From Panorpa germanica (lineage: Eukaryota; Arthropoda; Insecta; Mecoptera; Panorpidae): a stretch of 64,000 nucleotides of DNA. Below the pieces are notes generated by a model, which had not been told where the DNA came from, did not search any database, and was given only the letters and a program-made list of their open reading frames with translations. The DNA lies in NCBI GenBank assembly GCA_963678705.1, contig OY783212.1, forward strand, positions 4,526,001 to 4,590,000, written 5' to 3'. Both the position numbers and the translations under genes were made by a program. The stretch's first letter is position 1. Each line of letters starts with the position of its first letter. Of the stretch, positions 1 through 64,000 are shown one piece after another.

Positions 1-543
1 TTGAAGCTTACTGTTTGATATTTTTAATACACCGGTCTTTTTCGCATTTTCAAAATGCTGCTTCATTGAAGAATTTCCCATTTTTAACCTAAAATAATTT
101 TCTGAAAAAAAAAAAAAATTGTTGAAAATTTATGTTTGAAACTAAACTGTTCTTAACTATGGCCAATATTTTAACTGATACCTCTAGGAATATAAATCTT
201 ATTTTATTAAGAAATTTTATTTTGACATTACGTGAACTGTCATTGATAAAATATTTTTGACATACTCCTGGTACCTAGCATACTCAACAGATTTCGCGAG
301 AGACGTATATCAGAGACCGTCTTTATAGAATAGTTCTAAACCAGAGTTCACACAACTTAAACGCCATCTCTACAACCATTATTATTACGAATAATGACAG
401 TAAAAAATTATTATACATTTAACCACATTTAACACAACATAATATAACCTATAACTCGCTATCTTTGCTCGCTATAACTACACGCTGTGCTGGTCTGTCG
501 TTGCGTTTTGGTTGCCATGAAATAAACCTTTTTAATTGTAAAC
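1..543. other. intergenic DNA and EMG1 upstream region
   Basis: No coding sequence recognised. AT-rich. The last ~120 bases before the EMG1 start codon are relatively GC-rich and probably hold its promoter and short 5' UTR; I see no clear TATA element. Confidence 0.5.
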
Positions 544-1465
544 ATGAATAATAAAAAAAGAAAATTAGCAGCGAATAAAGAAGATGAATTCGAATTTGAT
601 CCTGTGCCTGAACACTTAGTTGCTGCACATGAAAAAAATCAAGAGAAGCGTCTTATTATTATTCTGGAAGGGGCTCAGTTGGAGAGCGTTAAGGTGATAT
701 TTATATTTATAATGTTTTATTTATATTCAATAGTGTAAATAATATTAATTTTGTAGGTTGGAAACTCTTTTGAGCTGTTGAATTGCGATGATCACGCGCA
801 TATACTTAAGAAAAATGATCGAAATCCAGGAAGTTGTAGACCAGATATCACACACCAATCTTTATTAATGCTGATGGATTCACCTCTTAATCGAGCTGGT
901 TTGCTACAGGTAATGTTTCTATAAGCTCTTCTAATAACATTAATTGTATCGCATGTTTATAACATTATATTTTTAGGTTTATATTCACACAGAAAAAAAT
1001 GTTCTAATTCAAGTAAATCCTCAAACAAGAATACCGAGAACTTTTAAACGATTTGCTGGACTTATGGGTAAGTTTACGATAATATTTATAATTTTAAAAA
1101 CTAATAATAGAAATGTTCTCATCTTACCATTTCTTTTAGTACAACTTCTACACAGATTTTCAATTCGTGCTTCTGATAAACCTCTCAAGCTACTAAAAGT
1201 AATCAAGAACCCTATAACGGATCATTTACCAGTTGGAGTAAGGAAGATTGCTATGTCTTTTAGTTCAAACAAAGTAAATAACTGTAGGGAATTAGTTCCA
1301 AGTAACAATGAGCCAATTGCTATTGTTGTAGGAGCATTTGCTCATGGCCAAATATCTGTAGATTATACCGAAGATACAATTTCTATTAGTAATTATCCGT
1401 TATCAGCTGCTTACACTTGTGCTTCATTATGTAATGCTTTTGCAGAAGTATGGAATATTATATAA
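544..1465 (+). CDS. EMG1: EMG1/NEP1, 18S rRNA pseudouridine N1-methyltransferase
   Basis: Four exons: 544-693, 757-909, 977-1067, 1140-1465; all introns GT-AG and phases close to give 239 aa. This is the SPOUT-fold methyltransferase that methylates N1 of a pseudouridine in 18S rRNA and is needed for 40S subunit assembly in the nucleolus. Recognised from the family blocks [20 protein letters not shown] (about residue 80-100) and [20 protein letters not shown], followed by the C-terminal substrate and cofactor-loop region with VVGAFAHG and [12 protein letters not shown]. Length matches the family (about 240 aa). The first in-frame ATG gives a short lysine-rich leader typical of insect Nep1. It is transcribed in the same direction as fs(1)h downstream but nearly 3 kb away, so it is an independent unit. 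Confidence 0.97.
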
Positions 1466-3380
1466 ATATAAACTGTAAATTATGTATACTTCAATGTATC
1501 TTTATTGTTAATTACATTTACTATAATTAAAATGATTATAAACAACGAGCAGGTCTGAACATGGTAATAATATTGTGCTATATTTTGAGGACAAAGCTAG
1601 TTACATGCTACCAAACAGATTTTATAAATTTATTTTATATACATGTATAATTATTGTGTTACAATGTTACAAAGTAATTTTGAAAGATTTCTTCAAGAAA
1701 AATAAATTAAAAATAATATTACCTACAAACTTTACTTTTATTTACTGTTAATTTTTTTTGTGGTTTGAGTCATTTCTCAAATCACTTCAAAATGTGTAAA
1801 TTTCGTAATATTTTACAATCTGTATAAATGGGTTTCATGATTCGAAAAATAGTCTGTATTTGGGGCTGTATGTAAAGTGTATAATTTTTACTATAGATGT
1901 TTATTTTTTTGGGTGTCATGTTATGAATTGTAAAGTAAAGGTTGACTCTCAGTTATTTCTATCCCGTCTCAATTTGTACCATTAATACATATGAAGATAT
2001 CATAAGCATGCATGAAAAACACCCATCTAAAAGTAGTAAAGTTTAAAAATATTTAGTAACTGACAATTTATTCTCAATGATATAAACTATTAAAACATTT
2101 TTGACTAAGGTGTTGCAAGTTATGCGCATTGGAGTTATTTGTTTATACTCCACAATGAATAATAAGCCTACAAGAAGCAGGCTACTTATAAACAGAAAGC
2201 CATCTGGGATTTTTTAAGTCTGATTAAATTGAGACTCATGTGATTAAAATTGATTGTTTCATATTTTTGGTTATTAAATAATTATTTTATTGAATATGGT
2301 TCTGTGTTATATATACTACTAAGTGATTTTAATTGTTTTTATTAATAATGGTGAGTTGTCCATATATGCTTTTAGCAGTATTATTGAGACGTTGTGTTCA
2401 TCTTTTAGTTACAAATATTAGTTTATTCAGTGATACACGACGCCATATTGTATTTCTAATTTTTATCTCATCCCTTACTTTTTAAAAAAATTACGTTATA
2501 TATATATATTAATTAGTTTAATAAGAATGTATTAATAATTATCAAATTTATCTTTATAGTTTATTTCCTGTTTTTCATTTTAAAATCAATACATTCTGTT
2601 CATGTTCCCATTTTTAAATTGAAATGCGGTTTTAGGTAATTTTTTGAAGAGTTCTGCTAGTCTTTAGTTCAGATTTATTTAATAAGTCTAATGTTCATAA
2701 ATGTAATAACCATTAAGATTTGTAATTTTAATATTTAGGTAATTTTTTCATTTTTGCTTTATATGCAAAAATTACAAATACTTATTTTTTATTCGAAGCT
2801 TTTATTTACTGCTTATAGCTTTTTCATTTGAAGATTTTGAAATTAATATTTATGATACAAATTCGTGTCAATATATAAGTTGTACAATATAAAAGACGTA
2901 CAAGATTTGTATTGTTTCCAATTGTTATTGTAAAAATTCAAAGCAAATGTGAACAAATAAAAATACAGTTTAAGGAGATAAATAATACGTTATCGTGCTA
3001 CGATACAGGCTGATCAACATGAAGTAGTTCAAAAAGTGAAGTACATAACTTTTACTAAATATATATCCAAATAGAAAAAATACTATACAACAAATTTAGA
3101 AATTTTATTGTTATCAAATTCTATTATTTTGGAGTTTTACAGTGGCAATTAAAATATATGAAAATTTAAACTTTGGAACGTTGAATATATAGTATTTAAT
3201 TTACTGATTATATTTCCACAGACATTTATATACAATGTTATGTATTTTATATTAAATACCAGCGCTAATAATTTTTGACTTCCCCAGTTAGAAAAGTTTG
3301 TAATAAGCTCATTAAATTAAAAATTAGCTTTAGCACAAAAAAGTGTTAATGGAAAGCTTATAATTGCACTGGGTTTTTCA
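1466..3380. other. EMG1 3' UTR and intergenic DNA
   Basis: No coding sequence seen. Several AATAAA-type signals lie within 250 bases of the EMG1 stop codon. The rest is AT-rich with short poly-A/T and TA runs and no recognisable gene. Confidence 0.5.
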
Positions 3381-3393
3381 ATAAACACAATAA

Positions 3394-4412
3394 ACGCATG
3401 CGTAGTACAAATGCGCAGGAGCCAGTTTTTACAACTCTGCGCACAGCTTGCAATGAAAACCCTGTTCTTAAATATAATAGAGGTGACGTCAGGTGACGTT
3501 GAGTGGAGTGGCTGACGCATAATAAATTGTTGTAAATTAATAAAAACAAATGCACGTGTTATAAATTAATTTGAGTTATAATATTAATTTAAAATAAATA
3601 ATGTACTTTTAAATAATATTTGCATGCATAAAACTTTATTGCTAATAATTTAACTGTAGCCTTGACAGTGAGACCGTGGATCGTGACGCGTGTATGTTTT
3701 GTGTGTGTGACAAGCAGGGTTAATAAACAGACTAAATATTGGAAATTAATTTAAAATGTGTTGTGTAACCAAATTTAAATTGTGTAAAATATAATTTTTA
3801 ATAATTTGTTACAATATTTTACGACTAAAATTGATTAATAGTGTAAATATGTAAGATCTATCCAAACGAAGCGCCACAGACGGTCACTATGTACAATACG
3901 CTTCTTGTATAGATTTACGGTTGCGTTGCCCGCTTCCTACTTGGCGGTCGCCGCCATGTTAGCTACGCTTGTGAAAAAATCTATACGAAATTCAATCCAC
4001 AGAAGTACTTGTTTAAATATTGCATCCACCTAAAGAAACATATGTGGGATATTGTTTATAAATAATAAGAAATCAAGATATGAACATTTTTTTGGAATAA
4101 TAATATTAAATGTGCAAATATAGTTAATAATCGTGGCCTACTGAAACATACGCCCGCCATAGCTACAACGCTGGCCCGTCTCGGCGAGTGAAGCCTATCA
4201 TAAAGTGGCTTGTGTTGTGTCGCTCCGTGTTTTTCCTCATTTCTATGTGGATAATTGCACTAAAAACACAGGTAAATGGAGCAAAATTACCTAAAAATTA
4301 TGCATAATATATTTTTGTATTTGACACATACGCGGGTTTTCTTATAGAGCAGTATTTCTGAATTTTCAATTCCAAAAGCAGCTCTTACAGAGATGCTATA
4401 ACCCGCCATATT
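3394..4412 (+). promoter_or_regulatory. CpG-containing fs(1)h promoter region with YY1/Pho-, CRE- and NRF1-like sites
   Basis: A locally GC-richer, CpG-containing block in very AT-rich DNA. Visible motifs: palindrome ACGCATGCGT at 3394 (NRF1-like half-sites), full CRE palindrome TGACGTCA at 3484-3491, and the YY1/Pho consensus CCGCCATNTT twice (3951-3960 and 4403-4412) with a partial CCGCCAT near 4154. The block leads into a probable non-coding first exon of fs(1)h ending at a good donor at 4272. Promoter function is inferred from position and composition. Confidence 0.45.
4141..4271 (+). other. fs(1)h: probable 5' UTR exon 1 of fs(1)h
   Basis: GC-richer stretch ending in ACACAG|GTAAAT, a good splice donor at 4272. 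The 5' end is not determinable from sequence; 4141 is only the start of the compositional block. The translation start is in a later exon (7409), so this would be untranslated. A second GC-rich patch at about 4535-4595 may be an alternative first exon. Confidence 0.4.
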
Positions 4413-5470
4413 GGGAAAATGTAAAAGAAAGGCGTATTGACCGGTTAAATATTATTTATAAGAAATTTTGGAAAAAATAACGTAGAAAATCGTGTTCATG
4501 TAACTATTTTTTAGTTGATTAATATATTTTTCCCGCCCTTGGTGGGGTTTAGCTTGTCCGCGAGCCGGGGCCGCTACATTTGCATGCTATGGACAGTTCT
4601 ATCAAGGCCTTAGTAGTTTGTTGAAAATCCTTGGTTTGCATGAAAAACCTTAAGATCTAAATTTGTTTTGACAATTATCTATATGTACAATTTAAAGTCT
4701 ATCCGATGTATGATAAAAATAGCAGTAGTGTATCAGTTTTATATGTAAAAAAAATATTGTTCTTTTTCTCAACAATGTGTTGCATCATATTATTCATATC
4801 TTTAATGGTAGTACTTGAGGCCTAAAACTAGCAATTTCTTCATTTTGTTTGTAAAAGAGAAGGGGGTGTGGCACTACACAAAACAATGCTCCTATTTACT
4901 ATCATATAAATTTGACATTCTATATATCAATATTAATCTTCATCCTCTACAATAATATTTATAAGGAATTAATATTATTTTTTTATTTGCAGATCAGTTT
5001 CCATTTCTTTATTCTATATTTTGTTTTAAATTTAATGTAAAAATTAATTATGTAATTGTATTTTCAAATTATCATTGATTAAAATGTATTTAATGAATTT
5101 AATAAATTTAGAATTTTACAATTTAAAATTGTTTTTTAACTTTGTTACATTAATTAATTTTTTTTAATTTTGCGATAAAAATATTTTTTATTTTTAATAC
5201 AACAATTCATTTTTTAAAATATATTATTTGCGTTTTAATACGAATTTGAGGAAAGATTGCTTTCAGAACATTATATATATCTTATTATATATTGCATTAC
5301 AACTTACAAAACTATATTATAGATAGACCTATACTCTACATTTCTTATACATTTAGTGATGTAAAAGTCATCTTTTTATTCAATTTGGTTGTCGTTACTA
5401 AAATATAAATTATGTATTATCTTTTTTATTTATGTTTTTCCAAAATGTTTATAGTATTTTTATTTTTCAG

Positions 5471-5574
5471 CTCGTGCTTCGCTGGTAGCTTGGCTCGCGC
5501 TTCGAGTGCCATGTATGAACGATTTTATCTAAGCTGACTGCATCGACACTCGGCCAACATTTAGACTTTTGACG
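5471..5574 (+). other. fs(1)h: probable 5' UTR exon 2 of fs(1)h, with a short uORF
   Basis: A 104-bp island of roughly half GC flanked by AT-rich DNA, bounded by a strong acceptor (TATTTTTCAG, ending 5470) and a donor GACG|GTAAAT (5575). It holds no long open frame, but ATG at 5511 opens an 8-codon uORF ending TGA at 5535-5537. Fits a cassette 5' UTR exon of the BET gene; may be skipped. Confidence 0.45.
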
Positions 5575-6635
5575 GTAAATATAATTTATTTCATTTTTAT
5601 AAACATCAATAATTAGCCTTGCAAAAGACGTAATCTTCATAATCTTAATATTTTTCATCTATATTTATTTTGTATAACTGATAAATAATCTTCTCTGTTA
5701 AATTAAGGATAGTATATGTTACATTAATTTAAGAAAAGTATAAATTATAGCAATTTCACTTGTAGAAAAACTTGCTTTTCCTCTAAGTGTTAATCTCTAT
5801 CTGAATAATGTCTTTTTACTGCTTTTAAATAATGATCTCCGGAGCGCAAATTTGATAAGTCTTCTTAAACTGTTATATTATGTTGAATATATTCCAAGTA
5901 TTTCATAAACTTCCTACAAATAAATTTATACTAATTGTCTTCATATGTTTTTTCTCCACTTTGTAAGAATTTAAAATAGTAAACAGAGAAATGGCGCCAA
6001 ATTAACTATTTACTTCATAACTATTTTTATAATTTATTTCTTATATTATATTTACTGATGAAGAGACTGATATTTCAAATGTTCAGGTTTTTTGATAAAC
6101 CAAACATCAAAATTTTCTAAACAATTACAAATAAAAATTAATTATGTAATAATTAAATATTATGCCCGGTTTTGGGTATAATTGGTTAAAAAGATGCTCA
6201 GTCAATAATGATGATAAGTATCTCATCATATACGGGAAGAGTTTATTACGAAGATTAAATTCTTTTTTTGCATTATCTTTCTATGTGATGTGTTGCTTAC
6301 GCTGGTCCTTTGCGCACCTGTTCTAAAACCATTACAATTTTTCATAATTGTATTGTTTCTATTTCTATTTATTGCATTAATCATAGTTTTTGAGTATCAT
6401 ACCATTAATCAATTTATTATATTTTGATTAATTTCTTCGAATAGGGAAACTCAGTAAATAATATATATTTATATAATGACATTTTTTATAAAAAATATGA
6501 TGTTAATTTTGTGTGTTCTAAATTTGATAGTCTATTGGCAAATACAATGCTCTGTTTGTTGCGGGAGATTAAAACGAAGGTAACGTTTTTCTTAATAGAG
6601 AAGTTATTAGTGAAGTTTGAAGACTGAGTAATTTT

Positions 6636-6771
6636 GAACATAAAAGGGAAGTTGGTTGATATTTATACCTGTAAGAAAACCCCTAATATTTATAGCAAAA
6701 TTTAGGGTTGTCTAAGAGGTAAAAAATTATTATCTCTGGTATAAATATCAACAAACTTCACTTTTATGTTC
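6636..6771. repeat. 136-bp inverted repeat (foldback) in fs(1)h first coding-upstream intron
   Basis: Arms 6636-6669 and 6738-6771 are 34-bp near-perfect reverse complements (two mismatches seen); an inner pair of shorter arms (AACCCCTAA against TTAGGGTT) continues the hairpin. No flanking target duplication was identified. Probably a degraded MITE or a hairpin-forming repeat. Confidence 0.6.
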
Positions 6772-7408
6772 ACAAATAAAGAGTTATTACTCATAACATG
6801 TACTAACATTTAGTTCTTTCCAAATTTAATGAATGGTAGATTAACAACAAAAGTTTTTTTAAGTGCGTAGTAACGTGGTACAAGTAACACGGTTTTTTAA
6901 GTGACAGTTAGTGGCAGTAAATATTTCAATTATAGGCGAAGTTTAAATTTACTTAATATATATTACTGTTTTAATTCAGTGATTGTGAAAATTAGTAAAA
7001 AGTTATTTTATATTACAATAAGAGTTGTCAATAACATAACCTTATTCGTTTATACTTTATTTCACATTTAAAATAATACAGTGCGTTTAGAGAACAATAT
7101 CATATACTCATAAATAATAATATTAACACTTTTGATTCAATAACTTGAAACATGTAATTTAATTACTGTTTGGATGTAGTTCGAATTATGAATCAATCTC
7201 TAAGATTAGAGAGAAAATGAAATTGAACAATTATTCACTTAAGGAGTTATTATAGCTACTTGACATATATTGAGGTAATATTTTTCGACCAAATATATAA
7301 TGTTGTTATACTAAACAATTATGTTTTTTGCTTATACGGTGTTTTTTCTGTTTCGAAAAATGTACAAGCAAATTTTTCTTTATATTTTTTCAGGCAGGAA
7401 GACTAAAT

Positions 7409-10400
7409 ATGGATTCCAGTAAAGAGCCGCCACCTCGAGTAGAAGTTCCAGTTGAACCTGTAAATGGTGTTGTTCAACCTACAGTAATGCCTCCTACAGA
7501 TCGACCGGGTAGAATCACAAATCAATTACAGTTTTTGCAGAAATCTGTTCTAAAGGCAGTATGGAAGCATCAGTTTGCCTGGCCATTCCATCAACCTGTA
7601 GATGCCAAGAAACTTAATTTACCGGTATAGTATAGTTTAATACTATAAAAAATTATAGTAGTTTTTCGTAGAATTATAAAGTCTAAACTATATAAATATT
7701 TGTTTAATTTAATATATTTTATAGGATTATCATAAAATTATTAAACAACCAATGGATCTGGGAACGATAAAGAGAAGACTGGAACATAATTATTACTGGT
7801 CAGGGAAAGAATGTATTCAGGATTTTAATACCATGTTCACCAATTGCTATGTTTATAACAAGCCTGGAGAAGATGTTGTTGTTATGGCTCAAACATTGGA
7901 GAAACTTTTTCTAACAAAGGTAAAATAAGTTCTGCAGTTAATCATTTGTAAAAAATAAATTAACAGGAATAAATATAAATGCGTTTGATAAGGTTGCAAT
8001 AATGGCAAAAGATGAAATTGAAGTAGAGCCACCAACACCAAAAGGTGCTAAAACGAAAAAGCCTAGATCAATGGGTCCTCCTGGTACGCTCGTCGGAAGT
8101 CGAGGTCGTCCTAGCTCTACAATGGGCTCGACTGTTTCCTCGAGTATACCTACTGCAACAGCAGTGCCAGTGGCAGTTCCTATTATGGCAATTGGTAATT
8201 TTATTCAAAGTAACTACAATAAATATGATTAAATTAAGTTTATATGATAATAACTATTAGATGTAAAAAATTCTCAGGAAGCACTAATACAACAACAACT
8301 GCTGTGGTTCCAACTCCAGCTACCACGCACAATTCTCTTACTCAACCAGTCGTACCTACACCTGCTGCTGGTAAAACATTTGTTTAATAATATTAACTGA
8401 TCTATTTGAGAGTTTTCTTAGTGAGTTATTCTGTTAATAATAAAGATACATTTTTAGGTGGATATCACGTTTCTGCATCTCAACCTCTTACAAATCCTTT
8501 GGACACGACTGGAATGACTACGACGTCTGTATTACCACCTCAAGCACCGGCTAAGGTTAAGAAAGGTGTTAAAAGAAAGGCGGATACAACAACACCTACA
8601 GCTACTGTATTTGACGCACATTATCCTACAATAGACTCTAAAAGCGCGAAAATATCAACACGAAGAGAGAGTGGCAGACAAATTAAAAAGGTCAGCATTA
8701 TAATACTATAAATTTATATGCCTATGTTTCTTCCGATATATTAAAGATTTTTCTTTAATTTTTACAGCCAGCACGAGCGGAACAAGATGGTCTAATTCCA
8801 TTTCATCAAGCAACTATAACACCCATAATGTCATCTCTTGCAACAAATCAGACACAACAACAACATTCAGCACAGAAAATGAAAGAGAAGCTTTCGGAAG
8901 CACTAAAGTCATGCAATGAAATTCTCAAAGAACTATTTTCAAAAAAACATTCGGTAAGATATGCTTTTTTAATGATAGCTCTTTTTAACGCTGCGCTTTT
9001 CGTTTTATAATTTATTTCGGCTGCTATCCAGTATTGCCCATTTGAGACACTGCTATTTTTGGTACATACCACTCCTGTATGTACTCTATAACATCTTATA
9101 AAGTAAATTTCTGCTTTCTTCAGCTATTGTTATTTTAATTAATAATGTTTACAGTTTATGATGTGGTATATATTTTTTTTCATTCAACAAATTTTACGAA
9201 TTAAAACCAGTGTAATCTTTAATATTACAGGGTTACGCATGGCCCTTTTATAAACCAGTTGATGCAGAACTCTTAGGGTTACATGACTATCATGATATTA
9301 TTAAGAAGCCGATGGATCTCGGTACGGTGAAGGTAAAAATGGACAACCGAGAATACAAGTCAGCACCTGATTTTGCACACGATGTTAGACTTATATTTAC
9401 AAATTGTTATAAATATAATCCTCCAGATCATGATGTTGTCACAATGGCTCGAAAATTACAAGATGTATTCGAAATGAGGTGAGTTTTTAAATGTAATAAT
9501 AGAAGTAAATAAATTGTAAAAATACAGTTAATGTTATCTAATAAAAATTTCCAATTACCGGTTCGGCAGGTTGGCGAAAATACCCGATGAACCACTTGGT
9601 CACATGGGTTTAACTGGTATGGATAAAGATAGTTCACCAAGTAGTTCAGATAGTGAAAGTGAAAGCTCTAGTGAATCAGATGACTCTGAGCAAGAACGAA
9701 ACTCTAAACTTAAAACACTTGAAAAAGAGGTGAGACTTAATGTTAACATATTAAACAATTATCTTAAACATTTGTTAACAAATAAAACGTAACTAATTAT
9801 ATTGTTATTGTTTTAATTTAAAGTAGCGGTTATCACAATAACTTTTAATAACAGTTAATAAACAAAACTTGATGATACAGTTAGTTCTCGACTTATGACT
9901 GATGTGGATTCCTGGACATTGGTCATAAGTCGAGTTCTCACAAAAAGAAGCTCTCGGAGGCTCGAACTATTTTAACCTGATCCCGTTTTCTCAATTTATT
10001 ACATTAATTTAATCCATTGAGCTATGTTGAGCAACAGCACTTTCAGTACTGTAAAATTATATGTTCTTTAATTTGTCTATAATATCTTTCTTCTTTTCTG
10101 ATGAAAGTATTTTATAATTTAGCTAGCAGCTATGCAAGAAAGAATGCGAAAACTTGTAGAAGAGTCTGGAACCAAAAAGAAACCAAAAAAGAAATTAAAG
10201 GAAAAAGGTAAAAAGGGATCCTTACCTGGAGCTTCAACAAAATCTATTCCACAGATTCAACATACAACAAGAACAAATTCCGTCAATGATAGCATAGGTA
10301 ACAAATCGAAAGATCTCATTGATTATACTTTAATAATAATTTGTAGATAATATTTTGTACAAAATTTTACAGTTTAATTCTATTTTTCCAAATTTGGTTT

Positions 10401-13400
10401 GTAATTTATGTTAATATTAATAGGTGCTAGTATAGCTAGTGTTGCTTTGGGTGCTGGAGAAGTTAAACTTCCAAGTGATGTACACGGTCACGCAACAGTT
10501 CATCAAAACACACAAAAACCGCAGGTTCATCATGCGGCTCTTCCAGCTGCCCCAGCAACAAATGCTAAGAATCAAAAAACTAAAGGTCAGCTTAATAGGC
10601 CGAAGTCATGCATGCACAGACTTAAAAGAAACTATACACAAACATATATACATATATAGCTAGTACCATAAATATATTTTAATTTCTAAATTGTTGCTAG
10701 TATTACTTATTTTTATCTTTTTCTACACGAGTATTTTATCAATCTTTTTAATCAATAAATTTATTAGGACCCAAAGCTTCGAAAGTAGTAACACCAGCCG
10801 CAAAACGTCCAAGGACAAATAATTCAAAAGCTGCAGGAGGTCCTGGCAATAAGAAGAAAGTACCGCCATCTCAACCACCAATTAATTTCGATTCTGAAGA
10901 AGAAGACACAGCCAAACCTATGTCATATGATGAAAAAAGGCAGCTTTCTCTCGATATTAATAAATTACCAGGTATTTATTTTATAATATTCTTTATTTTA
11001 TAAATAAGAATGTTTAATAATAATAAATATTATATTCATTTAATATCATAAGCAACCTAAAATTATTTTCGTATGTAAACTTCTGTTTCAGGAGATAAAC
11101 TAGGTAGAGTTGTACATATAATTCAATCTCGGGAACCAAGCTTACGAGATTCAAATCCGGATGAAATTGAAATAGATTTTGAAACATTGAAACCTTCCAC
11201 TCTCAGAGAATTGGAGTCTTATGTTGCGTCGTGTCTTCGTAAAAAGAGCCGTAAGCCTTACTGTAAGTTCCCTTAACACACGCCAGGTCAAAGAAGCATA
11301 GCACTATAGAGCAATTACGCTACACATTATGGGTTTATCAAAACGATTGTTACTAAATATTTTAAGCGTAAAACACATGCACTCTTACATCATTACACTC
11401 TTGTTCTACAAGTGTTCTTGTTCTATCAATTTAACAGCAATTCCGTAATGATAAAATAGGAGTGATTTATTAGGTCGCTGTTTAATACAATTTAAAAATT
11501 GAATGGAATTGTTTTGAGTAATAACTGCTTTTTACGTTCGATTTTTAATATAAGTTTAAAAGTTCAACATTTATAGCAACTGTTACATTAACAGTTTTTG
11601 TTACAATCGTTTTATTAATTAATTTTAAGCCCGTTTAGTATAAGCGTAATGTAAGACCGAAGCGTTAGTCATCGGAACTAAGCACAATACTAAGCATGGT
11701 AGGATTGAAATTATGGGATTTGTTGATGTTTATCTATTTTCACTGTTAAATACGAAATGTGTTAAGATATAATTTCTTATTCACCTCTTAAAAAAATTCT
11801 TAATTTATTGAGCATGCTCTTTATTATACACATTATTTTCGGTTCAATAAAATTACGATAATAATTTTCGTAGTCACATGTTTACTCATCGTAGTAGATG
11901 TGGATGTTCCGCCACCGCTACCGTGTTACCACTAGTCTATAAAAAACATATTAATACGTGTCCCGCGCTCTATTACCAGTCAATGTATCAACTATATAAT
12001 ATTTACTGACGGAAGTTATTTTGTTAATTTGATTGATAAACCATTTTTATGGATTATAAGTAAATCCATTCTTAATAATGGAATTGAATAATATATACAA
12101 TTTAGCTGTATTAAAATTAAGCAACTAATCTTTTACTATTGTAGCGGTGAACTGTTATAATAAGCTTAACGCGTTCAGATCTAAAGATGAGCAATACTCG
12201 TATAAACTAAATCATTTACGTACAGCGTATATCGGTAAAACTGTTGGTGATCCTTCTTGCATGCATTTTTGTCTTGATACATTAAGTATATAACGATGGT
12301 GGTGGTAATAGTTTCAAAAATGTTGTGTTCCATGATGTTGAAATACGTTTCTTTTCTTACCAAATGCAGTTAATTACTCTTCATAATTTTTAAATGATTG
12401 ATTTTTTTTTGCAAATGCAGAAGCTTAAATCAATAAAATAGAATTAGAAAAATTTAGTGACTTATTTTGACTTGTATTTTCAGCGCTCTTATGTGAGGTA
12501 AAACAAATATTATAAAATATTCCTTATTAATAATTGTATCCACAATATATGAATCTTTAGATAGGTATATATAAGATACAGATTCGTTTCATCCCACATA
12601 AGAATGCTGGAAATTGCAAATCAGATTAAGGTCATTATTTTTCCTATATACAAACTTGAAATTAAGAGTATATTAGTTGAAAACATTAATTTATTTTTTT
12701 TAATCTAAAATTTATTCATATTATGGCGTAAAATTAAACTTACCTAATGCTCTTACGTCTGTCTCGCACTGCATTCGACTATTTGCGACACTAACATTTT
12801 GAGTAGGGTATAATCGAGTTTTTCATTAGTACACTATCATGAGATAATCCTACTTCAATGTTTTATAATAAACCACTATCTATATTGTTTTTCCACTCTA
12901 CGTTTTACTCATAAAGACAATGAAACTGAAAATATATAGAGTTAACTGTAAGCAATCCACAATCTTAATCTTTTAGAGGTGGCCTTGGTACAGCTCACGT
13001 TATGTACGAATATAAATGTATTCCTCTGCGGTTCCAAACTATATAACTCTGTATAGATTGTAGAGCAGGAACTTGATATCAAGAGGTATTAATTATATTA
13101 TGAATGAAAACGTCATGTACAACATAACATAAACATATTACGTATGAAATAAACACAGTCCGTGTATTAATAAACATTAAAATAGAAACTTTCTCTCATG
13201 ATAAAGTATGCTTATTCGATTATACCCTACTGAAAAATAGCAAGTCTGTGAAGATACAGTGTGAGAGCCCATATGTTGCTCTTATACTTACTTGACACCT
13301 CCTACTTTTTCAGTATGGTGTTTTGAAGTTGTTTTCCATAAACACACTTTATCATGACAGGAAGTTTCTACTTTAATGTTAATTAATACAACCGGATAAG

Positions 13401-14241
13401 TCGGTAGTTTATACACGTCTGCAGATGTAGAAGTACCGCCGCATTTCATGGATAGCGAATTGTTTAGAAAGGAAAGCGTTACAGATAAATAATATGCGGT
13501 TTTATCACCTTCAGATTAGTGTTTTGATAAACATTAAAGTATAGCTTCATCCCATGATAAAATTGCTAACGCGAAACAAGTCGAACACTCCACTGAAAGA
13601 GTCGCCGTCGCAAGAGTCTGTTGCAGTGTGATCCTTGTTATAAATTTAGATAACTACACGTTTATATTATTTCAAAAAATTAATCTAATTTATTAAACTT
13701 TATTAAGTATTACGAATTTTACTAGACACTACAAAGACATTAACTTATTCAAATTATTATTATTAAAGGTTGTGGGAATATATATGCTTTATATGTTCAA
13801 AATTTTCATATTTTACGATCATCATTAATTTTGATATATTTTTTAAATCAGATAAAAAGGTGTCTGGTAAATCGAAAGAAGAACAAATGGCAGATAAAAA
13901 ACAGGAACTGGAAAAGCGGTTGCAGGACGTTACTGGACAATTAGGAACTGGCAAAAAGCAAACGAAAAAAGGTAATTTGTTTTAAAAAATTCATTTAAAC
14001 CATTAATTGAAATACTACATTTATTTGAATTATAATATAATACATATGTGCTTATCAATTAGTTAATTCATTGATATTAATTTATAATATATATGTTATT
14101 TTTACAGCAGACGAAGCCAGTAAAGTTGATGTAGTACCGACTGGCCGATTATCGTCTAGCAGCAGTTCTAGTGATAGTTCCATGTCCTCCAGTTCTTCAG
14201 ACAGCAGCTCCTCTGATTCATCTGATAGTGAAGCAGGTTAG
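7409..14241 (+). CDS. fs(1)h: fs(1)h short isoform (read-through of exon at 14108 into intron)
   Basis: Shares coding exons with the long form up to 14236. If the weak donor GTTAGA at 14237 is not used, translation adds one Gly and stops at TAG 14239-14241, giving about 832 aa with both bromodomains and ET but without the P-TEFb-binding tail. Drosophila fs(1)h and mammalian BRD4 make comparable short forms, so this is an expected product. The last residues are a long Ser tract with acidic residues ([10 protein letters not shown]), a likely casein kinase 2 target. The following ~6.4 kb intron would hold its 3' UTR. Confidence 0.75.
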
Positions 14242-17200
14242 ATAATAGCATAAGGAAATAAAACTTAATATATGTGAATATAAAAATTTTGAAGGAATTC
14301 TAAAAACATTCAATATTTATCGCATGTTTTATATGCTTCGGGTAGTATGCAACGGTGAAATATGACTGTAAAAATAACAATTCCTTAATAAACTATATTT
14401 TATATATAGTTGTATGTAAATTTTGATTACGTGTAGCCATTATAATTGGATATATCTTTATTTTTATAGATATATTTTCTCGATTGTTAATTTTATTTTA
14501 AAAATTAACATCAGTAGCTATGGTATTCAATATGTTATACTTTCTGTTTATTATTCTTTTTTTTTATATAAAAATGATAAATTTTTACTATTTTATTTTT
14601 TAAATTTACCTATATATATTATATATATTATTAGAATATTATGAGTGTTGAAAGCACGAAAATCTATAATTATTAAATGATTATTAAAAAAACTATGTAT
14701 ATTTAAAGTAAAATATTTGTGTAATTGTGACAAGGTAAAAATTTAAAAAGAGTAACGTTAGATGTAAAAAAAATGAAGTAATTCATAATTGTACAAAGTT
14801 CACGTATAACAATTATAGTATTCGTAAATATAGGCGTTTGAACATTTTTTTTTACTTATCCGCGTTTTTATATTATTAAGTAATAATATTTATTCAAACA
14901 TTTTACTATAATTTTGATGATTTTAAAACAAGTGATTTATTGATATATTATAATCGGTTATGCAAATCATGAACGCCGCGCCGCGATTTATATAATGTCA
15001 CTGCCATAAATACAAAAATATGTTTTAAGATATTAAGTGACAACGTTAATTTCAACTGCTACAGATAGTCGAGATAAGCACTGTGTGCTTCATAAAAAAT
15101 ATTAAGTGTTCAATTTCTAATTACTCCTAGATTTGCGTTGAGTACCACCGAATTTATTATAATTAATATAACGGAACAACTTCTCGAATAAATTAAAAAA
15201 ATAATTTCGTCGTATTTATTTTTTATAATATATAACGTAATACGCGAATCTCCCTTCATTTTCTATTCTTATTATTATCTAAATCTAAACGTATAAATTT
15301 AAGATGATGATCAATTCATTTTACGTTCCATCAGGAAGAAATTCTTTACAAGAAAAATGCCTTTTGTTAAGAGATATTCTATTATGGGCAGACATTGTTT
15401 TTTCATAATGAAACCGATTTTGAAATTCATAAATTCACATGAACGTGCCATTCTTTTATTATCATCCAAATTTCGTTTATTAAACAAGACTGCATTATTA
15501 ATATTATATATTAGTTTTTTATGAATTTTTCATATCATATTTTTTTAAAAACGTGTATTGGTTTTATTTTTTTTCGAATTTTTATAAAGTTTTTTAAAAA
15601 ATAATATGAATTATTATTTCAAAACGTCATACAATACATAATGGTATACATTTATAAACTTCGTAGGGTAATTTGTCAATTTTAATTGATTCAACTGATC
15701 GTTTCGTGTATTATCTCTATTGCACTGATATGTAATTATTTGACAATTTCAACTTAAAGAATGTTTACCACAAGGCGTTAAACAAATAACTATCTTGAAT
15801 CTTGCCAGCGTAAAGCAAGTACAATAGAAAAATTATTTGATATAATAATTAATAAAATGTGTATGTATGTTCCATAAATTATCGCTAATGGGTGTTATCT
15901 TTCATTGAGTGATATTATTTTTATGGTTTACATATTACTTGTACATCCAAAAATAATAAATTAATACCAGTTACCACCCATAGTTACTAAAAATCAAGCG
16001 TTTGCTAAAAATTCGTATAAAAATATTTTGCTGTTTGTAATTCTAGAGTAAAATTAGCATTTATATTTAAAAAAATCTAGTTTGTTTTACTTTTAGAACT
16101 GTGATTATTTGTAAAGTTTAATCGTTATATTTGTTTGGTTATGGTCGGATCTGATATATTTAACTAGCGTTTATGGGTTATTTATATAATATACAAGAAT
16201 TAAATACCGAATTAAAAGAATATTTAGAATAGGACATTTTTTAATTTCAAATAAATGAAAATTAGAATCAGTATCATTTTTTTAAAGTTGTACGATTCAA
16301 TACTTTCTGTATATAGAACATGAGACAAGTTGACTGCCATTTAATAATATGCATTTTTAAAACCATAAGTTCTACAAGACGTTAATTTACATAGTTCACT
16401 CAAATTCAGTATATGATAAAATATTATTTGACAAATCTGGCTACTTCTAAAGTCTCGATAATACTAGAATTTATTAAATTGAAAACCATAAGTTGCTTAT
16501 CTTATAAACTTCAGTTCTTTTGTGGAGGTAATAATTTTGAAGCGCAATTAAAAGAAGACAAAAGATAATCCGAATTGTTACTCACCACATCAAACGCACA
16601 TAAACAATATGCGTACTCTCTCACCATGGAAGCATACAGAGAGAATATATTAATATTCAATATAGCTAGTATTGTTATACGACAAAGACAAGTAAAGGCA
16701 GATGCTAATTGTTTTGAAAACTGCTATAGAAACGTTTACACATAAGGATAAAGAAAATTCATATTATTAAATGGGGGCTATCTTTAACGTCTGGAAACAA
16801 AAAGTATTCGTATAATCTTCAAAATTTGTATATACCTAATTATCTAATTTCCATTATATTCTAAGAAAAAAATATTATTCTTAAATACTTTCTGGATCAC
16901 CGTTCATATATATTTATATATACTGCATATAAATATGTAAAATATTTCCATGTGAAGATTTAAAATCGTGTTTGAAGATTAATTTTTGTATGTATGGGAT
17001 ACGTTATTAGAACTATGAATGTGAATTTATCGCACCCGAAATGTGTTTCGACTTAAACTTAACTGCCATAACAAATATATCGAATAGGCTGTCATGTTTA
17101 ATTATTTATTTCATTTAATAAAAGTATTCAAATATTTATGCCGTCGAGTGCAAATGTGAGGGGCAGCCATCTTGGATGTATTAAATTTACAACAAAACTA

Positions 17201-20200
17201 AATTTGGTGATAAAAAGTAATATCTACTACAATCGTGTTGTCGACTGATAGCAACAGAACACGACTTTCATTTTCTTAATTCTTTTTTTTTATTCTTCAT
17301 ACAAAACATACCAGATCATTTTTTAATATACCGTAAAATTTTTAGTGGATTTTTAGGATGTAATTATTAGTGTTGCTAAGTTAAAATTCTAAGCAACTTT
17401 TTGTACCCGTCTCGAAATAATTTATATAGAAAGGAGCTGGAAATCGTGATGTAATTAATGCGCGACTTGGTCGTATTTTATTCGCGACCGCGATGTGACT
17501 GTTAGGCTTTATGCAGACAATGTGTTATGGTGTACTGTATTTAAAAATAATTGAATTTCTCAAACATCATGCATGAAATCACCAAAAATCGATTATAATA
17601 TAATTTTTTTACTTTTTTAAATAGACAATACATGAAATTATTTTTTTATAATACAAATTTAGATTTGGGGTAAATTTTATTTATTTATTATTTTTTTTTT
17701 TTTTCTAAAGAAGGTTTCTTTACATGTTTGTTAAATTAAGAACACTAAGTCATGCTGTCCCTCCATACACATTGTTTGCACTCTGCGACACGTTCAATTA
17801 ACATTAAACAAATTTAGAATAAACAAAACATTCGATATATTTCTGTTTCCTGTTTTGTAAATCTTATTATTTTTATACTTAAACTATTATGTTAATATCA
17901 ATTTTTACTACAAAATATTTTCTCATTTGCGATTTAAAATAAATAATGTTACAAGTCAATTTTTGTAGTTAAAGTAATTTTACCTATTAGAAACCTATAT
18001 TAGGTATTAACGATTTTGTATGTATAAAATACTTGTATTATTAATTGTAGATTTGTTTCTAATATGAGATAAATATATGTTAAAACCCGCTCTATTTTAA
18101 TGCCAAAACTTCTGAAAAAAAAGTATTTAAAAACAGAATTATAACCTGTCAATATAATTTCATTGGTAACGTGGTCCAAATGAAATATAAAGGTATAATG
18201 TTTTTCAGTATTTGATTATGACTGACACGACTTCAGCTCCTTTTTAATATGAAAGTTTTCTAAAACACACCAGAAAAGCAATGAAAAATGTACGCTACAA
18301 CTTGAAATATAATTTAATGCAGCAGATACATGTTCCGACTTAAATTTCTTCAAATTTCGTGCTGATTGAAAATGGAACACATATTATTTGCGGCATAATG
18401 AGGAATAGATATTTTTCTATTGTTCAATTTTCTTTTTTCATGTCTATATCTCATTAAAAGCACTTGTATAAAAGTAAGAATTTATTATAATAGTTAATAA
18501 GAATTAAAAAATCCATGAACAAAAAAATTATATAAATATGCAAATTGCATTTTCATTTTTTTTATTATATGAATATTATTAGATAAAACTAAAGTTGTAA
18601 TACACAGTGATCTAAGAATAAATATAATATTAAAGCTATAAAATATATAACTGAGTTGTTATTTCCTATTAAAAAATGATCTGATGAGTAGATGAATACA
18701 TTTAATTAATCAATTAATTTGATATTTAGGTTACAATATTTAGTTCACTTAATTTGTTTAAAAGAAATGGCTGCTTCTCCATAATTTGAATATTTGTAAG
18801 TATTTTTTTTATTATTGATTGAATTATAATTAGGTTAATAGAAATTTTAATCATGAAATGCATGCAGTAAACAGATAAAAACGATCTTTGAATAATATGA
18901 ACATTTAAATTGTTGGCATAAATAACCGATTTAATAATAATAATAACCGATTAATAATAATTTGTTAGAAATAGAAACAAAACTGACTTGTTTTAATATG
19001 GTTTACAAATAAAGTTTCTAAGAAAGGCGTGATTCTAGTTTTGAGTGATGTTTCTATCAAAGTTTTACGGAGAGAAACATTTTTTATACAAAATAAATAT
19101 TATACATTGGTATTGCTATTTAAACAATCGAGAAACGTATCAATTTTATAATAAAGTAGGCTCTTCATCACGAGTTCTACGAATAGAAATTCTACAACAC
19201 ACCATAAATGTTACTGCAACTGTGTTTATCAAAAGCAGCGTAATCTATAATAAAATACATAGGAACCATATTTATATTAATCGACTATCGTTCTTGTAAT
19301 ACTCACACTCAATTTATTATTCACACTCAATTAAAAAAAAAATTTATGTTGGTGTGGCTCTAATGGGATCATCCATTATTATTTTTATCTGTACCGATGT
19401 CTATTTTGTCATATGTACATATATTTAAAAGTTTTTGCTATAACGTGATTTTATATTACTTGTAAAATATTAATCGCGTTTTATTTTAAAGAAGCTATGT
19501 GTACAACTTCGTCATTTTTACAATATATTTATAGAGTTTTTAACATTTGATTTCAATAATTAGACTTGAGAATATGCAAAATATAAATAGCTTCTTCAGA
19601 TATAATCGTCATTTTTTTGAAATACGAAACCGAACATTTTTATAGTTGGGAAAAAAAGACAATTACTTTTAAACGCAACGTAAACAAATTAAATGACATA
19701 AACATTTTTTTCTTCAATTTTTAACGGATGTTTGGTACTGGGGAAGAGCCCCAGTTCGTACAACATAGTTTTAAGAATCACAGAAAAAATTGACAGACAT
19801 AGCAATATCAACTAAGCGTCATATCATATTAGTAAAAAAACTAAGGGGCAACTGCTTATAACTTGATGTTATTTGCAACTTCGATTAATACCAAAACAGC
19901 ATTTTTATTTGAAAAATATATTAAAAAAGTCAGTTCTTTCAACGACGGAACTAACTTCACGCAAAGTAGTGACTGAATTTGTGGGTCACATTGCGTCTAA
20001 AATGTTATTATTATTCGCAATTATTAAAAAAATAGGTTTTTTTATCATAGTACATTCCTGTGGCACCAAATTGTACATACGTCAGCAAAAATCGATTATT
20101 TGGCTATTTAAATAAAATTTAGATTTTCATTTATGTTATTCGAGGTTTACAATTAAATTTGAGATGGATAATTATACGTTTACTGAAAGTTGGATACTGT

Positions 20201-22826
20201 CACTTCTTATTAATGAGTTATTTTATATGTATGTTAATTAAATTGAGGGTTGATTTTGTTCTAATTCGTTAAATGTAATATTATGTTTAAACATTTTATT
20301 GGTTCTGTAATGAAATAATAAAATGAATGCATGCGATCAGAAAACATTAGATTTTTATTAATAAGTTATTTTTATATAAAAAGATAACACTGATTTAATC
20401 TTTTTTAAAAATGTATTGAATTTTTTCTTACGTTACGAAACGTAAATATGGATATCATATAATCTTTGTAAAATGGTGACGGTTCGGTTACATCCGTTAT
20501 ACTTAAGTTAATGAAAATTGATAGTGTCCAATTGCGTTTCTTAATATTGTTATGTTTTTATTACATTTGTGTATTTTAAATGTATTTTTACACACGTGCA
20601 ACGATCTTTACAGGTTCTGGACGTCCACCTAGGAAAAAGACTAAAAAAGTAGGAGCATCACCTGCAATATCTGTGGTAAATATACATATTTTTAAAAACT
20701 TTAAATTATCAATATCTAAATGTTTATTTGAAATGTTAAATATATTCGTGGTGAATCTTATTTCAAGATGAAATTTTCAGAAAACACCAGCCGCAACCGT
20801 CCCCATGGTACTGCCTAAAACGTCTATACCAGTGACTACAACTTCTATTACTTCGGCACCACCTGTATCCGTTACAACTACTCCAGTTGTGAGTATTCCT
20901 TCCAATAAATCCTTGAATCCAGTAACCACAGCTCAGGTGTTAGTGCCGCCTAATAATACTGCAGTAACATCTTGTACGAATTTGAATAATAATAATAATA
21001 ATAATAGAGTTTCTAAACAAACTCAACTACAAACAAATAATACTACTATAGACCCACCTACAATAACTACTCCAGTCACCACGCAAGCTGTTGGCAATAT
21101 GCAACAGCCAAATCTACCGTCAGATATTAAACCCCCCACTCCATTACAGACTTCCCATTCGAATTCTTTGGTCCCACCTACAATGCCAATTGCACCAATG
21201 CATCAACAATTGGGAATAAATTCGCTTAATAATCCTTTAATTCCCAATACGATGGCAATTACTACTCAAAGACCTCCTAGTGTGGGAAATAACCAGAACC
21301 ATATTCCAAAAGTTCTCTCACCTCGAAGTCAATACGTCGATCCTTTGGAACAATCATTAGCCAGTTTAGAACAGAGCCTACATAAGAGTGAAATGCAACC
21401 AACTACAATTTCTCATATGATGAGCCAGATGCCTGGATTAACGCATAGCATGCTTCCGGATATGAACATGGACATCAAGGCATCTAATATGATGCCGAAC
21501 TTAATGAGCGGACATAATACAGTAATGCAACAACTTGGACTTGGAGATATGGAAATACCCACCATTAAAACAGATGTGTCACATACAGGATTTTTATCGC
21601 ACACTGGAAATAATGGATTCGGTATGGTAAAATCAGATATGGATATAACAATGAATAACGGTATTGGGTTAGGTTTAGGAACAATGAATATGCATCAGAC
21701 AGTAACGTCAATATTTGATCCAATACATATACAAAACCAACATATAGGAAACCAACAGCCTATGAACCAACATATTCCAACAAAGAAAGAAGAAAAAATT
21801 CCAATGTTAACACCAAAACCGATCGAAGAACTTATCGGAATTCCTCCTAGTTTGACTGGTATGATGCAGGATAAAAAAATGACTCCTCCAGAACAAAAGA
21901 ATGCAGTTGCCAATTTTGCACAAGCCTTTAAACCCAAACAGGAACAAAACATAAGAAATGCAAGTTCTTGGTCTTCATTAGCACAGGCGGGTTCTCCACA
22001 AGGATCTAATTCACAGGGAATTAGTAATTCAACTAATTCTAATAACACTAAACAAAAACCCACAATGGATACATTCCAGGCTTTTAAAAATAAAGCCAAA
22101 GAAAAATTAGACAGGCAGAGAGCATTACAACAACAAGAACAGAGAAAGAATCAGAAAGAACAAGCTGAACGTGAACGTCAAAGACAAGAGAGTGAGCGCC
22201 GTAGAGAGAAGGATGGGGACCCTCAAATACTAGACAAATCCAGGTTAGTAGTAGTGCAATTTTAAGAATTTAGTTTTATAAATTGTATCAATAAAATTGA
22301 ATGAAATGAAAGGAATACAATTTATTCTTTGTCAACAGGAAATCAATAGGAGTACTTGATGGACCATCTATCCCAAGTCGTATGGAAGATATTCGAAATT
22401 CACCTCAAGGTGTAGTACGAGGCTCACCAAGTGCACCATCACCACACGTCGGAAACAAAGATGTTGCGATAGGTGCTACTGGACCTGGAGCTTCAGAAAG
22501 GGATCGAGCAAAAGAACGGGAGCAAGCCAAGCGACGGAGAGAAGCGGTGAGTATTCATTTTAATATGTTTTTAATGTATTCTATTTAGGGTGGAGTAGAG
22601 AAAGGATACAAAATCAAACAATCAAATTTGTACAAAGGTCGTCCGTACATTTTAGAATTTATTTAATCTGTAAATTATAAAAGTATAATTGTTGTACCCT
22701 TAAAATATAAGAATTGTATTCCCCTTAAGTTAATTGTAAATTTTTTCTTTTTATTAACAGCTGGCAAATCAAATTGACATGAACATGCAGAGCGACTTGA
22801 TGGCTGCCTTTGAAGAATCATTGTAA
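7409..22826 (+). CDS. fs(1)h: fs(1)h, BET double-bromodomain protein, long isoform (BRD4-like)
   Basis: Coding exons: 7409-7624, 7725-7919, 7993-8194, 8278-8370, 8458-8690, 8768-8953, 9231-9478, 9570-9729, 10123-10297, 10424-10585, 10768-10971, 11092-11262, 13852-13971, 14108-14236, 20614-20675, 20781-22243, 22339-22546, 22761-22826; about 1430 aa, phases close. Reads acetyl-lysine on histones and recruits P-TEFb to promoters. Bromodomain 1 (about residues 36-140) has the shelf [10 protein letters not shown] and the acetyl-lysine-binding Asn in [12 protein letters not shown]. Bromodomain 2 (about 345-460) has [10 protein letters not shown] and [12 protein letters not shown]. Then an acidic Ser-rich patch, a Lys-rich basic stretch, the ET domain (about 672-745, from [19 protein letters not shown]), the conserved [16 protein letters not shown] segment and a Ser tract. 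The long tail is Pro/Thr/Gln/Met-rich with an Arg/Glu coiled stretch and ends in the P-TEFb-interacting motif [16 protein letters not shown] 7409 lies 15 bases after an acceptor. Confidence 0.96.
9887..9934. repeat. near-perfect 19-bp-arm hairpin in fs(1)h intron
   Basis: Arms 9887-9905 and 9916-9934 are reverse complements with two mismatches (CTCGACTTATGAC on the left, GTCATAAGTCGAG on the right) around a 10-nt loop. It sits in the ~390-bp intron between the exons ending 9729 and starting 10123. Compositionally unlike the surrounding intron; probably a short mobile-element relic or a structured RNA. Confidence 0.65.
12479..13570. repeat. cluster of diverged inverted repeats in fs(1)h intron
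   Basis: Within the 2.6-kb intron 11263-13851: a hairpin with arms 12481-12504 / 12586-12610; a 46-bp-arm inverted repeat at 13165-13210 / 13343-13388 sharing the core CATGATAAAG; a third related copy near 13525-13568; and a copy at about 12801-12874 that matches the reverse complement of 13160-13240 including TATAATCGA and AGTAGGGT. The units recur in both orientations. No coding potential. Confidence 0.6.
14242..20613 (+). other. fs(1)h: large fs(1)h intron / probable 3' UTR of the short isoform
   Basis: No coding exon recognised in 6.4 kb. The 5' part probably serves as the 3' UTR of the short isoform; AATAAA signals are abundant from about 14255 on, so the cleavage site cannot be chosen by eye. 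Content is AT-rich with poly-T runs (for example near 17690-17703). One YY1-like GCAGCCATCTTGG lies near 17163. Confidence 0.5.
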
Positions 22827-25232
22827 ATAATGTAACGACAAATAATATTTCTTCTAGTGCAGTTTGTTTTAAACTCCATTGCTATTTTGATGGACAACAA
22901 TATTGAACAATGACGGCATTCAAATTACTTATAGACTCATTATGTCACTAAAAGTGTTAATTCTTCGGAAGAGCTCTTAGCCGTAAAATACATTATTATG
23001 TATTAAATAGATAGAATACAATATGTAAAATGTTGTAAAACACATATAATTTATTAATTATGCAAATTCTAATAGATATGTTACGTATTCGCCATTTTTG
23101 TGCCGTGACAAAAAAAGAGAAGAAACTGTATAAACCGTAAATATAGTTTAATCTGTGCTATTATCTGATGTACACATATATCATTAAGTTAGTATACCTT
23201 CAACAAGAATTATTCATCGTGTGTGAGTTAACAAGTTTATGTTATAGTAACTTTGTGTTTAGAATTGCTTATATTTTTAAATATTTTTTTACAAAGCATT
23301 TTTTTTTTTTCAATAATTCTTTTTCATGTGTGGATATATGTGTAAGTTTATTAGGGTCATAATTCGGACCATTTGTAAATTTATGTATTTATATAATCAT
23401 GAAATATGAAATTTTTTTAAATTTAAATAATACTAATCAAGACATGTATTAATTACTCTTAGTAAATAACTAATACTAATCAAAAAAATATTAGTTACGA
23501 GGCTATTGAAATACATTATATAAATTATTATTATTTTACATTATCTAAATCATGTTCACAATTCATAAAAACTATTATCGTGTTGACAAAGTTATAATTT
23601 TTGTACATAAATAATTTAAAGAAATATATAAATAATAATGAAAAAAACTTAGAATAATGAAATTAAACTTAGGATTCATACTGTATAAATTATTTAATAA
23701 TATAAAAATATATATGTATATATAAATAATTGAAATAGATTTTTTATTAATGTTAGGGACAATCATTGATACCCAAATATAATATATTTGTAGGAAATGT
23801 GCTGTGTTGAGGTTATCAAATAATTTTACATTAAAATTCAATTTAATAATTTATTTTAATTTATGAATAGTGTAATTTATATAAAATTAGTTCAAAAATA
23901 TATAATTTTTTAATATAACACGCATTTTAGTTTTCTCCCAAATCTTAGTAACAACAAAATTATGATTCCAATCAATTTTAATAAGTATTATTCTTCTATT
24001 GTATTGGATTTGTGACAAATGTTCTTAACAATAAAAATCTTTCTGTAAACTAGATTAGAATCGGTTTTTAATAAAATTTATTTTAGAAAATATAGACATT
24101 TCTTTATTTAATTTATCTAATTACCTTTATTTCCCACTTCTATTTCACTTTTGTAACATTTAAAAATAATATATAAAGCAGTTCAGATGCAATATGTGGG
24201 AATGATTTATTTGATAATTTCAGCACATTCCAATTTATTTGATATTTACAAATAATACAGATTTAATAAAATTGCAGTAAATAACGTTTTCTGTTTTTGT
24301 TAAAGAATGTTATTTGATATATGTCATACTTGCGCGTTGTGAATATTTCTAGTTACGTTATAAATGTTAACCATAATAGTAAGAATTAATATGCTAAGAA
24401 ATAAGAAATAATGATAGTTTTAATAGTTAAACTTTAGATATATTCGTATTATCTATTTCAATAATATTCATATTTTAAAAAATATGCATATGTTATAATG
24501 ATATATTTCTTCTTGATTTAAATAATTTTGATTAGTTTATTTATTTATTAAGAATTTTAGCATATAATGCTAAATTTGTAATTTGATATTAATATGATAA
24601 TAATTTATCGTGAATATAAAATAGGGGAGTATGGAACAGTCCAGAAATAAATTAAGAAAATAAGATTCATGAATTATGGTATGATAAAATGATTGCACTC
24701 TCTAAATAATTGTAATGAAATATTAAATCGTATCATAATCACGAATTGCCAGTTTTTAAAAATAGGATAATTTAAACATGGTAAAAAATGCCGTTATTGA
24801 AGATTTGCATCAACCGAAAAATACATAATGGTCTTTTCTGGAAAAATTAGTTTCTCTTAATATATTTAAAAAAATGTCTTAGTTTAAGCGTTAAACATGT
24901 AATAGTAGTAGGTTTTGGGTTAGATAGATAATATATTTAAATATAGATCAAGTTTCAAGTTTGACAGAACTACTTTCATAGGCAAATAAATGTGAAACTG
25001 ATTTTTTACTCCCCCGTTTACTTTTACTTGGTTACTCTCCATAAACCGTCAAGCTGTATAAAAGTTCGAGTATATCGAGTATTTGCTTAAGTGGAAATTT
25101 ACTCCACTGTACTGTTCAATCAACAAGAATTGAAAAAAAAATTCTTGGAGCTACTTTTTTTTCTAACTAGAAGAGACAATATTTTTTCAGTGCTATAAGC
25201 ACAGATGGTATTATAAATTTATTAAACATTCA

Positions 25233-25520
25233 CCCACTAAACACAGTTATGTATATGTAAGTTTTATTTCACATAAAAGCGATTATCTTTTACGTAACAT
25301 TTCTTACGATGATATAATGTAAGATTATATAACAAAAGTTATCTTCGACATAAATATGTGTTCTAAAATTAATAAAACTTTTTATTATTGGTAAATGATT
25401 TTGTATGTCTTGAATTCATTTAATGATCACTGTAACAAAATTATGTTACACTACTTAAGTAAATAATAATACGTAACATTAGGTAAAATATAATACATTG
25501 TACGTTTTGTGTTTAGTGGG
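25233..25520. mobile_element. candidate MITE with 13-bp terminal inverted repeats
   Basis: The left end reads CCCACTAAACACA and the right end is its reverse complement TGTGTTTAGTGGG, 288 bp overall. The interior is AT-rich with no open frame. I find no convincing target duplication in the flanks, so assignment to a superfamily is open. Confidence 0.4.
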
Positions 25521-26697
25521 AAAGAATTAATACATATTATATTGGGAATGAATCAGCATGTACTCTTCCTATAATTGTCCATATTGAGACAGACAATTTA
25601 GATCCTAAATAGATCTAAGCTATAAACAAGGAGAATCGAATGCTCTGATCTTGCTACCTTGACTATTTTCTGTTTCGGTGTGACTGTTAATAAACTACAA
25701 GTAAAAATATATATCCTGTCTTGTATATATACAGGAAAACATGAGGCACTATATCTATCAGGGCTAAATTCGAAAAGTCATCCAATTCTATTACATACAG
25801 TTAATTTTACTTACCGGTAAATGACCTTCCTCTTTTTTATCTCACGTCGAATTCAATTATATCCAGTCACAATTTACAAAGTTGCAGGTAAACTAAATTT
25901 ATAAGCCCTATATATATATATATACTATTATTCTATCATATAAATATTCTGGGTTGAAAATTGTAGATTATTATATTATTGGTTTGTGAGCTGAAAAAAT
26001 AAGAAGCAATTTTTTTTAGTTGGCTAACCCACAATAATTATGTATTTAAATATATGACTTAACTATTACGGATATTGTTTTAATATCTAAATTTAGCGGT
26101 TTTCAACAATTTTCTATAATTAATTTATTTAAATGACGAAGAGAGCTTTATAAAAAAAATAAACAAAAATTATATAACGTAGTTTTAATAAAAAATGTAT
26201 AATATTTTAAAATAATTTAATATTACAGATCTCAGGTATATTTTTAAATTTTCTGTTAAATTAATTCTTACGAGATAAAATCTGCTAAAATAAATATATA
26301 GTTTTTTAGAGAAAACTGTCATAACGCACTTTTTATACTTTGTAAAATTATATAATTTTAAGTACAGAAAAATTTAATAAATAATGTAAACTTTAAAAAT
26401 ATAAATTTTAAGTTTTGTAGTTACATTTATTTGTTTAAAATAAAAATAATATTCAGACAGATTAAAAGTTTCAAAATCTTATAATTTACAATGTTTCTAT
26501 TTTTATACGTTATCAAATTTACTAATAATTTATTACTAACTTTTACCTTACATTATTTGTTTTGTCAATCACTTATCTATTTCACATAACAAAAATATTG
26601 TGAGAATGAAAATGTAAATTTTATATATTAATTTTAAATCTTATGATTGACACAATTAGGGAAAATAAAAGTGTATAAATAAATTCTAGTTTCTAGT

Positions 26698-26716
26698 TAT
26701 ATATATATATTTATGT

Positions 26717-26775
<59 letters not shown>
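26698..26775. repeat. (TA)n microsatellite
   Basis: A long run of TA dinucleotides, uninterrupted from about 26721 to 26775, preceded by shorter imperfect TA tracts. Likely length-polymorphic. Confidence 0.95.
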
Positions 26776-26779
<4 letters not shown>

Positions 26780-28384
26780 ATATATTTAATAAATATAATT
26801 ATTAAATCTTACATACTTGTAAATTTGTATAAAATAGAATAATGTTTTATATTTAATCTGTCAAAATTCAGACGGCCAATTATGAACTTAAGAGAAAGTT
26901 TCAAAATTGTCTTACTGTTTTCTGTACCCCCAATACTAAGATGTGTATTATGAATAATTATTAATTTATTATTAACAAAAGACATTAAACTCTGTCGAAA
27001 TTATTTTATATACTATATATTTTGTATACCTCACTCTTATAAGACTTCCAAATTTTTAAATTGAATTGTAATTTTTTCAGAATAATTTAATTAGTTTCTG
27101 AATAAAGTAATGTTTTAACAGTGATTTAAAATTATGACTTATATTTTCGTTGCAATTTTTATCATGTTTTATAGATTTTTTAAATTAATAATTAGGATCC
27201 GGAAGTTATAATATAGATAGATATCTAATCTATTACATCACAGTTTGTAATTGGTCGATTGAATTATACCTTATTGTAAATGTTATATCATAAATATCGA
27301 AATGTTTACGTACTTTTAGAAAGAAATTGTAAATCAAGCAAAGTTATTACTTTAATTATATAGATTCTAGTAATAATTTAGAAGCTATACTGCATCTATA
27401 AATGGAAAGTTCTCCTCGCTGCAAAATAAAATTTATATATAAATAATTCATGAGTTCACAGATCATTAAGTAAATTATAATTTTATAATATTTGCAATTT
27501 ATATTATAATATATGTACACGAATAGTTGAGGTAGGATCAGTGCCGTAACATCAACAGTGCATCCCATTAAAATGTTCTTGTAGGTATTGATAACGAGTC
27601 TGTTTTTATCAATTTAAACAAAAATTGTAAAAACTGTTTCAAACAAAATTTATCCAATCAATATTGTCTTTTTCTTGGGTAATGAACTCTTTACAACTTG
27701 CTCTACTCATTGCGTTGATGATACGGCATTGGAATAATTCATTATTCATTAACCTGATGAACTCACTGAATGTTTTAAAAGTAGTATCAATGAATATGTT
27801 TAATTTTGTTTTTTTTGAATTAATACTAATGGTGTCAGCAAATGTAATTGTGTAATTTTATCTATGTCATTGTTTAAGTAATTACTCAATAATTTCATTA
27901 TATATGATGTCCAAAAATAATAAATATAAATAATAATTAAGGCACCGAAAGAAGAATAAAAAAAAAACAACTCTTATTTTAAAATTCAAAAAAATAATTA
28001 TATTATAATAACGCTATTTTCTTTATCACTGACACTATTATATTCTATTTTAACATACACACTATAATATCTATTGTATAAAAATATTACATGCTAAATA
28101 TATTGAAAAGCTTTTCTGTAAAAATGCTAATGCTATAGAAAACATTAATGCATTATTGTAATAAGTAGAACATATTAGTAACTTGCTGAGAAATAAACAT
28201 ATATATTGTCACTATATTATAGACCAATATTCATATAAAAATTGTTTTTAACTCATAAATAATATCATCAATTTAATAAATGTATGTATATTAAACTATT
28301 TGTAAATGTGTACTTTCTTCTATTAGTACTTATGTATGTATAAACAATATGTATAACAATTGTATATATTATAAAAGTATAAGA

Positions 28385-31300
28385 TTATTTATCAGTCTGA
28401 TGTGGACAGTTTGAGAAGGGCCATCGTGGTATCTCTAACAATTGCTCAACAGGAGGTCGAGCTTTAGGATTATGAACCAAACATTTCTGAACGATCTGTA
28501 ATAAAAAAATAATACTTATGTGTGTAATAAATCTACATTTTGCTAATATGTTAACATCAAAGAATAACAAAAAGCACCAGAAACACCAGATCTCATTTGA
28601 AACAACAAACCAAAAGTAGTTACATATCTGCTACTTAAATGCACGTAACGTTAATGTTTTATGTTAAATGTTACAAAATTTATATCATTTTTTACCTTAA
28701 TAAATATTGATGGATAGAAAGGTAACTCTGGATAGTTAACTTTTGGTTCAGGATCTGTAATAGCAGCCATTTTAACATACGGTCTCTTTAGATGACCAAA
28801 CGGTGTTCTTGAATATAATAGTAAATATAAAATACAGCCCAGCGACCAAACATCCGATTTATAAGTTATCTGAAATAAATCACGAATATTATATGCATGT
28901 AAGCGTCCACTAGCACTTTTCATCGATATTTGAATGATAAATGAGATGCGGTAAATGCTCCTGGTGGACCATGAAATAGAAAATCTGATTGGGAGTTGTA
29001 TATTTGCATTTTAACATATTCTATCAACTGTCGTATAACTTTACCTTAATGTTGGGTTGACCTTTAATATGGGGGCTGTTTGGTCCAGAAGATTCTTGCA
29101 AAGCTTCCGGACTCATATAATTAAAAGTCCCTGTTTTTAGATGTTTAATAACACTCGTCTGATCATCTGTTATACTTGAAGCAATACCAAAATCAATTAG
29201 CTTAAGACGACCATTGACATATAGAAAATTGGCTGGTTTCAAATCTGAATGTATTACACCTGAAAACAAAATGCAGAATATTTCAGACGGAAAAATTTAC
29301 AAATTTTTAAAATTATGTAGCAATTTTAACATGATGATTGAAAAAGACAACTAATGCGATAAAAGTGGTATTGTACTCCCGTTAGACACAATTACATATA
29401 AAAGGTCACTTTTTATATAACAAAAATTATCTGTCGTTTTCTAACATTGATAAAACTAATATATTACAGCTATTTTATTAATAAAAAAAGCCCTTAATAT
29501 ATAATATAATAACTGAATTTACCATTATCATGTATGTATTTAACAGCTTCCAGCATTTGTATCCAGTAATGTGCAAGTGTAGAAATTGGTAACGTACTTT
29601 CACCATTCTGCTGAAATTTTTTAATGAGACATTGCAAATCTGTTTCGCCGCGCTCCATTACAACAAGTAGTTGTTTTTCAGCAGATAAGTGAACACTATA
29701 AATAAATAAAATTTAGTAATATCAGTACAAATTAATAATGGTAAATATGTAACATTATATAATTTCTTACTACTGAAACATCCTTATAACTTTATCACTT
29801 CCTTGAAGCCTACAAAGTAATTTAACTTCGTTCAAGTAGCCCTCTACTACAGCATATTCACCAGATAAATTCACTACCTTAAAAAAAATATCACAAAGAA
29901 GTAATTTGTTTTCAGGAAGTCTTTAAATGGCAAACATTGTTAAATTTAAGACCAAAAGCATTAAATTTGCGTTTATTATAATAAAAATTAGTTCAGCTTT
30001 AACATAATATACGTACTTTAACAGCTCTTTGTTCTCTTGTTCTCTTACACGTTGTTAAATACACCACGCTGGAGCCTCCTTCACCTAACTTACTTTCAAT
30101 AATGTAACTTGCATTTCCTACGGTCAAACTTTTTTCATTTTTGTCTGCAATAGATTTTGTTAATTCAGCATTAGTTGCAATGGCTACATTTGAATGTTCA
30201 ATTGTTTTCTTTGTATGTTTCAGCTTAGAAAAATTCTTAGAATTCAAATGAATAATATTCGCATGAACCTCTGTAGATGATGTTTGATGTTTTTCAATGT
30301 CATCTCTATGAAGCTTTTTCATTTTCGGTGATTTTAGTATTTCTTTTTTAGAAACGGTTGATTTTACCTCTGATCTTTGAAAGAAAGGCTTTTCTAGTGG
30401 TTTACATTGAAATAATATTTTTGGTTCTGATGTTGGTTGTTTAGTAGATTCTTCTTTTACCGATGCTAATGGTATTGTATATCTATTTTCTGTGATATTT
30501 GTTTCTCCAAAGTGTCGACTAATTTTATTCAAATAATTGTCATTTGCTTCAGATTCCATCGAACTACACAAGGTAGGTTTCTCTATTAATATAGTAGGTA
30601 TGTTAAAATCATTTTCTTTCGCTTCACCTAATAATTGTCTTAAGGAAGAATTATAACTATGTGTTTCTTCAAGTTTATCAATACCACTCTCATCCATTTT
30701 TTTGACTGTCTGCTTCACATACAGTGGGGTGTTTTTCGAATATTCCAAAATACTTTGTTGTCGTCTACTCTGCAGTGAAGATTGTGTATTACATGGGGTT
30801 TGAAATTGAATATTGGTTTTTGAGAAGCTCGGAGTAAGAACCGATTTAAAACCACGATCTGCATTTCTATTACATTGAACAGATGAAGCCGTTTTTGGTC
30901 TACTGATTTGCATAGGTGTGTTAAACAAAGGCTTAGGAATATTACCATCAGAATTTAAAACAGTTTTAAATATGTTATCCTTTTTTACGGATTGGTGTTG
31001 AATTACTTCCATAATACTTTGCTTCTGGGGTGTCGGCCTGATAATATTAGTTTTTGATGCTTCAGACGATGGGGGCCACTCATGTTTACTTGAAATATTT
31101 GCAGAACTCTCGTTACTTAATGCATCAAACTCCTTCTACAAAGAAATAGTTAACATATTTATTCTATTTTCGTCTTCTTTATTTAATAAAGCAATAATCA
31201 AATATTCAGTGGAACCTTTTCCTGATCAGGCTGCTCTACAACTGCGTCAATAAGATATCGAATTTGACTTTGACGAACAGGCATCATGCTGGACGTAATT

Positions 31301-31488
31301 CTGCAACATATAATTGAACTCGTTGATAATTGTGGATAGGCATTTGGAAATACAATAAATACTATTTTAAGTAAACGAACTTAAAGTTAAGGGTATGTTA
31401 TTCTTATGGGTATATTAAATATTTAAAGTAATTACTCATTTTTTTTAGAATCATCGTTTTCACCATCAGTTTCATTTGTGTTATTCAT
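28385..31488 (-). CDS. TTK: TTK/Mps1 dual-specificity spindle checkpoint kinase
   Basis: Eight exons on the minus strand: 31488-31436, 31300-31216, 31135-30017, 29877-29774, 29695-29523, 29259-29045, 28869-28696, 28495-28385; about 677 aa, all GT-AG, phases close. Mps1 sits at unattached kinetochores, phosphorylates KNL1 MELT motifs and starts the spindle assembly checkpoint. The N-terminal ~385 residues are Ser/Lys-rich and poorly conserved. The kinase domain starts at [18 protein letters not shown] (Gly loop), with AVKV (catalytic Lys), [14 protein letters not shown] (catalytic loop with the HSD variant typical of Mps1), [10 protein letters not shown] (DFG), the Mps1 activation loop [20 protein letters not shown], and [13 protein letters not shown]. 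The protein ends ~25 residues after the kinase C-lobe. Drosophila orthologue is altered disjunction (ald). Human TTK is longer (about 857 aa); the difference lies in the N-terminus. Confidence 0.96.
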
Positions 31489-33136
31489 TTTTATAAAATA
31501 ATACATAAATTCTAATCCATAACATATTTAAATAATAAAAACACTATTAAAGTTTTCAATCAAAATAACTGTCACTTCGTATTTCAGTTGTATTGCCAGA
31601 TTTTAAGCTGCCTTTAACTGTCTAGTATTGCCCATATCTCTGATTTTACAATGTTCTACATTATCTGTGATCAGTGGCTCTGCTGTATTATCTCTGCTCT
31701 GCTCATGGTGTAGGAACTCATATAGGGACAACTGTTACTTTCATAACTTCATGTCGAATTGAGATTTGCCCTGTATTTTATAAGAAAGTTTATAGGCTTG
31801 ACTGTACATATTTTAGACATACGCCATTTAATCCAGGTACCACTTCAGAAAGAGTTATTTAAGTGCCCTAGAATATTAAAAAAATTAAATTATCTTATTT
31901 AAAAGGAAAGAAAAATGAACAGACATACAAAATCAAAGAACCAAATATTTATATTTGCCTTTAATGTTGATTTTAGTTATAATTATTTCGAATAAGTACT
32001 TTAGGGTCACCATTAGAAGAATTGGATCTATTATATTAAGTATAGACGTAATTAATTACATTTTTTTACAGATAAAATCAGGAAATGTTGTAATGTACAA
32101 ATAATAATAGGTTTTTGAGTCTTTGCTTTAGATTACATTGAGTATTTTAACAAAACAACTGTGCTTTTAAAGAACGCCTTCAATGAAACTTCTAAATACG
32201 CCTCTTACTAATATACAAATTTATCTTAGTCCTCTGACGTCATATTTCCGAGCATCTCCGACAATCTCCGAGTTTTATGCATATGGCTGCCGTATTGTTA
32301 TATTTCTAAGTAATTACTGTTTTACTTTCAATTAAAAGTAATAAATAGTTTAAAAGTGCAAATTTAATTGAAGTGTCTCGTATATTATACAAATAGCGAT
32401 AAGAGAAATAATAGTTGGCAGGTAAAATATTAATAGTTGTTATTATCTTAAAGCAAATACACTAACTCTAACAGTGGCGTCATTGTTAATTATATATAAC
32501 ATATTATTATTTTATTAGACTTTATGATACTTTTCAGGACTATATATTGGGGCCAAAGCACTATATATTGGGAGCTGCCAAAAAAATGTAAGAGGCAATA
32601 AGCAGCAGATGAAATTAACTAGCTAGCTAAACAACTACATCATCAAAAATCAAGAAGGACTTTGGTTTATATGCAATTACATTAATTAAATAATTTAATA
32701 TTTTTGTTTTTTTAGGAAGAATTTTTATGTATATACAAATACATTAATTACAATAAACATTGTTAACTAAAAATTGCGGTTTTTTTTTTATTTATAAAAT
32801 TTTTGATATTTATAATAATTCAAACATCTACTCATTCCCGCTTTTTTTGTGTCTTGCAAGAACTTCATGTCGAACGCAGGCAAAAGTCCTTGGCAAATAC
32901 CATGAATATATCAAAGTACCAAAGCTTAACATGGGAGTTACCGATCTATAGTATATATCATCTTTGGCTCTGCTGATGGTTACAAACAGTTACAAACAAT
33001 TTGTACCAATTCGTGCTCTACAACCATTTATAACCTCATTCAATTGTGTTCAAGTGACATGTGCTGCACGAAAGAAATATTTAGATATTTATTAATTATT
33101 TAATAGGCATCACTATTTACGTTTGATTTAATAAAA
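31489..33136. other. TTK-WDR46 head-to-head intergenic region
   Basis: No coding exon supported in 1.65 kb. It contains the promoters of TTK (minus) and WDR46 (plus). Small open frames at 31674-31862 and 32760-32951 lack any recognisable homology or splice logic. A 13-bp direct repeat (ACTATATATTGGG) occurs twice near 32540 and 32560. Confidence 0.5.
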
Positions 33137-33151
33137 ATGACTAAGGTATTT

Positions 33152-33187
<36 letters not shown>

Positions 33188-36100
33188 TATGTGATGAATG
33201 GTATTTTAAGTAACAATATCAAAAATGTATTTTAACAATATTTGTAATAAATATTTTTCAGGTTTCGAAAAGATATTTTGACGATACAGACAATAAGGAA
33301 TCTGCGCTTCCAAAAACAAAAACAAAAAAACCAAAAGGAATTGCAAAGCAGAAAAAAGAGTTACAGAAGGATATAATATGTTTCAATGTCAAATTGAAGC
33401 CTTTCAGGATTGCAAATCTTAATCAAAATAAAATAAATGTACGTGGAAATATATTCTATTATCAGAAATATAGTTTTTATGTTATGTACGTTCATATTAA
33501 TAAATTATAGGACAATAAATCATTACGCCCAAATGCTAAGTATCGGGGAAGAGCTCCTGTTGACCCTAATCTGCTGAAAAAACATTCCCGGGGACCAGGA
33601 CTTACTGGAAAAGGTATAAAAACAAAGAACCATCTTATTAAAATTAAACGCAAAGAAAAGGAATTAAATTATGCAACAGAACAGGCAGCACGAACGGAAA
33701 TATTACTTACAGAAACGGCAGGGTATGATATCAAAAGCATAATTTATTATATTATTAATAACAACAATATGTTTGGGTTATATTTAGGTTAATAACAATA
33801 TGGTAATTTCTTTTTAAGGTATTTGGAGGCAGATGATGGTGAAACAACGACACAATTTAATCAGAAAGAAATATCTAATGCCGTACGAACTTTTTATTTA
33901 TCAGAAATTATTTACTGTGCTTGCGTTAATACAATTTTTACTTTTAGGTCGATATTACAGCGGCTACCAAACATTTTGAATTAAAACTTGATCAATTTGG
34001 TCCGTATAGAATGAAGTATACTAAAGGAGGAAGGCATTTAGTTATTGGTGGCCAACGGTATTTATATTTTAAATTCTTCATATACTTAACATACGAATTG
34101 ATTATATTTCAATAATTTTCATTAATTGAAATATGTTTTTATTTTAGGGGTCATGTAGCAGCTTTTGATTGGGTCACGAAACGTCTTCATTGTGAGATTA
34201 ATGTAATGGAATCTGTACATGATGTTAGGTACTACAGAAACGTGGTTTCTTTAAATATTAATTAATTTCTTGTATGCTCTCGAACAGACTACGTGCGACG
34301 TCGCCTATCGTCAACCAGGTGTATTGGAGTTGTTTCGCATAAGCAAACTATATTCCACACTCCATAATCGGCGGTTGAACGTAGTCTCTTTAAGTGTGAA
34401 AACAGCCATATATAAATTTCACATAATTTAAAATGCATTTTTGTTTTAGTTTTCTACATATAGAGACAATGTTTGCTGTTGCCCAAAAAGAATGGGTGTA
34501 TATGTATGATAATCAGGGAATTGAATTACATTGCATCAAGCGTCTGAACAAAGTTTTGAGAATGGAGTTTTTGCCATATCATTTTCTTCTAGCAACTGCT
34601 GTAAGTATTATGGTAAGCAACGCATTTGATTTATAGGATGAAACACTGAAGAGAAGCGAAAAATTATATGGTGTGGTATATTATGTTTACTCGTAGATAT
34701 GCGTTGCGTCAGACGCCATCCGCTGTATAATAATACGCTGTCTCTTCTATGTTTCATTCAATAAATCCAATACGTTGCTCTATGCGGATAAGTGGACGCT
34801 TGCCTTTCCAAGTAAATACAACGAAAATTTATTTTATGTCGTATTTTGAAAATGTTACTTTGTTTTAGAGTGAGGAAGGTTTTTTGAGTTGGCTAGATGT
34901 TTCTGTTGGAGAATTAGTTACACAATATAATAGTAAACTAGGCCGTTTATCGATGATGGCGCAAAACCCTTATAATGCAGTATTATGTGTTGGGCATGCT
35001 CGAGGAGTTGTTAGTATGTGGACGCCGAACATTAAGGAACCCGTTGCCAAAATGCTCTGTCATAAAACTCCATTAACTAGTCTTTCTGTGGATCCCAGAG
35101 GAGTGTAAGATGCTTATTTTTTTTTTTTATAACTTATTGATATTTGAAATATTTATTGTTTGTATTGCTAAATTGGATTATTAATTATTTTTTTGTAGTC
35201 ATATGGTTACTTCAGCAAATGATAAAAGTATGAAAATCTGGGATATTCGAAAACTTCATGGCCCGGTACAAGTATATCAAACGAGAGCGCCTGTTAGTAA
35301 TGTGGCTTTATCGCACAAAGGTTTGCTAGCTGCAGCAATGGGCAACATAGTAGAAGTTTATAAGTACGCTTTCGTACCATGTTTTCACCACTTTCATCAT
35401 AAAATCATTATTAAAAATTACATTTATTTATAGGGAATGCGGTACAGAATCTACTAATCGTCCATATCTTCGCCAAAGATTAAACGGAGCGGTTTCATCT
35501 ATGCAATTTTGTCCCCATGAGGATGTACTTGGAATAGCTACATCAAGAGGATTTACTTCATTACTTGTTCCTGGTAATTATTAGTTTTCAAATTTCCTTA
35601 TAACTTTCAGATTAGGGTTTGTTACATTGTTTATTATTTATACAGGAAGTGGTGAAGCTAATTTCGACGCTTTAGAAGCCAATCCATTCCAAAGCAAATC
35701 TCAACGTCGTGAAACTGAAGTCCGTTCTTTGTTGGAAAAGATTCCATCAGATCTAATAACATTAAATCCTGGTGCACTAGGAGAAATTGATATACCAACA
35801 CTTAAAGATAAAATTGAAGCGAAGCAAAAAATACTGGTATGCAATTTTTTTTATTAAGTCTAATCCTTTCCTTTAATTGCACTGTGTGTTGATTTTGGAG
35901 AGGTATTATCTGAAGTTAATTTATTATCAATAGAAAACGAATATTCAATTTTTTATGCTTTCCGTTTTAGTTTGTAAAAGCACCGAAAATTGATTATCAG
36001 CCCAGAAATATTGCTAAGAAAAAAGGCGGTTCAGTTCAAATTGCTCGCAATAAGAAAATTGTTCAAGAAGAAACGAAAAGGGTAAGAGCACATCAAAATT

Positions 36101-36279
36101 ATTTAGCTTCTCAGATGTGACAAATTACTTATATATAATAAATATGACTTCTATTTCAGGAATTCGTAAAACAAATTAAGGAAATTAATAATACAGATAA
36201 ACAAAATGTACAAAAGAAAACATCAAATGAAACGAGTGTATTGGACAGGTTTAAACCAAGAGCTAAAAAACAAGTTTAA
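33137..36279 (+). CDS. WDR46: WDR46/Utp7, SSU processome WD-repeat protein
   Basis: Thirteen exons: 33137-33145, 33262-33438, 33511-33722, 33819-33882, 33948-34057, 34148-34228, 34450-34600, 34869-35104, 35199-35363, 35434-35573, 35646-35836, 35971-36081, 36160-36279; 588 aa, phases close. The homologue of yeast Utp7 and human BING4, a nucleolar scaffold of the small-subunit processome for pre-18S rRNA. Order: a basic N-terminus; [20 protein letters not shown]; a WD40 propeller from [21 protein letters not shown] through [20 protein letters not shown] to the last blade [20 protein letters not shown]; then the Utp7 C-terminal signature [20 protein letters not shown] and [18 protein letters not shown], and a Lys-rich tail. 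The first exon codes only MTK. Length fits the family (about 560-610 aa). Confidence 0.96.
33152..33184. repeat. (TA)n microsatellite in WDR46 intron 1
   Basis: About 15 uninterrupted TA dinucleotides just downstream of the 9-bp first coding exon. Confidence 0.9.
34285..34388. repeat. foldback in WDR46 intron (first of two)
   Basis: Imperfect inverted repeat filling much of the 221-bp intron 34229-34449. The outer 9 bp are perfect (AGACTACGT at 34286 against ACGTAGTCT ending 34387), followed by CGCC.ATCG against CGATTA.GG-type pairing and GTGTATTGGAGTTG against CAAACT..ATTCCACAC. GC-richer than neighbouring introns. Confidence 0.5.
34617..34778. repeat. foldback in WDR46 intron (second of two)
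   Basis: The 268-bp intron 34601-34868 is mostly a 162-bp imperfect inverted repeat. The left arm starts GCAACGCATTTGATTTAT and the right arm ends with its near reverse complement ATAAATCCAATACGTTGC; inner pairing continues through GATGAAACA/TGTTTCAT and GAAGAG/CTCTTC. It would fold into a long hairpin in the pre-mRNA. Confidence 0.6.
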
Positions 36280-36442
36280 TTCTTAGTTATATATTTGTAC
36301 ATATTTATAAGAAAAATAAAATTATATAAATTATTCCATATTTTTATTATTGCTACTATATATTGTAAGCGATTCTACTATACTATAAGAATCGTACTTA
36401 AACAATAAATAATTAAAAATATTTCTTACATATTAAAAAAAA

Positions 36443-37016
36443 TTATTTGTAAATACTCGTATAATATTCTTCTTCTAAATCGTATAAGTCAGCGGCCATA
36501 TCATCGCGTAGTGACATTAATTTTTGATCACACTCTGCTTGTTTTGTGCGAAATAATTTCGAATTAGTAGTTATAGCCTCGTTGACGGAAGGAAAATCAT
36601 TCAGTATTAAGTATTGTTTAATATCTGAAACTAGTTTCATAAGTGATTCTCCAGCTCGAACTAAAACAAAACATATTCTATGTAAGAAAAAGAAGCTCTT
36701 CAAGAAATTCTTTAACAAAGTCTTCAGATATTATAATATTACCAATGTTAGCCGCTCGTACATGCATTTCGTAAGTATCTTGTTCACATTGGGTCATTCG
36801 AGATAATTGTGATTCGTTTTCACCTTTCGCCAATTTGACAATTTCTATAATAAAGTTACAAACATTTACAGATAAAAAGTAACATTTATATGCCATAATC
36901 CTATTATTTTTACCTTCAAAATTTTCTAGCATGCTTTTCACATCTTCTTTTAACCGTGTGTTGTAGGATTTTAATAAAGCTTCTTTTGATTGAGGTAAAT
37001 TACGAGTATGAGACAT
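36443..37016 (-). CDS. MED22: MED22, Mediator head-module subunit
   Basis: Three exons on the minus strand: 37016-36914, 36844-36743, 36660-36443; 140 aa, phases close. MED22 (Surf5) forms a four-helix bundle with MED11 and belongs to the Mediator head that contacts RNA polymerase II. Recognised by the start [19 protein letters not shown], then [15 protein letters not shown] and the near-invariant [20 protein letters not shown] with [10 protein letters not shown]. The C-terminus is acidic helical. Length matches the family (about 140 aa). WDR46 ends only 163 bp away on the other strand, so the two genes converge tightly and may share overlapping 3' UTRs. Confidence 0.97.
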
Positions 37017-37701
37017 TTTCTTTTGAACTAATTATACCGAATTTAATGTAAGTACATATCACAAACCACTAGTACATATAAAATAGGTTACAACCAAGTA
37101 AACAACTATTTCACTTTGCTTCACTAAGGATCAAGTGGAAAAAACTACTAGACATGAATAAACAAAGTAAACACGAGAAAAATCAGAAAATTCTACCAAA
37201 CACTACCAGCAATTCTGACATAGTCCTTGGTTTTGTTGGGTTCTGACAGCAATAAAACAGATAATAAAATTAAATTGGTATAATAATAAACGTGTAAAAA
37301 ACGACGTCTGCGTCTGCTTTTATATTTATATGCGCTACTAACTTCACCGCCCTTCTACGTGTACTTTCGATCATAATCGCCGAACATCGGATTTGAAATA
37401 TTGCCAGTCAGTTTTCGTCAGGGCCAAGACGGACAAGGATAGAAACAGATAGGAAGTAACAAGACCAGGACAACTGACGGCAACAATTTATACAAATTAA
37501 TGATACGGTTCAGTTTGGAACTTGGAGGTCGTTCATTTTTAATAAGTCGTTTTCGTATCACTAGTTATTATAGTTCTAACTCTTGAAGAGTGTTTCTGGA
37601 GTTAGTAGAGATTACATTATATAAAGGACCATCACTCCTAATTAATAACAAGTATAATTATATTTTTAAGTGGTTACAATTATTTAATATATTAATATAA
37701 A
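37017..37701. promoter_or_regulatory. divergent MED22 / Cyt-b5 intergenic promoter region
   Basis: 685 bp between two divergently transcribed genes. No coding sequence. The middle (about 37290-37480) is GC-richer than flanks, consistent with promoter sequence. No specific site is claimed. Confidence 0.4.
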
Positions 37702-40095
37702 ATGTCAACAAAACAATATTCTCTTGCTGAAGTTTCTAAGCATAATGATAGCAAGAAATCATGGATAGTAATACATAATGATGTATATGATGTCACTGAA
37801 TTTCTGAATGAGGTAAGACCAAATTCATAATTCCTCAAATCTTTATTGAATATTTTCCGCTCACTATAAAGTTTAGTTAAATATTAAAAGGTATTGTGCT
37901 TTTAAAACACCTGTTATACATATTTATCATATGCACTAGATGTATTTTGTAGTGTTTGTAAAGTAAATTTTCATTTTTTTTAAGGTGCACTTCTTATTCC
38001 AGTTAACTAATTATTTTAGTGACGTAAAAGTAACCCTTGATCATGACTAGATATTTGTCACTTAATAATTGGTTAATATTATCAAGTCATAGCGACTGGC
38101 AATATTGCGTGTTAGTCAAATTCAGATTATTTTTTACATTGATAAAATCATGCTTGTAATAGCGGCATATCTATTATTTTGAAATTTATCATATCACTGT
38201 GATATGTTTATTTTTTATAAATAATCTTTTTAATCAAAAAAAAAAACAATTATTCTTATATAAGTAATTATTTGTAATATTTTTACACCTTGACATACTT
38301 TTGTTTTAATTTTCGTTTAATAGAGGATGTAAACATATTACACTAAGAAAATGTTTTTGAATTATTCTTTTATATTATACATATATTATATTTCTAAGTC
38401 ATTTGTTTGGTATGATTCTTACCACAAAATTCTTACCCAATGACCTTGTAAAATATTGTAGCATGCTTTAGTAAATTTATTTCCATAGATAATTTTTATA
38501 CATTAAATATTAGATAAACATATGTATATCAAAATTATGCATATTACTTCTCAATTTTAAACTGTCAAGGTATGGTTCATATTTTGTGTGAACTATTTTA
38601 TTTCTTGAACATGCAGTAATATATACTATTGTCCACTAATTAAACTAAAAATGGTCTATTCATGTCATGGAACGCATGTTAGTTTTTAATATAAATAACA
38701 AACATATCTACAATTTATAAACGTGTAGTTTGAATAATTATGCGAAAAATGTAAGTCTGACTAAAGACAACTCTAAAAAACATCGGCATTTATATAATAA
38801 ATTTAAAAAATATCCATTATACAAAAATAATTGTTTTTTTTATCACACGTACACAAATATATACATTACACAAAATGGACATAACATGTGAAACTAATTT
38901 TCTTCTTTTTAATAATACTTTATAAACATGAATTTCAAGACAATTTTTCCCAAAATGCATTTTTTTTTAAATTTCGTGTGCATGTATTTAAGTATTGAGT
39001 ATTTATGTGTTTACGTAACATAACAAAAGTTATATGTTACGTAAACAATGGTACATAAAATTTCTATTGTATTTTTTTACTACTTTTTGAAAAATAAATC
39101 TACATTTTTGTTCATTATCATTAAACTTCTAACCCAGAGACTGACTGTTATTATAGAAAAGAATTATAGAATATTAAGAAGTCATTTTTAAAGATTAAAT
39201 GATATCCTAATTTAGATAAGTTTAGATTAAATATTATATGCAAGTAAGGTAGCATCTAACTAGAACTAAGATAATTGTTTCATCTGTAGCATCCTGGTGG
39301 TGAAGAAGTGCTTCTCGAACAAGCTGGTGGAGATGGAACTGAAGCTTTTGAAGATGTTGGCCATAGTTCGGATGCTCGGGAAATGATGACTAAATTTAAA
39401 GTTGGTGAAATCATTGAATCAGAACGTAAGGAAACTTCTGAGAAATTAACACCAGACTGGTCGACCGATGCTGAACAGAAAGACAAGTACGTTGATTTCA
39501 ATTTTACACAGTACTATTTACGTAACAAATATGTATTACTTATGTTCAAACAAAAATAAATTAGTTAGTTTACTGCGTTATAGATATTGATATTTTTTGG
39601 GTTATTTTAATCTGAACGTATTTGGTTATGAGTAACTTATTTATATGCCTAGTTAATACTTCGATTAACATTTGATTGACTGTATATGTACTGAAATATT
39701 TTCCAATTGTGGCAGTAGCGTTCCCATAGTGAGAATTTACTCGGTAAATGACATTTTTTGTCTCACAATAAATTCAGTTTTATTAACAATTTACAGAAAT
39801 GTAAGCCCCTAAACATACTAGAAAAGGGGAGACCCCCTCCGTCTGCTTTACGTTAATACATAATGAGACTAACGTGTCTTTCATATATAACTAAGATATT
39901 GATAATAACATTTATTATCACTTATAGAAAGTTTTGAATCATCATCATGACAATGTTTGATTGGAGATTGTATGGCCTTGGTTATTAATTTATTTTAATG
40001 ATATTTTCTTTTTCAGTTCCATGAAATCGTGGATTCTTCCTATCGTTCTCGGACTTCTTGCTACAATTATTTATCGTTTTTATTTTAGTCAATGA
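37702..40095 (+). CDS. Cyt-b5: Cytochrome b5, tail-anchored ER haemoprotein
   Basis: Three exons: 37702-37812, 39290-39486, 40017-40095; 128 aa, phases close. An electron carrier to fatty-acid desaturases and P450s on the cytosolic face of the ER. The haem-binding signature [20 protein letters not shown] supplies the first axial His; the second is in [10 protein letters not shown]. The N-terminus [11 protein letters not shown] and [21 protein letters not shown] are typical. The last exon codes the C-terminal anchor ([20 protein letters not shown]), which places it as an ER/outer mitochondrial tail-anchored form. The 1.5-kb first intron splits the haem motif immediately before its His and contains no other gene. 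Confidence 0.97.
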
Positions 40096-40798
40096 AGTTC
40101 GTAACATACAAAAACTGAGTATAGATAAGACATAAATTACAGACCTATTCTACATCTATTTGAGAGCTGCTATTTATCAATCGATTTCCATTATTGCTGA
40201 ATAGCAAAAGCATTTTGCCAATCAATTTTTTAAATAGAAGCAGAATAGGCTTGTAGTTCTTTTTTTTTTTTGTTGCTTTACAGTTTGTGTTAAATATATT
40301 TTTAAGAACATTTATGGTAAAATTTCTAAACTTTGTTGGCTCTTTAATAATAAGTATATTTTACTATAATTATATTCCATTTGTATTGAATAACTGGATT
40401 ATTTAAACTTATGAATATATTTTATAAAAATTAAAAAATACTTTAGTATATAATCACGGGAATATAATAAATACAAAAAGATGTTATTCCACTTTTATGA
40501 TAAGATATCATTTCCATTAAGTTGATACGGTTAAAATTCTTATTCTTATAAATGTATTCGTTAATATTTACCGTACAGGAATATTACGCTGTAACTTTAA
40601 TTATTTTTATGATTTAATGATTATTTTACCAAGTTACAAATGAACCAATAAATAATTCCTAAAGCATTTTATGAATAAAAATTTGTAATACTTTTTTTGC
40701 ACAAAAAATTGTTTTAAATATGTAGATTTCTTTTAATATTAATAAAATATTTTTAACTATAAATTAATTATTTTTATTTAAAGGTAAGGTATAAAATA
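40096..40798. other. Cyt-b5 3' UTR and intergenic DNA
   Basis: No gene seen. AT-rich, with a poly-T run near 40260 and AATAAA signals. Ends at the inferred 5' terminus of the Helitron. Confidence 0.5.
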
Positions 40799-41239
40799 TC
40801 TTATATTATAATGTCCGAGGTGTATGTTTATTTTCTTATATGTTTATATTCTTATATGTTTACGCGATTCGTATGGTAGCTCCTAAAACGGCTCCGTCAA
40901 TGTTTCTGAAAATTTCCTATTTCGTAGAGAAACTGATTCTAAGACTTTTGGCGTCCCCGGATTTTCCCCTGAATTTCCTGGAAACCCGTAATTTTGGAAA
41001 AACTAGAAAAAAGGTGGACCCTTTTTTGCTGTATTACTTTTAATTTGTAAAAGATAGAAAGTTGAAATTTTGCATGTGTATTAAGGTATTTAATGCTGAC
41101 ATTTCTCAAAAATTAGAAATTTAAAAATTGAAAAAGGGGGGGGTTGAAGAAATTCGGGGGCCCGGTAGGGAACTTTGGAGAAAGTTCATCTTCTGGATTC
41201 TAGAATAATTAAGTATATTAATAATAAAAAAAATTCGTA

Positions 41240-41390
41240 AAAAATTAAAAACAAAAAGTCCATGAGTTTTAAAAAAATTGCATAAAAGCCAGACACGCGT
41301 AGATATTTAAAAAGTAATGAAACAGTTCTTTATTTTAAAGCCTAACGAACGTAACTGCATCAAAATATTTCAAGAAATCAAGAAAAAAAG
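41240..41390 (-). repeat. isolated monomer of the 146-bp satellite
   Basis: One copy of the unit found in the arrays at 47401-48645 and 49130-50230, in the orientation of the latter (reads GAACGTAACTGCATCAAAAT near 41348). It lies left of the Mutator insertion, showing that both flanks belong to one Helitron. Confidence 0.8.
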
Positions 41391-41479
41391 TCTAGTTTAC
41401 TATGTAAGCATTTATTATTTATATTATGACATTGAATAAAATAGTTTATTTGTACATATGTGTTTTAAATTTAAATGTA

Positions 41480-42095
41480 ATTCAGGAAACATTGAAACTA
41501 TATATATTTTATTATTATTATTTAAAAATAATAATTAACCATATTTAATAAATAGTTAGCTTAAATCTAAACTAAGACGCCATCTGCTAAGCAATAGCTA
41601 CACCAGGATAGTTCTGAATTTCTTTAAAAGAATGCGCTGCATCAGTCGTGTAATAAACCGCCTGATCGTTATACTACTATAAATACACAAAGCTAGTTGC
41701 ATTCTAAAATTAATTCTTTGCTAGAATTTAAAAGACATAGGTTTTATCAATTTCAACAAGAGTTTAATCTTCTTTAATTCAGAAAACGTTGATTCATAAA
41801 ACTATATTTAATTATTACTATTATTTTTTTAAATTATTAATTAACACTATTTAATAATTATTTACCTCAAATTCAAACCAAGCTGCCATCTACTAAGCAA
41901 TAGCTATAACAAGGACAGTTATGGATTTCTTTAAAAGAATGCGCTGCAGCAGTCGTTGTATAAACCGCCTGATCGTTACACTACTATAAATACACAAATA
42001 GAAATGCATTCTAAAATTAATACCTTGGTAGAATTAAAAATACAAAGGTTTTATCAATTTCAGCAAGAGTATAAACCTTCTTTCATTTCAAGGAA
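41480..42095 (+). repeat. two-copy direct duplication, period ~307 bp
   Basis: Two diverged tandem copies, aligned on GAATGCGCTGCA (near 41630 and 41937), each with GCCATCT.CTAAGCAATAGCTA, AACCGCCTGATCGTTA and a shared end ATCAATTTCA.CAAGAGT. Part of the Helitron body; no coding function apparent. Confidence 0.8.
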
Positions 42096-42114
42096 AGCAG
42101 AAAATATCATGGAC

Positions 42115-42123
42115 ACTTTTTAT
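42115..42123 (+). repeat. 9-bp target site duplication, left copy
   Basis: ACTTTTTAT immediately before the left terminus of the Mutator-type element; identical to 47391-47399. Confidence 0.9.
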
Positions 42124-42861
42124 ACGTCAGTGAAGTTAGCGAACCGGACTTAGCAGTCTGGTCCCCACTAGTGGTGTAAAAAACTTAGCAGTCCGCTAAC
42201 AGTGTAATCGCTATTATAGAGTTCATTAGTAAAGTAATCCGTTATTTGTATTAGTATTACTTTGAATACAGAATGAAATAATTAAAATTAAACATTTTCA
42301 ATAATAAATTAGCACTAAGAAAAAATAGACTTCCATACAAAAAAAACACTTATTTTAGTGAATGTTCCGATGTAATTTCTCATCATATCTCGATAACAAA
42401 AATTGGCATATGTATAAAGTAAGATATGCACATTTATAATCTGCTTAAAAAACAAGACCATACTATATAAGATTCGGAGGTACGAGTCTCTGAAGTTGGT
42501 GTTTCATTCAGATATGCAGGTAAATGGAGTTAAGAAACACCTTGAAAAAACAAATTTGCCAGCACTCCACGATGACAATATTTGGTACGTGTATAAAGAA
42601 AGATATATACATTTATAATCAACTTTCGAACCCATAAGAATATATATAAGATTCGGAACTACGAGTCTCTGAAGTTGGTGTTTTATTCAGATATGCAGGT
42701 AAATGGAGTTAAGAAACACCTTGGGGACAAACAAATTTGCCAGCACTCCACGATGACAATATTTGGTACGTGTATAAAGAAAGATATATACATTTATAAT
42801 CAACTTTCGAACCCATAAGAATATATATAAGATTCGGAACTACGAGTCTCTGAAGTTGGTG
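42124..42861 (+). repeat. left terminal inverted repeat of the Mutator-type element
   Basis: Reverse complement of 46655-47390. The outer ~375 bp are single-copy; the inner part holds ~180-bp direct units aligned on AGTTGGTG ending at 42501, 42680 and 42861. A partial third unit continues to about 42965, beyond the inverted repeat, and encodes the transposase C-terminus. Confidence 0.92.
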
Positions 42862-42863
42862 TT

Positions 42864-45449
42864 TTATTCAGATATGCAGGTAAATGGAGTTAAGAAACAC
42901 CTTGAAAAAACAAATTTGCCAGCACTCCACGATGACAATATTTGGTACGTGTATAAAGAAAGATTTTCTACACGGTTAATATTAAACTTAGATACATTTT
43001 TTTCCGAAACGAAATACGTTTTACATCTTTTAGGGGTTTGACGTCGCGCCCATTTTTCTTCGGGTAATTCTATATTTGATTTGATTCTTTTTCTAAATAA
43101 TGATACTTTATTGGTTGGAAATTCTACTTGTTTAAATAATTTTTTTAGGCATTCATGGAATCGCATTACAAACCTATCTAACCTTAGTGGTCCCTTATTA
43201 CCTAAAAAGTTGTGTTTTACTAATCTAAACCAACTTTCTACCAATGCATTACTATCACGTCTGATATTAAACCCACCTAATAATATCCCAGTCCATAACG
43301 GGGCATATGGAAGTTTATCTTCAACTAAATAATCTATATACTTCGGAATATAGTACTCATTGGTGTCTATATTAATTACTTTTTCTAATTTTATTTCGCT
43401 TATTACAGAAACTATAGACTTAAAATGTTTGTAAAAAGGGGACTTATATTTTATTGGACCATTTTTATGTTCGTCATTACGAGCAAGCAAATCGGCATTA
43501 TCATTAATTACTTGGGTTTCTGAGTTTATTAATATATTATCTTTAGAATCTAAATTATCAATCTTAAGTTTCAATTTATTAAAAGCATTTACACATGCGA
43601 CTGTTCTGTATTTGCTCATGCATAGTACAGTACAATCTTTAACTAGTTCTTCTAATTCTTTTAAATTTTTAGAATTTATCATTAAACCAAATAGTTGTCC
43701 CAGAAAAAATTTTAACGATTTATTTGTAGTAATTTTTTTTAAATTATTTAAACCCGCTTTCATCGTATGGTTGCAACAATTATGGACAACAGTAAAATTT
43801 AAATCTTTTAATAAAGTGGGATTATATTTTATTAAAATATCAAATGTCTTATCTAAATATTCTGTCATAGTACATTTATTAAACGCATCTAAATATGCAT
43901 TCATTAGAGCAAAACTAAAATCAGTAGTGATTTTGTGAATTAAAGGTTTTCGATGATGGGGATTAACTGATTTTACTATATTTAAAAATTGTTGTATTCT
44001 AATTGAAATATTTCCCCCCGTGTGGGAACAAGTTATAAATTGAAATAACGGTACGGTGCATCCCTCATATTGAATAACTGTAGAATACAAATAAAATTGT
44101 TTTGAAAAGTCACTGGATCTTGTGACTAGAGAACCTGTTGCATCCCCATATGCATAAACTGGACCGGGGTGATTGAGCAACAATCTAATTTGTTGCTCTG
44201 TGAAAATATGAACACATGTTTCGTAAAGTATATCAATGTAAATGCCTTTTGGCCAAGTTTTACATTGTTCGCGTTTATTCCAATACAATTCTGATTCTTT
44301 ACTTAATTTATGTATCGCAATTAAAGTGTCTTTATCTAAATCTAAATCAGACTTGGCTTCACTACTGATTTTACGAATTGTACCTAATTCAATGTTGCCT
44401 GTATAATTACCTGCTCGTAATGATGAACGGGGCGTTTTAAATAACGCATCTAATTGTACGTTTTTGGGGTTATCCTGAACTAAAAGTTTCTTAAAACCAT
44501 TGCGGACTGTTCCTCGAATTTGCCGTCTATGGAATTCATTCGCATTATGGTAAAAGGCACCTTTTTGATTAACATGAACTGACACGTTGTTGTCGTTTTT
44601 AGCATTTTTATAAACTCTAAAGTAATATACAGCGCAGCCCGAAAATTTACATATTGCCTTTGCATAAAAGTAAATATTTGAAGAGTTACGATTAATTTTA
44701 TTGTACTTAAATGAGAGAACACATTTATTATTAAAAAAATCAAACTTGCTTGCAAATATATTTGTCCATGCCTTAGCCAAACGATTAGGGTTACTATTGT
44801 TATGTAGTTCTTGCCATATATTTTGCGGTATAAGTAATATAAAATCGGATTTAGGTGTCGGGGGTTTGGAAAAACAGACAGTATTTTTAATAATAAACAA
44901 TGATTTACCTTTTGGACTGGTACTTGTACTATTTATAAAATCACTTTCAACTTGATGGACAGTTTCTTGAATTTGTTGAATGGGGAATACAGATAAATTA
45001 TTGGAATCTATTTCATTATTATTTAAAGTCGGGTTAGATTTAATTAAACATGGACTATTTTTATTAAAAATTATAGGATCGGGGGAATGCTCTTTATTAT
45101 ACGATTGCGTTGCAGGAACATAACTTTGCTGATCATCGATTAAAATGTCATTCACTGTAGAAGTATTTCTATCAGAGTTCATAATGCGCTTGATTTCAGA
45201 TATTACATTTTCTTTTTTATTAAGATTGGCTAAATAAAATATTCTCGATGTTTTTTTATTACGCATTTTAGTAGAATCCCTTTTTCTAAAAAAAGCAGCA
45301 ATTTTATAACAAACATCTGAATATACACTCTTAATAGACTCGCACGCCTGTAAAGGATTTTCCGGATAAAGGATTGTTAACGCCTGAGCTATACTTAATG
45401 GATTGATCTGAGGAATTTTCTTTTCCATTTCGTTGTTAATAAATTTCAT
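42864..45449 (-). CDS. DDE transposase of Mutator superfamily (861 aa)
   Basis: Single open frame with no internal stop. Residues ~260-305 carry a possible zinc-binding DNA-recognition module (C267, C272, H292, H301) as in WRKY/FLYWCH-type N-terminal modules of MULEs. The catalytic core is inferred as D436 (VYAYGDATGSLV), D510 (HKITTDFSFALMNAYLDAFN), CxxH at C558-H561 (VVHNCCNHTMKAG) and E738 (SNALVESWFRLVKHNF). A CxxH between the second Asp and the Glu is typical of Mutator, hAT and related superfamilies; the 9-bp target duplication favours Mutator. The stop lies in the left repeat, so the last ~33 residues come from subrepeat sequence. The start at 45449 is the first ATG; a second Met follows at residue 8. 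The family could be Phantom/NOF, but no search was possible. Confidence 0.8.
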   Translation of the reverse strand: MKFINNEMEKKIPQINPLSIAQALTILYPENPLQACESIKSVYSDVCYKIAAFFRKRDSTKMRNKKTSRIFYLANLNKKENVISEIKRIMNSDRNTSTVNDILIDDQQSYVPATQSYNKEHSPDPIIFNKNSPCLIKSNPTLNNNEIDSNNLSVFPIQQIQETVHQVESDFINSTSTSPKGKSLFIIKNTVCFSKPPTPKSDFILLIPQNIWQELHNNSNPNRLAKAWTNIFASKFDFFNNKCVLSFKYNKINRNSSNIYFYAKAICKFSGCAVYYFRVYKNAKNDNNVSVHVNQKGAFYHNANEFHRRQIRGTVRNGFKKLLVQDNPKNVQLDALFKTPRSSLRAGNYTGNIELGTIRKISSEAKSDLDLDKDTLIAIHKLSKESELYWNKREQCKTWPKGIYIDILYETCVHIFTEQQIRLLLNHPGPVYAYGDATGSLVTRSSDFSKQFYLYSTVIQYEGCTVPLFQFITCSHTGGNISIRIQQFLNIVKSVNPHHRKPLIHKITTDFSFALMNAYLDAFNKCTMTEYLDKTFDILIKYNPTLLKDLNFTVVHNCCNHTMKAGLNNLKKITTNKSLKFFLGQLFGLMINSKNLKELEELVKDCTVLCMSKYRTVACVNAFNKLKLKIDNLDSKDNILINSETQVINDNADLLARNDEHKNGPIKYKSPFYKHFKSIVSVISEIKLEKVINIDTNEYYIPKYIDYLVEDKLPYAPLWTGILLGGFNIRRDSNALVESWFRLVKHNFLGNKGPLRLDRFVMRFHECLKKLFKQVEFPTNKVSLFRKRIKSNIELPEEKWARRQTPKRCKTYFVSEKNVSKFNINRVENLSLYTYQILSSWSAGKFVFSRCFLTPFTCISE

Positions 45450-46654
45450 TCGTTATCAAATAAATAGATAAATTATAATGTTTATTAAAGAAATTAGAAG
45501 AAAACGATTATTACGGTATGCTGTCAATTTAAAATAAAATGGGAATGGTATATATGCACATATATAATAATGGTTAGTGTAATAAAATAGAGGTACTTAC
45601 AGTTTGATGATCGATTTTTATCAAGATATTTCCTATCTACTTTGACAAATCACACAATCACACACAATCACAATTTAATTTATTTAATAATCTTGAAGCT
45701 ATGATGTGATCCGTTGCAGCGTTGAAAAGGAAAAGAATTATTTTAAAAATATTATTTTCTTAAGTACACTTTTTAGGGTAATAAAATTACAAAACTTACA
45801 TTATACAAATACAGATATTATGTACAAGTAAATCCGAAGTTTTATTGCCTAGTGTCATAACGCAAATTTGTAGACAGGATATTTTAACATCCTATTTAAA
45901 ATTTTAACGCCCTTTAAAGTATATTTCTATTGAACATTTAATTCTCTATATTTTACAATGTGAAAGTTTAGCGCACACTGGATTCACACGATTCGGTCTT
46001 TTATAATGTAATAGCAATTTAGTTATTTTAAAAATATATTATTTACAAACAAGGATACTTATAATAAGACATAAAAATTTATTAGGTATTCTGAAACATT
46101 ACTATTTATATGGATCCAGCTATTTGGTGCGATACGGAAAACATGTGTTTAACTTACCGCAAGCCATGAAAAAGGTTGATAGAGCTGTCAGTGGCAGGAC
46201 TGCTCGGCAGCTGGAGGCCAGCATTTGACACATCAAAGCGAGCGATGCAAATATAAATAAAATAATTCGTAGTTTCATTTAAAATTTTATTTCTTTTTTT
46301 AAATAGAAATATTTCACTGCAATATAATTATAAACAGGTGTTAAATAATAAATAAAATTAAAAAGTTGTTTTTATCTTTGCAATAACTCAGTAGAACCAT
46401 TCTTCCCAAATATATAGAATACGTTGTATTGTATTGCTACCTGATAAGACCAAAGAATCGATTAGGTTTAATAAACAAAAATATCAAGCTATTGTGTATA
46501 ATATAACTGAAGTTGAAACTATAGAAGCAATAAATTAAGGTTAGACTGTGTATCTATTCAATAAACTGTGTGAAATAATTACCTATGTTTCAACAGAAAC
46601 ATCACTTTTGAGAAGAGTTCTAGACCTTCTATCACCTAAGTTACAAAATGCCAA
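45450..46654. other. internal non-coding segment of the Mutator-type element
   Basis: 1.2 kb between the transposase start and the right inverted repeat. No frame with recognisable similarity; probably holds the transposase promoter/leader and possibly an upstream non-coding exon. Confidence 0.5.
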
Positions 46655-47390
46655 CACCAACTTCAGAGACTCGTAGTTCCGAATCTTATATATATTCTTA
46701 TGGGTTTGAAAGTAGATTATTAATGTATATATCTTTCTTTATACACGTACCAAATATTGTCATCGTTGAGTGCTGGCAAATTTGTTTTTTCAAGGTGTTT
46801 CTTAACTCCATTTACCTGCATATCTGAATAAAACACCAACTTCAGAGACTCGTAGTTCCGAATCTTATATATATTCTTATGGGTTTGAAAGTAGATTATT
46901 AATGTATATATCTTTCTTTATACACGTACCAAATATTGTCATCGTGGAGTGCTGGCAAATTTGTTTTTTCAAGGTGTTTCTTAACTCCATTTACCTGCAT
47001 ATCTGAATGAAACACCAACTTCAGAGACTCGTACCTCCGAATCTTATATAGTATGGTCTTGTTTTTTAAGCAGATTATAAATGTGCATATCTTACTTTAT
47101 ACATATGCCAATTTTTGTTATCGAGATATGATGAGAAATTACATCGGAACATTCACTAAAATAAGTGTTTTTTTTGTATGGAAGTCTATTTTTTCTTAGT
47201 GCTAATTTATTATTGAAAATGTTTAATTTTAATTATTTCATTCTGTATTCAAAGTAATACTAATACAAATAACGGATTACTTTACTAATGAACTCTATAA
47301 TAGCGATTACACTGTTAGCGGACTGCTAAGCTTTTTACACCACTAGTGGGGACCAGACTGCTAAGTCCGGTTCGCTAACTTCACTGACGT
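46655..47390 (-). repeat. right terminal inverted repeat of the Mutator-type element
   Basis: Mirror of the left repeat. Subrepeat starts CACCAACTTCAGAG at 46655, 46834 and 47013 (period 179 bp) mirror the left-arm positions within two bases. The outer end is CGCTAACTTCACTGACGT at 47390. Confidence 0.92.
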
Positions 47391-47399
47391 ACTTTTTAT
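47391..47399 (+). repeat. 9-bp target site duplication, right copy
   Basis: ACTTTTTAT, identical to 42115-42123. Confidence 0.9.
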
Positions 47400-47400
47400 A

Positions 47401-48645
47401 AAAACAAAAAAAATTACATTTCTTTAAAATTCTTGATGCAGTTATGTTCGCTATGAGTTAAAAGAAAGAACTGCTTCATTACTTTTTAAATAACTTCGCG
47501 TGTCTGGCTTTTACGCGACTTTTTTAAAATTCATGGACTTTTTTTTCTAATTTTTTTTTGATTCCATGAAATATTTTGATGCAGTTACGTTCGTTAGGCT
47601 TTAAAATAAAGAACTGCTTCATTACTTTTTAAATACCTACGCGTGTCTGGCTTTTATGCAATTTTTTTAAAACTCATGGACTTTTTGTTTTTAATTTTTT
47701 TTCTTCGATTTCTTGAAATATTTTGATGCAGTTATGTTCGTTAGGCTTTACAATAAATAACTGCTTCATTACTTTTTAAATAACTAAGCGTGTCTGACTT
47801 TTACGCGACTTTTTTAAAATTCATGGACTTCTTTTTCTAAATTTTTTTTCTTGATTTCTTGAAATATTTTGATGCAGTTACGTTCGTTAGGCTTTAAAAT
47901 AAAGAACTGCTTCATTACTTTTTAAATAACTAAGCGTGTCTGGCTTTTATGCAACTTTTTTAAAACTCATGGACTTTTTGTTTTTAATTTTTTTTCTTGA
48001 TTTCTTGAAATATTTTGATGCAGTTACGTTCGTTAGGCTTTAAAATAAAGAACTGCTTCATTACTTTTTAAATAACTAAGCGTGTCTGAGTTTTATGCAA
48101 CTTTTTTGAAATTCATGGACTTTTTTTTCTAATTTTTTTTTCTTGATTCCTTGAAATATTTTGATGCAGTTACGTTCGCTAGGCTTTAAAATAAAGAACT
48201 CTTCATTACTTTTTAAATATCTACGCGTGTCTGGCTTTTATGCAATTTTTTTAAAACTCATGGACTTTTTGTTTTTAATTTTTTTTTTTCGATTTCTTGA
48301 AATATTTTGATGCAGTTATGTTCGTTAGGCTTTAAAATAAAGAACTGTTTCATTACTTTTTAAATATCTACGCGTGTCTGGCTTTTATACAACTTTTTCA
48401 AAATTCATGGACATTTTTTTTCTAAATTTTTTTTTTGATTTCTTGAAATATTTTGATGCAGTTATGTTCCTTAGGCTTTAAAATAAAGAACTGCTTCATT
48501 ACTTTTTAAATAACTAAGTGTGTTTGGCTTTTATGCGACTTTTTTAAAATTCATGGACTTTTTCTTCTAAATTTTTTTTTTATTTCTTGAAATATTTTGA
48601 TGTAGTTACGTTCCTTAGGCTTTAAAATAAAGAACTGTTCAATTT
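47401..48645 (+). repeat. 146-bp satellite array, forward (about 9 copies)
   Basis: The block GATGCAGTTA recurs with a steady 146-bp spacing (near 47432, 47578, 47724, 47870, 48016, 48162, 48308, 48454, then 48598 at 144). Each unit has TTCTTGAAATATTTTGATG, GGCTTTAAAATAAAGAACTG, GTGTCTGGCTTTTATGC and TCATGGACTTTTT plus a T-rich tract. Copies differ by a few per cent to ~15% by eye. Confidence 0.95.
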
Positions 48646-49129
48646 AAATTGAAATATTTGTCCTTTACTGGCTTTAGAGTAAACAATAAAAAAGTAAAAA
48701 TAAATATTTTAAAACGCTGTTTATTCAGAAACGGTAAGAGATAATTAAAAATGGTTTTCAATTTTGGAATCAGCGTAAAAAAGTACGTTAGAAAAGATGT
48801 ATCATGTGCCAAAATAGAAAAAGTGTTTTTTGTGAAAAGTAAGAAGAGTATATCTTACTTTTCTTAAAAATTGATGAAAGAAATTTGTTGATTTTTTAAT
48901 GGTTTTTAATGTAGTTTTGAATGCTGATTTCAAATCTGGAATTCATTTTTATGTAAGTCTTTTGGTTTGCGAGATATAAGCATTTTAAATTAAAAAATAG
49001 TCAAAAACTTTATACACAGATTATTCGAAAACTATAACAGATAATTAAAAATGGACTTCAATTTTGGAATCAGCATAAAAAACTACGTCAGAAAACACAA
49101 ATCATTTTTCAAAAATATAAATATTTTAG
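48646..49129. other. spacer between opposed satellite arrays, with a 300-bp-period direct repeat
   Basis: About 485 bp joining the two arrays. GATAATTAAAAATGG begins at 48740 and again at 49040, each followed by CAATTTTGGAATCAGC. No open frame of note. Confidence 0.75.
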
Positions 49130-50230
49130 TTTTAGGAAAAAAGGTCCATGAATTTAAAAAAGGTCGCTTAAAAGCCAGATACGCGTAGATATTTAAAAAG
49201 TAATGCAGCAGTCCTTTATCTTAAAGCCTAAGGAACATAACTGCATCAAAATATTTTAAAGAATCAAGAAAAAAAAATTTAGAAAAAAAAGTCCATGAAT
49301 TTTAAAAAAGTTGCATAAAAGCCAGACACGCTTAGTTATTTAAAAAGTAATGAAGCAGTTATTTATTTTAAAGCCTAACGAACGTAACTGCATCAAAATA
49401 TTTCAAGAAATCAAGAAAAAAAATTAAAAACAAAAAGTCCATGAGTTTTAAAAAAATTGCATAAAAGCCAGACACGCTTAGTTATTTAAAAAGTAATGAA
49501 ACAGTTCTTTATTTTAAAGCCTAACGAACGTAACTGCATTAAATTTTCAAGAAATCAAGAAAAAAAATTAAAAACAAAAAGTCCATGAGTTTTAAAAAAG
49601 TTGCATAAAAGCCAGACACGCTTAGTTATTTAAAAAGTAATGAAGCAGTTCTTTATTTTAAAGCCTAACGAACATAACTGCATCAAAATATTTCAAGAAA
49701 TCAAGAAAAAAAATTTAGAAAAAGAAGTCCATGAATTTTAAAAAAGTCGCGTAAAAGTCAGACACGCTTAGTTATTTAAAAAGTAATGAAGCAGTTCTTT
49801 ATTGTAAAGCCTAACGAACATAACTGCATCAAAATATTTCAAGAAATCGAAAAAAAAAAATTAAAAACAAAAGTCCATGAGTTTTAAAAAAATTGCATAA
49901 AAGCCAGACACGCTTAGTTATTTAAAAAGTAATGAAACAGTTCTTTATTTTAAAGCCTAACGAACGTAACTGCATTAAATTTTCAAGAAATCAAGAAAAA
50001 AAATTAAAAACAAAAAGTCCATGAGTTTTAAAAAAGTTGCATAACAGCCAGACACGCTTAGTTATTTAAAAAGTAATGAAACAGTTCTTTATTTTAAAGC
50101 CTAACGAACATAACTGCATCAAAATATTTCATGGAATCAAAAAAAAATTTTTAGAAAAAAAGTCCATAAACTTTAAAAAAGTTGCATAAAAGCCAGATGC
50201 GCGTAGATATTTTAAATTTAATGAAACAGT
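49130..50230 (-). repeat. 146-bp satellite array, reverse (about 7 copies)
   Basis: Same unit as 47401-48645 but inverted: CTGCAT recurs at 49241, 49388, 49534, 49678, 49824, 49970 and 50114 (144-147 bp apart). With the forward array it forms a ~1.1-kb inverted repeat around a 0.5-kb spacer. Confidence 0.95.
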
Positions 50231-50358
50231 TTATCAATTTAACCTGCAGCGTATATATTTCATTTAAAAAATTACTCCATTTAAATTAAATATATATTAT
50301 TAGAAAAAATCAAGCACATAACTCACACTCGTTGTGTTGCAACGGGTCGAACAGCTAG

Positions 50359-51478
50359 TTTATAGATACAGTTATTAAATTTTAATGCTTATCACCTTCG
50401 TAAGTATTTATTAAATTTATTTTGGTTTAAATATAAATATAACAGAATTTTGTTATCATTTTACATCAGTGCCTATTTTCAAAAGTTTTAAGGTACACTT
50501 TTACTTTTTACCGTTATTATTTACATTTAATCTCAAGTATACGTTAACAATACGAAAAGTTAACTTTATTATAAAAAGATACTAGCAGCTTTCTACCCCC
50601 ATCCGAGGTCATCTTCAGGTACACTATTCCAGTAAAATGTATATGTGTGTAGTGTTGATTGTATTTATTTGTCTATAGAATGATGTCTTTAGGAAGTCTG
50701 TACTTAATTTTGAAAGATAGGTTGTCGTGTGTGTATTGTCCCAGATGATATATTAGTGTATTTTCATGTTTTCTAAGTCCTGTAATTTTTTGTAGTGTGT
50801 TGTCTTGATGTATTTTGACTCAACATTGTTGAGTCCGTTTGTGATGTAGTCGAGTAGGAACGTCTAAGCAGAATGCATCTTTAAAGTGTGTATGTTTGCA
50901 TGTTGATCAGGCGTTCTAATTCATAAACTAATACTGTCATACAAAACGATTAACTTTAACGTTATACCTATTGCTTAATAGATGGCAAATTTTATATTTA
51001 CTTCGATTAGTTTCTGACCATCATTTATCTCAAGAAATGCAGAAAATCTTATTGTTAAAATGAATGATCTCCCTTTTAGCACTGTCCCAATTTAAAACAA
51101 ATTTATTTTGACTTCGCACTCTGTTTTTGGTAGGATTATTTTAAATTTAGTGAGAGTGGGGGTAAAATTTATATAAAAATAAATATTATAGATGTATGCG
51201 TATAAATAGAATTTATTTATAAAATAGTGTATTAAAAAAGTAAATTACAACACAATATTGTTGTCAAATATCTACTTAAAATGCACATATATGAATTATA
51301 ACATTTTGTTTCATTGGTATATTTTAAATTATAAAAAAAATATTTGCTAGTAGTATACAAATTATAGCGAGTCATATATTACAGTGTTGCTCAGTCGAAC
51401 TGCGGAAACATGATTTATCCTGTGAAAACTAATTATACATCATAACTAGCAGCAAGTATAGATAAAAATATAATTAAT
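50359..51478. other. intergenic DNA; possible retroelement tail near 50580-50870
   Basis: No gene. The minus-strand text around 50590-50640 (CCTGAAGATGACCTCGGATG) resembles the 3' tail of Penelope-like retroelements. A fragment at about 50965-50985 (TTGCTTAATAGATGGCA) is a reverse match to the GCCATCT.CTAAGCAATAG motif in the Helitron duplication. Confidence 0.35.
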
Positions 51479-52061
51479 AATGGGCTTGTGTCCTATGTCT
51501 TAATTTCTATAAAAGTGTACTATATATTGATAAAGTGGGTTACTAGAACCTTAAATGTTCAATTATTTTTTAATAACTCCTTATATGTTAAGAGATATTA
51601 ACAATTAAAAAAGTCATTTTGTCTCTTTAATTATTAAAGGGATTCAACGTTGTACCCATTCCAAGTGCATGTGACATCACAATCCTTGTGTAAGGTTACC
51701 AGCCTTACACCTCATAAATCTCTGCTATATGTATTTATATATCAAAATATCAAATATTATTTACAGCTATTTCAAGGAACAATCAAATTCCAATATTATG
51801 TCTGCCTTAGCAGGGTTAAATAAAATAAAAACTTATTATTCTTTGATTTGACTTGATTATTTGACTACCAACAGCTACAGAACATTACCACAGCACTGAC
51901 CTACTCAACAAATAACTGACGTTAAAATGCATTTCACGTCATAAAAATATGGCCGACCATTTCTAGCGCTAAAACTACAATTGAAACTTTTAATTGCTAT
52001 ATCTCCTTCAACATTTAGATATTTAATAAAATCCACTAAAAAATGAGGACACAAGCCCATT
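51479..52061. mobile_element. candidate non-autonomous DNA element with 16-bp terminal inverted repeats
   Basis: Left end AATGGGCTTGTGTCCT (51479) and right end AGGACACAAGCCCATT (52061) are perfect reverse complements, 583 bp apart. The interior is non-coding. No clear target duplication flanks it, so the superfamily is undetermined. Confidence 0.5.
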
Positions 52062-52265
52062 CTTTAAAATAACACTACTACATATTAATTAACTGCATTT
52101 TAGGTATCGCAAATTCCATAAATAGAATTAAGTGATTCGCAATATATTAGATGCATTACAGTGATTGAAGCTGTGCGATTGACAATCTTATGCAATTACT
52201 TTCAATGAAAAAAGCAATACTCCAAAATAGATTATAAAAAATTCTTATTTTGTGTAATTTAGTAT

Positions 52266-55200
52266 TTATTGTTGCTGAAACGGATATGTAAAAAAGCCAG
52301 TAACTCTCCTTGGATCGAAACTATTATTTCTAGGATCAAATGAAACAGTCCGCAAGTCTGCCGTTGTAACCATTCTGAGATCATTTTGTGTTGGCTCTAC
52401 TAAACCATTCTGCAATGTTATTTGAGCGGTTTCCAATTCTGTTGAACTGATCCTTAAAGCTGTTGATCCTGCATCTAAATTTGTTTCTGCTGCGTTTCTG
52501 TTAATAGCAACAGTAGTTTGATTGGATCGCATTATTGATTCTATTGGTGGTCTATTTTGTTGGGGCTCTATATTTGATATAGGTGATTGAAGTTCGTTTA
52601 TTTCCTGTGCTTCATGAAGACTGTCAATTCTCAAATCAGAACGGAGTCCTGAAAGATATATAAAATTAATGAAATTATAATTGGTAAAAAGTTAAAAACC
52701 TACATTTACGCAAAATAACCATTATTCATTTCTACCTGTGAGATTTCCTAAGTTATTTATTTGATCAAGATTTCGTTCAACTTGTCGATTTTGCGTTTCA
52801 ATTCCCTCGTTTAAAAGAGATTGCTGTTCTGATTTACGAGTTATTACATTATTACTGTTGTTGACTGTAACAAAAATAAGCAAAATTATGACAAGATCTT
52901 AAGATGAATCTTACATGTAAAACGTAATAATTCTTTCAATAATATTTACCTGCATTTCGACCTTCTAAACCATGAGATTTAAGATGTGTTTTAAGTGAAG
53001 TTTGTTGAGCGAAAGCATGACCACAGACTAGGCATATAAAAGGACGTTCACCAGTATGCGTTCTCATATGATTCTTAAGTACGTGAGAATCTGCAAAAGC
53101 ACGGCTACAAACGCTGCACACATATGGTTTTTCTCCTATTCAAATTATATAAATTTAATATTATCTTAAAAAACATTATATTCAAATATTATATGTAAGT
53201 ATATAGTCTCCTCATAATTATTCCTTATGGACATGTTAAATAAAAATAAACAAATAATATATATTTAAAAATTTACCTGTATGTTTTCGTTCATGTAATC
53301 TTAAATTAGATGATGTTGAAAATTTCTTTTCACAGAAGCTACAAGAAAAATTCTTTTCGCCTGTGTGTGTTCGTATATGTATTTGCAGTTCCATAGCTCT
53401 GGCAACACGCTTTCCGCAAAACGAACAAACAAAATTTTTTATTCCTGCCAATAAAGTAGACACTATAACTATATACTAAATATACCGTAAGAAATTAAAA
53501 AAAATTAATTAACATACCAGTGTGCGTTGGCATGTGTGCCCTTAATGCACTGCTGTTTGTAAAAGCTTTATTACATTGCGTACAAGGAAACGGTTTTTCG
53601 CCAGTATGTGTTCTAAGGTGCACAGTCAGTTCCCCAGAGCGTGCCATCCGTTTGCCGCATATAGTACATTGAAAATTCTTTACACCTAGTACATAACGAA
53701 ATGATCACTGTTAAACTATAACACTTAGATCTCTCGTACCATAGCGATTATAGATTGATATGCTATATGTTATATATATAAAATATGAATGGTAATGCTA
53801 CAAATAATGAAATATTTTATTAAATGAATTCAATAATAAATAATATCGAGATTTAGTTTATGGAAGATTGACCTCGAATGAAAAAGATAATTAAAACAGA
53901 AGTCAAATGTGTTTTTCAATGAAATAAATTAGTTTCTCATTATTTATATTTTCAGTTTGTTTAAATTTTTTTGAGAAATAAATTATAGATCCTAATTACA
54001 CATGAGGTATTTTTGTAGTAGAACGAAGACTTGTAAATAATTTTACCATTATGTGTTAATTGATGCAGTGACAATGAAGTTCCATTCGTAAACGATTTAT
54101 TACAGAATTGGCAGGAATAAGGTTTTTCTCCAGTATGTGTTCGAATATGTATCTAAAAATAATGAATATTAACAAACTTCTAACAAAACATAAATCAGTG
54201 AAAGTATTTAATTTTGAAGCCTTTTACACCTGTAAACTATTAGCTTGTATATAACTTTTTCCACAAATATCACATTTATGAGGTCTTTCACCAGTATGCG
54301 ATCGCATATGATACTCTAAAGGTAATCGTGCTGGAAATCGTTTACCGCAGAGAGAACATGGGAATGGCTGATCACCTGTATGAATTCGCTCATGACTCCT
54401 ATAAAACAATTAAAAACGTTGACTAATTTTATAGCACAGTATTTAAATCTATTGACAGACATACTTTAAAGTTCTAGGATCGGAAAATGCTTTTCCACAT
54501 GTGGCACAAATTTCTGGTTTTTCTCCAGTATGCAACCTTAGATGTATTCTTAACCCTCTAGTTGTAGTAAAACCATTACCTAAAAATATTGTAAAACATA
54601 CATAAGCAAATATTCCTTTAAACGGGGTTTTTATATAAAGCTAATAAAAACTCTAACCACAAGTTAAACACTGAAATTTTTTAGAACCGTGATCCTGTGC
54701 TCGATGTTTCGTTAATTTGCTCACATTTGAAAACAATTCATGGCATACACTACAAGTTTGAGGCTCATCGGGTTTATCATAAAGGTCATTTTTTTCTTTT
54801 TCTCTAATAGTATTTTTATCTGTTCTACTTTTCTTCACTTGCCACAAATGCCTTTTTAAATGTTTCAAGTCCATGTCATCTTCATCTAATGTTTCAATTT
54901 CATCTTCCTCTATTAAATCATATTCTTCAATTGCATCTGGATGATAACTATCTTCAGTGCTTTGTATATTTCCTAGTTTGATATTAGTATCAACATATAA
55001 TTCATCAGAATCAACATTTTTGATATTTTGTACCTCTTCTAAATTATCATCATATTTAGTTGGTTGGTCAAGATTGTGTTGTGCTTTAGCTTTTTCTTTT
55101 TTACGTTTATTTGCCCTTTTATAGCTATTTTTTGTTTTCGTGATTTCCTTTCCGACTAATTTTTCTGAAACTGTTAAAAAGAAATTTATTATAGTTATTT

Positions 55201-56157
55201 TTATGTATTGTTATTTTTTTTTTAGAATTACCTTCTAACTTAACATCTATTTTATGTATAACGTTTTCAGAATCACTTTCCTTCGAGAGGCATTGTTCAG
55301 GCGTCCCTTTTTTCTGAACTGGCGACATTTCGTGTTGTGGAACATTTTCGTTTTCAAGAAGTTCCTAAAATTAAGTGAGGTAACAAATTTGGTAATGTTG
55401 CGATGACTGTGTAATAACATTCTTAATTTTTTATGAACCTTTGAACACGGTAATTTAAGAACTTGTCGAAGGATATCATCTGCACGCTGAGCTTGTTGTC
55501 TAAAATTGAAACCCTGAAGAACAATAGAAGCGCATCTTGAACAAACTTGTGTTGGTAAGCCATCTCGTGATGATATCTAAATGTATGAATAATGTTCTTT
55601 TAAATATAAAAGAATAAGTTTATGTAATATGCACTGCTTATTCAATATACTTTAATTGTATAGTAAAAAATATACAAGTGTGTTATGTACACAATTAAAT
55701 ATTTGAAAAAGATCTATACGTGTTTCACTTTTTGTGCTGTTGATAGTAAACTCCTATAAGGTACAGAGGTAGAGCAGAATTAGCCTAAGTATATGTGCAA
55801 AGTTTATATGTACGAGCCTTATTATAAAGTAATTTTCATAAAATGTCAATTTATTATATACAACTTTGACAGGTGTTTGTCAAATGTCAATTTAAATTAT
55901 AACCTCAAATGGCTATAACATTAAGATTATGAAATTGGAAATAACTATTGGAATTAACTAACCACAACTTGTGTACAAATTGTAATCATTTCATTTATTT
56001 GGATATCCAAGAATTCTGAATTGGTTTTTTGATTATTAACACTAAATACAGATTTCATTTCGCCTTCAACAGTTAAACACGATCGACATATTTTGTTAAC
56101 TTCAGCATTAATCAATTTGCTTTTAATGATTTCTTCGTCAAATGAAAGTAGATCCAT
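52266..56157 (-). CDS. ZAD-C2H2 zinc-finger protein, twelve fingers
   Basis: Twelve exons on the minus strand: 56157-55963, 55576-55439, 55364-55232, 55170-54658, 54579-54465, 54398-54230, 54152-54047, 53685-53518, 53444-53277, 53135-52950, 52864-52736, 52648-52266; about 800 aa, phases close. N-terminal ZAD (about residues 20-105): CRSCL and, 50 residues on, [15 protein letters not shown] supply the four zinc Cys. Then a Lys-rich then acidic linker, and twelve C2H2 fingers (about 325-680), most joined by TGE(K/R)P linkers, from [22 protein letters not shown] to [20 protein letters not shown]. The C-terminal ~170 residues are Asn/Gln/Thr-rich with no known domain. ZAD mediates dimerisation; such proteins are insect DNA-binding or architectural factors. 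The orthologue cannot be named from sequence alone. The donor after exon 2 (AAG|GTTCAT) is weak. Confidence 0.92.
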
Positions 56158-56635
56158 TTTACATTTGGAAACAAATAAGCAGATTTACAAAACAAGCACT
56201 TTGTAATAATTCATAACAAATTGAATTGTTAATATTTAATTATTTCCACAGAGATTTAGATGCTTTGCTTTGGCTTAGGAATAATTTAGCGAAATTAGAC
56301 CAGTATATGCTTTCAGTAACAATCAACAGAATGCGCTAAAGTAGTTGGCAGAGACAATAAATAATTCATAAGGCCTCCGTACACGATCGCTGGGTTGCAG
56401 CACGGCCCCAAACCGTTTGAGAATGCAGCTTAGTTGTGACCTTGACTGTGTACCAAAACAAGTAGACTTATGACCGGATGTAAATGAATTTAAAAAATTA
56501 AATTTAGGGTCTTTGAAATCAAATTTAATCACTTCCACTAAAGAAGCGGTAGAAAGGAATCAAGAGCTTATTTTAATAAGACCTTTATTCTAATAAATTT
56601 CCTTATATATTAATATTTTATAGATGTTTATCATT
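56158..56635. other. ZAD-ZNF upstream region
   Basis: No coding sequence. Holds the probable promoter of the ZAD gene. A GC-richer patch at about 56370-56460 (CCTCCGTACACGATCGCTGG onward) may be a repeat relic; I cannot assign it. Confidence 0.35.
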
Positions 56636-56648
56636 TATAAAATGTTTA

Positions 56649-56924
56649 GACGACACAGTGGGCGAGAGCATTGATGCTTGACGCCGACTGCTGTGTCTTC
56701 GGGTTCGATCCCCGGACCAGATATATATTTTCTGGGTTTGGTTGTTATGAACTTATATTGATTATGGTCATACATAATCATACAGTTATTAGGCAGTGGT
56801 GTAGCCCACATATATGAGGCCACGACACCATAAATACTGCCAACATTGAAGGAGGTCGTCGGTGATAGGACTCAGCATCGGAAATAGGCCGACGTTAAAT
56901 AAAAAAAAAAAAAAAAAAAAAAAA
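56649..56924 (+). mobile_element. tRNA-derived SINE, young, with perfect 13-bp target duplication
   Basis: 276 bp including poly-A. The head has an RNA polymerase III B box (GGTTCGATCCC at about 56702) and an upstream A-box-like GGGCGAGAGCATT. The body is non-coding; the tail is ~24 A. Flanks TATAAAATGTTTA at 56636-56648 and 56925-56937 are identical, so the insertion is recent. A diverged second copy lies at 63021-63256. Confidence 0.88.
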
Positions 56925-57048
56925 TATAAAATGTTTAAAGTATTGTATAATTAGCTTTTATTCAAAAAAATTAAACAGCATTGTTGAGATATAAAAAATA
57001 TTATTATTAAGCCTACAATTACTTTAAATTATAATAACAATTAAGAAA

Positions 57049-58527
57049 TTAGTGTAATACTTTTGCATTCGGATTGCTATATGATATAAGATTTTCAGAA
57101 GTAGGTTCCTGCGAATCATCTGAATCCAATTCGGAAGAACTAGAACTTGATGAATCCGTATCAGTGGTAGAACTTGAGTCTGTATCTTCACTAGAACTTG
57201 AATCACTAGCCTTCTCCATTTTATTAAGTTCCATACCCGCTATTCCGGTTATAAGTCCAGTTTCCAAATTTGACATATGCTCTTCATGGACGAGTTTTGC
57301 TGCATCCTCAATTTCAACTAAGTCAAATCCTAGTTGCATTTTCAAAATTTTTATTTCACTTAACTCATTGGCTAATGATTCTATTTCACTATCCTTTAGT
57401 TTCTGTATGTATATTAAATAGTCATTTATATACAGCTGATTTAAAATGTAACGCGCTGCTTGGCTCACTTTAAATAAGTTATAAATCTCAATAAGACATT
57501 TCAACAGGTAAATCTTTCCAAGACGTAGTGCAGTTACTACGTCTTCCTTAATTTTCAAAGCCAATTCAAAATTTCTGTAAAGTGGATAAATTAATGCACG
57601 CCGCATTGAGCTAAGAATACAATCTTCTAACGAGTTAAAAGTCTCAAACCAACTTAATGTAGATGATAATCTGTTAATGGTCCAGCTGGATTCACAACCT
57701 AGATCTTCCGCAGTAGTTCGATATTCGAACATTAAGCCATACAATAAATCAACAAGCCCGATTAAAATACTCTGCTTTTCTTTATAACTTAACAAATACT
57801 CTTTATTTGGTAAATCTTTTAAGACATCAAGTTCATTTTCTTTAAGAACAATAAGGTCTTTACTTTTTAACAATTTTGTCCAAGAAGCTTCATAATTCAA
57901 GAATGGAATTATGTTATCAGGTTCATATAAATCCGCTAAATAATGATCTGAAGAAAATTTATTGTTTTCAAATGAAAATCTCATACGTGTCTTTTCAATT
58001 CCATTAATTGAACTTGGCGTTTTAAGCTCAAACACTTCAAGAAAATTATCGCAGTTGAATTCCATAGTGTGCTTATTTCCAAAACCGTATCCATGTTTAT
58101 TGCTCAAATCTAATTTTGTTGTTGTATTATCAACTTCCTCTGAATCTGTCACAGCTTCTGCTGTTTTATTATCATCTGCATCTGTTGAACCTATTACTTC
58201 AATTCTTGTCGTAAAGGACGCTGGCTCTGATTTAGTGGGAATTAGTAAACTTGTTATCATATCTAGATTTTCGAAATATTCTCCCTGATTCTGTTTTTCT
58301 AGTTTAAAAAAATATTCTTGTGTATCGCAAGTAAATGTTCCAGAACATCTTTCAGAGTCAATTAATTTTCCCGGTAAACGCAGCCTTAAAAAATAAGGCG
58401 TTGCATAGAATATAAAATCGTAGCTTTCAATATGGCATTCACTCTCCTGAATATTTGAGAATGGAGCATGCACAGTCACTAAGACAAAATCATCATCTTG
58501 TTTCAATTGAAATCTTGGAGTTAACAT
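57049..58527 (-). CDS. SHQ1: SHQ1, H/ACA snoRNP assembly chaperone
   Basis: One uninterrupted frame of 492 aa. Shq1 holds newly made dyskerin/Cbf5 (NAP57) as an RNA mimic until it joins H/ACA RNPs. The N-terminal CS/p23-like domain is clear: MLTPRFQLKQDDDFVLVTVH, then YDFIFYATPYFLRLRLPGKL and GEYFENLDMITSLLIPTKSE. The C-terminal SHQ1 domain (about 200-410) includes LVDLLYGLMFEYRTTAEDLG, SSWTINRLSSTLSWFETFNS and SMRRALIYPLYRNFELA. A Ser/Glu/Asp tail (about 440-480) follows. It is intronless whereas every other host gene here is split; the frame is clean, it has no poly-A tail or flanking repeats, so it looks like a working gene. It is divergent from Dpy-30 with 701 bp between start codons. Confidence 0.94.
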   Translation of the reverse strand: MLTPRFQLKQDDDFVLVTVHAPFSNIQESECHIESYDFIFYATPYFLRLRLPGKLIDSERCSGTFTCDTQEYFFKLEKQNQGEYFENLDMITSLLIPTKSEPASFTTRIEVIGSTDADDNKTAEAVTDSEEVDNTTTKLDLSNKHGYGFGNKHTMEFNCDNFLEVFELKTPSSINGIEKTRMRFSFENNKFSSDHYLADLYEPDNIIPFLNYEASWTKLLKSKDLIVLKENELDVLKDLPNKEYLLSYKEKQSILIGLVDLLYGLMFEYRTTAEDLGCESSWTINRLSSTLSWFETFNSLEDCILSSMRRALIYPLYRNFELALKIKEDVVTALRLGKIYLLKCLIEIYNLFKVSQAARYILNQLYINDYLIYIQKLKDSEIESLANELSEIKILKMQLGFDLVEIEDAAKLVHEEHMSNLETGLITGIAGMELNKMEKASDSSSSEDTDSSSTTDTDSSSSSSSELDSDDSQEPTSENLISYSNPNAKVLH

Positions 58528-59228
58528 GGTGATTTATTTACCTGTAAATAACGGAATCAATTCTGTATTCAGATTAAACAAATAATACAACGTCGGTGCA
58601 AAACTACTTTGAATTATTTTTACATTTCTACTTCGCATTTAAAACTTATAAGTATTATATTTATTATAATACTATAACATGATAATTGTAATTAGGATGC
58701 TGTATTGTGACGGATGAAAATGAAATTATGTTATATAGCTAAACGTGTTTAAGGTAAACGTGGTTAACGCAAATGCATATAAATTATTGAAATTATTATA
58801 AATTATTTAATGCATTTATTGTGTAAAAAACAATATATAAGAATTTTAGGTTGCACACTTAAATTATAAGTAAAACCAAATTCAATTAATACTTACCAGA
58901 TGAAAGCTAAAAAAATTAAGACACAGAGATGGACCAAATCTTTCATTAAAAGAATGACAAAATAATACCATGTGCTTAACTAGATATTCTATTCAGTTTA
59001 ACGTTTTTAAAATAGCTGTCAGCATTCAACAATGAAATTGAATGAGTGTGAATGAGATTGAAGATTTTGCTGTGGGAAAGAAATTAATTCCACAAAAAAT
59101 AAAGCCAGTGTTGCACGCACGATTACAAGACTGGAAACTTAAAAGTATAAATATTGTGGAAATTATGTCATTTGGTCATAATGACATAATGCTTAATAAT
59201 CAATGTTGGCTACAATGACGCATCAAAC
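58528..59228. promoter_or_regulatory. divergent SHQ1 / Dpy-30 intergenic region
   Basis: 701 bp between start codons of two head-to-head genes. A splice-acceptor-like position just upstream of the SHQ1 ATG (TTATTTACAG when read on the plus strand is not relevant to its strand) gives no evidence for a coding leader. No coding sequence; presumed to hold both promoters. Confidence 0.4.
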
Positions 59229-60057
59229 ATGGAAGCCAGTGGGGGTAAGTTTTTTGTTAAAACACGAAAAGAATTAATATACTGAGGTGCTATTGCTCCG
59301 GAGTGTATTATTTTTTACCTTTAGATTTGGCAAACTCTGTGGAGGATCAAGAAACTTCGGGAAGTGTGTTTGTAAACCCAGTTCCTATTCCAGAACAGGC
59401 ATTGGTAAGTTCCAATTAGAAAATTACTGTCAGATTTAAAAAAAAGAACGTTTTATTCAACGGTATCTATTACTTCTCTATAATATTAATTAATTAAAAT
59501 ATTGATTAATGTTTTTCTTGTTTAAAGTATACCTATTGATATTATTTGTTCTAAGTATATATCACTTATTTGATGATACATATTTGACGTTTGTTTAAAT
59601 GAACGGTCATACTTTTTAAGTAAATTTCAAAAAGGATACATTATCTGTTCTAAAAAGTAATTGCTTAATAAATATAATGATATATTTTGTTATTAAGCTC
59701 CATTGAAAGTTCTTATACTAAGCCATCCTCCCTTTATTCATTTAAGTTTATTAAGTATCAAAAATTGGACGGTGAATTTTACGCTAGAAATGGTTCAAAT
59801 ATATTTTTTTGTTTCAGAACATTTTAGCTATGGAAAAAGATCAAGATATGCCACAAAAGAAATCCCGCATTGATTTGCAATCACTACCAACTCGACAATA
59901 TCTAGACCAAACGGTTGCACCTATTTTATTACAAGGGCTCATGTTATTGGCAAAAGAGAGACCACCAGATCCTATTAATTTTTTAGCTGGATATTTGCTA
60001 AAAAATAGAACTACTTATGACCAAAGCGCAGGATCATCACCTGCAACAAACCCATAG
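59229..60057 (+). CDS. Dpy-30: Dpy-30, core subunit of SET1/MLL H3K4 methyltransferase complexes
   Basis: Three exons: 59229-59244, 59325-59404, 59818-60057; 111 aa, phases close. Dpy-30 dimerises and binds the Ash2L SDI helix, raising H3K4 methylation by COMPASS complexes; it also occurs in axonemal radial-spoke contexts. The Dpy-30 motif is nearly invariant here: [20 protein letters not shown] then [20 protein letters not shown]. The short N-terminus is acidic, and a 10-residue Ser/Pro tail follows the motif. Length fits the family (about 99-115 aa). The first exon codes only MEASG plus one base. Confidence 0.97.
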
Positions 60058-60568
60058 TGCTAGCCTAACATTAATTTGTTTTTATTTCTAACAATGATTA
60101 TTTTATAAATGTGACAATTGTTATGTGTTTTGTTTATATTGCCTAATTTATTTATGAGTACGTTTTTCTGCGTCTTGTCTCAAATTCGGAAATGCATTTT
60201 ACTTTTTTTTTTATTTTATGAAGCGATTTTAAATTGTTTGTTATACTACAAAAGTTTTAAATTAAATGATTTGAAATAAATGGAGGTATGTATCATCCCT
60301 TTCCGTTATGAAATATCTGTAAATTATCAATAAATCTTCATAACATAGTATTATAAATTAAATTGTAATTTTATTGTCTTAATATATTTTTATATATACA
60401 ATCATTATAATATTTTTGTTTTCATCTAACGTTAATAATACTTATGAATCCTGTGGAATAAAAAAAAATTATTGATAAATACAATGTAGTATATATTTAT
60501 AAATGGGTCAAAAAAATAGTTATATTAATATATTTATTTCTAAAAATTGTTTACATTTCATTTTATAA
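60058..60568. other. Dpy-30 / KFase convergent 3' region
   Basis: 511 bp between two convergent stop codons. AT-rich, with AATAAA signals on both strands (for example AAATAAATGG near 60276). No gene. Confidence 0.5.
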
Positions 60569-62272
60569 TTAATTCTTTAGTTTTCTAAATAGTTTTTCTT
60601 GAATTAATGAAACAATATCAGATTTATCATCATTTAAATCTTCAACAATATTAAAATGATCATAGTCATTAATTTTTTTAAAATAAACATCACAATGTAA
60701 ATTTAATAAAGATGCAAAAGCCTCCGATTGGTAAATAAAAGCAGGGCTTTCAAATTCACCAACAACAACTAAAAACGTGATGTTATTTGGGCAATTAGAA
60801 TAACTTTGATGAATAGGCGATAAAAATGAAGGAATTGGTTCAGTTAATTTAATACAATCATTCATTGAAGTTTTTATAATGGGTTCTAAATTGTATATTC
60901 CAGAAATTAAACAAACTCCACCGATTAGCATATCTAATTTTTCTGGTTTCAAAGTTTCTATTAAAAAGTCATCAGTAATTAACATGGAAGCGAGATGTGC
61001 ACCAGCTGAATGACCACCAAAATACACAGACCTGAAAAAAGAAATTGTATCATATATGGTAGGTATTCATGTAGATAATAACATACCAAACAAGATACCA
61101 AAGCTTCCAAAACTACAAATGAAAATTCATTTCATCCGATTTGTAAAAGTAAAAAAATTAAGGACAGCTTAAGAAAATCTTCAATTTTAAACATAAAAAA
61201 ATTGATCTTTTGCAGCATATGTTTAAAATATACTTTTATAAAAAGGAGAAAATAGAGAAATATACAAAAATTTAAATTTCTTTTAGCAATAATACTACGC
61301 CTAATTTAATGTCAACTCAACTAACATCTGGCAGGAAATTTAAATTATTTCTTCTTTGGGAGTTATTAATAAAACGAAAAATACCTTGCCCCCATTTCTT
61401 TAGCTCTTCGTAAGCAAAAAACAGCTGCTTTTCTAATCTGCGTTATTATTTCAGATAAATGTACATAAGGACACAGATCATATCCTAGTATTGCTATTCT
61501 AACTCCATGTTTAATAAGACCACCCACAGGATTTGCTGAAATATCACGTGACATTTCTTGCCAATATCCGCCGTGTATATAAACAAACCAAGGAGCATCT
61601 GAAAAATGTTGAAGATACAATGTTTTATTAATTATTTACAACTATAATCAGGTATTTTTACCAGAACTTACCTTCTGTTAGGCTTGCTCCACCATAAATA
61701 TCTACTTTTTGATTTTCACTATTTCCATAAGAAATATTCAATTCATTTGGAATAATTTTTTGAGCTTCTTTGCTAACTAAGAAAAAAGGAATCTGTTTAA
61801 GCAATTACATGTAACAAAATAAGTACAACGTTTATATCCAAAAACCATTGTAATAAACGCAGTAGGATAACCGCATGCATAAGACTATGGCCTGATTTTT
61901 AATATATGCCAATATACCAGCGTCTCGACTGGAACACAGTGAGAGCAAAAAAAGGGTAATTTGGAAGAATGAAATTTGAAAGAAATTTTTAATAAGAAAA
62001 CAAATATTTTTCATAAAATCAATCGACCTCCTGAATTAATATAGGTTTTAGTTTAGTAAAGACTAAAATAATATTTTCTGTTACGTTAAAATAATCGCTA
62101 ATGAAATTGGCTTAAGTTACATACAAATTTATTTAAAAAATAATAATAATAATAAAATAATACCTTTTGTAACAAAATCAACGTGATATTTCATAACAAC
62201 ATCTGGAGCGAAACGGTGAGACCACTGGCTTGGACTATACAATTTTTCTAAGTCTTCATTTTTATTATTCAT
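60569..62272 (-). CDS. KFase: Kynurenine formamidase (arylformamidase)
   Basis: Four exons on the minus strand: 62272-62164, 61776-61672, 61598-61385, 61031-60569; 296 aa, phases close. Hydrolyses N-formyl-L-kynurenine to kynurenine and formate, step two of tryptophan breakdown and of insect ommochrome pigment synthesis. An alpha/beta hydrolase: N-terminus LEKLYSPSQWSHRFAP, oxyanion motif YIHGGYWQE, nucleophile elbow FGGHSAGAHLA (catalytic Ser), VCLISGIYNLEPI, then the acid position VVVGEFESPAFIYQSEAF and catalytic His in DYDHFNIVEDL. The family normally has Asp in the acid motif (G..DSP); here it is Glu. Length is normal (about 300 aa) and the frame intact, so activity is plausible. Human orthologue is AFMID. 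Confidence 0.93.
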
Positions 62273-63020
62273 ATTAATAAGAGTATTAAAAAGTTTTAAT
62301 TAAGAGAAATCAAGCTTCCAATGCGAAACTTGGAACGACCTGAAATGAACTGGAGTTAAGAAATACCTAATTCAATGCGAAACCTAATAAGAACGTTAAT
62401 AATAATGGTGTCGGATTACACGAGGCATTGCTATTGATCATTGATGGCCATAGTCCAAGGAGAACTAAGATGAAACTACTGATGCATAAATTTTAAGCTT
62501 TTCTAAGTTTTTTAAAACTACCTTAAAGATAATTTGCATCTGCACCGCAATAATATTAAGAGTACATTAATATTTTTTACGGCGCCGCGACTTCTGTGTT
62601 TTCGCATATACACCTCAGGAAAGGATTATTAAAAATAATTTTTTTTAGTATTCGGACATAATAACGCAACTATGTTTATTCATGTTAAATCAAATTTTTA
62701 TCATTTCATTTGCCATTTTGATGACGCATTACTTTTCATTTAATTGTATAGATTATATTTGACCCGACCTTAATTTATCAGTTAGCATAATGTATACATA
62801 GAGCCGATGTGCAAAACATCAAAGGTTAAAGAGGCTCTTAAGTGTAACCATACGTATTTGTATCATTTTTGCGTTATTTTCATAATTTTGTAATCGGGAA
62901 TACGTTATATTACAAATAACATTTTAAAGCAAGATTTTCAAACAGAGAGGAACGAAGGTCCGCTAAATAAAAATAGAGATATAATTTCTAACAAATTATT
63001 TTTTTAAATTTAATTTATTT
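62273..63020. other. KFase upstream region and intergenic DNA
   Basis: No coding sequence. Contains the presumed KFase promoter. A small GC-rich patch (ACGGCGCCGCGAC at about 62579) stands out but cannot be assigned. Confidence 0.45.
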
Positions 63021-63256
63021 AACATAAACCTATTTCCGATGCTGAGTCCTATCCACAATGACCTCCTGCTAGGTAGACAGTATTTGTGATGTCGTGACCT
63101 CATATATTTGAACAACACCGCTGCCTGATAAGTTTATTATTATGTATGTACTTAATCAATTTAATTTAAAACAACCGAACCCTTACCGATTAAAATGTAT
63201 CTCTAGTCCGAGTACCGAACTCAAGCATTAATGCTCTTGCTCATTGTGTCGTCATT
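63021..63256 (-). mobile_element. old copy of the SINE at 56649-56924
   Basis: On the minus strand it reads GACGACACAATGAGCAAGAGC at the head and GGACTCAGCATCGGAAATAG at the tail end, matching the younger SINE along its length with many substitutions; the B box is eroded and no target duplication is evident. Confidence 0.8.
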
Positions 63257-63520
63257 AAACTTTTTATTTATTAATGTCGTGGTTTTTAAGGATTTACTGT
63301 GTGCGAAATCAACACATTTTTATTTCAAATTTACTTGAAAGAATACAGAAATCAAAATTCCATTAAAATATATAAAATATGTAAAATTAGAATATTTTTT
63401 ATTTCTTTCGCATTCCAATATATAACATATTCTTATTGAAATTTATACTGTAGACATAAGCAATAATTAAATACCTGTTATAATATTAGTCTTTAGCTAT
63501 CAACGTGTATAAATATTAAA

Positions 63521-64000
63521 ATGGATGATTTTTTTCTTAGACGATACTTTATTTATCAAGGAATGAAGGCAAATAAGGAAATCGATGCTAAAATCAATAG
63601 TGAAAAGGCTAGTAAAGCTATTACAGAAAATCATTTCTTATCGAAACTAAAAAGGAAAGGTATATTTTCACAGATACAAACATATTAATTAAAATAAAAT
63701 GTAAAACATATGTCTGTCTATATATGTATCTGGTCAATTTAAAAAATATATATCTATAATATAATATATATATTAATAAAACATCGTATTTTGCATAAAA
63801 TATATTTTATGTATCTCATTTATAATGCGATGTTAATATTTTATTTACGTAAGTATATTTTAATAACCGAGAATCTCCTCCTACTACGTTAGTATTAGAT
63901 TTTAGGGTGCCCTGGCATCATATATGTGTAAATAAAAAACATAATGCTCCGTTGCTTAATAAGTTGTATGATTATGATTATAAACCAGTTCAACTTAGAA
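63521..64000 (+). CDS. unidentified gene, 5' part, running off the window
   Basis: ATG 63521 opens a 46-codon exon to a donor at 63660 (AAAG|GTATAT): a Lys/Glu-rich start MDDFFLRRYFIYQGMKANKE. If an acceptor at 63852-63853 is used, phase 1 joins to a frame open to the window end, including LVLDFRVPWHHICVN. I do not recognise the family. The first exon alone could instead end at a stop 30 bases past the donor, giving a 56-codon frame. The join is a guess based on phase; the acceptor is not strong. Confidence 0.3.

Follow-up and report, generated by a model that had tools for sequence, protein, structure and literature searches.

The insertion and its ends

The window, by which we mean the whole 64,000-nucleotide stretch of Panorpa germanica DNA analysed here, harbours an inserted element at positions 42124-47390, the boundaries of which are set by its ends and the 9-bp repeats flanking them. 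A perfect 9-bp duplication, ACTTTTTAT, adjoins both ends (42115-42123 and 47391-47399) and is seen directly outside each, as the initial annotation had described; between the two copies the element starts with ACGTCAGTGAAG and finishes with CTTCACTGACGT, and both termini open with ACGTCAGTGAAGTTAGC. The inverted termini, first put at about 737 bp, give an alignment of 740 columns that contains one gap and is 98.4% identical. The inner portions of both are tandem subrepeats of 179-181 bp (about 180 bp), amounting to about 3 + 3 units, with the left array extending to 42964 and the right array starting at 46653, so that long, subrepeat-bearing, foldback-like ends are present on both sides. A minus-strand frame of 861 codons occupies 42864-45449 and is stop-free to its end. 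The features are as follows.

42115-42123, no strand: target-site duplication, left copy ACTTTTTAT (from the sequence)
42124-42964, plus: left terminal inverted repeat, 841 bp, starting with ACGTCAGTGAAGTTAGC (sequence and alignment)
42464-42964, plus: left array, about 2.8 subrepeats, TRF period 181 bp (copies 179 and 181 bp apart)
42864-45449, minus: 861-codon frame; residues 1-829 are transposase-like, the remaining 32 are read from the terminal repeat
42864-42964, minus: frame portion inside the left terminal repeat, codons 830-861 and the stop, standing where relatives enter an Ulp1-type domain
43236-43238, minus: codon E738, third catalytic candidate (coordinate derived from the frame)
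43767-43778, minus: CxxH motif, codons C558-H561 (coordinate derived from the frame)
43920-43922, minus: codon D510, second catalytic candidate (coordinate derived from the frame)
44142-44144, minus: codon D436, first catalytic candidate (coordinate derived from the frame)
45450-46652, no strand: inner region upstream of the frame; the repeat-array copy on C4 keeps 191 bp of it (46344-46534) at 98.4%
46653-47103, minus: right array, about 2.5 subrepeats, period 179 bp
46653-47390, minus: right terminal inverted repeat, 738 bp; its 740-column alignment with the left one shows 98.4% identity
47391-47399, no strand: target-site duplication, right copy ACTTTTTAT (from the sequence)

No further copy of the element was found elsewhere inside the window at E up to 1e-3. 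Near the insertion lies an SHQ1-like host gene (window 57049-58527, minus strand; Pfam SHQ1, E 6.9e-59), a eukaryotic neighbour.

Nine-base-pair footprints and relatives in the host genome

The host assembly surveyed comprises 464 Mb in 249 contigs, and the first 377 bp of the element give at least 126 DNA matches in it (best 40 of 156 candidates scored). The survey for near-identical copies that had been recommended as a check found them on C148, C4 and C2; each is 98-99% identical to the window element over these 377 bp and is flanked by a different perfect 9-bp duplication of its own (AAATTCAGT, ATATTTATA and GTCATATTT, respectively). All three are almost entirely subrepeat, with 22, 25 and 24 unit matches, and no transposase-frame match was found inside them. 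The less similar copies on C21 and C13 show no duplication, and at the C8 and C142 end pairs the flanks are inverted, hence a duplication is unscorable; the eight end pairs read most closely thus comprise four with a duplication (the window, C148, C4 and C2), two without and two unscorable.

The terminal pattern ACGTCRSTGAAGTTAGC occurs at 231 exact sites in the genome, against none for the reversed pattern. From the first 100 of these sites, 20 convergent neighbouring end pairs at most 12.1 kb apart were drawn, longer pairs and the already-scored C2 and C4 copies being left out. An exact 9-bp duplication flanks 15 of the 20; the remaining five consist of one 9-bp duplication with one mismatch, one exact 8-bp duplication, one 9-bp duplication with two mismatches and two pairs with none, the flanks of these two being alike. 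When ends from different pairs were matched as a control, 0 of 380 combinations gave a duplication at up to one mismatch. Because the three near-identical copies and 15 of the 20 pairs are duplicated, against none of the cross-pairs, chance is excluded for the window footprint. Nine-base-pair duplications are a family trait; the duplication size by itself names no clade.

Several of the related loci are rearranged or truncated. In a sibling on C8, 83% identical, the inverted ends measure about 5.4 kb, match each other at 97.8% and contain units of 258 bp and 179 bp. The DNA flanking it is also inverted, over at least 3.4 kb and with about 98-99% identity, and this transposase-Ulp1 sibling sits at the centre of the inverted flank duplication (C8:956401-979500; L062, L050, L048, L039, L049, L051, L064), which is either a real rearrangement or an assembly fold-back. 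At C142:227051-255360 (L054, L055, L060, L061), two inward-facing ends lie 20 kb apart, and their flanks are inverted copies of each other over about 530 bp (92% identity). Two copies 42 kb apart on C6 (L099-L102, C6:23572243-23618923) share their flanks and lack a target duplication, which suggests that a rearranged copy was segmentally duplicated. A more distant family, at C8:3.73M and on C147, encodes a protein 43-50% identical to that of the window, and the tip GTC(A/G)CTGAAGTTAGC is common to both families.

The subrepeats of the window element and of the C8 sibling have, by alignment, a common core around AGATTCGGA. The terminal motif is also echoed in each unit as GTCTCTGAAGTT, and these echoes were considered as repeated binding sites; this candidate was rejected, since resampled sequences did at least as well in 1250 of 3000 trials; the corresponding counts, again out of 3000, were 2548 for the C8 sibling and 205 for the more distant family.

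The reading frame and the missing protease domain

The uninterrupted 861-codon frame reported in the initial annotation is indeed open, and the residues D436, D510 and E738 and the CxxH at 558-561 are located as claimed, but its last 32 codons are terminal-repeat DNA, which had been overlooked. The 861-residue protein (P0001) has at least 56 matches in the host genome (best 53 of 299 candidates scored), from which 16 frames, several of them partial, were chosen for alignment. D436 is kept in all 11 rows that cover it; D510 is kept in 9 of 11, the other two frames ending at that position; and C558, H561 and E738 are each kept in 9 of 9 covering rows. In the window protein, the first and second aspartates are 74 residues apart (D1-D2) and the second aspartate and the glutamate 228 (D2-E). 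We infer that D436, D510 and E738 form an active site; the DDE-type RNase H fold proposed for the transposase core is unproven. P0001 has no Pfam match at E up to 10 and no solved-structure match at E up to 1, matches to NCBIfam all fall below the curated cut-offs, and a single-sequence AlphaFold2 model of residues 390-834 is uninformative (pLDDT 34.9).

Two stop-free long relatives, L010 (1111 codons, measured from stop to stop) and L019 (1170 codons), extend past the window-homologous part by about 270 residues, where Peptidase_C48 is matched (E 6e-10 for L010, 3.5e-8 for L019). Four more open C-terminal frames likewise lead into an Ulp1/SENP-type cysteine protease. Peptidase_C48 is matched in 6 of the 16 alignment members, and each of the six rows covering all four protease residues has His, Asp, Gln and Cys. 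Against solved structures, L019 finds SENP1 at 1.3e-9, and the relatives return SENP/Ulp1 entries and, at E 0.2, a single membrane protein. The genome contains 26 C48 matches, 12 of which sit 211-556 bp from a transposase match. By hand count, C48 is close by for 10 of the 17 transposase matches that reach residue 780; the seven others are the window, a copy at C5:7755400 in which the Ulp1 region is partial, and five matches that are themselves partial. That the protease is part of the transposon follows from the unit C5:14183135-14190963, which has terminal motifs at its limits and is flanked by an exact 9-bp duplication: between its ends lie a C48 match and a transposase match, the latter containing two stops.

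The Ulp1/C48 domain present in these relatives is absent from the window copy, and neither an Ulp1 remnant nor a separate Ulp1 exon was found in the window (best tblastn E 0.44). At the junction 42964/42965, the window reads GTGTAGAAAAT and then subrepeat sequence; its closest relative, the C5:7755400 copy, whose protein is 95% identical, reads GTGTAGAAAATGTAGCTCC at the same point and then Ulp1 region until its own frame ends. Since this relative goes on into Ulp1 where the window turns to subrepeat, codons 830-861 are terminal-repeat DNA. The 32-bp junction sequence has a single genome site at up to three mismatches, the window's own, and about 2 bp, judged by eye, are common to both junction parents, which suggests that the junction arose by end joining. 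The description of the element as full-length accordingly had to be given up: it lacks the Ulp1-type domain of its stop-free long relatives, and its final 32 codons are terminal repeat. As read from the DNA, the window copy derives by internal deletion from a transposase-Ulp1 element and is, taken alone, an ordinary deletion derivative.

The C5:7755400 copy itself (L044, C5:7750501-7759500) carries nested inverted repeats produced by rearrangement and is without the N-terminal part. Another unit, L083/L084 (C4:4611196-4621751), has terminal motifs, an exact 9-bp duplication and a transposase fragment, L024, the frame of which ends before the Ulp1 region; no C48 match is listed in this unit. 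Six further copies (L025-L030, on C3, C13, C1, C8, C3 and C12) have frames of 340-399 codons, that of L026 being split by one stop, which stop at the position of the second catalytic aspartate (...HKVTANMGK). Five of them are 99.4-99.7% identical to the sixth, L027, and by their sequences the group is a recently multiplied truncated derivative of another lineage.

Nei-Gojobori estimates, obtained with our own script, give dN/dS values for the window frame of 0.26 against L012 (629 codons) and 0.28 against L010 (817 codons); the window sequence supplied extended four codons beyond the homologous part, to codon 833, and aligned codons only were counted. For the core (residues 401-790) against L010 the value is 0.19, and for the Ulp1 part of L010 against L019 it is 0.36, a rough figure given a dS of 1.24. 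Whole-frame values lie within 0.13-0.49 in 14 of 15 comparisons, the exception being L010 against L015 (1.08). The lineage is under purifying selection. The values reflect the lineage before the deletion and are no measure of selection after it; the junction is seen once in the assembly, and post-deletion selection is therefore unmeasurable.

Classification, mechanism and significance

The assignment to Mutator-type elements made at the outset is borne out by 9-bp duplications across the family (the window, its three near-identical copies and 15 of the 20 wider pairs) and by the conserved D/D/CxxH/E pattern, in which the CxxH follows the second aspartate and which is non-diagnostic. In a profile search of the kind proposed to confirm it, Pfam MULE (PF10551) is matched neither by P0001 nor by any of the 16 family members at E up to 10, and an hhalign comparison with L052, the sole MULE protein found in the genome, was not significant, the profile being shallow (Neff 1.6). 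Judged by the features examined, the window element works like a Mutator-type, foldback-like element and is not Phantom. It is probably a cut-and-paste Mutator-type transposon with satellite-filled, foldback-like ends, of which the window copy would be a deletion derivative within a transposase-Ulp1 family.

Four other readings deserve weighing. The original one, a complete Mutator transposon of the Phantom/NOF lineage in which the 861-codon frame would be the whole transposase and which may be active now, is quite improbable. Its intact ends and duplication, open frame, conserved catalytic candidates and the purifying selection in its lineage would all fit, as would a D1-D2 spacing within the 60-76 residues of most arthropod MULE clades (PMC13359780), and the absence of any Pfam FLYWCH or SWIM match in family members decides nothing on Phantom, because the table of PMC6446971 gives its zinc finger as none, FLYWCH or SWIM and even lists aphid members with a minisatellite after the frame. 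Against this stand the roughly 270 further residues of the stop-free long relatives, the terminal-repeat origin of the final 32 codons and the lack of a MULE match, and the Phantom placement founders also on the D2-E spacing, which at 228 compares with about 120-135 in eight of twelve clades and with a maximum of 214, in one clade without reference members (PMC13359780). That the protease-free frame is a working shorter transposase, driving the repeat-array elements on C148, C4 and C2 in trans with Ulp1 dispensable, is possible, if on the unlikely side: those three copies are 98-99% identical to the window element over the first 377 bp and have perfect duplications, the C4 copy retains 191 bp of the inner region at 98.4%, the window frame is stop-free to its end, and, as far as candidates were scored, no further copy with ends matching at 95% or more contains a transposase match. 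The junction nevertheless occurs once in the assembly, so the form has not spread, and a longer source element may be absent from the assembly or have moved away.

Membership of another superfamily, whether one coupled to Ulp1 (Ginger, KDZ/Zisupton) or one bearing CxxH (hAT, P, Kolobok), is very improbable. Ulp1 is found in KDZ transposons; the word is absent from the one KDZ paper checked for it. Target duplications are 8 bp in hAT and P, and TTAA in Kolobok. The 9-bp duplications of 15 of the 20 pairs misfit hAT, P and Kolobok, and family members match nine Pfam families at E up to 10 with no integrase, KDZ or hAT model among them, whereas some Ginger1 transposases do have a C-terminal Ulp1 (PMC2836005) and CxxH or DxxH occurs in hAT, P and Kolobok too (PMC3706591). 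It is hardly credible that the junction or the repeat arrays are mis-assembled: repeat-rich ends are difficult to assemble, the junction is seen once and the C8 sibling lies inside an inverted duplication of at least 3.4 kb of flank, possibly an assembly fold-back, yet the two different flanks of the window element carry a perfect duplication and the frame is unbroken across the junction.

In its architecture, the element most closely resembles Rehavkus, compared here by description only. Rehavkus is described as a single-frame element that makes 9-bp duplications, contains a minisatellite and encodes a PHD finger (PMC6446971), and Rehavkus-1_TC of Tribolium has 164-bp repeats inside its inverted termini (PMC10218199); the window element likewise combines a 9-bp duplication and one frame with satellite-bearing inverted termini, here of 179-181-bp units. 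Unlike Rehavkus, its ends exceed the 26-400 bp of the PMC6446971 table, and no PHD finger was found in the family, with no Pfam PHD match and neither C4HC3 nor CxxC in the 16 aligned frames, several of them partial. The descriptions of Rehavkus covered (PMC6446971, PMC10218199) make no mention of Ulp1. The ends of FB/NOF elements in Drosophila are tandem subrepeats that vary in number between copies. Variable tandem-subrepeat termini characterize the present family as well, with about 3 + 3 units in the window element and 22, 25 and 24 in the C148, C4 and C2 copies. Tetris of Drosophila similarly has tandem-subrepeat ends with a unit number varying between copies, and its authors found no transposase-coding copy (PMC4079207). 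Tm1, a Mutator/Foldback element of root-knot nematodes, shares foldback-like composite ends, 9-bp duplications and many transposase-free copies, but the 496-aa Phantom-type protein of Tm1-A has FLYWCH and MULE domains (PMC3169594), neither of which was detected in the window family. Muta1 of Aedes aegypti is likewise an animal Mutator-like element, with 8- or 9-bp duplications; its transposition has been demonstrated in yeast (PMC5225508).

Ulp1 domains are reported in Mutator transposons of hydra, lancelet, Arabidopsis, maize, rice and melon (PMC2836005), so that the pairing of transposase and Ulp1 is not new in itself. Compared by description only, the family resembles these in having Ulp1 in a Mutator-type element, here in the relatives of the window copy; it differs in that the window copy is without Ulp1 and Pfam MULE is not detectable. 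The term ulp1 has zero occurrences in PMC6446971, PMC13359780, PMC5225508 and PMC3169594. No arthropod Mutator/Rehavkus-Ulp1 fusion was found among the titles and abstract openings listed, a scope that excludes Repbase Reports and leaves absence unproven.

The normal product of the family would be one protein, in which a DDE-type transposase core follows an N-terminal region and an Ulp1/SENP-type cysteine protease forms the C-terminal part. By analogy with Mutator biology, the transposase would bind the tips, its DDE core would cut both ends, and these would be joined to staggered target cuts 9 bp apart, giving rise to the 9-bp duplication. The number of subrepeats would change through unequal exchange or slippage, and end joining of the transposase-Ulp1 linker with a terminal subrepeat could have removed the protease and left a frame that stops inside the terminal repeat. 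Ulp1 might trim SUMO off the transposase or off a host repair factor; for Ulp1 in transposons, a link with SUMO or ubiquitin control of repair has been proposed (PMC2836005). With ends, duplication and catalytic candidates intact in a lineage under purifying selection, the window element is perhaps active, and the copy may yet yield a protein with catalytic activity, or a competitor of the complete protein.

A bolder proposal is that the family constitutes an undescribed Mutator-type branch, in which transposase and SUMO protease are one protein and the satellite-filled ends reach about 5 kb, and that the window copy has shed the protease and possibly drives the repeat-array elements; we hold it only tentatively and consider it rather unlikely. 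If it were true, transposases with and without Ulp1 would coexist in one genome. Ulp1-type proteases recur among transposons of different kinds, and any part they play in transposition is hypothetical (PMC2836005); protease-bearing transposases and a close relative without the domain would form a natural pair that makes the role of Ulp1 directly testable. The C8 sibling, if its locus is correctly assembled, adds very long satellite-bearing ends (about 5.4 kb) to a family with clean 9-bp footprints elsewhere, the longest transposon ends in an arthropod survey being 1193 bp (PMC13359780), and the family bears on how transposon ends seed satellite DNA.
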